Part shown: positions 1 to 64,000 of the stretch, in pieces
Position numbering within the stretch: position 1 is the first letter of the stretch
Layout of the letters: every line of letters begins with the position of its first letter
Assembly (NCBI RefSeq): GCF_001761365.1
Contig: NZ_CP017477.1
Span: 1,982,501-2,046,500, forward strand
Reading direction: 5' to 3'
Source: Polaribacter vadi
GTDB lineage: Bacteria > Bacteroidota > Bacteroidia > Flavobacteriales > Flavobacteriaceae
Length of the DNA: 64,000 nucleotides
Made by a program: the position numbers and the translations under genes
The notes under the pieces: model-generated
What the model saw: the letters and a program-made list of their open reading frames with translations, nothing else
Told to the model about the DNA's origin: nothing
The model's database searches: none

Positions 1-716
1 AGAGTTGCCATTTCCCAATCTAAAACTGCTCCAATTTCCTGCCAAGAATCGTCTTTAAAAACAACATTATCATACTTAAAATCATTGTGAATTAAACAAT
101 GCTCATATTTTTTTGGTTGATGTTCTTCCATCCATTTCATCACCATTGTTGCTTCTGGAACATCTTCTGTTTTTGCTTTTACATATTGCTTTCCCCAATT
201 AGAAACTTGTCTTTCTACATAACCTTCTGGTTTACCTAAATCTTCTAAACCAATCGCTTTATAATCTACATTGTGTAATTCCACTAAAGTATCTAACCAA
301 GAATTTGCTATTTTCTGGAACTCATCAACAGCAATATTTCTTTTATGCGCTTCTTTGTAATTTAAAATGATGCCCTCTACTTTTTCCATGATATAAAAAT
401 CACTTCCTAAAATAGCTTGATCATCAGAAAATCCAAACATTTTTGGCACTTTAGAAAATGCTTTATAAACAGCACTTTGCACTTTGAATTCACGACTCAT
501 GTCATGACCTCTTTTGATAGCTCCTTTTGGAGGTTTTCTCAAGACGAATTCCTTATTTTCTATTTTTAACAAATAGGTTAAGTTCGAAAATCCGTGAGTA
601 AATTGTTCTACTAACAAATCACTTTCTACAGATTCAATTAAATTGATTTCTTGTAAATATTTTTTAAGAGCAACTTCTGGTAACTCTTCTCCTTTTCTTA
701 CTTTTTGATTGCTCAT
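1..716 (-). CDS. Aminoglycoside phosphotransferase-like kinase (ACAD10/11 type), 3' end outside window
   Basis: The first 238 codons of a kinase-fold protein of the APH/choline kinase superfamily are present; the gene runs off the left edge. Visible motifs are a nucleotide-loop-like [10 protein letters not shown] near residue 40, LRKPPKG near 60, the catalytic loop [11 protein letters not shown] near 215 and LDWEMAT near 235, matching the Brenner HxDxxxxN and metal-binding motifs. The ATG at 716 overlaps the stop codon of the acyl-CoA dehydrogenase gene (ATGA), so the two are translationally coupled. In eukaryotic ACAD10/11 such kinase domains are fused to acyl-CoA dehydrogenases and phosphorylate 4-hydroxyacyl-CoAs. 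A similar role here is inferred from that pairing. The true substrate is not known. Confidence 0.85.
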
Positions 717-1933
717 AAGTTACTACCGTATTTTTTAATACAACTTTTCCCTAATTGATACATATGTACTTCATCTGGACCATCTGCCAAACGTAACATT
801 CTTGCAATAGCAAAATAATGTGGCAAATACGTGTCTTGTCCAACACCTTTTCCTCCCAAAATTTGCATGGCTCTATCAACTACTTTTTGTGCCATATTTG
901 GAGCTACAATTTTAATCATAGCAATAATATCTTTGGCTTCTTTATTACCAGCTTTATCCATTTTATCTGCAGCAGAAAGTGTTAACAAACGTGCTTGTTC
1001 AATTTCACATTGCGATTTTCCAATTTCATGACGAATACTACTATACTCATAAAACTTTTTACCAAACGTTTCTCTTTCTAATGTTCTTTGAGACATGAGT
1101 TCTAAAGCGTATTGAGCCATTCCAACCAAACGCATACAATGATGAATTCTTCCTGGTCCTAAACGTCCTTGTGCAATTTCGAAACCTCTTCCTTCTCCTA
1201 AAATTAGGTTCTCTTTTGGAACTCTTACATTGTCTAAAATAATTTCTGCATGACCTTCTGGAGAATCAAAATAACCTAAAACAGATAATGGTCTTACAAT
1301 TTTTAATCCAGGCGTATTCATAGGAACCAAAACCATACTTTGCTGTTGATGTCTGTGCGCATTTACATCAGTTTTACCCATCACAATTGCCACTTTACAA
1401 TGAGGATCCATGGCTCCTGAAGACCACCATTTTCTTCCATTAATTACATATTCATCACCCTCTAAAACTATGGAAGTTTCAATATTTGTAGCATCAGAAG
1501 AAGCAACTTGTGGTTCTGTCATTAAAAAAGCAGATCTGATTTCTCCATTCATCAAAGGAGTTAACCATTGATTTTTTTGGGCTTCACTTCCATATTTTGC
1601 TAGTACTTCCATATTTCCAGTATCTGGAGCAGAACAATTAAAAATTTCTGAAATCCAGATTTTTTTTCCCATAATTTCTGCTAATGGTGCATATTCTAAA
1701 TTGGTTAAACCTGAACTTAAATTTCCATAATCTTTAGGTAAAAACAAGTTCCATAAACCAGCATCTTTTGCTTTTTGTTTTAGCATTTCCATTTTTGGGA
1801 AACGTTTCCACATATTGTTTGCATCACTTTGAAAAGCAATAAATTCTTCTTCTATAGGAATAATATGTTCTTCGATAAAAGTTGATAATTTATGTTGTAG
1901 ATTTTTTGATTTTTGGGAGTATTCGAAGTTCAT
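713..1933 (-). CDS. Acyl-CoA dehydrogenase (ACAD10/11-like)
   Basis: A 406-residue flavoenzyme that introduces an alpha-beta double bond into acyl-CoA. It has the usual all-alpha N domain, the FAD-binding beta domain with [15 protein letters not shown] near 137, the substrate loop WWSSGAMDP near 170, and the C-terminal helical domain. The DGPDEVH segment near residue 388 carries the acidic residue expected to be the catalytic base of this subfamily. It overlaps the kinase gene by 4 bp and follows the VIT-family gene by only 18 bp, so it is part of the minus-strand operon. A copy of its first 19 or so codons also lies upstream of the VIT gene at 2661-2717. Confidence 0.93.
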
Positions 1934-1951
1934 AGTTTGTTTAAATTTTCT

Positions 1952-2662
1952 TTAAAGATTAATGCCAAATAAATAACCAATTAAAGCTGTTATACCCATA
2001 GCAATCGTTCCCCAAAAAGTAATTCTGACAACTGAGTTCATAATTTTAGCACCACCCGTTTTTGCAGAAACTGCACCTAAAATAGCTAGAAAAATAATTG
2101 AAGATGCATAAATGTACAGTTCCATTGTTTTTAAAGGAAGAAAAAATACCACCAATAAAGGTAATATTCCACCAAAAACAAAAGAAGCTCCAGAAGCCAA
2201 AGCTGCCTGAATTGGATTTGCTTTTGACATTTCATTGATTCCTAACTCATCTCTAACATGTGCTGCTAAAGCATCGTGTGCTGTTAATTCTTTGGCTACT
2301 ATTAAAGCAGTTTCTTTTTTTAAACCTCTATTCTCATAAATCTGTGCTAAAACTTGAAGTTCTTCTTCTGGCATTTCTTCTAATTCTTGCCTTTCTCTTT
2401 CAATATCTGCTTTTTCAATATCTGTTTGTGAACTCACAGAAACATATTCACCTGCTGCCATTGACAAAGCTCCAGCAACCAAACCTGCTAAAGTTGCTAA
2501 AATAATTGGTTCTCTTGTAGTGCTTGCAGCAGCAACACCAATTGCTATACTTGCAGTAGATAAAATACCATCATTTGCACCCAAAACAGCAGCTCTTAAC
2601 CAATTACTTCTATGAATAAAATGAGTTTTTAAATACTCATCAAGATTGTGTTTTTCTTTCAA
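1952..2662 (-). CDS. VIT1/CCC1 family iron/manganese transporter
   Basis: A 236-residue membrane protein of the vacuolar iron transporter family. The N-terminal signature RAAVLGANDGILSTAS (near 23), a helix pair ending in AGALSMAAGEYVSVSSQ, a charged cytosolic loop (about 80-140, rich in Glu) and three C-terminal helices match the family and its usual length. The only start at the expected place is TTG at 2662; no ATG is available until about residue 67, and an in-frame stop lies at 2714-2716. This weak start sits inside a duplicated fragment of the downstream dehydrogenase gene, so the original start may have been lost when the gene arrived. A metal transporter has no obvious role in an acyl-CoA operon, which fits insertion. 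Confidence 0.85.
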   Translation of the reverse strand: MKEKHNLDEYLKTHFIHRSNWLRAAVLGANDGILSTASIAIGVAAASTTREPIILATLAGLVAGALSMAAGEYVSVSSQTDIEKADIERERQELEEMPEEELQVLAQIYENRGLKKETALIVAKELTAHDALAAHVRDELGINEMSKANPIQAALASGASFVFGGILPLLVVFFLPLKTMELYIYASSIIFLAILGAVSAKTGGAKIMNSVVRITFWGTIAMGITALIGYLFGINL

Positions 2663-2717
2663 AATTTGATAATTTATGTTGTAATTCTTTAGATTTTTGG
2701 GAATATTCGAAGTTCAT
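2661..2717 (-). pseudogene. Duplicated 5' scrap of the acyl-CoA dehydrogenase gene
   Basis: Read on the minus strand, this stretch begins with ATG at 2717 and encodes [19 protein letters not shown], almost identical to the start of the dehydrogenase at 1933 ([19 protein letters not shown]). The DNA matches at roughly 90 percent over about 57 bp, and the likeness stops abruptly at the ATG on one side and at the VIT start on the other. The frame runs on to a stop at 2640-2642, giving a 25-codon mini-frame that overlaps the VIT start and could couple its translation. It looks like the scar of a duplication or insertion event. Confidence 0.75.
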
Positions 2718-2748
2718 ATTTTAAAAACAATTTTACTTTTTAATTTTC

Positions 2749-2792
2749 ACCACATAGAAAATATAGGCTGTATATACTATGTTCTATGTGGT
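2749..2792. repeat. Inverted repeat with 11-bp perfect arms
   Basis: The arms ACCACATAGAA (2749-2759) and TTCTATGTGGT (2782-2792) are perfect reverse complements around a 22-bp spacer. The CTATGTG core resembles the repeat at 6071-6095 and, more loosely, the CTCTGTG and CTTTGCG repeats elsewhere in the window. It lies between the SDR gene and the VIT gene. It may be a small palindromic element or an RNA hairpin; no T-run follows. Confidence 0.6.
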
Positions 2793-2801
2793 CAATTTTT
2801 A

Positions 2802-2831
2802 TGAGATTTCTCCAAAAAAGTCGAAATGACA
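2802..2831. repeat. REP-like fragment (TGAGATTTCTCC...TCGAAATGACA)
   Basis: A short member of a dispersed palindromic family whose full 89-bp copies lie at 62478-62566 and 62881-62969. It keeps the two hallmark blocks TGAGATTTCTCC and TCGAAATGACA. Confidence 0.7.
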
Positions 2832-2876
2832 AATCTCTCTCTAATTCTTGCTGACTGCAAACTGCCGACTGAAAAA

Positions 2877-3650
2877 CTACCCAGTAATCATAAAACCTCC
2901 ATCAGCAGTATAAACTCCACCAGTCATATAATTCCCAGCATCTGAAGCCAGTAAGCAAGCCAAACCTACCATTTCTTCTGGCATTCCCATTCTTGCACTT
3001 GGTAACGATTTTTTAATTTTACTTAGTATTTTATCGTTTTGCCATAAAGCAGCACTAAATTTTGTTTTGATTAAACCTGGACAAATTGCGTTTGCTTTAA
3101 CTCCATATTGTCCCCATTCTTTGGCTTGGTTTTTTGTCAACATTAAAATAGCAGCTTTACTTGTGGAGTAAATTCCCAATCCAAAACCAGGAGTTAATGC
3201 TTCTACAGATGCAATATTGATAATACTTCCGTTTTTATTTGCTTTAAAATGTGGTAAAACCAAATTTGATAAACTCCAAGGTGCTTTTACATTTACATCC
3301 ATAATTTTATCAAAAATTGCTGGATCTACCTCTTCTATTGGGCCAAATACAGGATTAATTGCTGCATTATTTACTAATATATCAATTCGCCCAAAAGTTT
3401 TTATTATTTTATTTATCAATTCTTTACGCTGGTCTTCTTTACCAATATGACAAGCAATTCCGACTGCTTTTAAACCTTCTGATGTAAATTCTTTTGCAAC
3501 TTCATCACAAGCTTCTTGACTTCTGCTAGAAATTACAACTTGTGCTCCACTTTCTGCTAAACCTTTTGCAATTGCTTTTCCAATTCCTTTGCTAGAACCT
3601 GTAATAATGGCAACTTTTCCTTCTAAATTAAATTGTTCTTTTATATTCAT
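2877..3650 (-). CDS. SDR family NAD(P)-dependent oxidoreductase
   Basis: A 257-residue classical short-chain dehydrogenase/reductase. The cofactor motif TGSSKGIGKA (near 18), NNAAIN (near 94), the catalytic Ser in IASVEAL (near 147), YSTSK (near 160) and a C-terminal YMTGGVYTADGG are all present. Its ATG shares one base with the stop codon of the preceding dehydrogenase (TAATG), so the two are co-translated. In this setting it probably acts as a 3-hydroxyacyl-CoA or related alcohol dehydrogenase in chain oxidation. The substrate is inferred from the neighbours only. Confidence 0.9.
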   Translation of the reverse strand: MNIKEQFNLEGKVAIITGSSKGIGKAIAKGLAESGAQVVISSRSQEACDEVAKEFTSEGLKAVGIACHIGKEDQRKELINKIIKTFGRIDILVNNAAINPVFGPIEEVDPAIFDKIMDVNVKAPWSLSNLVLPHFKANKNGSIINIASVEALTPGFGLGIYSTSKAAILMLTKNQAKEWGQYGVKANAICPGLIKTKFSAALWQNDKILSKIKKSLPSARMGMPEEMVGLACLLASDAGNYMTGGVYTADGGFMITG

Positions 3651-5464
3651 TATAAAATAAGTTCTTTATCGTTTTTAATAGTTAAAACTTCATTATTCAT
3701 TAAAGATTCTGCTAATGAATTTGTTTTCGGAACTTCATATTTAAAGTAAAATTTCATGGTGTGAATTTTACTTTCATAAAAAGTTTCTGAATATTTTTTA
3801 TCAGCATTATTTATTTGCTTTTTTGCATCCACAGCCATTTCTAACCATAACCAACCTAAAACAACAATGCTCATATATTCCATAAATAAATTGGCATCTG
3901 CTAAATAGCGTTCGTAATTTCCTTTCAGAGCAAAAGGCGTTAAATGTCCCAATATTTTTTGAGATTGTTTTAATTTATCACCCAAAATAGTTCCATATAT
4001 TTTTAGATCTTCATCAATATTAGCTGAAATAATTGTTTTTACAATTTCTGCAGATAATAATTCCAACCCTTTTCCATTTTGCATTGGTACTTTTCTGCCC
4101 AACAAATCTTGCGATTGAATTCCTGTTGTACCTTCATACAAAGCAGAAATTCTGATGTCTCTATAATATTGTTGTAAAGAAAAATCGGTACAAAAACCAT
4201 AACCTCCTAAAACTTGCAAACCATTATCTACAGCTTCTGCACCTGCTTCAGATGGATATGTTTTTACAATAGGAATAATCATCTCTAACAATAAATGATA
4301 TTTTTCTTTTTCTTCTTTTGATGTTGCTGTTGTTAAAATATCGTGATATTTTGATGCTAACAAAACCAAACTTAAAGAGCCTTCTACAATTGCTTTTTGC
4401 AACAATAACATGCGTCTAACATCTGGATGTTCTATAATTAAACTTTGTTTTTCTGTCGGATTTTTCTTTCCATCAGCAGATAATTTTCTTCCTTGTGGAC
4501 GTTCATTTGCATATTGCAAAGACGTTCTGTAAGCAGCCATTGCAATTGCTGCAGCTCCTCTACCAACAGCAATTCTTGCACCATTCATCATTAAAAACAT
4601 TTGCGCCAAACCTTTGTGTTCCTCACCAACAAGCCAACCTCTACAATCGTCTGAATCGCCAAAACCTAAATGAGTTGTGCAGTAACCACGTTGTCCCATT
4701 TTTTGAAAATCGGCAACTGTCATTACATCATTATATTCTAAAGATCCATCTTCTTTTAGTCTATTTTTAGGAACTACAAACAATGAAATTCCTTTAGTTC
4801 CTTTTGGTGCACCTTCAATTCTTGCTAATACTAAATGGATGATATTTTCTGCTCCTTTATAATCACCTCCAGAAATAAATATTTTTTGTCCAGATATTTT
4901 ATAAAATCCGTTTTCTGTTGGTGTTGCTTTTGTAGTAATGTCTGATAATGAACTTCCTGCTTGTGGCTCTGTTAAGCACATTGTGCCTCCCCAAACTCCA
5001 GAAAGCATATTAGGAACATAAGCTTCTTTTAAACTTTGAACTCCAAATTCTATGATTAATTCTGCTGCTCCTAAAGTTAAACTTGGGTAACCAGGTAAAT
5101 GATTGTTGGCAGCATCCATAATATATAAAGCTGCATGAAAAACGGAAGAAGGAATTTGTAAACCTCCATCTTCGTAATTAAAACAAGCAGCAATAATGCC
5201 CATTTCTCCAGATTGATGCATTACTTTTTGAACTTGTTCATGTACAATTATAGCTCCATCTTTAAAATGTGCAGGAGTTGCATCCATTTCTTTAAAATAT
5301 GGATATAATTCTCTGTCAGAAAACTCTTTTGCAGAATCTATAAATAAATCTAATGATTCTAAATCGTGTTCTTGAAAACGCTCTCTTGATAGTAAATCTT
5401 CTAATTTATGAACATCATAAAGCAAATACTTCAAGGTTTCTAAATCTACATATTTCTTTGACAT
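3650..5464 (-). CDS. Acyl-CoA dehydrogenase with extra C-terminal domain
   Basis: A 604-residue acyl-CoA dehydrogenase, about 200 residues longer than the short-chain type. It has CLTEPQAGSSLSDI (near 167), the FISGGDYKG loop (near 199), the GGYGFCTDFSLQQYYRD helix near 418 and LYEGTTGIQSQDLLGRK near 440, whose Glu is the usual catalytic base. The remaining part matches the helical domain found C-terminal in long acyl-CoA dehydrogenases. It is the first gene of the minus-strand operon, preceded by a good -7 box and a palindrome. It likely performs the first step of beta-oxidation on longer or unusual acyl chains. Confidence 0.92.
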   Translation of the reverse strand: MSKKYVDLETLKYLLYDVHKLEDLLSRERFQEHDLESLDLFIDSAKEFSDRELYPYFKEMDATPAHFKDGAIIVHEQVQKVMHQSGEMGIIAACFNYEDGGLQIPSSVFHAALYIMDAANNHLPGYPSLTLGAAELIIEFGVQSLKEAYVPNMLSGVWGGTMCLTEPQAGSSLSDITTKATPTENGFYKISGQKIFISGGDYKGAENIIHLVLARIEGAPKGTKGISLFVVPKNRLKEDGSLEYNDVMTVADFQKMGQRGYCTTHLGFGDSDDCRGWLVGEEHKGLAQMFLMMNGARIAVGRGAAAIAMAAYRTSLQYANERPQGRKLSADGKKNPTEKQSLIIEHPDVRRMLLLQKAIVEGSLSLVLLASKYHDILTTATSKEEKEKYHLLLEMIIPIVKTYPSEAGAEAVDNGLQVLGGYGFCTDFSLQQYYRDIRISALYEGTTGIQSQDLLGRKVPMQNGKGLELLSAEIVKTIISANIDEDLKIYGTILGDKLKQSQKILGHLTPFALKGNYERYLADANLFMEYMSIVVLGWLWLEMAVDAKKQINNADKKYSETFYESKIHTMKFYFKYEVPKTNSLAESLMNNEVLTIKNDKELIL

Positions 5465-5531
5465 ACTATTTTTAATTTTATAGTTGATTTATAAGAATTG
5501 TGTTTGTTGATGAAACAGTCATTTCTCTTTC

Positions 5532-5562
5532 CAAATATAATGAAAAATATTATGCATGCATA
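5532..5562 (-). promoter_or_regulatory. Promoter and candidate operator of the acyl-CoA operon
   Basis: On the minus strand a perfect Bacteroidota -7 box, TATATTTG, lies at 5532-5539. A self-complementary 12-mer, TATGCATGCATA, lies at 5551-5562, where the -33 element would be. This arrangement suggests that a repressor could occlude the promoter of the operon starting at 5464. The regulator is not identified. Confidence 0.5.
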
Positions 5563-5638
5563 GTAAGTTCGTGAAAGTATGTGTATTACAGAATTGCCTC
5601 TGTTTACAAAAAAGTAAACTTCACAATGATATAAAAAA

Positions 5639-5968
5639 TTAAAGTGAGTTTTTAATCTTTTGAAGTTCAGCTTTTACAGCTTCTAGTCTTGTAATAATTT
5701 CGTGATTATTAAAGATGTTTTCAGGATTTTTCTTTAGTTTTTGCTTAGCTCCTTCTAATGTAAATCCTCTTTCTTTTACTAAATTGAAGATTATTTTGAA
5801 GTTGACAATATCTTCTTGTGTAAAAAGTCGGTTTCCTTTAGCGTTCTTTTTTGGTTTGATAATCACAAACTCTTTCTCCCAAAAACGTATTAATGAAGTA
5901 TTTACGCTGAAAGCTTTTGCAACTTCACCGATTTTGTAATATCGTTTTTCAGGTAAATCTATGTGCAT
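5639..5968 (-). CDS. MerR family transcriptional regulator
   Basis: A 109-residue regulator with an N-terminal MerR winged helix (KRYYKIGEVAKAF near 8, then SLIRFWEKEF, RLFTQEDIVNFKII) and a short helical tail. The tail is too short to hold a typical metal or drug sensing domain. In Bacteroidota this small MerR commonly sits beside the M23 peptidase and alaS genes, as here. The target is not known. The upstream region is filled with TTTGTGG tandem repeats that begin at the start codon itself. Confidence 0.88.
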   Translation of the reverse strand: MHIDLPEKRYYKIGEVAKAFSVNTSLIRFWEKEFVIIKPKKNAKGNRLFTQEDIVNFKIIFNLVKERGFTLEGAKQKLKKNPENIFNNHEIITRLEAVKAELQKIKNSL

Positions 5969-6015
5969 TTTGTGGTTTGTGGTTTGTGGTTTGTGGTTTG
6001 TGGTTTGTGGTTTGT
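5969..6015. repeat. Tandem repeat, unit TTTGTGG, about 6.7 copies
   Basis: Six exact copies and one partial copy of the 7-mer TTTGTGG run head to tail directly against the MerR start codon. They therefore form its 5' untranslated or promoter region. Copy number would be expected to vary by slippage. Confidence 0.9.
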
Positions 6016-6068
6016 AAAATAAAAAATTAGATTTTAACTTTTCTTATTTTATCGTATTAAAAAAATAA

Positions 6069-6096
6069 AACACATAGGTACATAGAGCACATAGGT
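6069..6096. repeat. CACATAG-type repeat
   Basis: Three CACATAG/TACATAG-like units occur in close succession (CACATAGGTACATAGAGCAC and a further CATAGG). They resemble the arms of the inverted repeat at 2749-2792 and the general form of the CTCTGTG and CTTTGCG repeats. It is probably a decayed copy of the same class of element. Confidence 0.4.
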
Positions 6097-6158
6097 GTTG
6101 TGTTGTGTTGTCTTCTCTTCTTTTATCTTGTCTCTTTTTTCTTTTCTCTTGACTCTTG

Positions 6159-6207
6159 TTTCCTGTTTCCTGTTTCCTGTTTCCTGTTTCCTGTTTCCTG
6201 TTTCCTG
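6159..6207. repeat. Tandem repeat, unit TTTCCTG, 7 copies
   Basis: Seven exact copies of the 7-mer TTTCCTG lie 22 bp beyond the stop of the M23 peptidase gene, after a pyrimidine-rich stretch. The unit has the same length as the TTTGTGG array 150 bp away but a different sequence. This makes the gap between the M23 and MerR genes highly repetitive. Confidence 0.9.
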
Positions 6208-6229
6208 TTTCTAAAACTAATAAAAGATA

Positions 6230-7192
6230 TTAATCATAAGATTGACTTTCCTCTGAAGTTTCTTGTAACGTTGCAAACTCTTCTAAAGATAAATCTCCAT
6301 AATAAAAGTTGATTGGATTTAAAGCAATCCCATTTTTATGAACTTCATAATGTAAATGTGGAGCTACAGATAAACCAGTATTACCAACAAAACCAATTAA
6401 ATCTCCTCTTTTTACTTCGTTATATTTTTTAACTTCAATTTTGCTCAAATGCGCATAAATTGTTTTGTAACCATAACCATGTTCAATATAAACAACATTT
6501 CCAAAAGTACTACTTCTTTGGGCTATTGTAACTTTTCCATTTCCAGAAGCATATACAGGTGTTCCTTTTGGCGCTGTAAAATCCATTCCTTTATGAAATT
6601 TATTAATTTTTAAAATAGGATGCATTCTCATTTTATAACCAGAAGCCACATAAAATCCTCCTTTTTTTATCGGTAAAATTGCAGGGATTGAAGCTAACAT
6701 ATCTTCTTTTTCTTTAGCCAAAGCCACAATTTCATCTAAAGATTTAGATTGCACCACCATTTGTTTTGATAAAATATCAACTTCTTTTGTTAAGTTTTTT
6801 ATCAAACCAGAATTATCAAAACCTTCTAAATTTTTATATCTGTTTACCCCACCAAAACCGGCTTTTCTTTGTTCTTCAGGAATCGGATTTGCTTCAAAGT
6901 AACTTCTGTAAATATTATTATCTCTTTCTTGCAATTGCGATAAAATCTCAGAACTCTCCTCCAAGCGTTTATCAATCAACTCATAATGAAACTTCAAATT
7001 CTCTAATTCTCTTTTTTGAGCACGTTCTGAAGGTGATGTAATAATTTGACTAAACCCAATAAATCCAAAGAAAGCGATTAAAATAACTCCTAAAAAGCTA
7101 AATAATATTCTTCGATAATAGTCCGTTTTCTTTACAGCAATTTTTCTGTAAGAAAGCGTATCCTCATCATAATAATATTTTACTTTTGCCAT
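6230..7192 (-). CDS. M23 family metallopeptidase, membrane anchored
   Basis: A 320-residue murein endopeptidase. One transmembrane helix (about 29-50) is followed by a coiled-coil stretch (about 60-165) and a C-terminal LytM/M23 domain. The zinc ligands are visible in HKGMDF (near 200) and HLHYEVHKNG (near 284), with GYGYKTIYAHL between them. It is placed to cleave peptide crosslinks in the periplasm. The gene is divergent from alaS, and this pair with the MerR gene is a conserved block in Flavobacteriia. The array of TTTCCTG repeats lies just beyond its stop. Confidence 0.93.
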   Translation of the reverse strand: MAKVKYYYDEDTLSYRKIAVKKTDYYRRILFSFLGVILIAFFGFIGFSQIITSPSERAQKRELENLKFHYELIDKRLEESSEILSQLQERDNNIYRSYFEANPIPEEQRKAGFGGVNRYKNLEGFDNSGLIKNLTKEVDILSKQMVVQSKSLDEIVALAKEKEDMLASIPAILPIKKGGFYVASGYKMRMHPILKINKFHKGMDFTAPKGTPVYASGNGKVTIAQRSSTFGNVVYIEHGYGYKTIYAHLSKIEVKKYNEVKRGDLIGFVGNTGLSVAPHLHYEVHKNGIALNPINFYYGDLSLEEFATLQETSEESQSYD

Positions 7193-7206
7193 ATAACTAA
7201 ATGTTC

Positions 7207-7214
7207 TATTTTTG
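7207..7214 (+). promoter_or_regulatory. Candidate alaS promoter -7 box
   Basis: TATTTTTG fits TAnnTTTG, with a TTTTG about 18 bp upstream as a possible -33 element. It would give a 5' leader of about 130 nt before alaS. The leader has no hairpin that I can call with confidence. Confidence 0.35.
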
Positions 7215-7349
7215 TGTTATAATTGATTTTTTTAATAAAACTCATTTATAATAACGAACAAATTTACAAAATGTTTTACAACTGCTTTTTTTCAAGTAGT
7301 TTTTTAAAAATAAATTAACAAAATCCAACTTGTTGGAAACTTCTTTTTT

Positions 7350-9968
7350 ATGAAATCTCAAGATATTCGTGCTACTTTTTTAAACTTTTTCAAAGAAAAA
7401 TCTCATTTGGTTGTTCCTTCTGCACCAATGGTTACAAAGGATGATCCAACATTAATGTTTGTGAATTCTGGAATGGCACCATTTAAAGAATATTTTTTAG
7501 GAAATGGAACTCCAAAGCAAAACAGAATTACAGATTCTCAAAAATGTTTGCGTGTTTCTGGTAAACATAACGATTTAGAAGAAGTTGGGTATGACACCTA
7601 TCATCATACTTTATTTGAAATGTTAGGGAATTGGTCTTTTGGAGATTATTTTAAAAAAGAGGCAATTGCTTGGGCTTGGGAATTATTAACCGAAGTTTAT
7701 AAAATTGATAAAGACATCTTATATGTAACCGTTTTTGAAGGTTCAGAAGATGCTGATAACCTAAAAATGGATACAGAAGCTTTTGATATTTGGAAACAAT
7801 ATATTGCTGAAGACCGAATTTTAAAAGGAAATAAAAAAGATAATTTTTGGGAAATGGGCGAACAAGGACCTTGTGGACCTTGCTCTGAAATTCATGTTGA
7901 TATTCGTTCTGCAGAAGAAAAAGCTAAAGTTGATGGACGTACTTTAATTAACGAAGACCATCCTCATGTTGTGGAAATTTGGAACTTGGTTTTTATGCAA
8001 TATAACAGGAAAGCCAATGGTTCTTTAGAGGAATTACCAAACAAGCATATAGATACTGGTATGGGTTTTGAACGCCTTTGTATGGTTTTACAAAATGTTC
8101 AATCTAATTATGATACTGATGTTTTTACACCAATTATTAGAGAAATTGGTACGATTACAAATACAAAATACGGTTCAGATACAAAACAAGATATTGCAAC
8201 TCGTGTAATTTCAGATCATGTTAGAGCTGTTGCTTTTTCTATTGCAGATGGTCAATTACCAAGCAATACTGGAGCTGGTTATGTAATTCGTAGAATTTTA
8301 CGAAGAGCTGTAAGATATGGTTTTACTTTTTTAGATAAAAAAGAGCCTTTTATTTATAGATTAGTTGCTGTTTTAAGTGATAAAATGGGTACAGCTTTCC
8401 CTGAATTAAAAGCGCAAAAACAATTGATTGAAAATGTAATTAAAGAAGAAGAAACATCTTTTTTAAGAACTTTAGATCAAGGTTTGGTTTTGTTAGATGG
8501 TATTATTTCATCAGCAAAAACAAAAGAAATTTCTGGTGATAAAGTATTTGAATTGTATGATACTTTTGGTTTTCCAATCGATTTAACAGCTTTAATATTA
8601 TCTGAAAAAGGCTATACTTTAGACGAAAAAGGCTTTGAAGCTGAACTGCAAAAACAAAAGAAACGCTCAAGAGCTGCTAGTGAAATGAGCACAGAAGATT
8701 GGACTATTTTAGTTGAAGATGCTGTTGAGGAATTTGTTGGTTACGACTTTTTAGAAGCAAACGTAAAACTAACTAGATACAGAAAAGTAACCTCTAAAAA
8801 AGATGGTGAAATGTTTCAATTGGTTTTTAATTTAACGCCTTTTTATCCAGAAGGTGGAGGTCAAGTTGGTGATAAAGGATATTTAGAAGATGCAAATGGT
8901 GATGTTGTTTATATTTTAGATACCAAAAAAGAAAATAACGTAATTATTCATTTTGCAAAAAATCTTCCAAAAAATTTAGACGCTTCTTTTAAAGCTGTGG
9001 TTGATGAAAAGCAACGATCTAGAACAGAAAGCAATCACACAGCAACACATTTATTGCATCAAGCATTAAGAGAAGTTTTAGGAACACATGTAGAGCAAAA
9101 AGGTTCTGCTGTGCACTCTAAATACTTACGTTTCGATTTCTCTCATTTTTCTAAATTAACTTCGGATGAAATTCAGGATGTCGAAAACTTTGTGAACGCA
9201 AGAATTGCTAGCAAATTACCTTTAGAAGAAAGCAGAAATATTACCATGGAAAAAGCAATTGCAGATGGAGCAATGGCTTTATTTGGCGAAAAATATGGAG
9301 ATACTGTTAGAGCAATAAAATTCGGAAAATCTATAGAACTTTGTGGAGGAACACATGTAAAAAACACAGGCGATATTTGGCATTTTAAAATAAAATCTGA
9401 AGGTGCAGTTGCTGCAGGAATTAGAAGAATAGAAGCTATTACAAATGATGCTGTAAAAGATTTTTATACTGATAATAATACTGTTTTATCGGAAGTTAAA
9501 GAACTTTTAAATAATTCGAAAAACCCTGTAAAAGCTGTTCAAAAATTGCAAGATGAAAATGCAGATTTGCAAAAACAAGTTGAGCAATTATTAAAAGATA
9601 AAGCGCAAAATTTATCTGGCGAACTTAAAAACCAATTGCAAGAAATAAATGGTGTTCAGTTTTTAGCAACGAAGATTGATTTAGATCCTAATGGAATTAA
9701 AAATTTAGCGTTTGCTTTAGGAAAAGAATATCAAAATTTATTTTTATTATTTGCGACAGCTCCTTCAAAAGAAAAAGCAATGTTAACGTGTTATATTTCT
9801 AAAGAATTAACAGCAGAACGTGGCTATGATGCAGGAAAAGTAGTGAGGGAATTAGGGAAATTAATTCACGGAGGTGGAGGTGGTCAGCCATTTTTTGCAA
9901 CTGCTGGAGGTAAAAACCCTGGAGGAATTCCTAAAGTTTTGGAAAGAGCAAAAGATTATTTAAAATAA
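7350..9968 (+). CDS. alaS: Alanine--tRNA ligase
   Basis: An 872-residue class II synthetase that charges tRNA-Ala, close to the bacterial norm of about 875. The catalytic domain holds [10 protein letters not shown] and the aminoacylation motifs. The editing domain has the zinc ligands in [13 protein letters not shown] (near 568) and [10 protein letters not shown] (near 666). The C-terminal DHHA1 domain ends with the glycine-rich [14 protein letters not shown]. The ATG fits the family N terminus ([14 protein letters not shown]). The gene is divergent from the M23 peptidase gene and ends 12 bp before a small membrane-protein frame. Confidence 0.98.
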
Positions 9969-9980
9969 ATATTTTTAAAA

Positions 9981-10097
9981 TTGAAAAAAGTTAAAAATAT
10001 AGGGAAATTCTTAATTGCTATTTTATTAATCATACTAGTCTTAATTGTTTCAGGTTTTGGAATTTGGTATGTAAGCTCTTTTTTGTTTGATAAGTAA
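9981..10097 (+). CDS. Possible small single-pass membrane protein (38 aa)
   Basis: A TTG-initiated frame 12 bp after alaS encodes 38 residues: a basic start MKKVKNIGK, a strongly hydrophobic core (about 10-34) and the tail LFDK. The charge distribution and single helix are like real small membrane proteins, and the stop falls just before the repeat at 10103. There is no ATG and no paralogue to support it, so it may be chance. I do not recognise a family. Confidence 0.4.
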   Translation: MKKVKNIGKFLIAILLIILVLIVSGFGIWYVSSFLFDK

Positions 10098-10102
10098 AAA
10101 AT

Positions 10103-10233
10103 ATCTCGCAAAGACGCAGAGTCGCAAAGGAAAATAAGTTTTAAATTGCTCAGTAAACAAACACTTAAAAAGTAATAATAAAGTATCAATATAAAAAAAA
10201 TACAACTTATAAAAACTTTGCGTCTTTGCGTGA
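10103..10233. repeat. MITE-like element, CGCAAAGACGCA inverted repeat
   Basis: The left end TCTCGCAAAGACGCAGAG and the right end CTTTGCGTCTTTGCGTGA are near-perfect reverse complements (16 of 18), with a 12-bp perfect core CGCAAAGACGCA. Inner sequences next to each end (CGCAAAGGAAAATAAGTT and AACTTATAAAAACTTTGCG) also pair. The unit is about 131 bp, has no gene inside, and ends 5 bp before the GSCFA start codon. Its two-part heptamer ends resemble those around the GxxExxY gene at 22871-23431. Confidence 0.7.
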
Positions 10234-10238
10234 TAACT

Positions 10239-11189
10239 ATGAAACTACAAACTCAAATTCCAATAAAAAAACAACAACATAATCAAATAGATTATAACTC
10301 AAAATTGTTTTTAGTAGGTTCGTGTTTTTCAGAAAATATTGGCAACAAATTAAATTATTTTAAATTTCAAGCGACTCAAAATCCGTTTGGAATTCTTTTT
10401 CATCCAAAATCGATTGAGACTTTCATTACAAATGCTATCAATAAAAAAGTATATTCAGAAAGTGATTTAGTTTTTCAAAATGAACGTTGGCATTGTTTTG
10501 ATGCACATTCTAGTTTGAGTTCTTCAGATAAAAATGAACTTTTAGAAAATTTGAATTCGGCAATTGTATCGACAAATAATAAACTAAAAGAAACTTCTCA
10601 TATTATCATTACATTAGGAACTGCTTGGGTTTACAGATTTATAGATACTGATGAGATTGTAGCCAATTGTCATAAAATTCCACAGAAAAAATTCTTAAAA
10701 GAGCTTTTAACTGTTGATGAAATTACTGAAAGTTTAGAGGCAATTATTGTACTTCTAAAATCAATCAATAGAGACGTGAATATCATTTTTACAGTTTCTC
10801 CTGTTCGTCATTTAAAAGACGGGTTTATAGAAAACACTCAAAGTAAAGCGCATTTAATTGCAGGAATTCATAACACAATTAATGCTCGAAAAAACATCAA
10901 TTATTTTCCGAGTTTTGAACTTATGATGGACGAACTAAGAGATTATCGTTTTTACGCAGAAGATATGATTCATCCCAATGCAACAGCCATCAATTATATT
11001 TGGGAAAAATTTACAGATACTTGGTTTGCAGAAGAAATAGCATCAACCTTAAAAGAAATTGATGCAATTCAAAAAGGAATACTACACAGACCTTTTAATC
11101 AAAATTCAGCTGAGCATCAACAGTTTCTAAAGAAATTAGCATTAAAAAAGGAGAAAATTAAAGTACAATTTCCTTTCATCAATTTTTAA
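10239..11189 (+). CDS. GSCFA domain-containing protein
   Basis: A 316-residue protein of the GSCFA family, which is common in Bacteroidota and proposed to be an SGNH/GDSL-like hydrolase fold. The namesake motif is visible as LVGSCFSENIGNKL near residue 24, with ITLGTAWVYR near 117 and YRFYAEDMIHPNATAINYIW near 240, whose DxxHP is typical of the SGNH Asp-His pair. A longer reading from 10218 would only add residues encoded by the repeat, so the ATG at 10239 is preferred. The substrate is not known. Confidence 0.85.
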   Translation: MKLQTQIPIKKQQHNQIDYNSKLFLVGSCFSENIGNKLNYFKFQATQNPFGILFHPKSIETFITNAINKKVYSESDLVFQNERWHCFDAHSSLSSSDKNELLENLNSAIVSTNNKLKETSHIIITLGTAWVYRFIDTDEIVANCHKIPQKKFLKELLTVDEITESLEAIIVLLKSINRDVNIIFTVSPVRHLKDGFIENTQSKAHLIAGIHNTINARKNINYFPSFELMMDELRDYRFYAEDMIHPNATAINYIWEKFTDTWFAEEIASTLKEIDAIQKGILHRPFNQNSAEHQQFLKKLALKKEKIKVQFPFINF

Positions 11190-11212
11190 AATAACTTATT
11201 CCTTTTTTAAAT

Positions 11213-11260
11213 ATACGTCAAATGACGTATTGTTTTCATTTTCGTTTTTAAGCAGTTTTG
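11213..11260 (+). promoter_or_regulatory. Regulon site 1: palindrome plus -7 box
   Basis: The perfect palindrome ATACGTCAAATGACGTAT (8-bp arms around AA) spans 11213-11230. Counting from its end, the 30th base is the G of CAGTTTTG at 11253-11260, which can serve as the -7 box. The gene start is 25 bp further on. The same geometry is seen at three other promoters in this locus. Confidence 0.75.
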
Positions 11261-11284
11261 TAACTGAACTTTAAAACATTTAAA

Positions 11285-12358
11285 ATGAAAAAAGTATTCT
11301 TATCTACAATCGTAATTTGTTTTACAATTTCTTTAAACGCACAAAGCTTAGGAAAGTTAAAAATTACTGACAAAACTTATGGATTAAATAAAATGAAAAA
11401 ATCCTCAAAAAAAATCTATATTAATTCTTTTAATGTAGATTTTGAAATTTACAAAGAAGCAGTAGATTTTAAAGCTGGTGGAGATGGTGGAAAAATTGGG
11501 GGAAATAAAAGTAGTGCAACTGCAAGAGCTGCTGTAGGTTTAGATGGTGTTGATGCTATTAAAATGCAAGAAAAAACAAATTTACTTTTTAATAATTTTG
11601 TAGATCGATTAAAAAAAGAGGGTTATGAAATTATAGCTGGAGAAGAAGCTGGTAAAACAGATGCGTTACAAGGTTGGGATAAAGCAAGCGGACCCTATAT
11701 TATAGAAAGTAGAAGTGGTATTATTACTTGTGCACCAGAAAACTACACTTTTTTTCACAAAAAAGCTGGCATTTTAGGTCTGGGTGGTTTAGGTATACAA
11801 TCTAAACTTTCTAAAGATTTAGATGATGCAATTATTGCAGATGTTAATATGCATGTAATGTTTTCTGAAAATGGTAGCGACTTTTTTAGTGCTGGTGGTG
11901 CAAAAGTAAAGATCTTAACTAATTTGCGTTTAATTGATGAATATGTAGTTACAATTCCTAAAAAATTGAAAAAGAAAAAAAGCACTTTAGGTAAAATATT
12001 TGGCTCTGTTCAAATAAAAGGTGCAGTAGAAAGTTACCCTGTAAATTCTATGATTTCGTTTTCTTACGGAAAAACAGGTTTAGGTTCTACAGCACAGTTT
12101 ATGGGAACACTAAAGGACGATCTTGAAATTGAAGGTGTTATGAAAAAAGAAAAAATTGTTGCTTACCAAAAACAGGGTTCTTTTACACCAACTTCATTTT
12201 CTACATTTTCTAATTATTTAGACGCAAAAGCAGATCGATTTTCTAAAACTGCAAAATGGATTAAAGTTGATCCTGATAAATACGCAGAAGGATATTACAA
12301 CGCTTGTAATACTTTTTTAGAAAAACAATTAGATGCGTTTTTTAATGAAATTAAATAA
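11285..12358 (+). CDS. Secreted protein of unknown function, first regulon gene
   Basis: A 357-residue protein with a clear signal peptide (MKKVFLSTIVICFTISLNAQ). I do not recognise a family. The mature part has a Gly-rich GGDGGKIGG stretch near 62, a basic segment KKLKKKKSTLG near 230, and a C-terminal region rich in Lys and aromatics. There is no lipobox, TonB-linked motif or T9SS sorting tail. It stands alone between two copies of the palindromic site, with the upstream copy placed to drive it. It may be the main output of the two-component system at 13334-16145. Confidence 0.8.
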   Translation: MKKVFLSTIVICFTISLNAQSLGKLKITDKTYGLNKMKKSSKKIYINSFNVDFEIYKEAVDFKAGGDGGKIGGNKSSATARAAVGLDGVDAIKMQEKTNLLFNNFVDRLKKEGYEIIAGEEAGKTDALQGWDKASGPYIIESRSGIITCAPENYTFFHKKAGILGLGGLGIQSKLSKDLDDAIIADVNMHVMFSENGSDFFSAGGAKVKILTNLRLIDEYVVTIPKKLKKKKSTLGKIFGSVQIKGAVESYPVNSMISFSYGKTGLGSTAQFMGTLKDDLEIEGVMKKEKIVAYQKQGSFTPTSFSTFSNYLDAKADRFSKTAKWIKVDPDKYAEGYYNACNTFLEKQLDAFFNEIK

Positions 12359-12372
12359 CTAAAATTTCTAAA

Positions 12373-12420
12373 ATAGGTCAATTGCCGTATTTTAAAAATA
12401 AAAGTTATGTTAGAAGTTTG
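12373..12420 (+). promoter_or_regulatory. Regulon site 2: palindrome plus -7 box
   Basis: The imperfect palindrome ATAGGTCAATTGCCGTAT spans 12373-12390. Exactly 30 nt later, GAAGTTTG ends at 12420. The lipoprotein gene starts at 12447. It differs from site 1 mainly in the outer arm bases. Confidence 0.72.
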
Positions 12421-12446
12421 TAGAAATAAATTTAAAAATAAAAATT

Positions 12447-12920
12447 ATGAAAAAATTAAAAAACGTATTTTTCTTTGTTTGCTTATCTGCATTAATATCT
12501 TGTAGTGATGCTACAGATGAAGATTTAGGAATTTCTGGAGAAGGCTCTTTTACAGCTAAAGTTGATGGAGTTATCTTTACATCTCTAAAAGCAACAGTTG
12601 GTGCATCTGTTTCTAAAGAAGTTGCTGCCATACAAGGATCAAAATCTGATGGAGAATATATTAGAATTAACATTTTAAACTACACTGGTGTTGGCACTTA
12701 TACAACTGGAGATGCTGTTACAAATGTAAATTCCATACAATATGGCACTGTAAGCCCAATTTCAACTTGGATTTCTACCTTTAACCAAGGAACTGGAACC
12801 ATTAAAATAACAGAAGACACTTCCTCAACTATTTCTGGTACGTTTTCATTTACAGGCGTTCAAGATGGTTTTGCAAACAAAATAGTTACAGAAGGTACCT
12901 TTAACGCTCCAAAAAAATAA
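12447..12920 (+). CDS. DUF6252-like lipoprotein
   Basis: A 157-residue lipoprotein: signal MKKLKNVFFFVCLSALIS followed by a lipobox Cys at residue 19. The mature part is a small beta-rich domain with SGEGSFTAKVDGVIFTS near 29, a pattern seen in DUF6252-type Flavobacteriia lipoproteins, and ends VTEGTFNAPKK. It is probably exposed in the outer membrane or periplasm. It has its own copy of the regulon site and sits between the secreted protein and the kinase genes, so it is likely a co-regulated output. Its function is not known. Confidence 0.8.
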   Translation: MKKLKNVFFFVCLSALISCSDATDEDLGISGEGSFTAKVDGVIFTSLKATVGASVSKEVAAIQGSKSDGEYIRINILNYTGVGTYTTGDAVTNVNSIQYGTVSPISTWISTFNQGTGTIKITEDTSSTISGTFSFTGVQDGFANKIVTEGTFNAPKK

Positions 12921-12948
12921 GGGAAACTTTGAAATGAAAAAGAGAAAA

Positions 12949-12996
12949 ATACGGCATTTGTCGTATTTTTTTTTGCTTTTAAATTTAGGAAATTTG
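12949..12996 (+). promoter_or_regulatory. Regulon site 3: palindrome plus -7 box
   Basis: ATACGGCATTTGTCGTAT spans 12949-12966 (arms with one mismatch). The sequence GAAATTTG ends at 12996, again exactly 30 nt after the palindrome. It precedes the small membrane protein and kinase genes. Confidence 0.72.
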
Positions 12997-13017
12997 TATT
13001 AAAAAATATTTAATTTG

Positions 13018-13293
13018 ATGGTCCAAACCTTTAAAATATCTTATTATTTAATTCCAATTTTAGTGATTTTAGGAAGCTATTTTTATTATTCTTTTCAAAA
13101 ATTGAAAAAAGTTGAAACTAAAAGATTGCAACTTTTATACGCCGAAATTTTACTTGAAAAAGAAGTTATGCAACATTTTAAAAAAGAGTCTAAAAAAACA
13201 GATGATCTAAATAACTCAATTGAACAAAAGTTATTAAAAATTAAAGTTTCCATTTTTAATATTGATTTTAGTTTGAGTGAAATTTTTAATTAA
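13018..13293 (+). CDS. Small membrane protein with coiled coil, kinase partner
   Basis: A 91-residue protein with one N-terminal transmembrane helix (about 7-26, ISYYLIPILVILGSYFYY) and a charged helical tail likely to form a coiled coil. The ATG at 13018 is chosen over an overlapping TTG one codon upstream. It ends 40 bp before the preferred start of the histidine kinase and shares its promoter. I do not recognise a family. It may modulate the kinase, which is inferred from operon position only. Confidence 0.7.
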   Translation: MVQTFKISYYLIPILVILGSYFYYSFQKLKKVETKRLQLLYAEILLEKEVMQHFKKESKKTDDLNNSIEQKLLKIKVSIFNIDFSLSEIFN

Positions 13294-13333
13294 AATAAAA
13301 ATCTTAAATTGTATTCCTAATTATCAATCCTTT

Positions 13334-15445
13334 ATGGAAAATATAAAATCAAATATCTTAATTTTATTATTACTTTTTTCACTTTCGAATCTATCTCAAA
13401 ACAGGAAAATAGATAGTTTAAAAACCAAATTGAATGTAACTTTTAATGAAAAGGAAAAAGCTGACATACTTATGCTGTTAGTTGATAACTATTTTAATAC
13501 AAATAAAGATTCTGCTGAAATTTATATCCAAAAAACAATTCAACTAACAGAAGGTAAAGAAAATCTTAAAACGCCAAATATTCATTCTATTTTAAAATTT
13601 GCACAGCTATATATAGTAAAAGGCGATTATGTAAAATCTCAAGCTAAATACGATTTAGCCTGGAGTAAAATGAAAGGTGAATATAATTATTTTTTGTATA
13701 ATAAATATTATGGAGATTTAGGAGTTTTAAATTTTTATAAAGGTGATTTCGAAAGCGCCTTAAAAAGTTTTACAGCAGGACTTGAATTGGCTGAAAAAGA
13801 AAAAAATGAAGCAGATCAATTACGATTCTTAAATAACAAAGCGCTTGCTATGTCTTATTTAGGGAAAGCAGAAAGTTCTTTGGATGTTCATAAAAAAGCA
13901 ATTTCTCTTGCCGAAAAATTAAATGATTCTACTGCTTTAGGAAAATCTTTCAACAACATTGGTTTGATTTATGAGGATATGAAAGAATATCAAAAAGCTT
14001 TAGAGTTTTATAAGCAGGCTTTAGAAATTAAGAAAAATGGAAAAAGTCAAGTTGATGTTGCCAATAGCTTATATAATGTTGCAGGAATGTATAAAGAAAT
14101 TGGCGAGAAAGAAAAAGACACATCCCTATATTCAAAAGCAGAAAACTACTATCAAAAATCGTTAAATATTGCTAAAAAGATAGATTATGGTAAAGTTGTT
14201 TTGTTCAGCAAAACAGGTATTGCTCAATTAGCAACTGTTAGAAATCAACATGAAAAAGCAATTTCCATTTATAAATCTGTAATAATTGATGCAGAGAAAA
14301 CAAATGATGCTCAAACTTTAAGAGTTTGTTATCTTAATTTAGGTATCAATTACTTAAAATTGAAGCAAATAAATATTGCTGAAAGTTATTTATTAAAAGC
14401 ACTTCCCTTAATAGAAAATGCGAATAATCCAGCAGATAAAGCTAAAATATATAAGAATTTATCTTCAGTTTATGCTGAAAAAAAACAATTTCCTAAAGCT
14501 TATACTTATTTTCAAAAACAATACGATTTAGAGAATGAACTTTCTAAAAATTCATTACAAACTAAAATATCTGATTTTGAAGTAAAATATGAAACCGCAA
14601 AAAAAGAAAAAGAAATAGCCCAGCAAAAAGAGGAACTTTTAGAAAAAGAATTAGCCATTAAAAACAGAAATTTATACACACTTCTCTTAGCATCAGCTTT
14701 ACTAATTTTAGGAATTATCTTTTTTGGGATTTATAAAAAGAACCAATTTAAAAGAAAACAATTACAGAAAGAAATCGATTTGAAAGATGCTTTAGCAACG
14801 ATAAAAACACAAAACAGATTGCAAGAACAACGTTTAAGAATTTCTAGAGATTTGCATGATAATATAGGTTCTCAACTTACCTTTATCATATCATCAATAG
14901 ATAATTTAAAATTTGTTTCTAAAGGCGAAAATGATAAATTAAAAGATAAATTAAGCAATATTAGTTCTTTTACTTCTGGCACTATTCACGAATTAAGAGA
15001 CACCATTTGGGCTATGAATAAAAGTAAAATTTCTGTTGAAGATCTGCACTCAAGAATTTTATCATTTATAGAAAAAGCAAAAATTGCAGTACCAGAATTG
15101 GAGTTTGAGATTTTATATACCATTAATAAAAATACCAGTTTTTCTTCTTTAATTGGTATGAATTTATTTCGAGTAATTCAAGAAGCTATTAATAACGCTA
15201 TTAAATATGCAGAAGCCAGTAAACTTGAAATTCATCTAAAAAAAGAGCAGCAAAATTTCGTGATTTCTATTATTGATAATGGCAAAGGATTCAATATTAA
15301 TACAGTCGATTTAGGAAATGGTTTAAGTAATATGGAAAAAAGAATGAGTGATATTGATGGTAAAGTGAGCATCAACTCAAAAGAAAAAATAGGTACAGAA
15401 ATTAAGCTAGAAATTGCGTTAGAAAATACGTCAAATGACGTATAA
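13334..15445 (+). CDS. TPR-containing sensor histidine kinase (NarX/HisKA_3 type)
   Basis: A 703-residue sensor kinase. A signal peptide (MENIKSNILILLLLFSLSNL) leads to a periplasmic part with several tetratricopeptide repeats (about 80-400, for example SFNNIGLIYEDMKEYQKALE), a coiled coil, one membrane helix (about 450-470), a HisKA_3 dimerisation box RISRDLHDNIGSQL with His near 508, and a HATPase with NNAIKYAEA and DNGKGF. The ATG at 13334 gives a proper signal peptide, while a longer reading adds a non-signal stretch. The last codons overlap regulon site 4. It pairs with the adjacent response regulator. Confidence 0.93.
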   Translation: MENIKSNILILLLLFSLSNLSQNRKIDSLKTKLNVTFNEKEKADILMLLVDNYFNTNKDSAEIYIQKTIQLTEGKENLKTPNIHSILKFAQLYIVKGDYVKSQAKYDLAWSKMKGEYNYFLYNKYYGDLGVLNFYKGDFESALKSFTAGLELAEKEKNEADQLRFLNNKALAMSYLGKAESSLDVHKKAISLAEKLNDSTALGKSFNNIGLIYEDMKEYQKALEFYKQALEIKKNGKSQVDVANSLYNVAGMYKEIGEKEKDTSLYSKAENYYQKSLNIAKKIDYGKVVLFSKTGIAQLATVRNQHEKAISIYKSVIIDAEKTNDAQTLRVCYLNLGINYLKLKQINIAESYLLKALPLIENANNPADKAKIYKNLSSVYAEKKQFPKAYTYFQKQYDLENELSKNSLQTKISDFEVKYETAKKEKEIAQQKEELLEKELAIKNRNLYTLLLASALLILGIIFFGIYKKNQFKRKQLQKEIDLKDALATIKTQNRLQEQRLRISRDLHDNIGSQLTFIISSIDNLKFVSKGENDKLKDKLSNISSFTSGTIHELRDTIWAMNKSKISVEDLHSRILSFIEKAKIAVPELEFEILYTINKNTSFSSLIGMNLFRVIQEAINNAIKYAEASKLEIHLKKEQQNFVISIIDNGKGFNINTVDLGNGLSNMEKRMSDIDGKVSINSKEKIGTEIKLEIALENTSNDV

Positions 15446-15473
15446 AAATTTTTAGAAATAATTGTTATTTTTA
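15426..15473 (+). promoter_or_regulatory. Regulon site 4: palindrome plus -7 box for the response regulator
   Basis: ATACGTCAAATGACGTAT spans 15426-15443, identical to site 1, and forms the last codons and part of the stop of the kinase gene. Exactly 30 nt later TATTTTTA ends at 15473, one base off the TAnnTTTG consensus. The response regulator ATG is at 15492, so it probably has its own autoregulated promoter. Confidence 0.75.
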
Positions 15474-15491
15474 TACATCAAGATGTTAGCT

Positions 15492-16145
15492 ATGAACTTA
15501 AAAATTTGCATTGCAGAAGACAATTATTTCTTAACCAAAGCCATCAAAGAAAAACTATCTTTTTTTGAGGATATTTCCGTAAAATTTCATGCAAATAATG
15601 GTGCAGAATTAATTGGCAAATTAGAGGAAAACCATAACATAGATGTTATTTTAATGGATATTCAAATGCCAGTAATGGATGGCATAAAAGCCACAGAATT
15701 GGTAAAGAACAAATATCCGCAGATAAAAGTAATTATGCTAACTGTTGTAGATGATGATGAGTGTATTTTTAATGCGATAAAAGCTGGTGCAAATGGCTAT
15801 TTATTGAAAGAAATTGATGCTGAAAACTTACATAAAAGCATTTTAGAAGTAACAGAAGGTGGTGCACCAATGACACCAAGTATAGCTCTTAAAACCTTAA
15901 ATTTATTAAGAAATCCTGATGTATCAACTTCTAAATCAAAAGATGAAGAGGAAATTAAATTAACCAAAAGAGAAACCGAAATTCTAATACAATTAAGTAA
16001 AGGTCTTAATTACAATAGTATTTCAGATAATTTAATTATTTCGCCATCAACTGTAAGAAAACACATCGAAAACATCTACAAAAAACTACAAGTACACAGT
16101 AAAATGGAAGCTGTTATGAAAGCTCAAAATAGGAATCTTATTTAA
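15492..16145 (+). CDS. NarL/FixJ-type response regulator
   Basis: A 217-residue two-component regulator. The receiver domain has the acidic pair CIAEDN near 10, the phosphorylated Asp56 in VILMDIQMPVMDG, Thr in MLTVVDD and Lys in YLLKEID. A LuxR-type helix-turn-helix follows (LTKRETEILIQLSKG, then ISPSTVRKHIENIYKKL). Three starts are possible (TTG 15462, ATG 15483, ATG 15492); ATG 15492 fits the family N terminus. NarL-type proteins bind short palindromes as dimers, so this is the natural candidate to bind the four ATACG...CGTAT sites. Confidence 0.94.
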   Translation: MNLKICIAEDNYFLTKAIKEKLSFFEDISVKFHANNGAELIGKLEENHNIDVILMDIQMPVMDGIKATELVKNKYPQIKVIMLTVVDDDECIFNAIKAGANGYLLKEIDAENLHKSILEVTEGGAPMTPSIALKTLNLLRNPDVSTSKSKDEEEIKLTKRETEILIQLSKGLNYNSISDNLIISPSTVRKHIENIYKKLQVHSKMEAVMKAQNRNLI

Positions 16146-16155
16146 AATAAAATTC

Positions 16156-16470
16156 CTATTTTTTTATATGTTGGTCTACATTTTGCCAAGGACCACCATT
16201 AATAACATCTACTCCATTTTGTTTTAAAAATTGCGCAGCTTGTCCACTTCTACCTCCACTTCTACAAACAGCAATCACTGGCTTTTCCCAGGCTTTTATT
16301 TGCTCAATTTCTAAAGGAATTAAATTTAAAACAATATGTTTTGCGTTTTCAATATGCCCTTCATTCCACTCTTCTTGCGTTCTTACATCTAAAATAATAG
16401 CGTCGTTTTCTAAATATTCTTTAATATCTAAACTCATATCTTTTTTTTTAAACATGTCAAATAAACCCAT
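16156..16470 (-). CDS. Rhodanese-like domain protein
   Basis: A 104-residue single-domain rhodanese. DVRTQEEWNEGHIENAKHI is the CH2-A type motif and the active loop is VCRSGGRSGQA with Cys near 69. There is no signal peptide, so it is cytoplasmic and may transfer sulfur in persulfide form. It lies 11 bp downstream of the aromatic amino acid hydroxylase gene on the same strand, likely in one transcript, and converges with the response regulator gene. The acceptor is unknown. Confidence 0.9.
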   Translation of the reverse strand: MGLFDMFKKKDMSLDIKEYLENDAIILDVRTQEEWNEGHIENAKHIVLNLIPLEIEQIKAWEKPVIAVCRSGGRSGQAAQFLKQNGVDVINGGPWQNVDQHIKK

Positions 16471-16481
16471 GTTGTTTTAAT

Positions 16482-18227
16482 TTAATTTAGATGCAAATTT
16501 AAACCATTTTCAATAAGTTTAGTGTAACTTTTGTTACTTTTTAATGCTTGCAAAGTATTTAAAAGTTTATTTTTGATAGCAAAATTGTTTTCTAAAGCCA
16601 ATTCATACAACTCTAAGAGCAACAACCAATCCTCTGAATATTCTTTTTTAAGTTGATGAAATATCGCTTCTATTTTATCTTCAGTAGCTGAATTTGTTTC
16701 ACGCATTTCGCGAACTTCATCATACAAAACATATAATTTTTTAGCAGTTTCTGAATAGGTTATTTTATGCGTTTTAGTTTCAGAAACTTTACTGGTATCT
16801 AAAAAGGAAGCAACATCTGCAGCTCCTGCATACGCAGAAACAACTTCTTTACCAACAGCCATATCATATAAACCCCAATCTGGTTGAAATAAAACTTCGT
16901 CTTTATAAGTTACTGTACATTCATCAAACGTAATCATTAAAATTTTACCTCGTAAATCTCTAGTTCCAGTAATTGCTTTTCCTTTTAAAATGATGCCACT
17001 CTCAAACTCTAAAGTCATAAATTCGCCTTCGTAAATTCCATAAGCTTTTAAATCTCTTGGACTCATGTCTTCAATAGGTAAATTAATTCCTTTTAGCTTA
17101 CCTATTGGACTTCCAAACCCATTTTTATGGGTTGAAATTCCATGACCAATTAATTCTTTATCTCTGTTTGCCAAAGCAGTTTCTCCAACTGTTTGAAAAT
17201 AGGCAACTTTGTTATTCTTAAACGGAATTACTTTGTCGAAATTTCCAGAAATCTGAATTCCTGTCGTTAATTCGATAGTTCCTAAACCTTTAGAATCTAT
17301 TAACTTTTTAATGCCATTTAAACCTCCTTTTCGCAAAGCCATTGTATTTGCAAATTCGTCTAAAACCAAACTTAAATATGCAAAATCTGGCGTTACAAAT
17401 AATTGAGGTTGTGGTTTTGTAATATCAAAATTAATAGTGGCAGCATCAATTGAATATGGCTTTTTTTCCACTTCATCTTGCATACACCAAGCACTTTCTC
17501 CAATAGATGAAAGCAAACCTGCTCCATAAATTTTTGGGTTTTCTAAAGTACCAATCAAACCATATTCTACAGTCCACCAATGTAAATTTCTAATCATTGC
17601 CATTTCCGACAATTCCCCAATATTATTTTGCAACCATTCTACTTGCTCTTGGGCTTCGATTATTTCTTTTTCACTAGAATTTGGATTTTCTTTTAAAATA
17701 GATAAAAGCCTAATAGCTTCATACATTTCATAATCTTTGGCAGATGAAATTGCTTTGCTGCCAATTTCTCCAAAGCGTCTTAAATATTCAGAATATTCTG
17801 GGTTTGCAATAATGGGTGCATGTCCAGCAGCTTCATGAATAATATCTGGTGCAGGTGTATATTCTATGTGATTTATAGTTCGCATATCTGATGCAATTAC
17901 CAACACATTATACGCTTGGAATTCCATAAAAGCATTTGGTGGAATAAAACCATCTACAGAAACTGCAGCCCAACCAATTTCTTTTAAAATTCGGTTCATG
18001 CCTTCCATTTTTGGAATATTTTCAGTAGAAATTCCTGTTTTTTCCAAACCAGGAATGTAAGATTTATGCGCAACTTTGCTTAAATAATCTACATTCATTC
18101 GCATCACATATCTCCAAACTGCTTGGTTTTGAGATGTATATTCTTCATAAGGTTGTTTTACAACAAACTTGTGCAAATGTTTGGGTAACTTTTTGGTTAC
18201 TTCGTTCAATTCAAAATGCAATTCCAT
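16482..18227 (-). CDS. Aromatic amino acid hydroxylase (phenylalanine 4-monooxygenase-like), long form
   Basis: A 581-residue pterin-dependent iron hydroxylase. The iron ligands are in IIHEAAGHAP (His131 and His136), with a further Glu in the WWTVEYGLIG helix near 220. Substrate loop residues DGFIPPNAFM (near 92) are also typical. The catalytic part takes up only about the first 300 residues. The rest is an extra C-terminal region of about 270 residues found in the long bacterial forms, whose role I cannot name. It most likely converts Phe to Tyr and starts Phe catabolism; Tyr or Trp as substrate cannot be excluded. Confidence 0.88.
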   Translation of the reverse strand: MELHFELNEVTKKLPKHLHKFVVKQPYEEYTSQNQAVWRYVMRMNVDYLSKVAHKSYIPGLEKTGISTENIPKMEGMNRILKEIGWAAVSVDGFIPPNAFMEFQAYNVLVIASDMRTINHIEYTPAPDIIHEAAGHAPIIANPEYSEYLRRFGEIGSKAISSAKDYEMYEAIRLLSILKENPNSSEKEIIEAQEQVEWLQNNIGELSEMAMIRNLHWWTVEYGLIGTLENPKIYGAGLLSSIGESAWCMQDEVEKKPYSIDAATINFDITKPQPQLFVTPDFAYLSLVLDEFANTMALRKGGLNGIKKLIDSKGLGTIELTTGIQISGNFDKVIPFKNNKVAYFQTVGETALANRDKELIGHGISTHKNGFGSPIGKLKGINLPIEDMSPRDLKAYGIYEGEFMTLEFESGIILKGKAITGTRDLRGKILMITFDECTVTYKDEVLFQPDWGLYDMAVGKEVVSAYAGAADVASFLDTSKVSETKTHKITYSETAKKLYVLYDEVREMRETNSATEDKIEAIFHQLKKEYSEDWLLLLELYELALENNFAIKNKLLNTLQALKSNKSYTKLIENGLNLHLN

Positions 18228-18383
18228 TATATATTTGATAAAATTTACTCTGTAAAATTACGAATTTTGTAAATGAAGAATACTTTTTTCTTGTTAAAAA
18301 TTGATTCCATAATCGATTACACTGAAAAATATAACCCAATATTTTGCAATTTTTGTTTATTTTTATAGTGATAAATAAAAAAG

Positions 18384-18677
18384 TTGAGAAGAAATAAAAC
18401 ATACAATGGTTTAGGTGGCTTATCTAGCCATGCCTCAAGTATGATTTCTAGCTTAAAATCAAACTTTAGAAAACGAGATTTGTCTCTTTTAAAAGGAAGT
18501 AAAACTAAAACTTCTTTTGGTAAAATAGATTCAAATAAAAAAGCAACTCCACATCAACTTAAAATTATTAAAGAAAGTCTGCAAAAAGAAAATATTAAAA
18601 AGTTAAAGAGAAATACTATTCTTTTCATTTTTGCCATGATTATTTTAATTTATTGTATTGGTTTTTTAAAGTTTTAA
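18384..18677 (+). CDS. Small Flavobacteriia membrane protein, paralogue A
   Basis: A 97-residue protein with a basic N-terminal half and one C-terminal helix (NTILFIFAMIILIYCIGFL). It shares the block ATPHQLKxIxxxLQKENxxxLKRN and the following helix with the next gene. The TTG at 18384 includes the segment GLGGLSSHASSM; an ATG at 18441 is the alternative start. The family is common in Flavobacteriia and has no known role to me. It is paired with a near-twin 88 bp downstream. Confidence 0.7.
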   Translation: MRRNKTYNGLGGLSSHASSMISSLKSNFRKRDLSLLKGSKTKTSFGKIDSNKKATPHQLKIIKESLQKENIKKLKRNTILFIFAMIILIYCIGFLKF

Positions 18678-18765
18678 ATACTCAACACTTTCATTTTTAA
18701 CGCAAATCAGTTAGTTTTTGTAACATTTATTGAATTTCAACTACTTATATATAAAGATTTACGTT

Positions 18766-19023
18766 ATGAGTTCAATAGCTGCAATGATTACCACTTTAAA
18801 AAACAACAAAAGAAAGCGGGTTTCTACTTTTAAAAAAATGAAAGATTTTAAAGAAGGTAAAAACATTCAAGTTTCTTTTGATAAAAGTGCAACTCCACAT
18901 CAACTTAAAAACATACGAGAAAAACTTCAAAAAGAAAATAAACAGATTCTGAAAAGAAATATTATCGTTCTTATTTTTATAATGATTCTTCTTATTTATA
19001 TGATTGGTTTTGTGAAATTTTAA
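18766..19023 (+). CDS. Small Flavobacteriia membrane protein, paralogue B
   Basis: An 85-residue protein with the same layout as the preceding gene: MSSIAAMITTLKNN, a basic middle, the shared block SATPHQLKNIREKLQKEN, and a terminal helix ending IGFVKF. The ATG at 18766 is chosen because upstream codons have no similarity to the paralogue. It ends just before a strong hairpin terminator. A tandem duplication is the simplest origin. Confidence 0.75.
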   Translation: MSSIAAMITTLKNNKRKRVSTFKKMKDFKEGKNIQVSFDKSATPHQLKNIREKLQKENKQILKRNIIVLIFIMILLIYMIGFVKF

Positions 19024-19027
19024 ACAA

Positions 19028-19053
19028 AAAAACTGTCTTTTCAGACAGTTTTT
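19028..19053. terminator. Intrinsic terminator, likely bidirectional
   Basis: Perfect 11-bp arms AAAAACTGTCT and AGACAGTTTTT surround a 4-nt loop. It sits between the convergent small-protein gene (plus) and the ankyrin gene (minus), with A and T runs on either side. Confidence 0.85.
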
Positions 19054-19079
19054 AAAACTAATTCAAAAAATAAATTCTA

Positions 19080-19469
19080 TTAAAGAGCTTCCTTAATCAC
19101 TTTTATAGCATCTATAGCTTTAGATCTTTCTGCAATTTGTAGTGCAGTCATTCTACCACCTTTATCAGATTTTGTTTTTATTTTTGCACCATTATCTATT
19201 AATAATTTTGCAATTTTTGCTTTATTATGTCTAGCAGCAAACATTAAAGGTGTTAAACCGTTAGATTTTTTATTTACGTCTTCTCCAGATTTAATAAGTG
19301 CTTTTACTGCTTCATAATCTCCCATTTGTATTAATTTACAAAAAGAACTTACCTCATAGGTTTTTACGATTTCAACTTTTACGGTTTTTGTTTCGGAATT
19401 GCTATCTGTAGCATTTATTGTTGAAAATGTAAATAAACAGATTAGCATTGGTAGGATTAATTTTTTCAT
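19080..19469 (-). CDS. Secreted ankyrin repeat protein
   Basis: A 129-residue protein with a signal peptide (MKKLILPMLICLFTFSTINA) and two to three ankyrin repeats (GDYEAVKALIKSGEDVN near 51, GLTPLMFAARHNKAKIAKLLIDNGAKI near 71, then TALQIAERSKAIDAIKVI). It is predicted to be periplasmic and to bind another protein. In other bacteria small periplasmic ankyrin proteins are linked to catalase or stress protection, but nothing nearby supports that here. Confidence 0.85.
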   Translation of the reverse strand: MKKLILPMLICLFTFSTINATDSNSETKTVKVEIVKTYEVSSFCKLIQMGDYEAVKALIKSGEDVNKKSNGLTPLMFAARHNKAKIAKLLIDNGAKIKTKSDKGGRMTALQIAERSKAIDAIKVIKEAL

Positions 19470-19528
19470 GGTTGATGTTTTTAAATTATAATTATTTGAT
19501 TACTATACTAAAAAGACCGTTAAAAAAG

Positions 19529-19548
19529 ATTTTTGTTTCAACAAAAAT
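19529..19548. repeat. Short perfect inverted repeat
   Basis: ATTTTTGTT and AACAAAAAT are perfect arms around TC, 60 bp upstream of the ankyrin gene. It may be an operator or a leader hairpin. The rest of the 258-bp gap up to gpmI shows only AT-rich sequence and a TATTTTTA box near 19702. Confidence 0.4.
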
Positions 19549-19727
19549 GGCATTTAACAGGTTTTTAACTTTTCTCTTTATTTAAAAATACCATGAATTA
19601 TAATACTAATTCATAAAGAAATCTCACCTATTATAATTTTTAAAAACATTAGGTTACGCTATCGGTTTCGTTGAATTTTGAAACATTCTTCATAATATTT
19701 CTTATTTTTACAGTATAAAACAGAAAA

Positions 19728-21245
19728 ATGAACAAGAAAATTATCTTAATGATTTTAGATGGTTGGGGAATTACACAAGACCCAAAAGTATCTGCCATTT
19801 ACAACGCAAAAACACCTTACATAAACTCTTTATACAACAAATATCCAAACGCATCTTTAAGAACAGATGGAGAATATGTTGGTTTGCCTGAAGGACAAAT
19901 GGGTAATTCTGAAGTTGGCCATATGAATTTAGGTGCTGGTAGAATTGTGTATCAAAACTTAGCGAGAATTAATAAAGCAGTTCGTGAAAAAACGTTAGGG
20001 CAAGAAAAAGTTTTGTTAGATACTTTTAATTACGCCAAAGAAAATAATAAAAAAGTACATTTATTAGGGTTAGTTTCAGATGGTGGTATTCACTCACACA
20101 TCAACCATTTAAAAGGTCTTTTAGATGTTGCAAAAGAAAATAATGTGCAAAATGTTTTTGTTCATGCTTTTTCTGATGGTCGAGATTGTGATCCAAAATC
20201 TGGTGCTTTTTTCATGAATGATCTTCAAGAATATATGAAGAAAACAACTGGAGAACTTGCCTCTGTTACTGGTCGTTATTTTGCGATGGACAGAGATAAT
20301 AGATGGGAAAGAGTAAAAAAAGCTTACAATGGTATCGTTAAAGGAATGGGAACAAGAACCAACGATATTGTTGCTACTATTCAAGAAAATTATGAAGCTG
20401 GAATTACTGACGAGTTTTTAGAACCAATTATCGCTACCAATGCAGATGGTTCTGCAAAAGCTAAAATTGAATCTGGTGATGTCGTTTTATTTTTTAATTA
20501 TAGAACAGATAGAGGAAGAGAACTAACAAGTGCTTTATCTCAAGTTGATTTTCCTGAATATGGAATGGAAAAATTAAACTTATATTTTACAACCATCACT
20601 TTGTACGACCATAGTTTTGCTGGAATTAATGTAATTTATAATAATGATAATATCAAAAACACTTTAGGTGAAGTTTTATCGAATGCTGGCAAAAAACAAA
20701 TAAGAATTGCTGAAACAGAAAAATATCCTCACGTAACTTTTTTCTTTTCTGGTGGACAAGAGGCTCCTTTTGAAGGCGAATCTCGAATTTTAAAAAACTC
20801 ACCAAAAGTAGCAACCTACGATTTACAACCAGAAATGTCTGCATACGAATTAACAGATGCTTTGTGCGAAGATTTAGAAAAAGGTGAAGCAGATTTTGTG
20901 TGTTTAAATTTTGCAAATGGAGATATGGTTGGCCATACAGGAATTATGGAAGCTGCCATAAAAGCTTGCGAAACTGTAGATATTTGTGCACAAAAAGTAA
21001 TTGAAACTGGTTTAGCAAATGGCTATACAACGTTATTAATTGCAGATCATGGAAACTGCGAAACGATGATGAATCCTGATGGTTCTCCTCATACTTCACA
21101 TACCACAAATCCTGTTCCTTTTATTTTAATTGATGATGAAATAAAATCAATTAAAAGTGGTATTTTAGGTGATATTGCTCCAACAATTTTAGAACTTATG
21201 GGAGTGCAACAACCTATAGAAATGACTCAAAAATCTTTATTATAA
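19728..21245 (+). CDS. gpmI: 2,3-bisphosphoglycerate-independent phosphoglycerate mutase
   Basis: A 505-residue manganese enzyme of the alkaline phosphatase superfamily that interconverts 3- and 2-phosphoglycerate. MILDGWGI at the start holds the first metal ligand, and the phosphoserine is in QMGNSEVGH near 62. VFVHAFSDGRDCDP near 145, ADFVCLNFANGDMVGHTG near 395 and IADHGNCE near 443 complete the metal sites. The length is typical. It is followed after 2 bp by a thioredoxin-like lipoprotein gene, so both are probably on one transcript. Confidence 0.97.
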   Translation: MNKKIILMILDGWGITQDPKVSAIYNAKTPYINSLYNKYPNASLRTDGEYVGLPEGQMGNSEVGHMNLGAGRIVYQNLARINKAVREKTLGQEKVLLDTFNYAKENNKKVHLLGLVSDGGIHSHINHLKGLLDVAKENNVQNVFVHAFSDGRDCDPKSGAFFMNDLQEYMKKTTGELASVTGRYFAMDRDNRWERVKKAYNGIVKGMGTRTNDIVATIQENYEAGITDEFLEPIIATNADGSAKAKIESGDVVLFFNYRTDRGRELTSALSQVDFPEYGMEKLNLYFTTITLYDHSFAGINVIYNNDNIKNTLGEVLSNAGKKQIRIAETEKYPHVTFFFSGGQEAPFEGESRILKNSPKVATYDLQPEMSAYELTDALCEDLEKGEADFVCLNFANGDMVGHTGIMEAAIKACETVDICAQKVIETGLANGYTTLLIADHGNCETMMNPDGSPHTSHTTNPVPFILIDDEIKSIKSGILGDIAPTILELMGVQQPIEMTQKSLL

Positions 21246-21247
21246 TT

Positions 21248-21847
21248 ATGAAATACACTTTAATATTATTCTCAATAATTATTTTTATGGCTTGTAATAC
21301 AAGCAAATCTTCAGTCGATAGCAAAAAAGTAGCTGTTGATGAAGTTGAGGAAATTGCAAGAGAAAAAGCTGCAGAAGTTACTGCAGAAAAAAATGACAGA
21401 GGTTATTTAATTGGTATTGCCAACAGAGAATCATTTACAGACGATGCTTACAAATCTTGGTTTGATAGTAGATATGAAGAATATGAAACTGACAAAGAAG
21501 TTATAGAGCAATTAAAAGGCGAAATAAACAACTTTACAATTAAAGGTTTTATGGGCACTTGGTGTGGAGATAGTAAAAGAGAAACACCTCGTTTTTATAA
21601 AATTCTAGATGAAACTGGTTTTAACCAAGATTATTTTGAATTAATTACTGTAGGCAGAAATAAAAAAACTCCAGATAATTTACAAGAAGGTTATGATATT
21701 TTAAGAGTACCAACTTTTATTTTCTTTAAAAATGGTAAAGAAGTAGGACGTTATGTAGAGTATCCAAGAGAAACTATCGAGAAAGATATTTTAAAAATTG
21801 TGTACGGAAAACCTTACAAACATTCTTACGATAAGAGTGAAGATTAA
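21248..21847 (+). CDS. Thioredoxin-fold lipoprotein with a single active-site Cys
   Basis: A 199-residue lipoprotein (MKYTLILFSIIIFMAC, lipobox Cys16) with a thioredoxin-like domain. The active-site segment is GTWCGDSKRETPRF near 103, where the usual second Cys of CxxC is Ser, and the cis-Pro loop is RVPTFIFFKNG near 155. A lone Cys suggests a monothiol or structural role and not a classic disulfide reductase. It directly follows gpmI and ends before a clear terminator. Confidence 0.85.
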   Translation: MKYTLILFSIIIFMACNTSKSSVDSKKVAVDEVEEIAREKAAEVTAEKNDRGYLIGIANRESFTDDAYKSWFDSRYEEYETDKEVIEQLKGEINNFTIKGFMGTWCGDSKRETPRFYKILDETGFNQDYFELITVGRNKKTPDNLQEGYDILRVPTFIFFKNGKEVGRYVEYPRETIEKDILKIVYGKPYKHSYDKSED

Positions 21848-21873
21848 ATATTTTAGACATTAATTTTTCGAAG

Positions 21874-21919
21874 AACACCAAACATTAAGGTATACACTTA
21901 AAAGTTTGGTGTTTTTTTT
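21874..21919 (+). terminator. Intrinsic terminator of the gpmI operon
   Basis: Perfect 10-bp arms AACACCAAAC and GTTTGGTGTT, with a 20-nt loop, are followed by a run of T. It lies 26 bp after the thioredoxin-like gene. Confidence 0.85.
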
Positions 21920-22031
21920 GATAAGTTTCATAAATAGATATAAAACTAAAGTTTGTATAATTTATGTAATTCGTATCTGCTTTTTTAACATCCTTTGTAT
22001 TCCTCAAACATATAATTCCTAATAAATATAG

Positions 22032-22039
22032 TAACTTTG
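22032..22039 (+). promoter_or_regulatory. map promoter -7 box
   Basis: TAACTTTG matches TAnnTTTG exactly and lies 18 bp before the map ATG, giving a very short leader. Confidence 0.55.
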
Positions 22040-22057
22040 TAGCTCAATTTTTTTAAA

Positions 22058-22861
22058 ATGATTAAAATTAAAACAAAAGAAGAAATAGAAATTATGCGTG
22101 AAAGTGCATTAATCGTTTCTAAAACATTGGGAATGCTTGCTAAAGAAGTAAAACCTGGTGTAACTACTTTATATTTAGATAAACTTGCTGAAGATTTTAT
22201 TAGAGAACAAGGAGCAATTCCTGGCTTTTTAGGCTTATACGATTTTCCAAACACACTTTGCATGAGTCCAAACTCGCAAGTTGTACATGGTTTCCCTACA
22301 AACGAACCTTTAAAAGAAGGCGATATTATTTCTATTGATTGTGGTGCCTTAAAAAATGGTTTTTATGGAGATCATGCCTATACTTTTGCTGTTGGCGAAA
22401 TTGATGCTGAAACTAAAAAATTATTAGAGGTTACCAAAGAAAGTTTATATGTTGGAATTCGCGAATTTAAAGCTGGCAATAGAGTTGGTGATGTTGGTTT
22501 TGCCATTCAGAATTTTACAGAAAAACATGGTTATGGAGTTGTAAGAGAATTGGTTGGACATGGTTTAGGACGCGAAATGCACGAAGATCCAGAAATGCCA
22601 AATTATGGAAGAAGAGGAAGAGGAAAAAAGTTTGTGGAAGGAATGGTTGTTGCCATAGAACCTATGACAAATATGGGAACTGAAAAAATAAGACAACATT
22701 CAGATGGTTGGACAATTACAACTTTAGACAATAAACCTTCTGCGCATTTTGAGCATGATGTTGCTATCGTAAACGGAAAACCAGAATTACTTTCTACTTT
22801 TAAATATGTAAATGAGGCTTTAGGTATTGTTACTAATGAAGAGGATGAATTTAGACAGTAA
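22058..22861 (+). CDS. map: Type I methionyl aminopeptidase
   Basis: A 267-residue metalloenzyme that removes the initiator Met. All five metal ligands are visible: Asp in SIDCGAL and Asp in GDHAYTF (near 90-103), His in GHGLGREMHEDP (near 168), Glu in IEPMTNMG (near 201) and Glu in FEHDVAIV (near 232). The substrate His is in VVHGFPT near 77. Length and start fit the family. The inverted-repeat element with the GxxExxY gene begins only about 10 bp after its stop. Confidence 0.97.
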   Translation: MIKIKTKEEIEIMRESALIVSKTLGMLAKEVKPGVTTLYLDKLAEDFIREQGAIPGFLGLYDFPNTLCMSPNSQVVHGFPTNEPLKEGDIISIDCGALKNGFYGDHAYTFAVGEIDAETKKLLEVTKESLYVGIREFKAGNRVGDVGFAIQNFTEKHGYGVVRELVGHGLGREMHEDPEMPNYGRRGRGKKFVEGMVVAIEPMTNMGTEKIRQHSDGWTITTLDNKPSAHFEHDVAIVNGKPELLSTFKYVNEALGIVTNEEDEFRQ

Positions 22862-22870
22862 TATTTTTTA

Positions 22871-23431
22871 ACACAGAGATTCACAGAGTTTATTTTGTTT
22901 GCTTTAAATAGAGATTCACAGAGAATTTAGTTATTACTCGAAATAAGTTAATTATTACAAATTATGGGAGATAATGAAATTACTGAAAAAATTATAGGAG
23001 CTGCAATTGAAGTTCATCGAACATTAGGACCTGGTTTGTTGGAATCTGCATATCAAGAATGTTTAATTTATGAATTGAAATCACTTGGATTAAAAGTTAA
23101 AAAAGAACTGATTCTTCCAATTATTTATAAAGATTTAATTTTAGAGCATGGATATAGAATTGATTTGCTTGTTGAAAATAAAATAGTTTTGGAATTAAAA
23201 ACAGTCGATAAATTTACAGAAGTTCATTCAGCACAAATCTTAACTTATATGAAATTAGGTAATTATCCTTTAGGTTTACTCATTAATTTTAAAACAAAAC
23301 TGTTAAAAAACGGAATTAAGAGATTTATAAATACCTATTAGACTCAATCTATTTTTATCATAGAAAATATTTTAAAATTATTAAAAATTTCTCTGTGAAA
23401 CTCTGCTAAAAAACTCTGTGAATCTCTGTGT
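22871..23431. mobile_element. Putative GxxExxY element with 20-bp terminal inverted repeats
   Basis: The left end ACACAGAGATTCACAGAGTT (22871-22890) is the exact reverse complement of 23412-23431. A second, inner pair (AGAGATTCACAGAGAATTT on the left and AAATTTCTCTGTGAAACTCT on the right) also matches with few changes. The only gene inside is the GxxExxY nuclease-like gene. No transposase or obvious target duplication is visible. The ends have the same heptamer design as the gene-less repeat at 10103-10233. Confidence 0.65.
22964..23341 (+). CDS. GxxExxY protein (PD-(D/E)XK nuclease-like)
   Basis: A 125-residue protein of the GxxExxY family. The name motif is GLLESAY near residue 25. A PD-(D/E)XK core is visible as HGYRIDLLVENKIVLELK (Asp near 67, Glu-x-Lys near 77), then QILTYMKLGNYPLGLLINF. 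The fold is that of restriction-type or Holliday-type nucleases, but activity is not proven for the family. It is the sole cargo of the 20-bp inverted repeat element. It may act on the element ends or simply be carried by them. Confidence 0.9.
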   Translation: MGDNEITEKIIGAAIEVHRTLGPGLLESAYQECLIYELKSLGLKVKKELILPIIYKDLILEHGYRIDLLVENKIVLELKTVDKFTEVHSAQILTYMKLGNYPLGLLINFKTKLLKNGIKRFINTY

Positions 23432-23438
23432 AACAATT

Positions 23439-24209
23439 ATGAAATTATTTAAATCCATCCTTAATACCATTCCAAGGCCTTTATTAATTAAAGCAAGCTA
23501 TTTGGTGCGTCCAATAATTGCTTTATCTTTAAAAGGGAATAAATTTACAGATCCTATTGATGGAAAATCTTTTCGTAAATTTTTACCTTATGGTTATGGA
23601 AAACAACGTGAAAACGCACTTTCTCCATCAACATTATCATTAGAAAGACACAGATTAATGTGGTTATTTTTAAAGGATGAAACTGATTTTTTTACATCCA
23701 AAGAAAAACTAAAAGTATTACACATTGCACCTGAACAATGTTTTTTAGACATTTTTAGAAATCAGAAAAATTTAGAGTACACAACATCCGATTTAGAAAG
23801 TCCGATTGCAGATGTTAAAGCAGATATTTGCAATTTACCTTTTGAAGATAATTCTTACGATGTTATTTTTTGTAATCATGTTTTAGAACATATTTCAGAT
23901 GATACAAAAGCCATGCAAGAGCTTTTTAGAGTGATGAAAAAAGGCGGATTTGGTATTTTTCAGATTCCACAAGATATTTCAAGAAAAACAACTTTTGAAG
24001 ACGATTCTATAACAGACAAAAAAGAACGCGCAAAAATTTTCGGACAATATGATCATGTAAGAGTTTATGGTCTCGATTATTTTGATAAGTTACGTTCTGT
24101 AGGTTTTAAAGTAGATGAAATTGAGTATACCAAAAAAATATCCGAAGAAAAATTAAAACGTTTTTGTTTGATGAAAGGAGAAATTTTACCTGTTTGTTAC
24201 AAACTTTAA
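23439..24209 (+). CDS. Class I SAM-dependent methyltransferase
   Basis: A 256-residue methyltransferase. The SAM site is in KVLHIAPEQCFLDIF (near 95), the acidic loop is TTSDLESP, and the region DVIFCNHVLEHI near 147 with ELFRVMKKGGFGIFQIPQ follows the Methyltransf_11 pattern. The N-terminal LIKASYLVRPIIALSLKGNKFTD may contact a substrate or membrane. The ATG at 23439 lies 7 bp after the right inverted repeat; a longer reading from 23418 would be repeat-encoded. The substrate is not known. Confidence 0.85.
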   Translation: MKLFKSILNTIPRPLLIKASYLVRPIIALSLKGNKFTDPIDGKSFRKFLPYGYGKQRENALSPSTLSLERHRLMWLFLKDETDFFTSKEKLKVLHIAPEQCFLDIFRNQKNLEYTTSDLESPIADVKADICNLPFEDNSYDVIFCNHVLEHISDDTKAMQELFRVMKKGGFGIFQIPQDISRKTTFEDDSITDKKERAKIFGQYDHVRVYGLDYFDKLRSVGFKVDEIEYTKKISEEKLKRFCLMKGEILPVCYKL

Positions 24210-24245
24210 ATTGTTTTCTTTTAAACTTTTATCACCTTAAAAACA

Positions 24246-25226
24246 TTACTTATAAGTAGTATATTCTTCTAAATCTCCATTTTTATTCAGATAGATAAGA
24301 ATCACTTTTAATTCGTTGTTATTTTTTAAAAACTCTTTGGTTTTTTCTAAACCCATTGCCATAAATGCAGTTGCGTACGCATCTACATCTGCACAATCTA
24401 CAGCACCAATAACAGAAACACTTAACAAATTACTCTCTGTTGCAAAACCTGTTTTTGGATTGATGGTATGTACATATTTTTTCCCATCTTCAGAAATTCT
24501 AAATTTCCTATAATTACCAGAAGTTGCCATAGATTTATCAGAAAGATTAATCACTTTAAAACCATTTTCTACATCTACAGGATTTACTAGTTTAATAATC
24601 CAAGGTTCGTCATTTTTCTTGGTTCCTTTCGCTCTAATTTCTCCACCAATTTCTATCAAATAATTAGCTATATTTTTATCATTAAAAAAACGAGCAACAA
24701 CATCGATTCCAAAACCTTTGGCAATCGAATTAAAATCTAAATAAACCTCAGGATATTCTTTTACAATTTTATTATCGATGAGTTTTATTTTATCCAAACC
24801 AACAAATTGCATTTGTTCTAATATTTGAATATCTGTCAGATTAATTTTCTCGTCTTTTGGACCAAAACCATACGCATTTACTAAATTACCAACTGTTGGA
24901 TCGAAAAACCCATCAGTTTCTTTGTGTATTTTTTTTGATTTTTTAAACACTTCAGAGAATATTTCATCAACAGAAATATTGGTATTTCCTTGGTTTATTT
25001 GCGAAATATCTGAAGTTTCGATATACGTAGACACAGAATTATTAACCAGTAAGAAAAGACTGTCTAAGCTTTTTTTGTAATTTTCATCAGCATTTAAATA
25101 TGTTATTTTATAAGAGGTGCCAAAAACAAAGCCTTTTAAAACAAAATCTTTCTTAATAGTTGATTGCTTACAAGCTATAAAGCTCAATAAAAATGAATAA
25201 AAGAGGATAGTTTTTATGAATTTCAT
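24246..25226 (-). CDS. FAD:protein FMN transferase (ApbE)
   Basis: A 326-residue lipoprotein (MKFIKTILFYSFLLSFIAC) of the ApbE family, which attaches FMN to Thr of flavoproteins such as NqrB/C and RnfG/D using FAD. Typical blocks are VFGTSYKITY, DPTVGNLVNAYGFGP (near 113), DFNSIAKGFGID (near 170), EIGGEIRAKG (near 195) and YVHTINPKTG (near 258), where metal and FAD bind. No Nqr or Rnf gene lies in this window. It is divergent from the OmpA-like gene. Confidence 0.92.
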   Translation of the reverse strand: MKFIKTILFYSFLLSFIACKQSTIKKDFVLKGFVFGTSYKITYLNADENYKKSLDSLFLLVNNSVSTYIETSDISQINQGNTNISVDEIFSEVFKKSKKIHKETDGFFDPTVGNLVNAYGFGPKDEKINLTDIQILEQMQFVGLDKIKLIDNKIVKEYPEVYLDFNSIAKGFGIDVVARFFNDKNIANYLIEIGGEIRAKGTKKNDEPWIIKLVNPVDVENGFKVINLSDKSMATSGNYRKFRISEDGKKYVHTINPKTGFATESNLLSVSVIGAVDCADVDAYATAFMAMGLEKTKEFLKNNNELKVILIYLNKNGDLEEYTTYK

Positions 25227-25244
25227 AATTATGATAGTTTTTTA

Positions 25245-25252
25245 CAAAAATA
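25245..25252 (-). promoter_or_regulatory. apbE promoter -7 box
   Basis: On the minus strand TATTTTTG matches TAnnTTTG and lies 18 bp before the ATG at 25226. Confidence 0.5.
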
Positions 25253-25308
25253 GCATATAAAGTTTTCATAAAATCCTATTTATTCTGCTTATTCTATGTC
25301 TATTTTGT

Positions 25309-25316
25309 TAAATTTG
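25309..25316 (+). promoter_or_regulatory. OmpA-like gene promoter -7 box
   Basis: TAAATTTG matches TAnnTTTG and lies 25 bp before the ATG of the OmpA-like gene. Confidence 0.5.
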
Positions 25317-25341
25317 TAGTTCGAATTTAATTATAAAAAAA

Positions 25342-26190
25342 ATGAAAAAAGCATCGATATTATTATTGTTTTCTTTAATTATTGTAACTTCTTGTGTTTC
25401 TAAAAAGAAATATGCAGAATTAGAAGCTAATAACTCTCAAACTAAAGAAGAATTATTAGCGGTAGAAACTACTTTGCAAAAATATTTAATTGAAAAAGAG
25501 AAGCAAGAAGCTAAATTAAATACTCTAGGAGAACAAATTAATTCTTTAAAAGAAGATAAAAAAACAGCGTTAAAGCAAGTTGAAAACTTAACAGTTTTAA
25601 CTCAATCTTCTTCTGATAACATTAAAACTGTAATTACTCAGTTAAGTGAAAAAGACAAGTATATTAATGGAATTAGAAAAGCAATGACGCAGAAAGATTC
25701 TATTAATCTTGCTATAAAATATCACTTAACTAAAAACTTAACAGATGGTATTCAAGATGAAGATATTACTGTAAATGTGGAAAAAACAGTTGTTTTTATC
25801 TCTATTTCTGATAAATTATTATTTAAAAGCGGTAGTTATAGCGTAACTGATAAAGCGTATACTGTTTTAGAGAAGATTGCAAAGGTAATTAACGATCAAC
25901 CTAAAATGGATGTGATGATTGAAGGTCATACAGATTCTACTCCTATTAAGAGAAATTTAATTCAGGATAACTGGGATTTATCTGCTTTAAGAGCAACTTC
26001 TATTACAAGAATTTTACAATATAAATTTGGGGTAACTCCAGAAAGATTAATTGCAGCTGGTAGAAGTCAATATGTGCCATTAGCACCAAATGATTCTGCA
26101 GCAAACAAATCTATAAACAGAAGAACAAAAATTATCATCATGCCTAAATTAAATCAGTTTTTTGATTTATTAGAGCAAGATGCTAACTAG
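25342..26190 (+). CDS. OmpA family lipoprotein
   Basis: A 282-residue lipoprotein (MKKASILLLFSLIIVTSC, lipobox Cys18). A coiled coil (about 25-105, rich in Glu, Lys and Leu) separates the lipid anchor from a C-terminal OmpA-like peptidoglycan-binding domain (about 150-275), with LLFKSGSYSV, IEGHTDSTPI near 195 and NRRTKIIIMP. It should tie the outer membrane to the cell wall. It is followed by a strong terminator and is transcribed alone. Confidence 0.92.
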   Translation: MKKASILLLFSLIIVTSCVSKKKYAELEANNSQTKEELLAVETTLQKYLIEKEKQEAKLNTLGEQINSLKEDKKTALKQVENLTVLTQSSSDNIKTVITQLSEKDKYINGIRKAMTQKDSINLAIKYHLTKNLTDGIQDEDITVNVEKTVVFISISDKLLFKSGSYSVTDKAYTVLEKIAKVINDQPKMDVMIEGHTDSTPIKRNLIQDNWDLSALRATSITRILQYKFGVTPERLIAAGRSQYVPLAPNDSAANKSINRRTKIIIMPKLNQFFDLLEQDAN

Positions 26191-26211
26191 TTTTTAGTTT
26201 CAATATTATTA

Positions 26212-26240
26212 AAAAAGACTTTCCATAGGAAAGTCTTTTT
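26212..26240 (+). terminator. Intrinsic terminator of the OmpA-like gene
   Basis: Perfect 13-bp arms AAAAAGACTTTCC and GGAAAGTCTTTTT surround a 3-nt loop, with more T after. Symmetry of A and T lets it also serve the convergent aat gene. Confidence 0.9.
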
Positions 26241-26298
26241 TTTTGGTCTTATTTTAAATTTATGGTTGGTTCTTTTAATAAAAAAATAATTTAGATAA

Positions 26299-26925
26299 TT
26301 AACTTTTCAAGATCTCCAAAAATAAATTTCTATCAATTTCTTTAGCTCCTAAACTTGCCAAATGTTCGTTATATATTTGGCAATCTATCAATTTGTAATC
26401 TTTGTTTTTTGAGAGATGAATAAACGCCAATTTTGATGCGTTAGAGACTTTACTAAACATACTTTCTCCACAGAAAATATTGTTAATTTCCAGTCCATAT
26501 AAACCACCAACTAATACATTATCTAGCCAAACTTCTATAGATTTTGCAACTCCAATTTTATAAAGGTTGATGTATGCTTGTTCCATTTCATCTGTAATCC
26601 AAGTGCCAAAACCATCTTTCCTGTAGGTATTTTTACAATTATAGATTACCTCTTCAAAAGCAGTATTTTCTGTAATTTTAAATTCTTTTTTATTGATGAT
26701 TTTTCGCATCGATTTTGAAACTTTTAAATCCTCTGGAAATAACACCATTCTTTCATATGGACAATACCAAACAATTGGATCATCTTCAGAAAACCAAGGA
26801 AAAATGCCGTTTTTATAAGCATGAATTAATCTTTCTGACGATAAATCTCCACCCAAAGCCAAAATACCATCTTTAGTTGTAAATTTATAAGCAGGGAATT
26901 CTATTTTTTCTGAGAGCCAAATCAC
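26299..26925 (-). CDS. aat: Leucyl/phenylalanyl-tRNA--protein transferase
   Basis: A 208-residue GNAT-fold enzyme that adds Leu or Phe to proteins with N-terminal Arg or Lys, marking them for ClpAP. Hallmarks are GILALGGDLSSERLIHAYKNGIFPW (starting near 19), WYCPYERMVLFPEDL and GGLYGLEINNIFCGESMFS near 133. The start is GTG at 26925, which gives the proper MIWL start. The length is usual for Bacteroidota. Confidence 0.95.
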   Translation of the reverse strand: MIWLSEKIEFPAYKFTTKDGILALGGDLSSERLIHAYKNGIFPWFSEDDPIVWYCPYERMVLFPEDLKVSKSMRKIINKKEFKITENTAFEEVIYNCKNTYRKDGFGTWITDEMEQAYINLYKIGVAKSIEVWLDNVLVGGLYGLEINNIFCGESMFSKVSNASKLAFIHLSKNKDYKLIDCQIYNEHLASLGAKEIDRNLFLEILKS

Positions 26926-27012
26926 TTTTTAGTAAAATTTTTATGCGAATGTACCAATTTATTAAAAATGCGTTAAACTATCTTTTATTTAAAAAGATAA
27001 GAATATTGTTAC

Positions 27013-27020
27013 TATTTTTG
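27013..27020 (+). promoter_or_regulatory. Promoter -7 box of the VTT-domain gene
   Basis: TATTTTTG matches TAnnTTTG, 25 bp before the TTG start at 27046. Confidence 0.45.
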
Positions 27021-27045
27021 TAAATTAACAAAAACAAAAAGTTTC

Positions 27046-27675
27046 TTGGAAAAAAAGCGCAAAAAAAGAAAGAAAAATACTGCATTCATAGGTAAAAGAC
27101 TCCATAATTATTATGGCAGAACTGGCTTTTATTTATTTGTGTGGGAAAGCGTAAAAAAAGCATTTTTACCAATAGTATTAGTTGTTATTGGTGTGTTTCT
27201 TTTTAACAAATATGTCTATGATATTAATGAAGGATTAGAAACAATTACAGAAACATTTTCTAAAACAGGTATCTTAATTACATTTTTTATTTCAGAAACA
27301 TTATTAGGATTAATTCCGCCAGAAATTTTTATTGCTTGGTCTGGAAAAACAGAAAGTCCTATAATTAACTTATCCATTTTAGCTACTTTATCTTATTTAG
27401 GTGGTTTAGTTTCTTATTTTATTGGAAAAACGGCTTTAAAAATAAAATCGCTTAAAGAATATTTAGAAGTAAAAATGGCAGCAAATTTAAAAAACACTCG
27501 AAAATGGGGAGGTTTTTTAATTTTAGTTGGTGCTTTATTACCTCTTCCTTTTTCAATTGCTTGTTTAGCTGCAGGAATGATAAAATATCCTTTTAGAAAC
27601 GTAGTGTTTTTTGGACTTTTTCGTTTTGCAAGATTCGCTGCTTATGCTTGGGCAATTTTTCAAGTAGTAGATTAA
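27046..27675 (+). CDS. VTT/DedA-like integral membrane protein
   Basis: A 209-residue membrane protein with a very basic start (MEKKRKKRKKN), about five hydrophobic segments, and DedA-like features: SETLLGLIPPEIFIAW near 88 and GALLPLPFSIACLAAGMIKYP near 166. DedA proteins are linked to lipid flipping and membrane charge balance. Translation must begin at TTG 27046, since no upstream in-frame ATG exists and the next Met is deep in the protein. It is followed by a short DUF1456 gene 54 bp later. Confidence 0.8.
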   Translation: MEKKRKKRKKNTAFIGKRLHNYYGRTGFYLFVWESVKKAFLPIVLVVIGVFLFNKYVYDINEGLETITETFSKTGILITFFISETLLGLIPPEIFIAWSGKTESPIINLSILATLSYLGGLVSYFIGKTALKIKSLKEYLEVKMAANLKNTRKWGGFLILVGALLPLPFSIACLAAGMIKYPFRNVVFFGLFRFARFAAYAWAIFQVVD

Positions 27676-27729
27676 CTTTATATAAGTTATCAACTTTAAT
27701 AGTATCACTAATAAACGTATATTTATAGT

Positions 27730-27978
27730 ATGGGATTAAGTAATAATGATATTTTCAAAAAATTAAGAGTCGCTCACAAATTACGTGATACAGATATTAT
27801 AGAAATTTGTGCTTTGGTAGATTTTAAAGTTTCTAAAGCTGAACTAGGTGCCATTTTTAGAGCTGAAGAACATCCTAAATATATAGAATGTGGAGACCAA
27901 TTTTTACGTAACTTTTTGAATGGTTTGGTTGTTCATTTACGTGGACCAATGCCAAAGAAAAAAGAAGAAAAGAAATAA
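27730..27978 (+). CDS. DUF1456 family protein, single-repeat form
   Basis: An 82-residue protein with the DUF1456 pattern (SNNDIFKKLRVAHKLRD, then CGDQFLRNFLNGLVVHLRG). The E. coli YehS type is about 155 residues with two such repeats, while this one holds a single repeat and a basic tail KKKEEKK. Short forms are common in Flavobacteriia, so it is probably complete. The function is not known. Confidence 0.85.
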   Translation: MGLSNNDIFKKLRVAHKLRDTDIIEICALVDFKVSKAELGAIFRAEEHPKYIECGDQFLRNFLNGLVVHLRGPMPKKKEEKK

Positions 27979-28067
27979 AATTCTTTTTTTTTGACGAATA
28001 GACTTCGCTTCGCTTTTGGATGCAAGAATCAATACTAAATAAAAAGAAGCAGAAAATAAAATTCATA

Positions 28068-28107
28068 AAAAAAAGAGTGCAAATTTTAAAATTTGCACTC
28101 TTTTTTT
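28068..28107. terminator. Bidirectional terminator, loopless perfect palindrome
   Basis: The arms A7-GAGTGCAAATTTT and its exact complement meet with no spacer, 40 bp in all. It lies between the convergent DUF1456 and DUF3127 genes and carries a T-run on each strand. Confidence 0.88.
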
Positions 28108-28130
28108 ATCTTGTTTCTAAAATCTAAAAT

Positions 28131-28499
28131 TTAGAAAGGTAAATCATCTGGTTCATCATCAGATACGTTAGATGCTGGCTCAAACTGATCTACAGGTGGC
28201 AGGTTTTGTGCTGAAGCCCCTCCAGAAATACCTTCAATTCTCCAACCCTGAATAGAGTTAAAATATTTAGCTTCTCCTTGTGGGTTAATCCATTCTCTAC
28301 CTCTTAAATTAATCGAAACTTTTACATCTTGACCAACTTTATAATTATTTAATAAATCTGTCTTATCCTGTACAAATTCAATCATAATCATCTGTGGATA
28401 TTGATCGTCTGTAGTTACAACCAATTCTCTTTTTCTAAATCCGTTTGCACCAAACGTTTGTACTTCTCCAATTAATTTTACTTTACCAATAACTTCCAT
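28131..28499 (-). CDS. DUF3127 protein, SSB-like acidic tail
   Basis: A 122-residue protein typical of Bacteroidota, with an OB-fold-like core (MEVIGKVKLIGEVQTFGANG at the start, KVSINLRGREWINPQGEAKYF near 64) and the tail SDDEPDDLPF. The acidic hydrophobic end looks like that of single-strand DNA-binding proteins, which recruit repair partners. The DNA role is an inference. The ATG at 28499 is the family start; a longer reading is in the gap. It lies 5 bp after the flavin reductase gene and is likely co-transcribed. Confidence 0.88.
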   Translation of the reverse strand: MEVIGKVKLIGEVQTFGANGFRKRELVVTTDDQYPQMIMIEFVQDKTDLLNNYKVGQDVKVSINLRGREWINPQGEAKYFNSIQGWRIEGISGGASAQNLPPVDQFEPASNVSDDEPDDLPF

Positions 28500-28504
28500 A
28501 ATAT

Positions 28505-29365
28505 TTATTTTAATAAAAGCACTTTCCAAGCACTTTCTACATCGTTCTTACTTAAAAAATCTTGGGCAAATGTATGTTTTTTTGTAGTTTCTAACCCAAT
28601 AAATTGCGGATGTTCTTTCGCAAAGTTATTAACAGTTTCATCAGAAGGCAATTGTTCTACGTTTCCTAACATACCCAAATTATTACCTGTAAGTATTGTA
28701 CTATTTCTAATTTCAGTAGGAATTTGATCAACTCCCATTCCTAAAGTTGAGATTGGTTTATCAATTTCAAAAAAACCATCTCTAGCTCTTGTATAATAAC
28801 TACCTCCTGCTCTAGCAACCAAATCTATTTTATGTTGATCTATAGCTCCATTGTCATCCAAAACAGCCTCAGAAACATGCATTTTAACCACTTCACAAAT
28901 AATTAAATTCCCTGCTCCACCTTCATCACCTGTAAAAATAACATCTTTTACTTTACACTCAAATTGCACAGGAGATTCTGCTACTCTAAAAGGTTTTATT
29001 TTGTCGGATTTTAACATCGTAAAACCTGCTTTTTCAAACTCATTTACCCCTTTTGCATATTCTGTAGAACTTAAAGACATTTGCTGAACAATATCATAAT
29101 TTACCACATTTATAACTACTTCTTTTGTTGCCAAAGCATTTTCTAACGTGTGTTTTATAGTATTATCTCTTACTCTTCTTGCTGGTGAAAATATTAATGT
29201 TGGCGGATTTGAACCAAACACATTAAAAAACGAAAATGGAGATAAATTCGGGTTTCCATCTTCATCTATCGTACTTGCAAACGCAATGGGTCTTGGAGCA
29301 ATTGCGCCTAATAAATAACCATGTAATTTTCCTGTTGATATTTCTTTTGGATCTATAGAAAGCAT
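28505..29365 (-). CDS. Flavin reductase-like FMN-binding protein
   Basis: A 286-residue protein with a split-barrel flavin reductase domain: GAIAPRPIAFASTIDEDG near 18, LSPFSFFNVFGSNPP near 41, and HVSEAVLDDNG near 165. It should bind FMN and either reduce it with NAD(P)H or act as an oxidoreductase. The ATG at 29365 gives the typical start MLSIDPKEISTGKLHG. It heads a two-gene unit with the DUF3127 gene. Confidence 0.9.
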   Translation of the reverse strand: MLSIDPKEISTGKLHGYLLGAIAPRPIAFASTIDEDGNPNLSPFSFFNVFGSNPPTLIFSPARRVRDNTIKHTLENALATKEVVINVVNYDIVQQMSLSSTEYAKGVNEFEKAGFTMLKSDKIKPFRVAESPVQFECKVKDVIFTGDEGGAGNLIICEVVKMHVSEAVLDDNGAIDQHKIDLVARAGGSYYTRARDGFFEIDKPISTLGMGVDQIPTEIRNSTILTGNNLGMLGNVEQLPSDETVNNFAKEHPQFIGLETTKKHTFAQDFLSKNDVESAWKVLLLK

Positions 29366-29524
29366 AAATAAGTTGTTTATATATCTATTTAATTGCAGCA
29401 AATAACTAAAAATAGTTAAATAATTAAAAACCTTTCGACTGCGCTCAAGGAGACATTGAAATAAAAATTTTATACTTGTAAAGATACTATCAAAACTTGA
29501 AATGAGTTATATACAAGAAATCTT

Positions 29525-29532
29525 TATATTTG
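29525..29532 (+). promoter_or_regulatory. Promoter -7 box of the orphan histidine kinase
   Basis: TATATTTG matches TAnnTTTG and ends only 6 bp before the ATG at 29539. Transcription would begin at or next to the start codon, giving a leaderless or nearly leaderless mRNA. Confidence 0.5.
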
Positions 29533-29538
29533 TTTTTA

Positions 29539-30696
29539 ATGAAAATTTTCTCAAACACCTTATTATTCAAACGAATTACAATTCTTGTTTCTTTTGTAAT
29601 TGTTACTTTAATTCTTTGGAATACCTATACATTTTTTCAGAAATTTAAACAAGCTGAAAGAGCAAAAATGGAAATTCATGGAGAAGCCATTAAAGAATTA
29701 AGGACCGATAATTTAGCAGATTTAGATAAAAATATCTCTGGACTTCCTTTAAATATTATCAGCAGAACAAAAGATATTCCGTTTATTTTGGTGGATGCTG
29801 ATGGAGCAATAAAAGGCTCAAACAACTTAGATCCTAAAAAAGAAAACGACTCTACATATTTGGCTAATCAGTTAGCCATTATGAAGAAACAAAACAAACC
29901 TATTGAAGTAGATTATTTAGGCAAAACAGATTATATTTATTACAGAGATTCAGCTTTATTAGACAAACTCACCTATTATCCTTTAGCTTTATTGTTGATT
30001 TTAGTTTTATTCTTAGCTGTAATTTATTTGTTCTATAGTTCTAACAAAGCTGCAGAAACTAATAAATTGTGGACAGGAATGGCTAAGGAAACTGCACATC
30101 AAATTGGCACACCTTTATCTTCTCTATTAGGTTGGATTGCCATTTTAAAAATGGAAAAAGTTGATGAAACTTATATTCATGAAATCGAAAAAGATGTTCA
30201 CAGATTAAACACAATTGCCAATCGTTTTTCTAAAATTGGTTCAAAACCAGAACTCAAAAAAGAAAATATTGTAGACATTACAAAACAAGCTTTCGATTAT
30301 TTAGAATCTCGAAGTTCTAAACAAATAACGTTTTCATTTTCGTCTACAGACAAAGAAATTTACACAAATTTAAATACCGAATTATTTGGTTGGGTGATTG
30401 AAAACCTCATCAAAAATGGTATTGATGCTATGTTAGGAAAAGGAAATTTAAACCTACAGATTGAAAGCGAACAAAAGAAAGTAAAAATCACGCTTTCTGA
30501 CACTGGAAAAGGAATGCCTAAAAAATTATTCAAGCAGATTTTTAAACCTGGTTTTACCACTAAAAAACGTGGTTGGGGCTTGGGTTTATCACTTTCTAAA
30601 CGTATTGTAGAAGATTATCATAATGGAAAAATTTTCGTTAAAAAGTCAGAAATTGATAAAGGAACTACATTTCAGATTTTGTTGAATAAGGTTTAG
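29539..30696 (+). CDS. Orphan sensor histidine kinase
   Basis: A 385-residue membrane kinase with helices at about 10-32 and 145-170 and a periplasmic sensor between them. The phosphorylation box is AKETAHQIGTPLSSL with His near 193. The ATPase part shows the N box ENLIKNGIDAM near 294, G1 DTGKGMP near 326 and FKPGFTTKKRGWGLGLSLSK. The ATG at 29539 is preferred to a TTG three codons up. No response regulator is adjacent, so its partner lies elsewhere. An 82-bp repeat follows its stop by 7 bp. Confidence 0.92.
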   Translation: MKIFSNTLLFKRITILVSFVIVTLILWNTYTFFQKFKQAERAKMEIHGEAIKELRTDNLADLDKNISGLPLNIISRTKDIPFILVDADGAIKGSNNLDPKKENDSTYLANQLAIMKKQNKPIEVDYLGKTDYIYYRDSALLDKLTYYPLALLLILVLFLAVIYLFYSSNKAAETNKLWTGMAKETAHQIGTPLSSLLGWIAILKMEKVDETYIHEIEKDVHRLNTIANRFSKIGSKPELKKENIVDITKQAFDYLESRSSKQITFSFSSTDKEIYTNLNTELFGWVIENLIKNGIDAMLGKGNLNLQIESEQKKVKITLSDTGKGMPKKLFKQIFKPGFTTKKRGWGLGLSLSKRIVEDYHNGKIFVKKSEIDKGTTFQILLNKV

Positions 30697-30703
30697 TTTT
30701 TGG

Positions 30704-30785
30704 AGCTATTTCCTGCTTTCACTACTCGCTTTTTTTGCTTAAAAAAAGCAAAAAAGAGCTCAAACAGGTCGTTCAATCAGGGCTA
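30704..30785 (+). repeat. 82-bp structured repeat, copy 1 (3' of histidine kinase)
   Basis: It begins AGCTATTTCCTGCTTTCA and ends TTCAATCAGGGCTA. The middle forms a stem, TTTTTTGCTT with AAGCAAAAAA. A second copy at 31464-31545 in reverse orientation agrees at 73 of 82 positions. Both lie directly after stop codons and in the same sense as the gene they follow. Confidence 0.85.
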
Positions 30786-30865
30786 GAATTATTTGTAAAC
30801 TATTGGAATAATTAAAAAATTAGTAAATATTTAGCTAAAAATCTGAACTTTTATTCTCACTGTAA

Positions 30866-30917
30866 TGAGATTTCTCCTAAAGTTTATCTTGAGCGAAGAC
30901 GAAAGGTCGAAATGACA
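30866..30917. repeat. REP-like repeat fragment
   Basis: The TGAGATTTCTCCT block and the TCGAAATGACA block of the 89-bp repeat family occur 29 bp apart, with CTTGAGCGAAGACGAAAGG between. A related piece, CCTTTCGACTGCGCTCAAGG, lies at 29431-29450. Confidence 0.65.
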
Positions 30918-30940
30918 AAACTGGTTGGAAAACAAAAAAA

Positions 30941-31330
30941 CTATTCAAACTCTTTAGAAATCTGTTCAGCCAAAGCAACAAATTCTTCGCTGCTTAAATT
31001 TACTTTGTGTGTAAACTGCATATCACTCATAACATTTGTTGGCACTAAATGAACATGCACATGAGGCACTTCTAAACCAATTACACTCATTCCTATTCTT
31101 TTACAAGGCACAGCTTTTTCTAATGCTTTTGCAACTCTGTAAGAAAAATCCATTAAGTTGCTATAAGCTTCTTTTGATAAATCGAAAATTTTGTTTTCTT
31201 CTTTTTTTGGCACAACCAAAGTATGTCCTTTTGCATTTGGGTTAATGTCTAGAAACGCAATAAAATCTTCATTTTCTGCAACTTTGTAACTTGGTATTTC
31301 TCCTGTAATTATTTTTGTAAATATGCTCAT
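30941..31330 (-). CDS. HIT family protein (Hint-type nucleotide hydrolase)
   Basis: A 129-residue protein with the histidine triad VPHVHVHLVP near 88, and SIFTKIITGEIPSYKV and PNAKGHTLVVPKK further up, as in HINT-type phosphoramidases that act on AMP conjugates. It has no signal peptide. It follows greA in direction, but a terminator-like hairpin and an 82-bp repeat intervene. Repeats stand on both sides of the gene. Confidence 0.93.
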   Translation of the reverse strand: MSIFTKIITGEIPSYKVAENEDFIAFLDINPNAKGHTLVVPKKEENKIFDLSKEAYSNLMDFSYRVAKALEKAVPCKRIGMSVIGLEVPHVHVHLVPTNVMSDMQFTHKVNLSSEEFVALAEQISKEFE

Positions 31331-31366
31331 TTTATGGTTTGTTGTTCGTTGTTAAATATAAAAAAG

Positions 31367-31399
31367 AATTCGGGTTTTAGCAAAGCCAAAACCCGAATT
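31367..31399 (-). terminator. Hairpin between greA and HIT genes
   Basis: The arms AATTCGGGTTTTAGC and GCCAAAACCCGAATT pair with one mismatch around a 3-nt loop. A-rich and T-rich flanks are present on both sides. It probably ends the greA transcript before the HIT gene. Confidence 0.7.
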
Positions 31400-31463
31400 A
31401 TAATAGTTTTTTTTTAAGTTATTACTTCCTTATAAGTTAATTCAAAAAGTTTGCAAACAAGTG

Positions 31464-31545
31464 TAGCCCTGATTGAAGCATTTGTTTGAGCTCTTTTTTG
31501 CCTTTTTCAGGCAAAAAAAGCGAGTGCTGAAAGCAGGAAATAGCT
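31464..31545 (-). repeat. 82-bp structured repeat, copy 2 (3' of greA)
   Basis: It is the reverse-oriented partner of 30704-30785, 10 bp after the greA stop on the minus strand. The stem differs by a paired change (T-A in copy 1, C-G here: TTGCCT with AGGCAA), so the fold is kept while the sequence shifts. Confidence 0.85.
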
Positions 31546-31555
31546 TCAAATAAAA

Positions 31556-32029
31556 TTATCTAGAAATCTCTATTATCTCGAATTTCATAATTCCATTTGG
31601 AACTTGAATTTCTGCAATATCACCAACTTTCTTACCTAATAAACCTTTACCAATTGGCGAGTTTACAGATAATTTTCCGTTTCTAACATCGGTCTCAGAA
31701 TCTGCCACCAATCTGTAGCTAAACTCCATTCCGTTTGTAGTATTTTTAATTTTCACGTTAGAATGTATTAATATTTTAGAGGTATCTAACTGACTTTCAT
31801 CTAAAATACGCGCATTTGAAACTACATTTTTTAGTTTGGCGATTTTAAATTCTAAATGAGATTGCTCCTCTTTTGCTGCATGATATTCTGCGTTTTCACT
31901 CAAATCGCCTTTATCTCTTGCATCTGCAATTTCTTGAGTTACTCTTGGACGCTCAACTTGCTCCAATTGCAACAATTCGTCTTTTAATTTCTTTAATCCT
32001 TCTTCTGAATAATAAGATACGTCACTCAT
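31556..32029 (-). CDS. greA: Transcription elongation factor GreA
   Basis: A 157-residue factor that frees backtracked RNA polymerase by stimulating transcript cleavage. The N-terminal coiled coil carries ADARDKGDLSENAEYHAAKE near 36 with the acidic tip residues. The C-terminal FKBP-like part contains SPIGKGLLGKKVGD near 125. Length and start match the family. Its promoter box is at 32082-32089 and an 82-bp repeat follows the stop. Confidence 0.97.
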   Translation of the reverse strand: MSDVSYYSEEGLKKLKDELLQLEQVERPRVTQEIADARDKGDLSENAEYHAAKEEQSHLEFKIAKLKNVVSNARILDESQLDTSKILIHSNVKIKNTTNGMEFSYRLVADSETDVRNGKLSVNSPIGKGLLGKKVGDIAEIQVPNGIMKFEIIEISR

Positions 32030-32081
32030 AGTTTTTTAATTTAAAAAATCCCATTGCCTTCACAGGAATGAGATTTGATTA

Positions 32082-32089
32082 CAAATGTA
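32082..32089 (-). promoter_or_regulatory. greA promoter -7 box
   Basis: On the minus strand TACATTTG matches TAnnTTTG and lies about 52 bp before the greA ATG. Confidence 0.5.
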
Positions 32090-32137
32090 CAAAATATTTG
32101 TAACTTGCAATCGTTTTTGTAAAAACACACATTTAAT

Positions 32138-32554
32138 ATGTATAAAAAAATAATACTTTTAGTTTGTATAACCCTGTTTGTAAATTGCTCTGACACAACC
32201 AATTTAACAAACTGTATAAGATCTATTAATTTAAGTACAGTAACAGATTTAAACAACCCTAGTATGATAAATGCGCAAACTCCTGGAGGTTTTGCAGAAC
32301 TTCCTGGAGGTGTAAAAGGCATTTTATTATTTAATAAAAATGGTACTGATTTTGTAGCTTTCGATAAATTATGCCCAAAAAACGAGTGTACTACTCCAAT
32401 GGTTCTTGAAGGCAGAGTTTTAACATGTTCTTGCCATGAAAGTAAATATAGCGTAGATTTTGGTGGTGCTCCACAAACTGATGGTTTTGAGTGCCCAGCA
32501 ATTGAATATAAAGTTACAAAAAACGGAAGTACAATTCGAATCAGTAATTTTTAA
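32138..32554 (+). CDS. Rieske-like lipoprotein with altered cluster ligands
   Basis: A 138-residue lipoprotein (MYKKIILLVCITLFVNC, Cys17) with a Rieske-like fold: GGVKGILLFNKNGTDFVAFD, LCPKNECTTPM and LTCSCHESKYSVDFGGAP. A true Rieske site has CxH and CxxH. Here the first His position is Lys (CPK) and the second loop reads CSCHES, so one histidine ligand of the 2Fe-2S cluster is missing. It may bind a different cluster or none. It is divergent from greA and lies just before purK. Confidence 0.8.
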   Translation: MYKKIILLVCITLFVNCSDTTNLTNCIRSINLSTVTDLNNPSMINAQTPGGFAELPGGVKGILLFNKNGTDFVAFDKLCPKNECTTPMVLEGRVLTCSCHESKYSVDFGGAPQTDGFECPAIEYKVTKNGSTIRISNF

Positions 32555-32577
32555 TAGTTTCTTACTTTTTAGATGCT

Positions 32578-32585
32578 TATTTTTG
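32578..32585 (+). promoter_or_regulatory. purK promoter -7 box
   Basis: TATTTTTG matches TAnnTTTG and lies 22 bp before the GTG start of purK. Confidence 0.5.
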
Positions 32586-32607
32586 CTGAAACACAACAAT
32601 AACAAAC

Positions 32608-33765
32608 GTGAAAAACTATTTTTCTTCAAATTTTAAATTAGGTATTTTAGGTGGTGGACAATTAGGTAGAATGCTGTTGGCAGAAACTCAAAAATTCGAT
32701 ATCCATACATCCATTTTAGAAAGTAATAAAAATGCGCCTTGTGCAGAAATTTGCAACACTTTTGTAGTTGGAGATTTGCTAGATTTTGAGGCTGTTTACA
32801 ATTTTGGTAAAACTGTTGATGTACTAACCATAGAGATTGAAAACGTAAATTTAGATGCCCTTGACAAACTAGAGGATGAAGGTTTAACCATTTATCCAAA
32901 ACCTAGAGATTTACGAATTATTCAAAGTAAAGCAAGGCAAAAAAACTTTTATGTTGATCATCAAATTCCAACAGCTGAGTTTTCTCATTACGCATATTTG
33001 CAAGAATTAATACATTCTTACGAAAATGATATTATCGATTTTCCTTTTGTTTGGAAAGCTGCACGATTTGGTTATGATGGAAATGGCGTTAAAATTGTTA
33101 GGAACATTACAGATTTACAAAGCCTACCAAAAGTAGAATGTATTACAGAAAAATTAATTCCGTTTAAAAACGAATTGGCTGTAATTGTGGCAAGAAATGC
33201 GGCTGGAGAAACAAAAACATATCCTGTTGTGGAAATGGAATTTCATCCTGAAGCAAACCAAGTAGAATATGTAATTTGTCCAGCAAGAATCGATTTTAAA
33301 GTGGCAGAAAAAGCTAGAGAAGTCGCTTTAAATGTGGTTAGTAAATTAGATTTTGTTGGTTTATTAGCGGTTGAAATGTTTCAAACTGCAGATGATAAAA
33401 TTTTGGTAAACGAAGTTGCTCCAAGACCACATAATTCTGGCCACTATTCAATTGAAGCGAGTTATACCAATCAATTTGAGCAACATTTACGTGCTGTTTT
33501 AAACCTTCCTCTAGGAAATACAGCCAGCAAAGTTGCAGGAATTATGGTAAATCTTGTTGGTGAAGAAGGTTTTTCTGGTGATGTAATTTACGAAAACATC
33601 GAAGAAATTTTAAAGATTGATGGAGTTACACCTCATATTTATGGGAAAAAAGAAACACGTCCTTTTAGAAAAATGGGTCATGTAACGATTGTAAATGCTG
33701 ATATTGATAAAGCCAGAGAAATTGCACAGAAAGTAAAAGAAACAATTAGGGTTATAAGTAAGTAA
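32608..33765 (+). CDS. purK: N5-carboxyaminoimidazole ribonucleotide synthase
   Basis: A 385-residue ATP-grasp enzyme that carboxylates AIR with bicarbonate in purine synthesis. The nucleotide-like start KLGILGGGQLGRML, the ATP-grasp segment VWKAARFGYDGNGVKIV near 150, ELAVIVARNAAGE near 191 and NEVAPRPHNSGHYSIEA near 270 are all typical. The start is GTG, and no closer ATG fits. It is followed after 2 bp by purE, so the two steps are made together. Confidence 0.97.
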   Translation: MKNYFSSNFKLGILGGGQLGRMLLAETQKFDIHTSILESNKNAPCAEICNTFVVGDLLDFEAVYNFGKTVDVLTIEIENVNLDALDKLEDEGLTIYPKPRDLRIIQSKARQKNFYVDHQIPTAEFSHYAYLQELIHSYENDIIDFPFVWKAARFGYDGNGVKIVRNITDLQSLPKVECITEKLIPFKNELAVIVARNAAGETKTYPVVEMEFHPEANQVEYVICPARIDFKVAEKAREVALNVVSKLDFVGLLAVEMFQTADDKILVNEVAPRPHNSGHYSIEASYTNQFEQHLRAVLNLPLGNTASKVAGIMVNLVGEEGFSGDVIYENIEEILKIDGVTPHIYGKKETRPFRKMGHVTIVNADIDKAREIAQKVKETIRVISK

Positions 33766-33767
33766 AT

Positions 33768-34250
33768 ATGATAGGAATAATAATGGGAAGCGATTCAGAT
33801 CTTCCAATAATGCAAGAAGCAATTGATATTTTAGAGAGTTTTGATATCGCTATTGAAGTAGATATTGTGTCTGCTCACAGAACTCCAGAAAAATTAGTTG
33901 AGTATTCTAAAAATGCTCATTTACGTGGAATAAAAGTAATTATTGCTGGTGCTGGAGGTGCAGCTCATTTACCAGGAATGGTGGCAAGTATGAGTCCTTT
34001 GCCTGTAATTGGAGTTCCTGTAAAAAGCAGAAATTCTATTGATGGTTGGGATTCTGTTTTATCGATTTTACAAATGCCTGGAGGTGTTCCTGTTGCAACA
34101 GTAGCTTTAGATGGCGCAAAAAATGCAGGTATTTTAGCTGCACAAATTATCGGAACTTCAGATAAATGTGTGTTAGATAAAATTATTACCTACAAAGAAG
34201 GTTTAAAATTAAAGGTTGAACAAGCAGCGAAAAGAATTCAAAATTCTTAG
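33768..34250 (+). CDS. purE: N5-carboxyaminoimidazole ribonucleotide mutase
   Basis: A 160-residue class I PurE that moves the carboxyl group to C4 of the imidazole. IIMGSDSDLPIMQEA near 4, VSAHRTPEKL near 40, GAGGAAHLPGMVAS near 66 and PVIGVPVKS are the substrate motifs, with the active His in SAHRTP. It acts right after PurK and is in the same operon. Confidence 0.97.
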   Translation: MIGIIMGSDSDLPIMQEAIDILESFDIAIEVDIVSAHRTPEKLVEYSKNAHLRGIKVIIAGAGGAAHLPGMVASMSPLPVIGVPVKSRNSIDGWDSVLSILQMPGGVPVATVALDGAKNAGILAAQIIGTSDKCVLDKIITYKEGLKLKVEQAAKRIQNS

Positions 34251-34289
34251 TTTAAAATTTAAAGTTAATCAACTACTTATTCTTATTTT

Positions 34290-34333
34290 TATGCCATAAA
34301 TTCACTACTATTTATTTGTGAAATTATGGCATA
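34290..34333. terminator. Long hairpin after purE
   Basis: The 16-bp arms TATGCCATAAATTCAC and GTGAAATTATGGCATA pair with one mismatch around a 12-nt loop. No clean T-run follows, so it may end the purKE transcript or guard its 3' end. The rest of the gap to 34419 shows only AT-rich sequence. Confidence 0.55.
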
Positions 34334-34419
34334 TTTCATTTAATGAAAAATTTAAAATTATTGTTTAAGATTCAGAATTTAATCTTGAATTTTAAATATT
34401 AAACCTTGAACACAAAAAC

Positions 34420-36435
34420 ATGAATCCACTTTTACAAGATTTTAATACAGCTCCATTTTCTAAAATTAAAGCCGAACACTATAAACCAGCCATTAAAAAA
34501 GGTATCGAAATTGCCAAAGCAGAAATTGATGCCATTGTAAATAATACTGATGCTCCAACTTTTGAAAACACCACAGTTGCTTTAGATTTTTCTGGGGATA
34601 AATTAAGCAGAATTACCAGTATTTTTTTCAATTTAAATTCGGCAGAAACTAATGATGAAATTCAGAAAATTGCACAAGAAGTTTCTCCTTGGTTGAGTGA
34701 GTTTAGTAACGACATCACTTTAAATGAAGAGTTATTTAAAAGAGTAAAATCGGTTTTTGATGATAAAGAAAATTTAGATTTATCACCAGAACAAAAAATG
34801 TTGTTGGATAAACAATACAAAGGTTTTGCAAGAAATGGAGCCAATTTAAACAATGCTGATAAAACAAAGCTTCGTGAAATTGATGCTAAACTATCTAAAT
34901 TATCTTTACAATTTGGTGAAAATGTGTTGGCAGAAACTAATGCTTTTGAAATGCATTTAACTGACGAAAAAGATGTTTCTGGCTTACCTGAAAGTGTAAA
35001 AGAAGCAGCTCATCAATTAGCTAAAGAGCAAGAAAAAGAAGGTTATATTTTTACGTTGCAATACCCAAGCTACATTCCGTTTTTAACGTATGCAGATAAT
35101 AGAGAATTGCGAAAAGAAATGGCAATTGCTGCTGGTAAAAAAGCGTTTCAAGACAACAAATTCAATAACGAAAAAAACGTTTTAGAAATTGTAAATCTTC
35201 GTCAGCAAAGAGCAAATTTATTAGGGTATAAAACGCATGCTCATTTTGTTTTAGAAGAAAGAATGGCTGTTTCACCAGAAAAAGTAATCGCTTTTTCTAA
35301 TAACTTATTGACAAAAGCAAAACCTGCTGCTAAAAAAGAATTCGAAAACTTAGAAAAATTCGCCAAAAATTTAGATGGAATTGATCAACTTCAAAAATGG
35401 GATGGTGCTTATTATTCAGAAAAGCTGAAGAAAGAATTATTCGATTTAGATCAAGAAATTTTAAAACCTTATTTTAAATTAGAAAATGTAATTGATGGTG
35501 TTTTTGAAATCGCAAATCGTTTATATGATTTAAATTTTGAAGAAGTTTTTAACATCGACAAATATCATCCTGAAGTAAAAACGTATAATGTTACTGATTC
35601 AAAGGGTAATTTTATTTCCGTTTTTTATGCTGATTATCATCCAAGGAAAGGAAAACGAAATGGTGCTTGGATGACGAGTTACAAATCTCAATATGTAAAA
35701 GATGGTGTAAATGAAAGACCTCATGTTTCTATTGTTTGTAATTTCACAAAACCAACAGCTACAAAACCTTCTTTATTAACTTTTAATGAAGTTACTACGT
35801 TGTTCCATGAATTTGGACACGCTTTGCATGGCATGTTAGCAAACACGACTTATAATAGTTTATCTGGAACGTCTGTTTCTTGGGATTTTGTTGAATTACC
35901 AAGTCAGATTTTTGAGAACTGGTGTTATGAAAAAGAAGCTTTAGAGTTGTTTGCAAAACATTATGAAACTGGCGAAATTATCCCAATGAAATATGTGGAG
36001 AAAATAAAAGAATCTGCAAGTTTTCATGAAGGAATGCAAACTTTACGTCAATTAAGTTTTGGGTTGTTAGATATGAAATGGCATTCTGAAAATCCATCAG
36101 CAATAAAAAGTATAAAAGAGTTTGAAAATGATGCTTTTGCTGATACAAAACTATATCCTGATGTTGCAGAAAATGCAATGAGCACATCATTTTCGCACAT
36201 TTTTCAAGGAGGTTATTCTGCTGGATATTATTCTTACAAATGGGCTGAAGTTTTAGATGCTGATGCTTTTGAATATTTCCTAGAAAAAGGAATTTTTAAC
36301 AAAGAAGTTGCTACTAAATTCAAAGAAAACATTTTATCGAAAGGTGGCACAGAAAAACCAATGGAATTGTACAAACGTTTTAGAGGTCAAGAGCCAAAAC
36401 CAGATGCACTTTTAAAAAGAGCTGGATTGATTTAG
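34420..36435 (+). CDS. M3 family metallopeptidase (dipeptidyl carboxypeptidase/oligopeptidase)
   Basis: A 671-residue zinc peptidase of the thimet/Dcp family. The metal site is FHEFGHALHGML with His near 463, and the second Glu follows in SWDFVELPSQIFENW near 490. FSHIFQGGYSAGYYSYKWAEVLDADAF near the end is the substrate Tyr region. It has no signal peptide, so it is probably a cytoplasmic oligopeptidase. It follows purE in a conserved order, separated by a hairpin. Confidence 0.95.
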   Translation: MNPLLQDFNTAPFSKIKAEHYKPAIKKGIEIAKAEIDAIVNNTDAPTFENTTVALDFSGDKLSRITSIFFNLNSAETNDEIQKIAQEVSPWLSEFSNDITLNEELFKRVKSVFDDKENLDLSPEQKMLLDKQYKGFARNGANLNNADKTKLREIDAKLSKLSLQFGENVLAETNAFEMHLTDEKDVSGLPESVKEAAHQLAKEQEKEGYIFTLQYPSYIPFLTYADNRELRKEMAIAAGKKAFQDNKFNNEKNVLEIVNLRQQRANLLGYKTHAHFVLEERMAVSPEKVIAFSNNLLTKAKPAAKKEFENLEKFAKNLDGIDQLQKWDGAYYSEKLKKELFDLDQEILKPYFKLENVIDGVFEIANRLYDLNFEEVFNIDKYHPEVKTYNVTDSKGNFISVFYADYHPRKGKRNGAWMTSYKSQYVKDGVNERPHVSIVCNFTKPTATKPSLLTFNEVTTLFHEFGHALHGMLANTTYNSLSGTSVSWDFVELPSQIFENWCYEKEALELFAKHYETGEIIPMKYVEKIKESASFHEGMQTLRQLSFGLLDMKWHSENPSAIKSIKEFENDAFADTKLYPDVAENAMSTSFSHIFQGGYSAGYYSYKWAEVLDADAFEYFLEKGIFNKEVATKFKENILSKGGTEKPMELYKRFRGQEPKPDALLKRAGLI

Positions 36436-36470
36436 TAAAAAGTTACATAAATTTGTATTTTTATTATCAA

Positions 36471-37697
36471 ATGAAAAATAAAATTTTACTTTTATATCTT
36501 TTATTTTCTGTTTCAATTTCATCGCAAATTGTTATTAAAGGTACTGTTTATCAAAATAATGAGCCCTTGGAAAATGTTGCTGTGTATTTAAATAGTACAA
36601 TGCTTGGAACAACAACAAACGGAAAAGGTGAATTTTCTCTTCCTGTTAAAGAGGGGCATTATGAATTGATTGTGTCTTATTTGGGTTTTAAAAAAATTAA
36701 TTACACTTTAAATACTCAAGATTATAAAAAACCATTGAAGTTTTATTTAGAAGAAGAAGAAAGTGTTTTAGGTGAAGTGATTATAAGAAAATCCATCTAT
36801 GATAGAGCATGGAGAAAAAATTTGAAAATTTTTGAAAAGAATTTCATTGGTGAAAGTAAGTTAGCAAAACATTGTAAAATTGTAAACCCTAAGGATATAT
36901 ATTTTAAATATGATGAAAATAAAAAAATATTACAAGCATTTGCTAGAAAACCTATAATAATTGAGAATAAAGGTTTAGGGTACTCTATAGTTTACGAATT
37001 GGTTTATTTTTATAGAAGCGAAGAGTACACCTCTTATTTGGGCTATTCTAAATATCAAGAATTAGAAGGAAATAAACGAAAAATCAAATATTGGGAAAGA
37101 AAAAGACTAGAGGCATATAATGGTTCTCCTAGACATTTTTACAAATCTTTGTTAGAAAACAACTTAATGGAAGATGGATTTAGAGTTGATTTATTTGAAA
37201 GAATTCCAAACCCAAAAAGACCCTCAGAAGAAGAGGTAGAGAAAGCCAAGGAAATTTTAGGAGAAAATATAAAAATTCCAAGAAATTGGTATATTGAGGA
37301 TAAAAAGATTCTCACAGCTAAAGATTCAGCAATGATTGTTTTAAATAATAATAACCTACCATTATATGAACATACAACCTATGATTTTAATATTGAAAGA
37401 AGTAGAATCATAGGATTTTATAAAAATACAAATTACCTTTTATTTGAAGATAATATGCTTGTATATTATATAAGAGAAGAAAAAGAACAAGCATTTTTAG
37501 AAACACAAACATTTGAAGAAAAAGAGTTATCGATTTTTCAACCTTCTTTAGTAATACCCATTAAAAAACCAGTAATTCTTAATGATAATGGAACTTTAAA
37601 AAACCCATTAAATGTTATGTATTTTGGTTATTGGTCTTATGAAAAATTTGCAAATTCTTTGCCTTTAAATTATGACCCAACTTTCAGTAAGCAGTAA
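36471..37697 (+). CDS. Secreted carboxypeptidase-like regulatory domain protein
   Basis: A 408-residue protein with a signal peptide (MKNKILLLYLLFSVSISS) and an N-terminal CarboxypepD_reg-like beta sandwich (about 20-105: GTVYQNNEPLENVAVYLN, GTTTNGKGEFSLP, YELIVSYLGFKK). The remaining 300 residues are basic and aromatic and unknown to me. There is no TonB receptor barrel. The ATG at 36471 is chosen for its signal peptide. It is probably an outer-membrane or periplasmic protein of unknown role. Confidence 0.82.
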   Translation: MKNKILLLYLLFSVSISSQIVIKGTVYQNNEPLENVAVYLNSTMLGTTTNGKGEFSLPVKEGHYELIVSYLGFKKINYTLNTQDYKKPLKFYLEEEESVLGEVIIRKSIYDRAWRKNLKIFEKNFIGESKLAKHCKIVNPKDIYFKYDENKKILQAFARKPIIIENKGLGYSIVYELVYFYRSEEYTSYLGYSKYQELEGNKRKIKYWERKRLEAYNGSPRHFYKSLLENNLMEDGFRVDLFERIPNPKRPSEEEVEKAKEILGENIKIPRNWYIEDKKILTAKDSAMIVLNNNNLPLYEHTTYDFNIERSRIIGFYKNTNYLLFEDNMLVYYIREEKEQAFLETQTFEEKELSIFQPSLVIPIKKPVILNDNGTLKNPLNVMYFGYWSYEKFANSLPLNYDPTFSKQ

Positions 37698-37778
37698 TTC
37701 TGTTGGCAGTCAGTTTTCTACTGGAAACTGCGACTGTGAAATGAAAAACTGTTAATAACTGCAAACTAAAGACTGTTT

Positions 37779-39020
37779 TTACTGATGACTATTTTTAACC
37801 TCAATCCATTTACTCATAAACTTAGTAGCTTGTAAAGTTTGATGCTGTAACAAACTTCCCAAAAAGTTTTGTGTTCTATGATTTTCTAAATTATCTTGAA
37901 TTTCTATAATTCTATTGATAAAAACCGGACTTAACTTTTCTTTATCGAATACATAATTGATAATATTTATTCCTGTTTCTTGCGAAACTTGCCACATTTC
38001 TTTATTTCTATACAATTCAGCTGCCATCAATGCAAAATCAGAAAACTTATCATTTACAAAACCTGGCCAAGGAAATCGATCACACATTCCTTCTGCACCA
38101 ATAGTTGTGGTTACACTTGGGGTTCCACAAACCATTGCTTCTGTTAATTTTCCTTTGATGCCTGCTCCAAAACGTAAAGGCGCTAAAAGAACTCTAGCAT
38201 TTTCAATAACTTCTGTTGAGTTTTCTGCAAAACCTTTTACAATAAAACCTTCTTTTTTATTGTGCAATTCTTGTATTTGCTGATTTACATAAGCACCATA
38301 AATATGAACTTCTGCTTTTGGAAGATATTCTCTTATTTCACTCCAAATTGCATTTTTTAAAGTAATAACTGCATCAACATTTGGTTTATGAAAAAAGTTA
38401 CCAATAAAAACAAAATGTTCTCTTTGCTCAAAAGTTTTCCATTTTTTAGATTGATGTTCATCAATCTTATCCAACAAAAAAGGTAAATAATAGAGAATAT
38501 TTGCATCAATCTTAAAAACCGATTTTAGCAAATCCATTTCATAAGTTGAAATAATTAAAGATAAATCGCATCTTAAAATGGAGGCGATTTCTCTTTTTGT
38601 ATCATTAGATTTTAATAAAGCTTCGTTGGTAAAATCTTCTCCTTTTTTTAATTGTTGATGACGAACTTTGCGTAAAAAATGTAAATCTTCTGTATCTAAA
38701 ATTCTTAGTGCATTTGAGCAATTTTCTGCAACTCGCCAACCAAATTGTTCCTCAGTCATAAATCGATCAAAAAGAACGATTGTTGGTTTTAGCTCAATGA
38801 TAAAATCATCAAAAGAAGTCGAATTTAATTCGATAGTAACTTCATCTACATGTAAAGAAGTTAAGTTTGTAGCTTTTTCTGATTTTTGTGCAGTAGATGC
38901 AAAAGTTACTTTATAATTTTCATTTAAGAACAATTCAATCAACTGCAACATTCTACTGCCAGCAGCAGAAGAATTGGGCTCAACCCAAACTGTTCCAAGT
39001 ATTAAAATATGTTGTTTCAC
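37779..39020 (-). CDS. Glycosyltransferase (GT4-like)
   Basis: A 413-residue protein with two Rossmann-like halves. GNFFHKPNVDAV near 213 and LLAPLRFGAGIKGKLTEAMVCGTPSVTT near 287 are typical of GT-B retaining transferases, with Glu of the EX7E-type segment in TEAM. The start is GTG at 39020, directly against the stop of the haem-binding gene. The sugar and acceptor are unknown. The downstream gap holds GCAGT-rich repeats. Confidence 0.85.
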   Translation of the reverse strand: MKQHILILGTVWVEPNSSAAGSRMLQLIELFLNENYKVTFASTAQKSEKATNLTSLHVDEVTIELNSTSFDDFIIELKPTIVLFDRFMTEEQFGWRVAENCSNALRILDTEDLHFLRKVRHQQLKKGEDFTNEALLKSNDTKREIASILRCDLSLIISTYEMDLLKSVFKIDANILYYLPFLLDKIDEHQSKKWKTFEQREHFVFIGNFFHKPNVDAVITLKNAIWSEIREYLPKAEVHIYGAYVNQQIQELHNKKEGFIVKGFAENSTEVIENARVLLAPLRFGAGIKGKLTEAMVCGTPSVTTTIGAEGMCDRFPWPGFVNDKFSDFALMAAELYRNKEMWQVSQETGINIINYVFDKEKLSPVFINRIIEIQDNLENHRTQNFLGSLLQHQTLQATKFMSKWIEVKNSHQ

Positions 39021-39494
39021 TTATTCTGCGCTCATTTGTTGCTTATATTCTGCTTGCACTTTTTTGCCCCAAGTTACAATGGCATCCACTTGTTCTTGTG
39101 TTAAATTTGCTTCATCATGAGTCCAAGTATAAGAATCTAATGGCATTTCGCCTTTTTCTACTTCTTCATGCAATTCATCCATTTTATGTTCTTTTTTCTT
39201 TAAAGAATATTCACTCCATTTAGAAAAATCAAGATGCTTTTTTCCGTCTTTTATATGCTCATCCAACCAATAATTAACAGGTGTAATTGAGTTATACCAA
39301 GGATAATTTGTTTTTGCAGAGTGGCAATCAAAACAACTTGTTTTCATAATAGTCAACACTTCTTCTGTAGGATTTGTTTCTGCTACAAATGCATTTACAG
39401 TATCAATATTTCCATCGTTTTTTTCAGGTCCAAAAAACTGAGCAATTATTAATATCAACAATAATGCAATTCCTATTTTCTTTAAAATTTTCAT
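39021..39494 (-). CDS. Haem-binding domain protein (monohaem c-type)
   Basis: A 157-residue protein with an N-terminal membrane helix (ILKKIGIALLLILIIAQFFG) and one haem site CFDCHSAKTNYPWYN near 54, followed by WSEYSLKKKEHKMDELHEEV and MPLDSYTWTHDEANLTQEQ, as in the haem_bd family of Bacteroidota. It is predicted to be periplasmic and membrane-anchored. The ATG at 39494 is chosen. It is in an operon with the glycosyltransferase (no gap between genes), though a functional link is not clear. Confidence 0.9.
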   Translation of the reverse strand: MKILKKIGIALLLILIIAQFFGPEKNDGNIDTVNAFVAETNPTEEVLTIMKTSCFDCHSAKTNYPWYNSITPVNYWLDEHIKDGKKHLDFSKWSEYSLKKKEHKMDELHEEVEKGEMPLDSYTWTHDEANLTQEQVDAIVTWGKKVQAEYKQQMSAE

Positions 39495-39562
39495 GAGATA
39501 AAATTTATAGATTAACAAAAGGTAAATCTACATAATTTGAATAGTATTCTCTAAAATATCCT

Positions 39563-39570
39563 TATTTTTG
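39563..39570 (+). promoter_or_regulatory. lpdA promoter -7 box
   Basis: TATTTTTG matches TAnnTTTG and is 29 bp before the ATG at 39600. Confidence 0.5.
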
Positions 39571-39599
39571 TTGTTTAAATGTCAATTAAAAAACATCAC

Positions 39600-41000
39600 A
39601 TGAAATACGATATTATTGTTATTGGTTCTGGACCTGGAGGATATATTGCTGCAATTAGAGCATCACAATTAGGAAAAAAAGTGGCAATTATTGAAAAATA
39701 CAGCACTTTAGGAGGAACTTGTTTAAATGTTGGTTGTATTCCGTCTAAAGCATTATTAGATTCTTCTCATCATTTTTACGATGCTGTTCATCATTTTGAA
39801 GAACATGGAATTTCGGTTGAAAAGCCAAGCTTCGATTTTACAAAAATGGTTGCAAGAAAAGCCAGTGTTGTAGAAACTACAACTGGTGGAATTAAATATT
39901 TAATGGACAAAAATAATATTGATGTTTTTGAAGGTTTAGGTTCTTTTGAAGATGCAACACATGTAAAAATAGCTAAAAATGATGGTTCATCAGAAGTAAT
40001 TGAAGGAACTGATATTATTATAGCAACTGGTTCAAAACCATCAAACTTACCTTTTATCAACATTGATAAAGAGCGAGTGATAACATCTACTGAAGCTTTA
40101 AAATTAAAAGAAGTACCAAAACATTTATTAGTAATTGGTGGTGGAGTAATTGGTTTAGAGTTAGGTTCTGTATATAAAAGATTAGGTGCAGATGTTACTG
40201 TAATTGAATATATGGACAAGATTGTTCCAGGAATGGATGCTGATGTTTCTAAAGAATTACAAAAAGTTTTCAAAAAGCAAGGCATTAAGTTTGCAACAAG
40301 TCATAAAGTGAATTCTGTTGAAAGAAATGGCGATACTATTGTTGTAAAAGCTACTGATAAAAAAGATAGAGAAATTGAATTTTCTGGAGATTATTGCTTG
40401 GTTTCTGTAGGAAGAAAAGCATATACAGAAGGTTTAGGTTTAGAAAAAGTTGGTGTGGAAGTAAACGAACGTGGACAAGTAACCATAAACGACCATTTAC
40501 AAACTAACGTAAAAAATATTTATGCAATTGGTGATGTTGTAAAAGGTGCAATGTTGGCTCATAAAGCTGAAGAAGAAGGTGTTGTAGTAGCAGAATATTT
40601 AGCTGGTGAAAAACCACATATCAATTATAATTTGATTCCTGGAATTGTGTATACATGGCCAGAAGCTGCTGCAGTTGGTAAAACTGAAGAGGAATTAAAA
40701 GAAGCAAAAATTGATTATAAAGCTGGTAAATTTTCGATGCGTGCTTTAGGAAGATCTAGAGCAAGTGGAGATTTAGATGGTTTTGTAAAAGTTTTAGCTG
40801 ATAAAAAAACAGATGAAATTTTAGGAGTTCATATGGTTGGCGCAAGAGTTGCAGATTTAATTATGGAAGCTGCAGTTGCTATGGAATATAGAGCATCAGC
40901 AGAAGATTTAGCAAGAATTTGTCATGGTCACCCAACCTATTCTGAAGCTGTTAAAGAAGCTGCAAAAGCTGCTTGGGATGGAAAACCATTGAATGCTTAA
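39600..41000 (+). CDS. lpdA: Dihydrolipoyl dehydrogenase (E3)
   Basis: A 466-residue flavoprotein disulfide reductase that reoxidises lipoyl groups of 2-oxoacid dehydrogenases or the glycine system. The FAD site is VIGSGPGGYIAAI, the redox pair is GGTCLNVGCIPSK near 36, the NAD site is VIGGGVIGLELGSVY near 175 and the active His-Glu pair is GHPTYSEAVKEA near 442. A longer ATG at 39579 is possible, but 39600 fits the family start MKYDIIVIGSG. A palindromic repeat follows the stop. Confidence 0.95.
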   Translation: MKYDIIVIGSGPGGYIAAIRASQLGKKVAIIEKYSTLGGTCLNVGCIPSKALLDSSHHFYDAVHHFEEHGISVEKPSFDFTKMVARKASVVETTTGGIKYLMDKNNIDVFEGLGSFEDATHVKIAKNDGSSEVIEGTDIIIATGSKPSNLPFINIDKERVITSTEALKLKEVPKHLLVIGGGVIGLELGSVYKRLGADVTVIEYMDKIVPGMDADVSKELQKVFKKQGIKFATSHKVNSVERNGDTIVVKATDKKDREIEFSGDYCLVSVGRKAYTEGLGLEKVGVEVNERGQVTINDHLQTNVKNIYAIGDVVKGAMLAHKAEEEGVVVAEYLAGEKPHINYNLIPGIVYTWPEAAAVGKTEEELKEAKIDYKAGKFSMRALGRSRASGDLDGFVKVLADKKTDEILGVHMVGARVADLIMEAAVAMEYRASAEDLARICHGHPTYSEAVKEAAKAAWDGKPLNA

Positions 41001-41021
41001 TATAAAATAAAACTAATAATC

Positions 41022-41077
41022 AGACCTCACAGGTTTCTTGTGCTGAACTTGATTCAGTATCTGAACCTGTGAGGTCT
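41022..41077. repeat. Palindromic repeat with AGACCTCACAGGTT arms
   Basis: The arms AGACCTCACAGGTT and AACCTGTGAGGTCT are a perfect 14-bp pair, with a smaller hairpin CTGAA...TTCAG inside. It sits in the 89-bp gap between lpdA and pabB and ends 12 bp before the pabB start. The type is like the ACCTACAAGGTT hairpins at 62426 and 63007. Confidence 0.8.
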
Positions 41078-41089
41078 TGTCATTTAAAT

Positions 41090-42400
41090 ATGCAAAGAAC
41101 TACAAAAACTTTTTCTGTTGATAATATCTCAAAATTTAAAGAGAATTTACTCTTTTGGGCACAACAATTTGAAACTATTTTGTGGTTAGATTCTAACAAT
41201 TACAAACAGCAATATTCTAGTTTTGATGGTTGTTTGGCTGTTGAAGAATTTACTTCTATAAAAACCGATTATCTGAACGGTTTTGAGAAACTAAAGGAAT
41301 ATCAAACCATTACAAAAGACTATATTTTCGGGTATATTTCTTATGATGTAAAAAATGATGTAGAACGCCTTTCTTCGAATAATTTTGATGGTTTAGATTT
41401 TGCTGATTTGTACTTTTTTCAGCCACAAAAATTATTTTTCATCAACCAAAATACTATTGAGTTTCAGTATTTAAAAATGGTTGATGATGAAATTGATGGA
41501 GATTTTGATGAAATTAATAAAATTAATTGTCACACTGAGCTTGATGAAGTGAATTCAAAAAATGACATCAAAATAAAACTTCGAATTCATAAAGATGAAT
41601 ATCATTCTAAAGTAAACAAAGTTTTAGAGCATATTAAAAGAGGCGATATTTATGAAGCTAATTTTTGTCAAGAATTTTATGCTGAAAATTCAACCATAAA
41701 TCCGTTGAAAGTTTACAATCATTTAAATGAAATTTCTACACCTCCTTTTGCTACTTTTCTAAAAATGGAACATCAATATTTATTGAGTGCTTCTCCTGAA
41801 AGATACATTAAAAAAGAAGGAACTAAAATTATTTCTCAACCTATAAAAGGTACTGCAAAACGCTTAATTAGTAAAATTGATGATGCCAAAATTGCTTCAG
41901 ATTTAGAAAGAGATCAAAAAGAACGTTCTGAAAATGTAATGATTGTAGATTTGGTAAGAAACGATTTATCAAAAACTGCAAAAATTGGTTCTGTTAAAGT
42001 AGAGGAATTGTGCAAGGTGTATTCTTTTAAACAAGTGCATCAAATGATATCGACTGTAGTTTCTGAAATTGATGAGAAAACGCATCCAATTAATGTTTTA
42101 CAAAGTACTTTCCCTATGGGAAGTATGACTGGAGCTCCAAAAGTTTCTGCCATGAAAATCATTGAAAATTTAGAAGAAACAAAACGTGGTTTGTATTCTG
42201 GAACTGTAGGTTATTTTACACCAACAGGCGATTTCGATTTTAATGTTGTGATAAGAAGTATTTTGTATAATGAAGAAAAAAAGTATATTTCGTATTCAGT
42301 TGGTGGCGCAATTACTGCAAAATCTATTCCTGAAAAAGAATATGAAGAATGCTTGTTAAAAGCAAAAGCTATGAAATTTGTCTTACTGAATTCTGAGTAA
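41090..42400 (+). CDS. pabB: Aminodeoxychorismate synthase component I
   Basis: A 436-residue chorismate-utilising enzyme. The motif QPIKGTAKR (near 262), with Lys in PIKGT, marks PabB, while anthranilate synthase has Ala there. ASPERYI near 238, ERSENVMIVDLVRNDL near 284 and MGSMTGAPKVSAMKIIENLE near 347 complete the active site. It makes 4-amino-4-deoxychorismate for folate. No PabA is adjacent. The ATG at 41090 is preferred, since a longer reading from 41069 is encoded by the palindromic repeat. Confidence 0.92.
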   Translation: MQRTTKTFSVDNISKFKENLLFWAQQFETILWLDSNNYKQQYSSFDGCLAVEEFTSIKTDYLNGFEKLKEYQTITKDYIFGYISYDVKNDVERLSSNNFDGLDFADLYFFQPQKLFFINQNTIEFQYLKMVDDEIDGDFDEINKINCHTELDEVNSKNDIKIKLRIHKDEYHSKVNKVLEHIKRGDIYEANFCQEFYAENSTINPLKVYNHLNEISTPPFATFLKMEHQYLLSASPERYIKKEGTKIISQPIKGTAKRLISKIDDAKIASDLERDQKERSENVMIVDLVRNDLSKTAKIGSVKVEELCKVYSFKQVHQMISTVVSEIDEKTHPINVLQSTFPMGSMTGAPKVSAMKIIENLEETKRGLYSGTVGYFTPTGDFDFNVVIRSILYNEEKKYISYSVGGAITAKSIPEKEYEECLLKAKAMKFVLLNSE

Positions 42401-42466
42401 AAAACAAATCAATACTTTTTAATTTTAGCAGAAACATTATTAATTAAAACATAAATTATTAGCAGC

Positions 42467-42709
42467 ATGATCTTAGAAAAAGAAGAAAAATTCAAACTTA
42501 TTTTTGATACACTTAAAGAGAAACAAACAGAACAATCGATGTTCAATAAATTTTTAGAATTGTATCCTGAGGAATGGAAACAGCTAAAAATTACCTTCTC
42601 TAAATTTAATAGAAGCAAAAAATTTGGAAATACAATTCCTTTGCCAAAACCTGAGCAATCTTTAAGAAAAGAACTTAGAGTTTGGTTGAAAAACAATAAA
42701 AGTGCATAG
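42467..42709 (+). CDS. Small charged hypothetical protein
   Basis: An 80-residue highly charged protein (MILEKEEKFKLIFDTLKEK, FLELYPEEWKQLKITFSKF, then KPEQSLRKELRVWLKNN) without signal or membrane segment. I do not recognise it. It overlaps the start of the next gene by 8 bp, so the two are probably translated together. Its composition and position suggest a real gene. Confidence 0.72.
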   Translation: MILEKEEKFKLIFDTLKEKQTEQSMFNKFLELYPEEWKQLKITFSKFNRSKKFGNTIPLPKPEQSLRKELRVWLKNNKSA

Positions 42710-43157
42710 TTTAATTGTAGATGTTTTAGAGCTTTATTCAGACATTAAACATTGGTTTAAAGTAAGGAAAAGAAGAAAGTTCGAGAAAGAAAATAAGCTA
42801 CCTAAAAAAAGAATGATAAGTCCAATGAATAAAATTGGAATTGTAATTCTTATCATTTCAATCCCTTTTCTCTTTTTGAGATTTAATAGATTTCGAAATC
42901 AAAACTTTGCATCGACTTTAGACAAAATTATTGAAATAAAATTGCTATTAGAGTCAGAAAAAAAGCAATTTGACTATTATCCAAAAGAACTAAAAACGAT
43001 TATTAGAAATAATCCTTTGCGTAAAAACATCACTTTAGATGCTTGGAAAAACGAATTTATTTACAAGATTTCTAAAGATTCCTTAAATTACGAACTAATT
43101 TCTTTAGGAAAAGATGGTAAATTAAATACTTCTGATGATATTAGCGTAACAAACTAG
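42702..43157 (+). CDS. Membrane protein with GspG-like C-terminal domain
   Basis: A 151-residue protein starting at GTG 42702, inside the previous gene. After a basic N region and one helix (about 46-62, IGIVILIISIPFLFLRF) comes a domain ending with LDAWKNEFIYKISKDSLNYE and SLGKDGKLNTSDDI. This resembles the calcium-binding end of type II secretion pseudopilin GspG. The prepilin leader is missing and the N terminus differs, so it is not an ordinary pseudopilin. No type II secretion genes are nearby. Confidence 0.72.
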   Translation: MHSLIVDVLELYSDIKHWFKVRKRRKFEKENKLPKKRMISPMNKIGIVILIISIPFLFLRFNRFRNQNFASTLDKIIEIKLLLESEKKQFDYYPKELKTIIRNNPLRKNITLDAWKNEFIYKISKDSLNYELISLGKDGKLNTSDDISVTN

Positions 43158-43165
43158 AGCTAATT

Positions 43166-43987
43166 ATGACACACAAAGAATTTAATTTCGACTTTTATAA
43201 TACCAAATTTTACGGACAATCTTGGGAAGCAGAAAACACGAAAGCTGTTGTTGTTTTGGCTCATGGAATGGGCGAACATTCTTCACGTTACGAACATGTG
43301 GCTAAAAAACTAACTGACAACAATTTTTCTGTAGTTGCTTTTGATCATTTTGGACATGGAAAAACTGAAGGGAAACGTGGTCATAATCCTAATTTTGAAG
43401 CTGTTTTAGAGAGCATTTCTAAAGTGATTGAAAAAGCAAGAAAACTCTTTCCAGAAAAACCAGTTTTTTTATACGGACATTCCATGGGTGGAAATGCTGT
43501 TGTAAATTATAGTATCAGAAAAGAACATCAATTAAAAGGAATTATTGCAACAAGTCCGTTTTTAAAATTGGCTTTTAAACCATCAGCTATAAAATTATTT
43601 GTTGGGAAAATGCTCCAAAATATTGCACCTTCTTTAACCATGGGAAATGAATTGGATGTGAATGCAATTTCAAGAGATAAAGAGGAAGTGAAAAAATATA
43701 TGAATGATCCTTTAATTCATGCTAAAATTAGTCCAAATTATTCCATTAAATTTATTGAGACTGGAGAATGGGCAATCGAAAATGCTGATAAATTAAAAAC
43801 GCCTATGTTCTTATTACATGGAACTGCTGACAGCATCATCGATTATAAAGGAACAGAGAAATTTGCAAATAATTCAAAAAATGCCACTTTAAAACTATAC
43901 AAAGGTGGTTTCCACGAATTGCATAACGATTTATGCAAAGAAGAAATGTTACAAGATATTGTTGATTGGTTGAACGCTCAATTATAG
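43166..43987 (+). CDS. Alpha/beta hydrolase (monoacylglycerol lipase-like)
   Basis: A 273-residue hydrolase of the Hydrolase_4 group. VVLAHGMGEHSSRY near 31 holds the oxyanion region, the nucleophile elbow is LYGHSMGGNAV near 106, and the acid and base are in LLHGTADSIIDY near 219 and GGFHELHND near 250. There is no signal peptide. Lysophospholipid or monoglyceride hydrolysis is likely from family likeness. The tilS gene follows 38 bp downstream with its own promoter box. Confidence 0.88.
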   Translation: MTHKEFNFDFYNTKFYGQSWEAENTKAVVVLAHGMGEHSSRYEHVAKKLTDNNFSVVAFDHFGHGKTEGKRGHNPNFEAVLESISKVIEKARKLFPEKPVFLYGHSMGGNAVVNYSIRKEHQLKGIIATSPFLKLAFKPSAIKLFVGKMLQNIAPSLTMGNELDVNAISRDKEEVKKYMNDPLIHAKISPNYSIKFIETGEWAIENADKLKTPMFLLHGTADSIIDYKGTEKFANNSKNATLKLYKGGFHELHNDLCKEEMLQDIVDWLNAQL

Positions 43988-44008
43988 TTTTATCATCTTT
44001 AATTTTCG

Positions 44009-44016
44009 TATTTTTG
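44009..44016 (+). promoter_or_regulatory. tilS promoter -7 box
   Basis: TATTTTTG matches TAnnTTTG and ends 9 bp before the tilS ATG, so the mRNA leader would be only a few bases. Confidence 0.5.
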
Positions 44017-44025
44017 AGCCTTAAA

Positions 44026-45345
44026 ATGATACAAAAACTCACAGCACATATCAACATAAATGTTCCTTTTTTAAAGGATAAAAAATTACTAATTGCCATT
44101 TCTGGTGGCTTAGATTCTGTTGTTCTGCATCACCTTTTAGCAACTTTAAATTTTGATATTTCTTTAGCTCATTGTAATTTTAATTTGCGTGGAAAAGAAA
44201 GTGATTTAGATGAAGAATTTGTAAATAATTTGTCACAAAAAACGTCTAATCAGATTTTTATAAAATCATTTAATACAGAAAAATACTCCAAAGACAATAA
44301 ACTTTCTACACAAATTGCAGCAAGAGAATTGCGTTATACTTGGTTTCAAGAACTGGTAGAAAAGCACAAATTCGATTATATTTTAACAGCTCATCATGCA
44401 GATGATAATTTAGAAACTTTTTTGATCAATTTAACAAGAGGAACTGGTTTGGAGGGTTTTACAGGAATTCCAAAAATAAATGGAAATATTGTTCGTCCAC
44501 TTTTGCCTTTTTCTAGAGAAGAAATACTAAAATATGCCAAAGAAAACAAGATTGAATGGCGAGAAGATGCCAGTAATGCATCTACAAAATACACTAGAAA
44601 TAAATTAAGACATCAAGTGATTCCTGTTTTAAAAGAGATCAATCCAAGTTTACTTTCGTCATTTGAAAAAACGCTTGAAAATTTACAAGAAAGTCAGCAA
44701 ATACTTGAGGATAGAATTGAGGAAGTTTCATCAGAAATTATTGAGACAAAAGAAGCTATCACAAAAATAAATATCGATAAAATACAGCAACTTTCAAATC
44801 CGAAAGCATATTTATATCAACTTTTAAAAAACCATAGTTTTACAGAATGGAATGATGTTTACGATTTACTTTCTGCACAATCTGGTAAACAAGTTTTTTC
44901 TAAAACACATCGTTTGTTAAAAGACAGAGATTTTTTAATTTTATCTAGAAAGACAGATGTTAACTTAGACAAAGTCGAAAGATCTTTTAATATAAACAAA
45001 GATGAATTAGAAATCAAGAATCCTATTCATTTAACTTTTGAAACAGTTAAGCAAATATCAACAGAAAATAAGCAAACTATTTACGTTGATAAAGATTTGT
45101 TAAAGTACCCTTTACTTGTTAGAAAATGGCAAAATGGAGAGTATCTTTATCCTACAAAAATGCAAGGCAAAAAAAAGTTGAGTAAATTTTTTAAAGATGA
45201 TAAATTTTCAGTTTTAGAAAAAGAAAATACTTGGTTACTTTGCAATGCTGATAACGAAATTATCTGGGTGATAAATCACAGACAAGACAGGCGTTTTTCA
45301 ACAACATCATCAACCAGAAAAACCTTAAAAATTACAACTTTATAA
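44026..45345 (+). CDS. tilS: tRNA(Ile)-lysidine synthase
   Basis: A 439-residue PP-loop ATPase that makes lysidine at C34 of tRNA-Ile(CAU). The ATP loop AISGGLDSVVLHHLL near 25, LTAHHADDNLETFLINLTRG near 118 and the TilS C-terminal domain (WQNGEYLYPTKMQGKKKLSKFF near 367) are present. The ATG at 44026 is chosen; an earlier start would run into the hydrolase gene. The stop TAA shares a base with the ATG of the next gene (TAATG). Confidence 0.94.
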   Translation: MIQKLTAHININVPFLKDKKLLIAISGGLDSVVLHHLLATLNFDISLAHCNFNLRGKESDLDEEFVNNLSQKTSNQIFIKSFNTEKYSKDNKLSTQIAARELRYTWFQELVEKHKFDYILTAHHADDNLETFLINLTRGTGLEGFTGIPKINGNIVRPLLPFSREEILKYAKENKIEWREDASNASTKYTRNKLRHQVIPVLKEINPSLLSSFEKTLENLQESQQILEDRIEEVSSEIIETKEAITKINIDKIQQLSNPKAYLYQLLKNHSFTEWNDVYDLLSAQSGKQVFSKTHRLLKDRDFLILSRKTDVNLDKVERSFNINKDELEIKNPIHLTFETVKQISTENKQTIYVDKDLLKYPLLVRKWQNGEYLYPTKMQGKKKLSKFFKDDKFSVLEKENTWLLCNADNEIIWVINHRQDRRFSTTSSTRKTLKITTL

Positions 45346-47315
45346 TGAAGAAATTCATCACACTTTTCATCTTTTTGTTTACCCTATTTTTAAACGCACA
45401 AACTGAAGATGAACCTATAAAATTAGAAACTTCTGTAACTAAAATATCAGAAACTGAGTACGATATTATTTTTAGTGCAACACTTTATAAAGGTTGGTAT
45501 TTATATTCGCAATACAATCCAGAAAACGCTTCTTTACCTTTAGAAATTACCATTTTAGAAAATGAAAGTGGTTATAAATTAGTTGGTAAAGCAGATGAAA
45601 AAGATACGTTCAAAAAATATTCTGATATTTGGGAACTTGAAGAAATTGTATTTAAAGATAAAGCAATTATTACCCAAAGAATTCAATTAACCAACAAAAA
45701 AATTACACAAATAAAACTAAATTTCTTTGGTCAAGTTTGTGAAACTGCTTGTATTAACATCGATGAAAATTTTACGCTTTCTTTAGCAGGAAATTTAATT
45801 GAAGAAACAGTTTCTATCGATGAAAAAAGTAAAAAATTAACCCAACAATTACAATTAGATTTAAAAAACACAGCACTTTTAAAAAATGGTTCAGATTCAA
45901 ATTCAGAGAGTTCAGATGGTTTATTTAGCATCTTTATTCTTGGTTTTGTTGGTGGTTTCTTAGCACTTTTAACACCTTGTGTTTTCCCAATGATTCCTTT
46001 AACAGTCTCATTTTTTACGAAACAATCTAAAAACAAAAAGAAAGGAATTTTTAATGCAATTTTATACGGGTTTTTTATTGTAATTATCTACATTTTACTG
46101 AGTTTACCTTTTCACTTTTTAGATAATTTAGATCCTGAAATTTTAAACACAATTTCTACAAATGTTTGGTTAAATATTTTCTTTTTTGTGGTTTTAGTAG
46201 TTTTTGCGTTCTCATTTTTTGGTTTTTTTGAGATAACCTTACCAAGTTCTTGGGGAAATAAAATGGATGATGCTTCGTCAGTTGGCGGAATTATTGGCAT
46301 CTTTTTTATGGCATTAACCTTAGCAATTGTTTCCTTTTCTTGTACAGGACCCATTTTAGGTTCTTTATTGGCTGGTTCTTTAACTTCGGATGGTGGAGCA
46401 ACACAATTAACAGCAGGAATGACAGGATTTGGCTTGGCTTTGGCTTTGCCTTTTGCATTGTTTGCATTGTTTCCAAACTGGTTAAATTCGCTACCAAAAT
46501 CTGGTGGATGGTTAAATACAACCAAAGTAGTTTTAGGATTTTTAGAATTGGCGTTGGCTTTTAAATTCTTATCAAATGCAGATTTAGTTGCACATTGGGA
46601 TTTGCTAAAACGTGAAGTTTTTATCGGAATTTGGATTGTAATTTTTAGTGGTTTAGCTTTATATTTATTTGCTAAAATTAAATTCCCTCACGATTCGCCC
46701 ATCAAAAAATTATCATTTTCAAGGATTTCTTTTGGCATTTTAGTCGTTTCTTTTGTTATTTATATGGCTCCTGGAGTTTTGAAAAACCCTACCTGGAATT
46801 TAGGATTGTTAAGTGGCTTTCCTCCTCCACAATTTTATAGTATTTACGAGCAAGAAAGCGAATGTCCTTTAGGTTTAGATTGCTACAAAGATTTTGAAGA
46901 GGGCTTAGCGAAAGCTAAAGAAGTTAACAAACCAATTTTATTAGATTTTACAGGTTGGGCTTGTGTAAATTGTAGAAAAATGGAAGAAAATGTTTGGAGC
47001 GAATTGGATATTTATCAAACGTTAAAAAACGATTATATTTTAATTTCTTTGTATGTTGATGACAATGAAAAAGAGTTACCTGAAGCACAACAATTCGATT
47101 TTTTAAAAGCCAATGGAAAAATTAAAAAGATAAAAACTTACGGAAATAAATGGGCAACTTTTCAGTATGTCAACTTTAATAATACTTCACAACCTTATTA
47201 TGTTTTATTAAGTCCAGATTTGGAAATTTTAAACAAAGCCCAACAATATACAGATAGAGATACGTATTATGCTTGGTTAAAAGAAGGTTTGCAAAATTTT
47301 GAAGAAAAAAATTAG
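45345..47315 (+). CDS. DsbD-like thiol:disulfide interchange protein
   Basis: A 656-residue protein with three parts: a signal peptide and N-terminal DsbD-alpha-like domain (about 20-160, with QVCETACINI), an eight-helix electron-carrying membrane domain (about 190-500, LLTPCVFPMIPLTVSFF and FSCTGPILGSLLAG with its key Cys residues), and a C-terminal thioredoxin domain with WACVNCRKMEENVW near 545. It moves electrons from the cytoplasm to periplasmic thiols and may serve cytochrome c maturation. It is co-translated with tilS. Confidence 0.93.
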   Translation: MKKFITLFIFLFTLFLNAQTEDEPIKLETSVTKISETEYDIIFSATLYKGWYLYSQYNPENASLPLEITILENESGYKLVGKADEKDTFKKYSDIWELEEIVFKDKAIITQRIQLTNKKITQIKLNFFGQVCETACINIDENFTLSLAGNLIEETVSIDEKSKKLTQQLQLDLKNTALLKNGSDSNSESSDGLFSIFILGFVGGFLALLTPCVFPMIPLTVSFFTKQSKNKKKGIFNAILYGFFIVIIYILLSLPFHFLDNLDPEILNTISTNVWLNIFFFVVLVVFAFSFFGFFEITLPSSWGNKMDDASSVGGIIGIFFMALTLAIVSFSCTGPILGSLLAGSLTSDGGATQLTAGMTGFGLALALPFALFALFPNWLNSLPKSGGWLNTTKVVLGFLELALAFKFLSNADLVAHWDLLKREVFIGIWIVIFSGLALYLFAKIKFPHDSPIKKLSFSRISFGILVVSFVIYMAPGVLKNPTWNLGLLSGFPPPQFYSIYEQESECPLGLDCYKDFEEGLAKAKEVNKPILLDFTGWACVNCRKMEENVWSELDIYQTLKNDYILISLYVDDNEKELPEAQQFDFLKANGKIKKIKTYGNKWATFQYVNFNNTSQPYYVLLSPDLEILNKAQQYTDRDTYYAWLKEGLQNFEEKN

Positions 47316-47348
47316 TATCTTTAGAATTCTCATCTAAAGGATAACGTT

Positions 47349-47735
47349 ATGAAAAATAACTACTTATTTTTAATGCTTATTTTTCTTTTAAGTTTTTCTA
47401 TCAATGCTCAAAAGACAACTACATCAACCTTAAAAAAATCTGCAAGTATTTATGCAGTTTCTGGTTTGTTTAATGCTAGTAATAATTTTTCTGCCATCAA
47501 TAAAAAACTAAAATTAAATAATTTTGATTTTGTTTATGTAGATCAAATGGATTTAGATTTAAACCAATTTTCATTTCAATTTAAAGATTTAGGTAAAAAT
47601 CCTACTGCATTTATTTATGATGATTACATCGCTTATAGAGACGAAAATTTACTAAAAGGTTTTCTATTAAAAAACGACCCAACTCGTTGGAATTTGTGGT
47701 GCCCAAGCCCACTTTCTGTAGAACCAACAGAATAA
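47349..47735 (+). CDS. Small secreted hypothetical protein
   Basis: A 128-residue protein with a signal peptide (MKNNYLFLMLIFLLSFSINAQ). The mature part ends DPTRWNLWCPSPLSVEPTE. It has no motif I recognise. It follows the DsbD-like gene by 33 bp and may be in the same transcript. The 160-bp gap after it holds AT-rich DNA with a direct repeat ATCGATTT twice near 47790-47810. Confidence 0.7.
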   Translation: MKNNYLFLMLIFLLSFSINAQKTTTSTLKKSASIYAVSGLFNASNNFSAINKKLKLNNFDFVYVDQMDLDLNQFSFQFKDLGKNPTAFIYDDYIAYRDENLLKGFLLKNDPTRWNLWCPSPLSVEPTE

Positions 47736-47895
47736 AAAAATAACAATTTCAATACTTTTTATCAGAAATTAAACATTTGCAAAAAAACATCATCGATTTA
47801 TATCGATTTCGTAATTTTTTACATGATTATTCGTATAAACCTAGCTGCTTTATTTTTTGTTTTTTGTAATTTCACACTATAAAAATTTAAAAAAT

Positions 47896-50475
47896 ATGTC
47901 TGCATTACCCGAATTAACAAGATTTAATGACAATGTGTTGTCTAAATATCAAATTTATAACAGCATATTTATTACACTTCCTTTCGATACGATTGATAAC
48001 ACAGGTGTTTTATTACCACTTTTTCATAAAATTTGTGAAAAAGGATTTGAACAAGGAAAAAATCCTACAGAAATTGTAGAAGAGTTTTTTTCTAAATATC
48101 AAGATTCATCAGAAGGAAAAAATAAGACCGATTTACTTTTTCAATTTATACAATATATAGAACGTCAAGTAGTTTTATTTGATGCTATTGAAGATGCTGC
48201 TTTTCCTATTGTAAATAATATGGATGGAATTGGAACCTTAAGAAACTCGAAAGAAATTGCCATTTTAAATGATAAAAAAGAGGAACTTAAAAAGCATTTA
48301 GAAGATTTTAAAGTACGTGTTGTTTTAACGGCACATCCTACACAATTTTATCCTGGTTCTGTTTTAGGAATTATCACAGATTTGGATCAAGCTATTCAAA
48401 ATGACGATTTATTATTGATAAAAAAGCTATTAGCTCAATTAGGGAAAACGCCTTTTTATAAGAAGACAAAACCAACTCCTTATGATGAAGCTATTAGTTT
48501 AATTTGGTATTTAGAGAATGTATTTTATCATTCTGTACCAAAAATTTACAACTATATTCAGCATAATGTTTATGATGGACATCCTATTGATAATGAAATT
48601 ATCGACCTTGGTTTTTGGCCTGGAGGAGATAGAGATGGAAACCCATTTGTAACCACACAAATTACGTTAGATGTTGCAGAAAGATTGCGTCAATCGATTT
48701 TAAGAAATTATTATAGAGATGTAAGACGTTTAAAAAGACGTTTTACTTTTGATGGCGTTCATGAAATTTTAAGCAAAATAGAAAAACGTTTATACAAGCA
48801 CGTTATTAGAAGTTATTCTAAGGTAAATTTCTCTCAAAAAATATTATTAGAGGAATTATATGCAGCTAGAGATATCATTACCGAAAACCATAATTCCTTA
48901 TTTATTGAAGAATTAAACGATTTTATAAACAAAGTTAGAATCTTCGGTTTTCACTTTGCAACGTTAGATATTCGTCAAGATAGTAGAGTACATCACAAAG
49001 CATTTACGCAAATTGTAGAAGATTTATTAGCTTCTGGAGATGCAACATTTCCTAAAAATTATCATCAATTATCAGAAGATGATCAAATTAAAGTTTTAGC
49101 AGAAATTAAAGGAACTATAGATCCTGCAATTTTGTCTGATGAAATGTCTGTAAAAACGATAGAATCTATTTATGCTTTAAAAACTATTCAGCAAAGAAAT
49201 GGAGAAAGAGGTGCAAATAGGTATATTATTAGCAACAACCAAACTACTTTAAATGTGATGCAAACTTTTGCAATGCTAAATTTATGTGGTTTTGAAAACG
49301 AATTGCCAGTTGATGTAATTCCGCTTTTTGAAACAGTTGACGATTTAGAAAATGCAAGTGATGTAATGCGCACTTTATACACCAATAATACATACAGATA
49401 TCATTTATCGAAAAGGAAAAATAAACAAACTATTATGTTAGGTTTTTCTGATGGAACAAAAGATGGTGGTTATTTAATGGCAAATTGGGGAATTTTTAAA
49501 GCCAAAGAAGCCTTAACAAAAATTTCTAGAGAATTTGATATTGAAGTAATTTTCTTTGATGGACGAGGAGGACCACCTGCAAGAGGAGGAGGAAAAACGC
49601 ATCAATTTTATGCTTCTTTAGGCCCAACAATTGAAGATAAGGAAATTCAATTAACCATTCAAGGACAAACGATTAGTTCTAATTTTGGAACCTTAAATTC
49701 TTCTCAATATAATTTAGAACAATTAATAAGTTCAGGTATTAAAAACGAAGTTTTTACAAAAGATCAATTAAATGATGCTCATAGAACTATTATTGATGAT
49801 TTAGCAAAAACGAGTTATAAAACCTACGTTGATTTTAAAAATCATCCGCAGTTTTTACCTTATTTAGAGCAAATGAGTACCTTAAAATACTATGCAAAAA
49901 CTAATATTGGAAGTAGACCAAGCAAGCGTTCAAATTCTGATACGTTAGATTTTTCAGCTTTAAGAGCCATTCCTTTTGTCGGTAGTTGGAGTCAATTAAA
50001 ACAAAACGTTCCTGGTTTTTATGGAGTTGGAACTGCTTTAAAAAAGTATGAAGATGCTAACAGATTTGATGAAATTGTAGAGTTTTACAATGCTTCAGAT
50101 TTCTTAAAAACACTGTTAGAAAACAGTATGATGAGTTTAACAAAATCTTTCTTTGGTTTAACTGCTTACATGGCTGATGACGAAGTTTTTGGAGAATTCT
50201 GGACACTAATTTACGAAGAATATAAAACTACAAAACGTTTGTTATTAAAACTAGCAGGACATACAGTGTTGATGGAAAATCATCCTGTTGGAAAAGCATC
50301 TATTGAAATTAGAGAAAGTATTGTTTTGCCATTGTTAACTATTCAGCAATATGCTTTAAAGAAAATTCAAGAATTGCAAAAATCAGAAGGAAATGAAGCT
50401 GAAATTGAAATCTTTGAAAAAATGGTAATGCGTTCTTTATTTGGGAATATTAATGCTAGTAGGAATTCTGCTTAG
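47896..50475 (+). CDS. ppc: Phosphoenolpyruvate carboxylase
   Basis: An 859-residue enzyme that adds bicarbonate to PEP, refilling oxaloacetate. The substrate sites are VVLTAHPTQFYPGSV near 145, GFWPGGDRDGNPFVT near 240, GFSDGTKDGGYLMANW near 515 and FFDGRGGPPARGGGKTHQF near 554. The C-terminal end is LFGNINASRNSA instead of the usual terminal MRNTG. It is slightly shorter than the E. coli form (883). The ATG at 47896 is preferred, as codons upstream are untypical. Confidence 0.94.
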   Translation: MSALPELTRFNDNVLSKYQIYNSIFITLPFDTIDNTGVLLPLFHKICEKGFEQGKNPTEIVEEFFSKYQDSSEGKNKTDLLFQFIQYIERQVVLFDAIEDAAFPIVNNMDGIGTLRNSKEIAILNDKKEELKKHLEDFKVRVVLTAHPTQFYPGSVLGIITDLDQAIQNDDLLLIKKLLAQLGKTPFYKKTKPTPYDEAISLIWYLENVFYHSVPKIYNYIQHNVYDGHPIDNEIIDLGFWPGGDRDGNPFVTTQITLDVAERLRQSILRNYYRDVRRLKRRFTFDGVHEILSKIEKRLYKHVIRSYSKVNFSQKILLEELYAARDIITENHNSLFIEELNDFINKVRIFGFHFATLDIRQDSRVHHKAFTQIVEDLLASGDATFPKNYHQLSEDDQIKVLAEIKGTIDPAILSDEMSVKTIESIYALKTIQQRNGERGANRYIISNNQTTLNVMQTFAMLNLCGFENELPVDVIPLFETVDDLENASDVMRTLYTNNTYRYHLSKRKNKQTIMLGFSDGTKDGGYLMANWGIFKAKEALTKISREFDIEVIFFDGRGGPPARGGGKTHQFYASLGPTIEDKEIQLTIQGQTISSNFGTLNSSQYNLEQLISSGIKNEVFTKDQLNDAHRTIIDDLAKTSYKTYVDFKNHPQFLPYLEQMSTLKYYAKTNIGSRPSKRSNSDTLDFSALRAIPFVGSWSQLKQNVPGFYGVGTALKKYEDANRFDEIVEFYNASDFLKTLLENSMMSLTKSFFGLTAYMADDEVFGEFWTLIYEEYKTTKRLLLKLAGHTVLMENHPVGKASIEIRESIVLPLLTIQQYALKKIQELQKSEGNEAEIEIFEKMVMRSLFGNINASRNSA

Positions 50476-50500
50476 AATTTTCATCAGCATAAAAAATATA

Positions 50501-50532
50501 AAATGCAACCTAAATTTAGGTTGCATTTTTTT
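50501..50532 (+). terminator. Intrinsic terminator after ppc
   Basis: The arms AAATGCAACCTAAA and TTTAGGTTGCATTT are perfect and loopless, followed by seven T in all. Confidence 0.88.
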
Positions 50533-50568
50533 GTTGGTTTATTTTTTTCCTATCTTTAAAGAAAAAAA

Positions 50569-52104
50569 ATGCTTGTTAAAGTTTACGGTTCTGCAGTTTT
50601 TGGTATAGAAGCCACTACTATTACAATTGAAGTTAATATTGATAAAGGAATTGGGTATCATTTAGTGGGTTTGCCTGACAAAGCTGTAAGTGAAAGTTCT
50701 TACCGAATTTCGGCAGCTTTAAATAACAATGCTTACAAACTTCCTGGAAAAAAAATAATCATAAATATGGCTCCTGCAGATATTCGAAAAGAAGGTGCTT
50801 CTTATGATTTATCTTTAGCAATGGGTATTTTGGCAGCATCCAATCAAATAAAATCAGAAACTATAAACGAATATATTATTATGGGAGAACTTTCTTTAGA
50901 TGGAAGTTTGCAACCCATAAGAGGTGTTTTGCCAATGGCAATCAAAGCCAGAGAAGAAGGTTTTAAGTACTTTATTCTTCCAAAAGAAAATGCTAAAGAA
51001 GCTGCAATTGTTGATAATTTAACGGTTTTAGGAGTAGAAAATATTTTAGAAGTTATCAATCATTTTAATGGTGATAAAAAAATTGAACCGACAATTGTAG
51101 ATACAAGAGCCGAATTTTATAAAAATATCGATTTCCCAGAATTCGATTTTTCGGATGTAAAAGGACAAGAATCTATAAAACGTTGTATGGAAATTGCAGC
51201 TGCTGGTGGTCATAACATTATTTTAATTGGACCTCCAGGTTCTGGAAAAACCATGTTAGCAAAAAGACTACCAAGTATTTTACCACCTATGACTTTGCAC
51301 GAAGCTTTGGAAACTACAAAAATTCATTCTGTAGTTGGTAAAACAAAAAATAATGGATTGTTGTATCAACGTCCATTTAGAAGTCCACATCATACAATCT
51401 CGAATGTTGCTTTGGTTGGTGGAGGACAATATCCAAGACCTGGAGAAATTTCCTTATCTCATAATGGCGTTTTGTTTTTAGATGAATTACCAGAATTTAA
51501 ACGTGAAGTTTTAGAAGTGATGAGACAGCCTTTAGAAGATAGAGATGTTACCATTTCTAGAGCAAAATTCACAGTAACTTATCCTTGTTCTTTTATGTTG
51601 GTGGCAAGTATGAATCCAAGTCCAAGTGGTTTTTTTAACGATCCAAACTCTCCAATGACCTCTTCTCCACAAGAAATGCAGCGTTATTTAAGTAAAATTT
51701 CTGGACCTTTACTAGACAGAATCGATATTCATATTGAGGTTACTCCAGTGCCTTTTGAAAAATTATCCGAAGAAAGAAAAGGCGAATCTTCTGTAGCTAT
51801 TAGAAAACGTGTTACAGCATCTAGAGAAATACAATCTGCACGTTTTGAGGAATTTGAAAACGTGCATTATAATGCTCAAATGACTGTAAAACAAATCAGA
51901 AAATTCTGTAAATTATCTCCTGAAAGTTTATCACTTTTAAAAACTGCTATGGAAAAATTAAACCTTTCTGCAAGAGCTTATGACCGAATTTTAAAAGTAT
52001 CTAGAACCATTGCAGATTTAGCAGATGTTACAGATATTTCTCCAGATCATATTGCAGAAGCTATTCAATATAGAAGTTTAGATAGAGATGGTTGGTTGGG
52101 TTAA
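50569..52104 (+). CDS. comM: YifB/ComM family magnesium chelatase-like AAA+ ATPase
   Basis: A 511-residue protein with an N-terminal Lon-protease-like fold (about 1-170), an AAA+ core with Walker A GPPGSGKTMLAKRL near 223, Walker B VLFLDELPEF near 302, the RSPHHTISNVALVGGG loop near 266 and a C-terminal Mg-chelatase domain. ComM is a helicase that aids branch migration during natural transformation. A TATCTTTA box 11 bp upstream of the ATG is the likely promoter. Confidence 0.92.
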   Translation: MLVKVYGSAVFGIEATTITIEVNIDKGIGYHLVGLPDKAVSESSYRISAALNNNAYKLPGKKIIINMAPADIRKEGASYDLSLAMGILAASNQIKSETINEYIIMGELSLDGSLQPIRGVLPMAIKAREEGFKYFILPKENAKEAAIVDNLTVLGVENILEVINHFNGDKKIEPTIVDTRAEFYKNIDFPEFDFSDVKGQESIKRCMEIAAAGGHNIILIGPPGSGKTMLAKRLPSILPPMTLHEALETTKIHSVVGKTKNNGLLYQRPFRSPHHTISNVALVGGGQYPRPGEISLSHNGVLFLDELPEFKREVLEVMRQPLEDRDVTISRAKFTVTYPCSFMLVASMNPSPSGFFNDPNSPMTSSPQEMQRYLSKISGPLLDRIDIHIEVTPVPFEKLSEERKGESSVAIRKRVTASREIQSARFEEFENVHYNAQMTVKQIRKFCKLSPESLSLLKTAMEKLNLSARAYDRILKVSRTIADLADVTDISPDHIAEAIQYRSLDRDGWLG

Positions 52105-52124
52105 ATTTTATATTTTTACGCTCT

Positions 52125-55100
52125 ATGAAAAAACTTTTACCTCTACTTTTTATTTTCTTTTTTTGGTCAACTATTAATGCACAAATTACGTTATCTCATA
52201 ATGTTGGTAATATTCCCATAAAAACAGATTGGGTAAATTGTGACGAAGAACAAAGTTGGAGTAGAGTTTTCAATTTAGAAGATTTCGGAATATCCACAGA
52301 TGAACAATTTGTTATAAAATCAGGACAAACAGCAATTAGTAATGCAAAATTAGGTTCTGGTATACAAATGACTATATCCATAATAGACGAGAATTTTCCT
52401 AATTCAAATATTTTGCACAATAATGGAAGTTATAGAGAAACTCCAGAAATTGGTGATACTCCAGAAATATTAACTTTTCAATTTTCAAGTCCTGTAGTTA
52501 TTCCTGCAGGTGTTAAAAAAATTCTTGTAACTGTAAATCAATCAAGGGTTACAAGTACAAGTCAAACTCCTTTTCTTATTGCTGGGACAAAAGATGATAA
52601 CGATGTGTCTTGGTTTTATGGTTGTAGAAAACATTATACTTATATTAAAACTGAAAATTTAGAAGACCCTAAACCAAATGCAAATTTTTTTATAAATGTA
52701 ACAGGTGAGAAAATAAACACAATTAATTCTGATGAAAATATTAACTTAACTCATAATATTGGGGATAATGTTATAAAAACACAGATGTTTTCATGTAGTA
52801 GTTCTTCTCATTTTTGGGCAAGAAAATTTGTTTTAAAAGATTTTGATATAAATGATAATGAAGAACTTATTATAGATCAAGGTCAAATAGCGTTTAGTGA
52901 AACTGGATGGTTGTCTTCTGTTCAATTTAATATTTATAAAATAGACGCAGATTTTCCTGCTTCTTTTTCTGAAAGTGATTTGATTGGAAGTAGTCAAGCT
53001 CAAACAGTTCCTGCTTTTAGCAAAGTAGGACTTACTGCAAAAATAACTTTGGTTGAATTTGAAACACCTATAACTGTTCCTGCTGATGTAGAAATTATAC
53101 TAGTTGAAGTAAAAAAAGGAATTGTTTATGGAGATGGCCTTGCATTTATAGCAGGAACAGAAAATGACAATGATGATTCTTGGTATAGAGGTTGTAATGG
53201 AGATCCTTCTGGAGAATATAACACAACAGATAATTTAGCAGAACGAGGAATAGCGTATTGGAAGAAGGATTTTAATTACTATATCACTGTAAACGGAAAA
53301 GCAAGAACAATTTTTCCTTTTACAATTACAAATGATAACAACTGCGAAAATAAAATCAACAATTTTAGTTTAACAAATCAAGCAGAAATAAAATCTGTGG
53401 TTTGGAATTTTGACGACCCTAGTTCTGGTGTAAATAACATATCAACTTCTAATAATATTTCTCATCAATTTTCATCTCCAGGGATTTATAATGTTACTGC
53501 AACAGTTATTCATATTGATAACACCAGTTATACAATTCCTCAAGAAATAGAAATTTTTGAAATGCCAAACATCAACCCTATTGTTTCTCTAAAACAATGT
53601 GATAATAGTGATATTGATGGTTTTAGTTTCTTCAATTTAAACGAGGTAAAAGAAAAAATAATTGCAAATCCCGATGATTATTCCATCTCTTTTCACGAAG
53701 ATAACGTTGATGCTAAAAATGGAAGTTCAGAAATAACGAACATTACAAACTATAAAAACGAACAAGTAAGTATTGATAAAATTTGGGCAAGAGTAGAAAA
53801 TACTAATGGTTGTTTTGAAGTTAGTGAAGTGAATCTTTTTGTCTCTACTACAGAAATACCAGCTATTCTATTAAAAGAATATTATCAATGTGATGATGGA
53901 ACAAACACAACTGATGGAATTGCAACGTTCGATTTTAGTGATATAACAAACGATATTATCAATATATTTCCATTAAATCAACAACTAGAAATTACTTATT
54001 ATAGAAATGAAGAGGATGCTTTAGCTGAAGAAAATGCCATTGCAGATATTACCAATTATCAAAATATTGGCTATCCAAATCAGCAAAATATTTATATTAG
54101 AGTTGATAGTAAAGTTGATAATGATTGTTTGGGTTTAGGTGAACATATTTCTTTAAACGTCGAAAAAATGCCAGTTGCAAACCCTGTAATTGTGAATCCT
54201 GAATGTGATAATGATAGAGATGGAGTCTATTCTTTTGATACATCAGCTATACAAAGCACCATAATTGGAACCCAAACAAATGTTATTGTTACTTATTTTG
54301 ATGAAAATAATGTAGAACTTTCAAGCCCTCTTCCAAATCCTTTTATTACAGCTTCTAAAAACATTACTGCTAAAATAGAGGCTATAAACTCTAACGATCT
54401 TGATGGAAAATGTAGTGATACAACTGTTATTGAATTTATTGTAAATGCAGTGCCAATTGCAAATACAATTGCTGCTCAAGAAGAATGTGATACTGATTTT
54501 GATGGACTTGTTGGTTTTAATACAACAACTATTGAAAGCGAAATTATTGGCAGTCAAACAAACTTGATTGTTAGGTATTTTGATGAAAATAATGTGGAGT
54601 TATCTAGTCCTCTTCCAAATCCGTTTTATTCTGCTTCACAAACGGTTAAGGTTCGTTTAGAAAACCCGATTTACGATGTTTGTTTTGAAGAAACCACAGT
54701 CGATTTTATTGTGAGAGAAAAACCAACTGTCAATTTAATTTCAGAAGATATTATTTGTATGACAAACAACTCTAACCTAGAAATTAAAGTTGATAATCCT
54801 AACGCTAATTTCTCTTATACTTGGAGAGATGAAAATGGAATTATTATAGGTAATTCAGCAACTGCAAATATTCAAAAAGGTGGTGTTTATAAAGTGATAG
54901 CAACATCTCATTATGGTTGTAATTCAGAGGAAGAACAAATTACAATAAGTGAATCTTCAATTTCTTCTATCACCATAAATGATATTGAAGTTCAAGACGA
55001 TTCAGATAATAATTTCATCAAAATAAATACTGATAATTTAGGTTTAGGAGATTATGAGTTTAGACTTTTAGACACGAATGGAACTATTTTATTTGATTAT

Positions 55101-55478
55101 CAAAATGAGCCTTATTTCGAAAACTTAGAAGGAGGTGTTTATAATTTAGAAGTTAATGATAAAAACAATTGTGGTTCAATTCCTTTTGAAATTGCCTTGA
55201 TTAGTTTTCCTAACTTTTTTACACCAAATGGCGATGGAAATAATGATTTTTGGCAAATAAAAGGGATTGATAAAAGCTATTATAAAAGTGGAAACATTAG
55301 TATTTTCAACAGATATGGAAAACAAATAACCACTTTTACAATTGATGATGTAGGTTGGGATGGCACTTATAATGGAAAACAAATGATTGCTAACGATTAT
55401 TGGTTTCAAGCGATTTTAATAGATCAAAAAGATAATGTAAAAAACAGAAAAGGTAATTTTAGCTTATTAAGACAATAA
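52125..55478 (+). CDS. Large secreted protein with T9SS type B sorting domain
   Basis: A 1117-residue cargo protein: signal peptide (MKKLLPLLFIFFFWSTINAQ), two related N-terminal beta modules (start LSHNVGNIPIKTDWVNC and LTHNIGDNVIKTQMFSC, each with GxxxDNDxSWxxGC), a PKD-like domain near 430, then several near-repeat modules with DENNVELSSPLPNPF twice, and a C-terminal gliding-motility-type domain (FPNFFTPNGDGNNDFWQI, ISIFNRYGKQI, GWDGTYNGKQMIANDYWFQA). The type B domain directs export through T9SS. It is likely surface-exposed or adhesive. The ATG at 52125 gives the signal peptide. Confidence 0.92.
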   Translation: MKKLLPLLFIFFFWSTINAQITLSHNVGNIPIKTDWVNCDEEQSWSRVFNLEDFGISTDEQFVIKSGQTAISNAKLGSGIQMTISIIDENFPNSNILHNNGSYRETPEIGDTPEILTFQFSSPVVIPAGVKKILVTVNQSRVTSTSQTPFLIAGTKDDNDVSWFYGCRKHYTYIKTENLEDPKPNANFFINVTGEKINTINSDENINLTHNIGDNVIKTQMFSCSSSSHFWARKFVLKDFDINDNEELIIDQGQIAFSETGWLSSVQFNIYKIDADFPASFSESDLIGSSQAQTVPAFSKVGLTAKITLVEFETPITVPADVEIILVEVKKGIVYGDGLAFIAGTENDNDDSWYRGCNGDPSGEYNTTDNLAERGIAYWKKDFNYYITVNGKARTIFPFTITNDNNCENKINNFSLTNQAEIKSVVWNFDDPSSGVNNISTSNNISHQFSSPGIYNVTATVIHIDNTSYTIPQEIEIFEMPNINPIVSLKQCDNSDIDGFSFFNLNEVKEKIIANPDDYSISFHEDNVDAKNGSSEITNITNYKNEQVSIDKIWARVENTNGCFEVSEVNLFVSTTEIPAILLKEYYQCDDGTNTTDGIATFDFSDITNDIINIFPLNQQLEITYYRNEEDALAEENAIADITNYQNIGYPNQQNIYIRVDSKVDNDCLGLGEHISLNVEKMPVANPVIVNPECDNDRDGVYSFDTSAIQSTIIGTQTNVIVTYFDENNVELSSPLPNPFITASKNITAKIEAINSNDLDGKCSDTTVIEFIVNAVPIANTIAAQEECDTDFDGLVGFNTTTIESEIIGSQTNLIVRYFDENNVELSSPLPNPFYSASQTVKVRLENPIYDVCFEETTVDFIVREKPTVNLISEDIICMTNNSNLEIKVDNPNANFSYTWRDENGIIIGNSATANIQKGGVYKVIATSHYGCNSEEEQITISESSISSITINDIEVQDDSDNNFIKINTDNLGLGDYEFRLLDTNGTILFDYQNEPYFENLEGGVYNLEVNDKNNCGSIPFEIALISFPNFFTPNGDGNNDFWQIKGIDKSYYKSGNISIFNRYGKQITTFTIDDVGWDGTYNGKQMIANDYWFQAILIDQKDNVKNRKGNFSLLRQ

Positions 55479-55490
55479 ATATTTAACCAA

Positions 55491-55527
55491 AAAAGGAGTA
55501 AAAATGATAAACATTCCTACTCCTTTT
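55491..55527. terminator. Bidirectional terminator
   Basis: The perfect 10-bp arms AAAAGGAGTA and TACTCCTTTT flank a 17-nt loop between the convergent T9SS cargo and M1 peptidase genes. Confidence 0.8.
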
Positions 55528-55552
55528 AATTTATTTAATTCTCTTCTATTCT

Positions 55553-57397
55553 TTAATCAACAGAAAAAGAATTATTTTCTAAGTTGATATCTGCCATTAA
55601 ACCACTTTTATCAATTAGTACAGATTTTACAGTTTTAGCAGCATCAAAAGAATACACAGGATTTGCCCAAGCCCAATCTTCAATTATTTTTGCTGATGTT
55701 GGTTTTGCTCCTCTCATTATTCTCAAAGGAATATTAAAATTTTCTGTGCTTCCATCTGTATACGTAACTTCTAAATCGATTGGCATTGGCATTTTACCAA
55801 TTCTTTCTAACGTTATTTTTTTTCCATCAACAGCTTTAATTCCATAATCTATAGTATGTAAAGTTTGTGACCATTCGTTTAAATACCAATCTAAATGAAT
55901 CCCAGAAACTTTTTCCATAGAACGTTTAATATCATTTGGAGTTGGGTGTTTAAAACTAAAATCAGTAAAGTATTTCTTTAAACCTTTAGCAACATTTTCT
56001 GCACCAATTACATATTCTAATTGCGATAAGAAAATATTTCCTTTCGAGTAACTTGCAGTTCCATAAGCCCAATTCGTTTCATATCTGTCTGCATGTGTAG
56101 CAAGATTTTCTTCATAACCTCTTGCAACAATTGTTCTGTAACCTCTGTAAGAACCTGCATGTGGGTTTTCTTTCCCTTCGTTTAAAACTTCATTTTCTGC
56201 TTTGTTAGAAATGTAGCTTGTAAAACCTTCATCCATCCAAGGATGTAAACTTTCATTCGTTGCTAATAAAAACTGAAACCAAGTATGTGCCATTTCATGT
56301 GCTGTTACACCAACTAAACTTCCAAATTTACGTTTCCCAGTAATTAAGGTAGACATTGCATATTCCATTCCTCCATCTCCACCTTGAATTACAGAGTATT
56401 GTTTGTATGGATATTGACCAACATTTTCAGAGAAATAGGTCATTAGCTCTGCTGTTTTTGGTTGCAAATTTTTCCAATTTTGTAAAAATTCAGCTTCTAA
56501 TGTTTTCTTATAGAAAAAGTGTAAATCAATACCATTTTTCATTTTTACAATATCGTGATTGTAATCAGGATCTGCAGCCCACATAAAATCGTGCACATTG
56601 GGTGCTTTAAAATGCCATGTTAATTTATCACCAGCAGGTAAATTTAAAGGCAAATTCTTATCAGCATAATTATGCCCAACTTCTTGCGGATTTTGTAAAT
56701 AACCTGTTCCACCAACTACATAACTTTTATCAATATGAAGTGTTACATCAAAATCTCCCCAAACTCCATGAAATTCTCTTGCAATATAAGGTGGTGTATG
56801 CCATCCTTGAAAATCGTATTCTGCCATTTTTGGATACCATTGAGCCATAGAAAGTGCTACATCTTCTGAGCTATTTCTTCCAGATCTACGAATTTGAACA
56901 GGAACTTGTGCATCAAAAAGCATATCAAAAGTTACACTTTCACCAGCTTTTATGGGTGTATTTAATTGCACTTCTAAAATTGTACCAACAGTTTCATGCT
57001 TTACTGCTACTCCATTTTGTAGTAAAGAATTTACTTTTATATACCCAATTTCATCTGCATTCAATTTGCTAATTCTATCACGAACTCTTCTGTCAGGATC
57101 TGAAATATTTAAAGATCTCAAATCCATTTGAGAACCTGGCTGAAACGCATTAAAATATAAGTGATAAAAAACTCTGTCTAAATCATCAGGAGAATTATTT
57201 GTATACACTAATTTTTGCGCTCCTTTATATTGATAGTTGTTTACGTCCATATCAATATCCATAGTATAATCTACTTGCTGTTGCCAATAACCAGGATTAT
57301 TTTCAGCAGCTTTATTCTGAGCATAAGTAACTTCCTTTGTTTGCGCGCAAGAAATTAAAATTGCTGTAGATAATATTATAAAAAGTATTTTTCTCAT
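55553..57397 (-). CDS. M1 family metallopeptidase, secreted
   Basis: A 614-residue zinc aminopeptidase with a signal and lipobox-like Cys (MRKILFIILSTAILISC). The zinc site HEMAHTWFQFL is near 367, the third ligand Glu in WMDEGFTSYISNKAENE follows, and the substrate loop is GDGGMEYAMSTL, in place of the usual GAMEN. ASYSKGNIFLSQLEYVIG contains the catalytic Tyr region. It trims peptides outside the cytoplasm. Next to it, on the same strand, is a secreted S8 protease. Confidence 0.93.
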   Translation of the reverse strand: MRKILFIILSTAILISCAQTKEVTYAQNKAAENNPGYWQQQVDYTMDIDMDVNNYQYKGAQKLVYTNNSPDDLDRVFYHLYFNAFQPGSQMDLRSLNISDPDRRVRDRISKLNADEIGYIKVNSLLQNGVAVKHETVGTILEVQLNTPIKAGESVTFDMLFDAQVPVQIRRSGRNSSEDVALSMAQWYPKMAEYDFQGWHTPPYIAREFHGVWGDFDVTLHIDKSYVVGGTGYLQNPQEVGHNYADKNLPLNLPAGDKLTWHFKAPNVHDFMWAADPDYNHDIVKMKNGIDLHFFYKKTLEAEFLQNWKNLQPKTAELMTYFSENVGQYPYKQYSVIQGGDGGMEYAMSTLITGKRKFGSLVGVTAHEMAHTWFQFLLATNESLHPWMDEGFTSYISNKAENEVLNEGKENPHAGSYRGYRTIVARGYEENLATHADRYETNWAYGTASYSKGNIFLSQLEYVIGAENVAKGLKKYFTDFSFKHPTPNDIKRSMEKVSGIHLDWYLNEWSQTLHTIDYGIKAVDGKKITLERIGKMPMPIDLEVTYTDGSTENFNIPLRIMRGAKPTSAKIIEDWAWANPVYSFDAAKTVKSVLIDKSGLMADINLENNSFSVD

Positions 57398-57451
57398 TTT
57401 GATTGTTTAAGTTCGATATAAAAATATAAAATTAACTGGTAAACAGAAATA

Positions 57452-59134
57452 TTATTTTCCGTTAACAATTCTGTCTGCCATTTGCAAAGCATTATTTGCA
57501 TTTACAACTCTACCAGTTACAGATAAATCTGAAAAAGGAACCATTTCTCCTTTAGGATTTTCTTGAGATTGTGAACCTGGTTTTACAACTTGTAAATCTA
57601 TTTTTGTTCCAGAATTCATAATAATCATCTTCACTTGATTTGCAGATAATTCTGGATAGTAAGAACGTATTAAAGCTGCAACTCCAGAAGTTGAAGGTGC
57701 TGCCATAGATGTTCCACTAAATTTTGCATACCCATTTTCTGGAGTCGTAGAATGTATTTGAACTCCAGGAGCAAAAATATCAACATTTATTTTTCCATAA
57801 TTAGAAAATGATGCTGGTAAATTTTCATCATAACTAGCACTCATTGCTCCTATTGATAATAAATTATTTGAAAACTCCATTTTTAAATCTTCAGAATCAT
57901 TTGGATAAGTTCTTTCAATATCAATATTTTTACCATCATTTCCTGCTGCATTTACAATTAAAACATCCTTTTCTGCTGCGTATTTAATAGCATCATAAAC
58001 CCATTCTTTATTTGGCGAAAATGGTTTACCAAAACTAGTATTAATCACTTTTGCTCCATTATCTACTGCATATCTAATTCCTAAAGCAACATCTTTATCA
58101 TATTCATCTCCACCAGAAACTGAACGAACTGCCATAATTTTTACATTATTTGCAACTCCATTCATTCCTATTCCATTATTTCTTGTAGCTCCAATAATTC
58201 CTGAAACGTGAGATCCATGAGCTTCATCAATTTCAGAATGCCCAGGATTTCCATCTCCATAACCAGGTTTGTCATTAATATCATAAGGATTATCACCAAC
58301 AACTGTTCTGTAATCCGTTTTTAAATTATCGCCACTTATTAATTTTTTATTGGCTGCTAATTGATCAATAAAATAATTTACACCACCTTCTATTTCTGTT
58401 TTTGCTGCTGCCATAGATGGTAAACCAAAAGCATACATTTGTTTTGCAAAAGCAACTTGATTTGATAAATTTTCATCAGTTGTAGAAATTGCTAAAACTT
58501 CTTCTTTTGTATAATCTTCTTTTCCGAAATGTTTTACAAAAGCTTCATTTGCAGTTTTTACACCTTGTAATAATTGCTCATATCTTGTTTTGTTTTGCAA
58601 CAACGTTTCATTTGCTTTTTTTGCAGCATCCAATTTTTCTTGGTAATAAGCTTTTACTTCAGCTAATGTTTCTGAATCAGCTACTGATGGATTCATTAAA
58701 ATACGCTCATATTCTAAATGCTCTTTGTAAGATTTTCCTAAAAAATTCCATCCATTAATATCATCTATATAGCCATTTTTATCGTCATCAATTCCATTAC
58801 CAGCAGTTTCTTTTGTGTTTACCCAAGCAACGTCTACTAAATCTTCGTGTTTTAAATCTGTTCCAGAATCTACAACTCCAACAACTACAGTTACACTCGT
58901 TTTTCCCTTTAAAAATTTGTATGCTTTATCTACACTCATTCCTGGAATGGTGTCTGTTGCTAAATCTAAATGTTGCCAATTATCTTTTTCAACATCTGTT
59001 AACGCTACTTTTTTAGCAGGAATGTTTATAGCATTATTACTTCCATTAGGGACAGGAAGATTAGGTATTGTTTTACAACTTGCTAAAAAAAGTCCAGCAA
59101 ATGCCGTATATAAAACTGGTTTTAAAATTCTCAT
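57452..59134 (-). CDS. S8 family serine peptidase (subtilisin-like), lipoprotein
   Basis: A 560-residue protease with lipobox signal (MRILKPVLYTAFAGLFLASC, Cys20). The triad is Asp in VGVVDSGTDLKHEDL near 87, His in DEAHGSHVSGIIGA near 304 and Ser in FSGTSMAAPSTSGVAAL near 478. A roughly 150-residue coiled insertion (about 135-280) lies between Asp and His. No T9SS sorting tail is seen, so it probably stays bound to a membrane. It lies 54 bp upstream of the M1 peptidase gene in the same direction. Confidence 0.93.
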   Translation of the reverse strand: MRILKPVLYTAFAGLFLASCKTIPNLPVPNGSNNAINIPAKKVALTDVEKDNWQHLDLATDTIPGMSVDKAYKFLKGKTSVTVVVGVVDSGTDLKHEDLVDVAWVNTKETAGNGIDDDKNGYIDDINGWNFLGKSYKEHLEYERILMNPSVADSETLAEVKAYYQEKLDAAKKANETLLQNKTRYEQLLQGVKTANEAFVKHFGKEDYTKEEVLAISTTDENLSNQVAFAKQMYAFGLPSMAAAKTEIEGGVNYFIDQLAANKKLISGDNLKTDYRTVVGDNPYDINDKPGYGDGNPGHSEIDEAHGSHVSGIIGATRNNGIGMNGVANNVKIMAVRSVSGGDEYDKDVALGIRYAVDNGAKVINTSFGKPFSPNKEWVYDAIKYAAEKDVLIVNAAGNDGKNIDIERTYPNDSEDLKMEFSNNLLSIGAMSASYDENLPASFSNYGKINVDIFAPGVQIHSTTPENGYAKFSGTSMAAPSTSGVAALIRSYYPELSANQVKMIIMNSGTKIDLQVVKPGSQSQENPKGEMVPFSDLSVTGRVVNANNALQMADRIVNGK

Positions 59135-59145
59135 AATAAATTCTC

Positions 59146-59988
59146 TTAATTAAATAATTCGTTAAATGTAAATGTTTCGTTTAATCGTACTCCTTTTTCT
59201 GTATGTTTTACTGTGCAAATTTCAGTATGTGCATCATGCTCTAAAAACAAATAAAAATTTTCATCTGCAGCCAAGTCTAAAAAAGCTGCTTTTTCTTTAA
59301 TAGTTAATAAAGGTCTTGTATCATAACCCATTACGTAAGGCAATGGAATATGCCCGATTGTAGGTAATAAATCTGCCATAAAAACAATTGTTTTTCCTTG
59401 ATATGCTATTTTTGGCAACATTTGTTTTTCTGTATGCCCATCCATAAACAACACATCAAAACCAATTTGTTCTTTGTAATTTCTATGAATAAATTCCAAC
59501 TGTCCACTTTCTTTTATGGGGTTGATATTCTCTTTTAAGAATGATGCTTTTTCCCTTGGATTTGGTTCAGTTGCCCATTTCCAATGTTTGTCATTACTCC
59601 AAACTTTTGCGTTTTTAAAAGCGGGAATTAGCAATCCATCTTTAGTTCTTTCAATAACACCTCCACAATGATCGAAATGTAAATGTGTTAAAAAAACATC
59701 TGTGATATCATCTTTATGAAAACCTAATTTTTTAAGTGAAGCATCTAAAGAAAAATCGCCAAATAAATAGTAATAACCGTAAAACTTGTCTGATTGTTTT
59801 GCGCCCAAACCTGTATCAACTAAAATTAAACGATTGCCATCTTCAATCAACAAACAACGCATACTCATGTCAATCAAGTTATTATCGTCTGCAGGATTTG
59901 TTTTTTGCCAAATAGTTTTTGGTACAACACCAAACATTGCACCACCATCTAACTTAAAATTGCCAGTTTCTATAGGATATATTTTCAT
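59146..59988 (-). CDS. MBL-fold metallo-hydrolase
   Basis: A 280-residue metallo-beta-lactamase-fold enzyme. The metal motif is LTHLHFDHCGG near 108, with MDGHTEKQM near 184 and FMADLLPTIGHI near 200, and EHDAHTE near 250 as the last ligands. The type is close to the lactonase/AttM group, though the true substrate is not clear. The stop is 11 bp before the S8 peptidase start, so both may be co-transcribed. Confidence 0.88.
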   Translation of the reverse strand: MKIYPIETGNFKLDGGAMFGVVPKTIWQKTNPADDNNLIDMSMRCLLIEDGNRLILVDTGLGAKQSDKFYGYYYLFGDFSLDASLKKLGFHKDDITDVFLTHLHFDHCGGVIERTKDGLLIPAFKNAKVWSNDKHWKWATEPNPREKASFLKENINPIKESGQLEFIHRNYKEQIGFDVLFMDGHTEKQMLPKIAYQGKTIVFMADLLPTIGHIPLPYVMGYDTRPLLTIKEKAAFLDLAADENFYLFLEHDAHTEICTVKHTEKGVRLNETFTFNELFN

Positions 59989-60060
59989 CTTAAAACAACT
60001 TTTTGAATGTTACAAAGATGTTAAAAAAAAGACGATTTTTCGTTAAGAAAATCTAAAGGT

Positions 60061-62409
60061 TTACTCTTTAATAATTACTATTTGCTGAATCTCATTTCCT
60101 AAATGATCCATTACTGTAAATTGATATTCGCCAACTGTTGGTTTCACAGCAAATTGATGCATTTCTTTTGTAGTGCCTAAAAAAGTAGTATTTGAATACC
60201 AATACAAAATAGCATCTTTGTTAGAATGTGCTACTTTTAGAATCAATTCATTCTGTTTCCCATCAAAATTTTTGGGTAAAAAAATGGTGCTTTTTTCTGT
60301 GGGATATAAAAATTTCATGACGTTTTTATTTTCCCCCAAACAATCTTCTCTAAACTTTGGTAACGATTTATAAAACGGATTTTTATCTTTATAATAATAC
60401 TCTAATAATGGTGGCAAAACAAACCAAGATTTCTGTTTAATGTTCTCCAAATTTTCGCAAGATGTATTTACTTGGTAATTTTCTGATTTATCAACATTTA
60501 CCAACATATGAAAAGGACAAGGTGCTGTTTTTAAACCTGAATTCTGGACATATTCCAGCTTTTTTTCTTCGCAAATTTGTGTAGCTCTAAAACCACTTTT
60601 TGTACAAATTTCAATTTCTGACATTTCATCAAAAGGATTCTCAAACCAATCTGATTTTGGCAATTTATCAAAAATATCAAACAAAATTGGAGCAGCAGTT
60701 TGCACACCCACCAAACCAGGTCTTCCTTCTCCATCTGCATTGCCAATCCAAACCCCAACTACATAATCTTTGGTAGTACCAATTGCCCAAGCATCTCTAA
60801 ACCCAAAACTTGTACCTGTTTTCCAAGCAATTTGTTTGGAGGAATCAAAAAACTCCCAGTTTTCTTCTGCATTGGGTCTGTTTACGTCTTTTAAACTTTC
60901 AAAAGTTAAGTAAATGGAAGCTGCATCAAAAATTATTTTTTCTTTTGATTTTTTTCCGAAATCAACTTTTTTGTAATCATAAAACGTTGGCTCTGTAAAC
61001 TCATTGGTAAAATATCTACTCGAATTTTCTGAAAAATGATTTACTGTGGATGCCATTGATGCGTAACTTTTGCATAAATCCCACAAGTTACTTTCTGCAC
61101 CTCCTAAAGCCAAAGTCAATCCATAATGATTTGCATTTTTTTGTAAATCCTTTAGCTTCAATTTTTGCAAATAATGATGAAATTTCTCCAAACCAAAACC
61201 CTGCAACATTCTAACAGTTGGCACGTTTAAAGATTTTGACAACGCTAATTTTGCAGAAACTGCTCCAGCATATTTTTTATCAAAATTTTCTGGTTGATAA
61301 CTTCCATAATTTGTTGGAATATCTGGAACCAACATATTTGGTAACAACTCTCCAGCATCTAACATTGCTGCATATAAAAACGGTTTTAAAATGCTTCCTG
61401 TACTTCTTGGTTTTGTAATAATATCCACATATTTCTGATTTTTATTTGTGGTTGGCGAATTCCCAACATACGTTAAAACTTGCCTTGTTTTTACATCTAA
61501 AACCAATACAGCAATATTATTAATTCCGTTTTTTGATAGCTGATTATAGTGGTTTTTTACTATTGTATTTGTTTGAGTTTGTAGTTTTTTATCAATCGTA
61601 GTTTTTACAAATTGTCCTTTTTTCTGTTGATTTACTTTCTGTAATAAATGCGTTGTTATTTGCGGAATTCGATATGCTTTTTGTGGGATTTCTTCTAATA
61701 TTGATAATTCATACGTCAACGAATCAATAACATTTTTAGTTAATAATTTTTTTAATAATCGGTTTCTTTTCACCAATAATTTCTGTTGATTTTTCCCTGG
61801 ATAAATTAAATTTGGTGCATTTGGTAACAATGCTAAAGTTGCAGCTTCAGACCAAGATAAATCTGATGAACTTCGATTAAAATAACGCCAAGAAGCAGCA
61901 TCTAAACCAACCACATTTCCACCAAAAGGCGCATTTGAACTCCAATACGTAATTATTTTTTCTTTGGATGCCCTAAACTCCAAACGTGTTGCTAAAATAA
62001 GTTCTTTGAGTTTTTCAAAATACGTTCTAGATTTATTATCTCTGCTCAATCGAATTACTTGTTGCGTAATTGTACTTCCTCCTCTTTTTACACTTCCTGC
62101 TTTTAAATTTTGCTTTAAAGCATTAAAAATTGAAATCGGATTAAATCCTGGATGACTATAAAAATACTCATCTTCAAACTGAATTAAACAGATTTTAAAT
62201 TTCTCTGGAACAGCATCATTATGAGGAAATCGCCATTGACCATCTTTTGCAATTAAAGCACCTAAAAGTTCATCATTTTTACTCGTAATTACTGTAGATG
62301 TTGGTTTTGTAAATAATTCTTTTGGCAAACAAAACGCATAGAAAATCAACAGAATAACAAGGAATATTGTTTTCTTTTTATGTTTTAATATGTAGTTTTT
62401 GATGTTCAC
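60061..62409 (-). CDS. pbpC: Penicillin-binding protein 1C
   Basis: A 782-residue bifunctional cell wall synthase. One membrane helix (about 15-32) leads to the glycosyltransferase domain (FEDEYFYSHPGFNP near 75, KRGGSTITQQVIRL near 109) and the transpeptidase with SxxK in GSILKPFLYAA near 340, SLNVPTVRML near 395 and WKTGTSFGFRDAWAIG near 528. The C-terminal part (about 690-782) is the PBP1C-type BiPBP_C domain. The start is GTG 62409. The next gene family upstream, alpha-2-macroglobulin, is its usual partner in proteobacteria as well. Confidence 0.94.
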   Translation of the reverse strand: MNIKNYILKHKKKTIFLVILLIFYAFCLPKELFTKPTSTVITSKNDELLGALIAKDGQWRFPHNDAVPEKFKICLIQFEDEYFYSHPGFNPISIFNALKQNLKAGSVKRGGSTITQQVIRLSRDNKSRTYFEKLKELILATRLEFRASKEKIITYWSSNAPFGGNVVGLDAASWRYFNRSSSDLSWSEAATLALLPNAPNLIYPGKNQQKLLVKRNRLLKKLLTKNVIDSLTYELSILEEIPQKAYRIPQITTHLLQKVNQQKKGQFVKTTIDKKLQTQTNTIVKNHYNQLSKNGINNIAVLVLDVKTRQVLTYVGNSPTTNKNQKYVDIITKPRSTGSILKPFLYAAMLDAGELLPNMLVPDIPTNYGSYQPENFDKKYAGAVSAKLALSKSLNVPTVRMLQGFGLEKFHHYLQKLKLKDLQKNANHYGLTLALGGAESNLWDLCKSYASMASTVNHFSENSSRYFTNEFTEPTFYDYKKVDFGKKSKEKIIFDAASIYLTFESLKDVNRPNAEENWEFFDSSKQIAWKTGTSFGFRDAWAIGTTKDYVVGVWIGNADGEGRPGLVGVQTAAPILFDIFDKLPKSDWFENPFDEMSEIEICTKSGFRATQICEEKKLEYVQNSGLKTAPCPFHMLVNVDKSENYQVNTSCENLENIKQKSWFVLPPLLEYYYKDKNPFYKSLPKFREDCLGENKNVMKFLYPTEKSTIFLPKNFDGKQNELILKVAHSNKDAILYWYSNTTFLGTTKEMHQFAVKPTVGEYQFTVMDHLGNEIQQIVIIKE

Positions 62410-62425
62410 TTTTGATATTTTTCTC

Positions 62426-62452
62426 CCTGTAAGGTTTCAAAAACCTTGTAGG
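62426..62452. repeat. Hairpin of the ACCTACAAGGTT type
   Basis: The arms CCTGTAAGGTTT and AAACCTTGTAGG pair at 10 of 12 positions around CAA, in the 5' region of pbpC. It is related to the hairpins at 63007 and 41022. Confidence 0.65.
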
Positions 62453-62477
62453 TATTTTCTTTTTTTTAAAGTTTAAT

Positions 62478-62566
62478 TGTCATTTCGAAATGAGCCTTTC
62501 TAGGCGATTAAGAAATCTCATAACGTTTTCTAATCGTGTGAGATTTCTCCTATCATCGAAATGACA
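62478..62566. repeat. 89-bp palindromic repeat, copy A
   Basis: The outer arms TGTCATTTCGA and TCGAAATGACA and the inner arms AAGAAATCTCA and TGAGATTTCTC form a nested palindrome. It differs from copy B at 62881 in only 4 of 89 positions and has the same orientation. It ends 3 bp before the stop codon of the small membrane-protein gene. Confidence 0.9.
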
Positions 62567-62569
62567 ATT

Positions 62570-62848
62570 TTACTTTTTGTTTGATCTTATAATTAGCAAA
62601 TAAAATTTATATCCTACCAAACCTCCAATAAAGGATGATAGTATAAAATTTAAAAAATTCGGTCCAGGATGTCCATTATCAGCTCCTCCTGCACTATAAA
62701 AAAGTTTCATAAAAGCATTCATTTCGTTCACATGATAAAAACAAACATCAGGAATTAATAAATCATAAATAATTGTAAAACTTAAAAGAAATAGACCAAA
62801 TGCGCCAAATGAAATTAAAAAATATTTTAATCCTTTATTCTTTTTCAT
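62570..62848 (-). CDS. Small membrane protein of unknown function
   Basis: A 92-residue protein with two membrane helices (about 9-30 and 66-87), a short loop with CFYHVNEMNAF and AGGADNGHPGPNF, and basic ends. The ATG at 62848 is preferred to a GTG 30 bp upstream. It lies between two nearly identical 89-bp palindromic repeats, separating the pbpC and alpha-2-macroglobulin genes. I do not recognise the family. Confidence 0.7.
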   Translation of the reverse strand: MKKNKGLKYFLISFGAFGLFLLSFTIIYDLLIPDVCFYHVNEMNAFMKLFYSAGGADNGHPGPNFLNFILSSFIGGLVGYKFYLLIIRSNKK

Positions 62849-62880
62849 ATCACTTTGAAATTTGATTGAAACATCCACTT

Positions 62881-62969
62881 TGTCATTTCGAAATGAGCCT
62901 TTTTAGGCGAGTGAGAAATCTCATAACGTTTTCTAATCGTGTGAGATTTCTCCTATCGTCGAAATGACA
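62881..62969. repeat. 89-bp palindromic repeat, copy B
   Basis: The partner of 62478-62566, with 85 of 89 positions the same and perfect inner arms GAGAAATCTCA and TGAGATTTCTC. It lies upstream of the small membrane-protein gene. Confidence 0.9.
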
Positions 62970-63006
62970 ATTCGTGCTTTTTAGTTTTAATTTTAGAATT
63001 ATTAAA

Positions 63007-63039
63007 AACCTACAAGGTTCAAAAGACACCTTGCAGGTT
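63007..63039. terminator. Hairpin after the alpha-2-macroglobulin gene
   Basis: The arms AACCTACAAGGT and ACCTTGCAGGTT pair with one mismatch around a 9-nt loop, 11 bp past the stop of the minus-strand gene. It could be a terminator, though it also belongs to a repeated hairpin type. Confidence 0.6.
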
Positions 63040-63049
63040 AATTCAGTTT

Positions 63050-64000
63050 TTACTTCACAACCTCAATCCAAGCCCCTTTAGTTCTCACTAAATAATCATT
63101 GTCATACATGGCTTCTACTTGAATTCCTGGCAAATAATAAGTTCCTAAATACGACGCATTTAATAAAACTGTAAAAGCTTTTGTTTCTGATGTATTTCTT
63201 TTTCGATCTAAATCAAAATAAAAATTAACACGATCATCTCTAATATCTGTGTAACGTGCTTCGCTTTTTGCTGTGGTACCAAAATCGGTAAAACGTGTGT
63301 TTACAATTTCCCAACCTGAAGGAAAAATTTGCGTTAAAGCAATATCTTTTACAGCCACATTTTTTGGATTACTTACTGTAATTTCTGCCACAAAATCTTG
63401 ACCTTGTTTTAAACTTTTTATATCAATCTTACTACCACTCAAATCTTTATAATTCAGAGAAACATTTAAACCTCTACTTTCTGCAATTTCATCACCTAAA
63501 GGCAATTTTCCAGAATTTACAATTCTTACAAATACAATATTGTTATCATTATTTTTAAAAGTGATTTTATTCGTTCCTTTCTTGATTTCTAAAGTTCTCT
63601 GAACCATAGAACTCGCTGTTTTTACAACTTCGGATTTCCCATTATTTGTGTAAGACAAATTCATAGATTTACCTCCGTTTTTCACCACCATTTTTCCAAT
63701 TGACAACAAACTAAAAGCTGTAGTTTGTGTGCTCATCCAAGAATTACTCGACAATTCTTTTGCAATTGTTTTGGCAACATCTTTGGTGTTTTTATCGTTC
63801 GTTAACAACATCGTTTCTAAAGCCATAGCTCTATTTCTAGTCTCAGAACCATAATTGTAATAATTATATCCAGCGAAATTTAAATCGGCTTTTTGCATAA
63901 TTTCATCAGCGGCTTCTTTTTGCCCAACCAAAGCATAGGTTGCAGCTAATCTCCATTTTGCTTCGTTAGAAATTTGCTTAAATTCTCGTAATCTATTCAT
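63050..64000 (-). CDS. Alpha-2-macroglobulin family protein, C-terminal part
   Basis: At least 316 residues of the C-terminal end of a large bacterial alpha-2-macroglobulin; the rest lies beyond the right edge. The part seen includes the end of the helical thioester-type domain (NEAKWRLAATYALVGQKEAA, TAFSLLSIGKM) and the receptor-binding-like MG10 beta domain (NPKNVAVKDIALTQIFPSGW and RDDRVNFYFDLDRKRNTSET). Such proteins trap foreign proteases in the periplasm. The neighbour pbpC supports this, since the pair recurs in many bacteria. Confidence 0.93.
   Translation of the reverse strand: MNRLREFKQISNEAKWRLAATYALVGQKEAADEIMQKADLNFAGYNYYNYGSETRNRAMALETMLLTNDKNTKDVAKTIAKELSSNSWMSTQTTAFSLLSIGKMVVKNGGKSMNLSYTNNGKSEVVKTASSMVQRTLEIKKGTNKITFKNNDNNIVFVRIVNSGKLPLGDEIAESRGLNVSLNYKDLSGSKIDIKSLKQGQDFVAEITVSNPKNVAVKDIALTQIFPSGWEIVNTRFTDFGTTAKSEARYTDIRDDRVNFYFDLDRKRNTSETKAFTVLLNASYLGTYYLPGIQVEAMYDNDYLVRTKGAWIEVVK

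Follow-up and report, generated by a model that had tools for sequence, protein, structure and literature searches.

A palindromic site at fixed spacing before the promoters of a TPR kinase/NarL-type regulator locus in Polaribacter vadi and its relatives: a probable self-activating extracytoplasmic regulon

In Polaribacter vadi a TPR sensor kinase and its adjacent NarL-type response regulator probably activate an extracytoplasmic regulon, and their own genes, from a 7-2-7 palindromic site centred approximately 43.5 bp upstream of the transcription start, a reading in which we predict the binding and infer the sign of control. Computed here are the sites themselves, their fixed spacing from a -7-like box, their conservation, their co-inheritance with the regulator and their division into two promoter classes. 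The window analysed, to which all coordinates refer, comprises 64,000 nt of assembly GCF_001761365.1 (NZ_CP017477.1, positions 1,982,501-2,046,500, forward strand). No earlier description of such a palindrome/kinase/regulator switch was found in the open literature, and in this marine bacterium and many relatives the switch looks undescribed.

Re-reading of the sequence placed all four palindromes, each on the plus strand like the genes that they precede, where the original prediction had located them. Palindrome 1 (ATACGTCAAATGACGTAT, 11213..11230) lies upstream of P1, a 357-aa secreted protein (11285..12358), palindrome 2 (ATAGGTCAATTGCCGTAT, 12373..12390) upstream of LPP, a 157-aa DUF6252 lipoprotein (12447..12920), and palindrome 3 (ATACGGCATTTGTCGTAT, 12949..12966) upstream of both SMP, a small membrane protein of approximately 91 aa with a coiled-coil look (13018..13293), and the sensor histidine kinase HK (13334..15445); palindrome 4, again ATACGTCAAATGACGTAT (15426..15443), falls within the final HK codons, upstream of the response regulator RR (15492..16145). 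Counted by hand, the 30th base past the palindrome is at all four sites, as claimed, the last base of a -7-like box, namely CAGTTTTG (11253..11260), GAAGTTTG (12413..12420), GAAATTTG (12989..12996) and, of the regulator class discussed below, TATTTTTA (15466..15473), all on the plus strand. Start codons, expected 18-26 bp beyond the box, were found 24 nt (P1, ATG 11285), 26 nt (LPP, ATG 12447), 21 nt (SMP, ATG 13018) and 18 nt (RR, ATG 15492) past it, the last becoming 9 nt if RR starts at 15483. A -33 TTG is present at the first promoter (CGTATTG); the palindrome touches the -33 element, a position that a repressor could use too. A scan of the window allowing three mismatches to the earlier consensus returned these four sites, palindrome 3 with one mismatch, and a weak match at 59092 (three mismatches); shuffled controls averaged 0.45 matches, and none of 100 reached five.

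Both RR domains, Response_reg (87.8 bits) and GerE (60.7 bits), exceed Pfam cut-offs, and HK combines TPR, HisKA_3 and HATPase_c domains with, as judged by eye, a signal peptide and one membrane segment. LPP matches DUF6252 (PF19765) at 46.3 bits, above the Pfam gathering score of 27.2; no family could be assigned to P1 from Pfam or NCBIfam, and a profile search of solved structures with P1 gave nothing clear. The P1 model resembles TraT/HpaA/PelC/CsgG and the LPP model LpqH, resemblances that a second structure comparison (VIA) gave at fold level only, and a Foldseek search with the two proteins returned no match under E 0.001.

To examine conservation, 44 loci were selected by the regulator orthologue alone, without use of the motif; the orthologue occurs once per genome in 44 of 149 family genomes. 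Spaced sites (TASG-N8-CSTA, with the last base of a TTTR exactly 30 nt further on) number 75 and accompany the same kinase/regulator pair in 41 of the 44 neighbourhoods, reported as genera, against 0-2 sites in 20 shuffles of the same test. The 75 come from 125 TASG-N8-CSTA palindromes, of which no other forward offset claims more than 13, and among 57 strict palindromes (TASGNCANNTGNCSTA, in 21 of 44 loci) TTTG ends exactly 30 nt on in 36, the runner-up offset accounting for 4 and every offset in the reverse orientation for at most 2. Sites stand upstream of the genes for the regulator, P1 and DUF6252 lipoproteins, and also of genes for MORN proteins and a propeller protein; a control set of nine gene families gave 1 match in 254, and the start codon lies a median 27.5 nt past the box (n=72). 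Only 20 of 44 loci have the palindrome upstream of RR, and the corresponding figures are 17 of 32 for the propeller gene (f8), 0 of 12 for the small membrane gene f13 and 2 of 43 for HK itself; in relatives f13 or f15, likewise a small membrane gene, precedes the kinase. The exact site is absent from three of the 44 loci, G042, G140 (a 6.5-kb stretch) and G142, no exact site lies within 1.5 kb in 24 of 33 loci of wider relatives, and no palindrome lies within 1.5 kb in 13 of 26 other regulator loci of the genus. An exact match in G268 was judged to be chance, as it sits in an ATP-synthase-like reading frame.

The same sites allow the palindromes to be considered as transcription terminators or RNA hairpins. 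A scan does label palindromes 1, 3 and 4 terminator-like, and a T run follows palindrome 3, but hairpins at the 75 sites have a median energy of -4.3 kcal/mol (below -8 in 8), five T follow in only 4, and the sites stand at a fixed distance upstream of a -7 box and start codon. With hairpins weak and T runs few, we rejected this reading as extremely improbable.

Beyond the cluster, ATACGTCAAATGACGTAT occurs within three mismatches at five places in the 3.81 Mb genome, the four described above and G000:C1:381483, 1.6 Mb away and upstream of a T9SS-type secreted protein, where the box TAATTTTG also ends exactly 30 nt past the palindrome (counted by hand). The regulon extends beyond the cluster via this fifth site, which lay out of view of the original prediction. 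Looser patterns in the same genome were swamped by chance (150 versus 64 control matches per strand; 47 versus 55), and a sigma70-type scan was uninformative (25 found, 23.5 expected).

Co-inheritance bears on which protein uses the sites. Of the 44 genomes that carry the regulator, 14 have strict exact matches, and of the 105 that lack it none does (hand count; p 7e-9, a value that is descriptive because related genomes are not independent), all 34 genomes with propeller f8 (of 149) belong to the 44 regulator genomes, and within the genus all 14 genomes with P1 (of 97) fall among the 27 carrying the regulator. In one draft genome that keeps P1 and lacks the regulator, the palindrome is broken or decayed. 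Co-inheritance and this one natural loss point to the present regulator as the candidate user of the sites. That a different DNA-binding protein uses them, the regulator gene being merely one target, appears very unlikely: binding by this regulator is a prediction from sequence, and the genome has further regulators of this type (48 first-look candidates), yet sites and regulator co-occur and are jointly lost, the sole further genome copy within three mismatches is a single secreted-protein promoter, and sites likewise adjoin relatives of the regulator at order and class level. The form of the site likewise suits a NarL-type regulator, since aligned sites read TACGnCA-NN-TGnCGTA, two inverted 7-base elements 2 bp apart, of which clade B variants retain only TACG-N8-CGTA. 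Alignment positions 195/196 of the regulator differ between clades, a covariation that we rejected as proof because clade and site type coincide.

In the mechanism that we propose, a kinase anchored in the membrane, with its TPR repeats in the periplasm and perhaps sensing an envelope cue, would phosphorylate the adjacent regulator, a putative dimer of which would occupy the inverted repeat and contact RNA polymerase at promoters with -33/-7 elements too weak by themselves. This would turn on P1 and the DUF6252 lipoprotein here, and propeller and MORN proteins also in relatives, together with the kinase operon and the regulator's own gene, which would amplify the signal. The original interpretation is supported by the regulator-linked spaced sites, co-inheritance and natural loss; its centre of about -45 is corrected to approximately -43.5, because we used the published position of the flavobacterial -7 box (-12 to -5, according to PMC9723704). 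Were the same regulator instead a repressor, bound against -33 and excluding RNA polymerase until its phosphorylation changes, this centre would be compatible with blocking, and at 44 of 55 output promoters the palindrome's last T does form part of the -33 TTG. We nevertheless regard repression as unlikely: exact spacing at 75 sites would be needed for polymerase contact and less so for blocking, NarL is described as activating from the same position, next to -35 (ogt, -44.5; at yeaR a single site just upstream of -35 suffices; PMC7419079), and with non-consensus boxes, and no -33 element at 9 of 11 regulator promoters, there would be little to repress.

Departure of the boxes from TAnnTTTG is as expected for activated promoters, and it takes two forms, output boxes being mostly CAnnTTTG and regulator boxes TAnnTTTA. 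This rule is true in the family and genus sample and fails in family f7: of the 6 exact sites upstream of the regulator there, 4 end in TTTG (by hand). Tentatively, and at somewhat under an even chance, one activator on one invariant scaffold may thus serve two promoter classes, driving outputs strongly where the palindrome is combined with a -33 TTG and a -7 box that deviates at its first base, and driving its own genes weakly where the palindrome lacks a -33 element and the -7 box deviates at its last base. If true, the core promoter itself would keep self-activation from running away, an arrangement preserved across a bacterial family.

By sequence the nearest solved structure to RR is staphylococcal VraR, with the same domain order (residues 6-217, E 1.8e-28), although phylum, kinase type and sites differ. 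Escherichia coli NarX/NarL (yeaR-yoaG, ogt), as presented in PMC7419079, likewise couples a receiver + GerE regulator to a 7-2-7 inverted repeat. The present system differs from it in the TPR repeats of its kinase, in having envelope and secreted proteins as targets, in a spacing that is invariant over 75 sites and in a core promoter built on -33/-7 elements; RR scores 125.3 bits against the NarL equivalog (NCBIfam) cut-off of 250. FimS-FimR of Porphyromonas gingivalis, whose regulator is described as positively controlling surface genes (PMC11053733), is likewise a Bacteroidota TPR sensor kinase with a partner regulator, and HK matches the FimS model (E 2.5e-35) below its NCBIfam equivalog cut-off (121.8 bits against 600). 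Unlike FimS-FimR, no fimbria families were seen among the linked genes scanned, and literature abstracts yielded no description of a FimR palindrome.

The locus offers a concrete candidate activator, site, spacing rule and target list across dozens of genera. How transcription is activated has been mapped to only a small extent in Bacteroidota, a phylum with promoters unlike the E. coli ones. DUF6252 lipoproteins, P1 and the f8 propeller protein, all of obscure function, are tied to one signalling pathway, which may reveal their role.

The four palindromes of the window, which precede the genes for a secreted protein (P1), a lipoprotein (LPP), a small membrane protein with a TPR sensor histidine kinase (HK) and a NarL-type response regulator (RR), were confirmed in the sequence at their claimed places and 30-nt spacing. 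The genome-wide scan that the original prediction proposed (3,809,314 bases, one contig) finds the palindrome, with up to 3 mismatches, at these four places and at one more, distant by 1.6 Mb. This fifth site, ATACGTCAAATTACGTAT, has a box, TAATTTTG, that ends exactly 30 nt after it, and lies before a gene whose 421-aa product carries a BNR repeat and Por_Secre_tail; since it could not have been known when the spacing rule was formulated, it is an independent success of that rule. Palindrome 4 doubles as the last codons of the HK gene (15426-15445). Neither a description of the motif or regulon, judged by titles and the starts of abstracts of the papers listed, nor the term DUF6252 (the family of LPP) was found in the open-access literature.

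P1 has no match in Pfam or NCBIfam; both of its named matches in the genome collection, and most of the named proteins high in the P1 search, are from Polaribacter. HK contains TPR repeats, HisKA_3 and HATPase_c and, as read by eye, also a signal peptide and a single membrane segment; RR combines Response_reg with GerE. Downstream of RR, a biopterin-dependent aromatic amino acid hydroxylase family gene (16482-18227; Biopterin_H, 107 bits) adjoins a rhodanese gene, and adjacent 97-aa reading frames with similar ends (18384-18677 and 18730-19023; HQLKxIxExLQKEN...GFLKF or GFVKF) encode small membrane proteins in tandem, neither with a Pfam match above cut-off.

Regulator orthologues, sought without reference to the motif (E <= 1e-60), occur in single copy in 44 of 149 family genomes, representing 44 genera. 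Their 44 neighbourhoods, the window standing for its own genome, commonly share, besides the regulator, one or two TPR kinases, alaS, GSCFA, LPP and a PQQ_2 propeller family (f8), and some contain MORN proteins (f17). In many relatives (loci L144-L177) two tandem TPR kinases precede a single regulator, which suggests two inputs feeding one output. The core TASG-N8-CSTA yields 125 palindromes in these loci, of which 75 are exact sites, with TTTR ending exactly 30 nt on; all other forward offsets have 13 or fewer, the highest count in the reverse orientation is 15 (at offset 5), and 20 shuffles of the 44-locus set gave 0-2 exact sites. The exact sites are spread over 41 of the 44 loci, bearing out the expectation that they are conserved beside the TPR-kinase/NarL pair. 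LPP has a palindrome just upstream in 27/32 loci, f8 in 17/32, f17 in 6/8, RR in 20/44, P1 in 2/4, two further families in 5/10 (f15) and 0/12 (f13), and HK itself in 2/43; for nine control families from the neighbourhood the combined figure is 1/254. Four of the 75 exact sites overlap the final 60 nt of a kinase gene, thus placing the regulator promoter, in several genera, inside the reading frame of the kinase.

A motif-first search, whose loci were kept out of these site counts, found TACGNCANNTGNCGTA followed by TTTG within 12-42 nt in 39 of 299 family genomes. Match length 47, equivalent to the 30-nt spacing, accounts for 32 of the 66 listed matches (23 genomes, counted by hand), and the runner-up, length 36, for 6. 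When the 149 regulator-searched genomes are taken, by handle, as G000-G148 of this search, exact matches occur in 14/44 genomes with the regulator vs 0/105 without it (p 7e-9). The propeller f8, absent from the P. vadi genome at the cut-off used, occurs in 34 of the 149 genomes, all among the 44 regulator carriers (p 6e-25; shared ancestry inflates p-values of this kind).

Within the genus (97 genomes), the regulator occurs in 27 and P1 in 14, all within the 27; every P1 gene has the palindrome upstream, 12 of 14 with exact spacing and TTTG. The 26 other regulator loci have a palindrome within 1.5 kb in 13 cases and an exact site in 7. One draft genome outside this sample, that of locus L044, is a natural loss: its P1 is 80% identical, no regulator orthologue was found in it (best match 33% vs 88% in the L043 genome), and the inner CA and TG are gone from the palindrome before P1, with TTTG still at 30. 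The patchy regulator (27/97) and patchier P1 (14/97) point to a system that was repeatedly lost or transferred as a whole. Regulator relatives, including some from other families, were found in 21/246 genomes of an order-level sample (E <= 1e-60) and 16/247 of a phylum-level one (E <= 1e-50). Among 33 such loci not used earlier, an exact site lies within 1.5 kb in 9 (6/12 in family f7, one in f24, which belongs to another order of the same class, and two in the family of P. vadi) and is absent from that distance in 24.

The prediction of a site centred about -45 holds as to position, with the centre now placed at about -43.5: a flavobacterium start-site map (PMC9723704) describes a TAnnTTTG box at -12 to -5, so the palindrome would span about -52 to -35. 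For NarL, PMC7419079 describes activation of yeaR by one 7-2-7 site lying directly before the -35 element, and places the centre of one of the ogt sites at -44.5. The 75 exact sites were assigned to output genes (55), regulatory genes (11) or neither (9), and their boxes form two classes: output boxes end in TTTG in 52/55, begin with T in 4/55 and have TTG at -33 in 44/55, the corresponding figures for regulatory boxes being 1/11, 10/11 and 2/11. The genus sample is consistent with this (TTTG in 12/12 exact P1 boxes, TTTA in 7/7 exact regulator boxes); the rule is not kept in 4 of the 6 f7 sites. In the window, the P1 and RR boxes are typical of their classes, and those of LPP and the small membrane protein are GAnnTTTG without TTG.

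Ten exact sites, nine from 23 loci examined plus the fifth P. vadi site, are in loci where neither a kinase nor a regulator matched. At eight of these sites, of which two belong to the same gene in a pair of congeneric species, the protein that follows starts with a signal or lipoprotein peptide, as judged by eye; the frames at the other two are integrase-like and ATP-synthase-like. At loci L083, L087 and L106, several targets are secreted and carry RHS-like YD repeats or MORN repeats; two of them match RHS_repeat weakly, and a MORN protein at L083 opens with a YD-like part. The P1 model (pLDDT 84.9) resembles TraT, HpaA, PelC and CsgG, and the LPP model (pLDDT 87.0) LpqH. Given these models and the eight unlinked sites, the regulon looks extracytoplasmic, and our guess is that the signal is an envelope cue.
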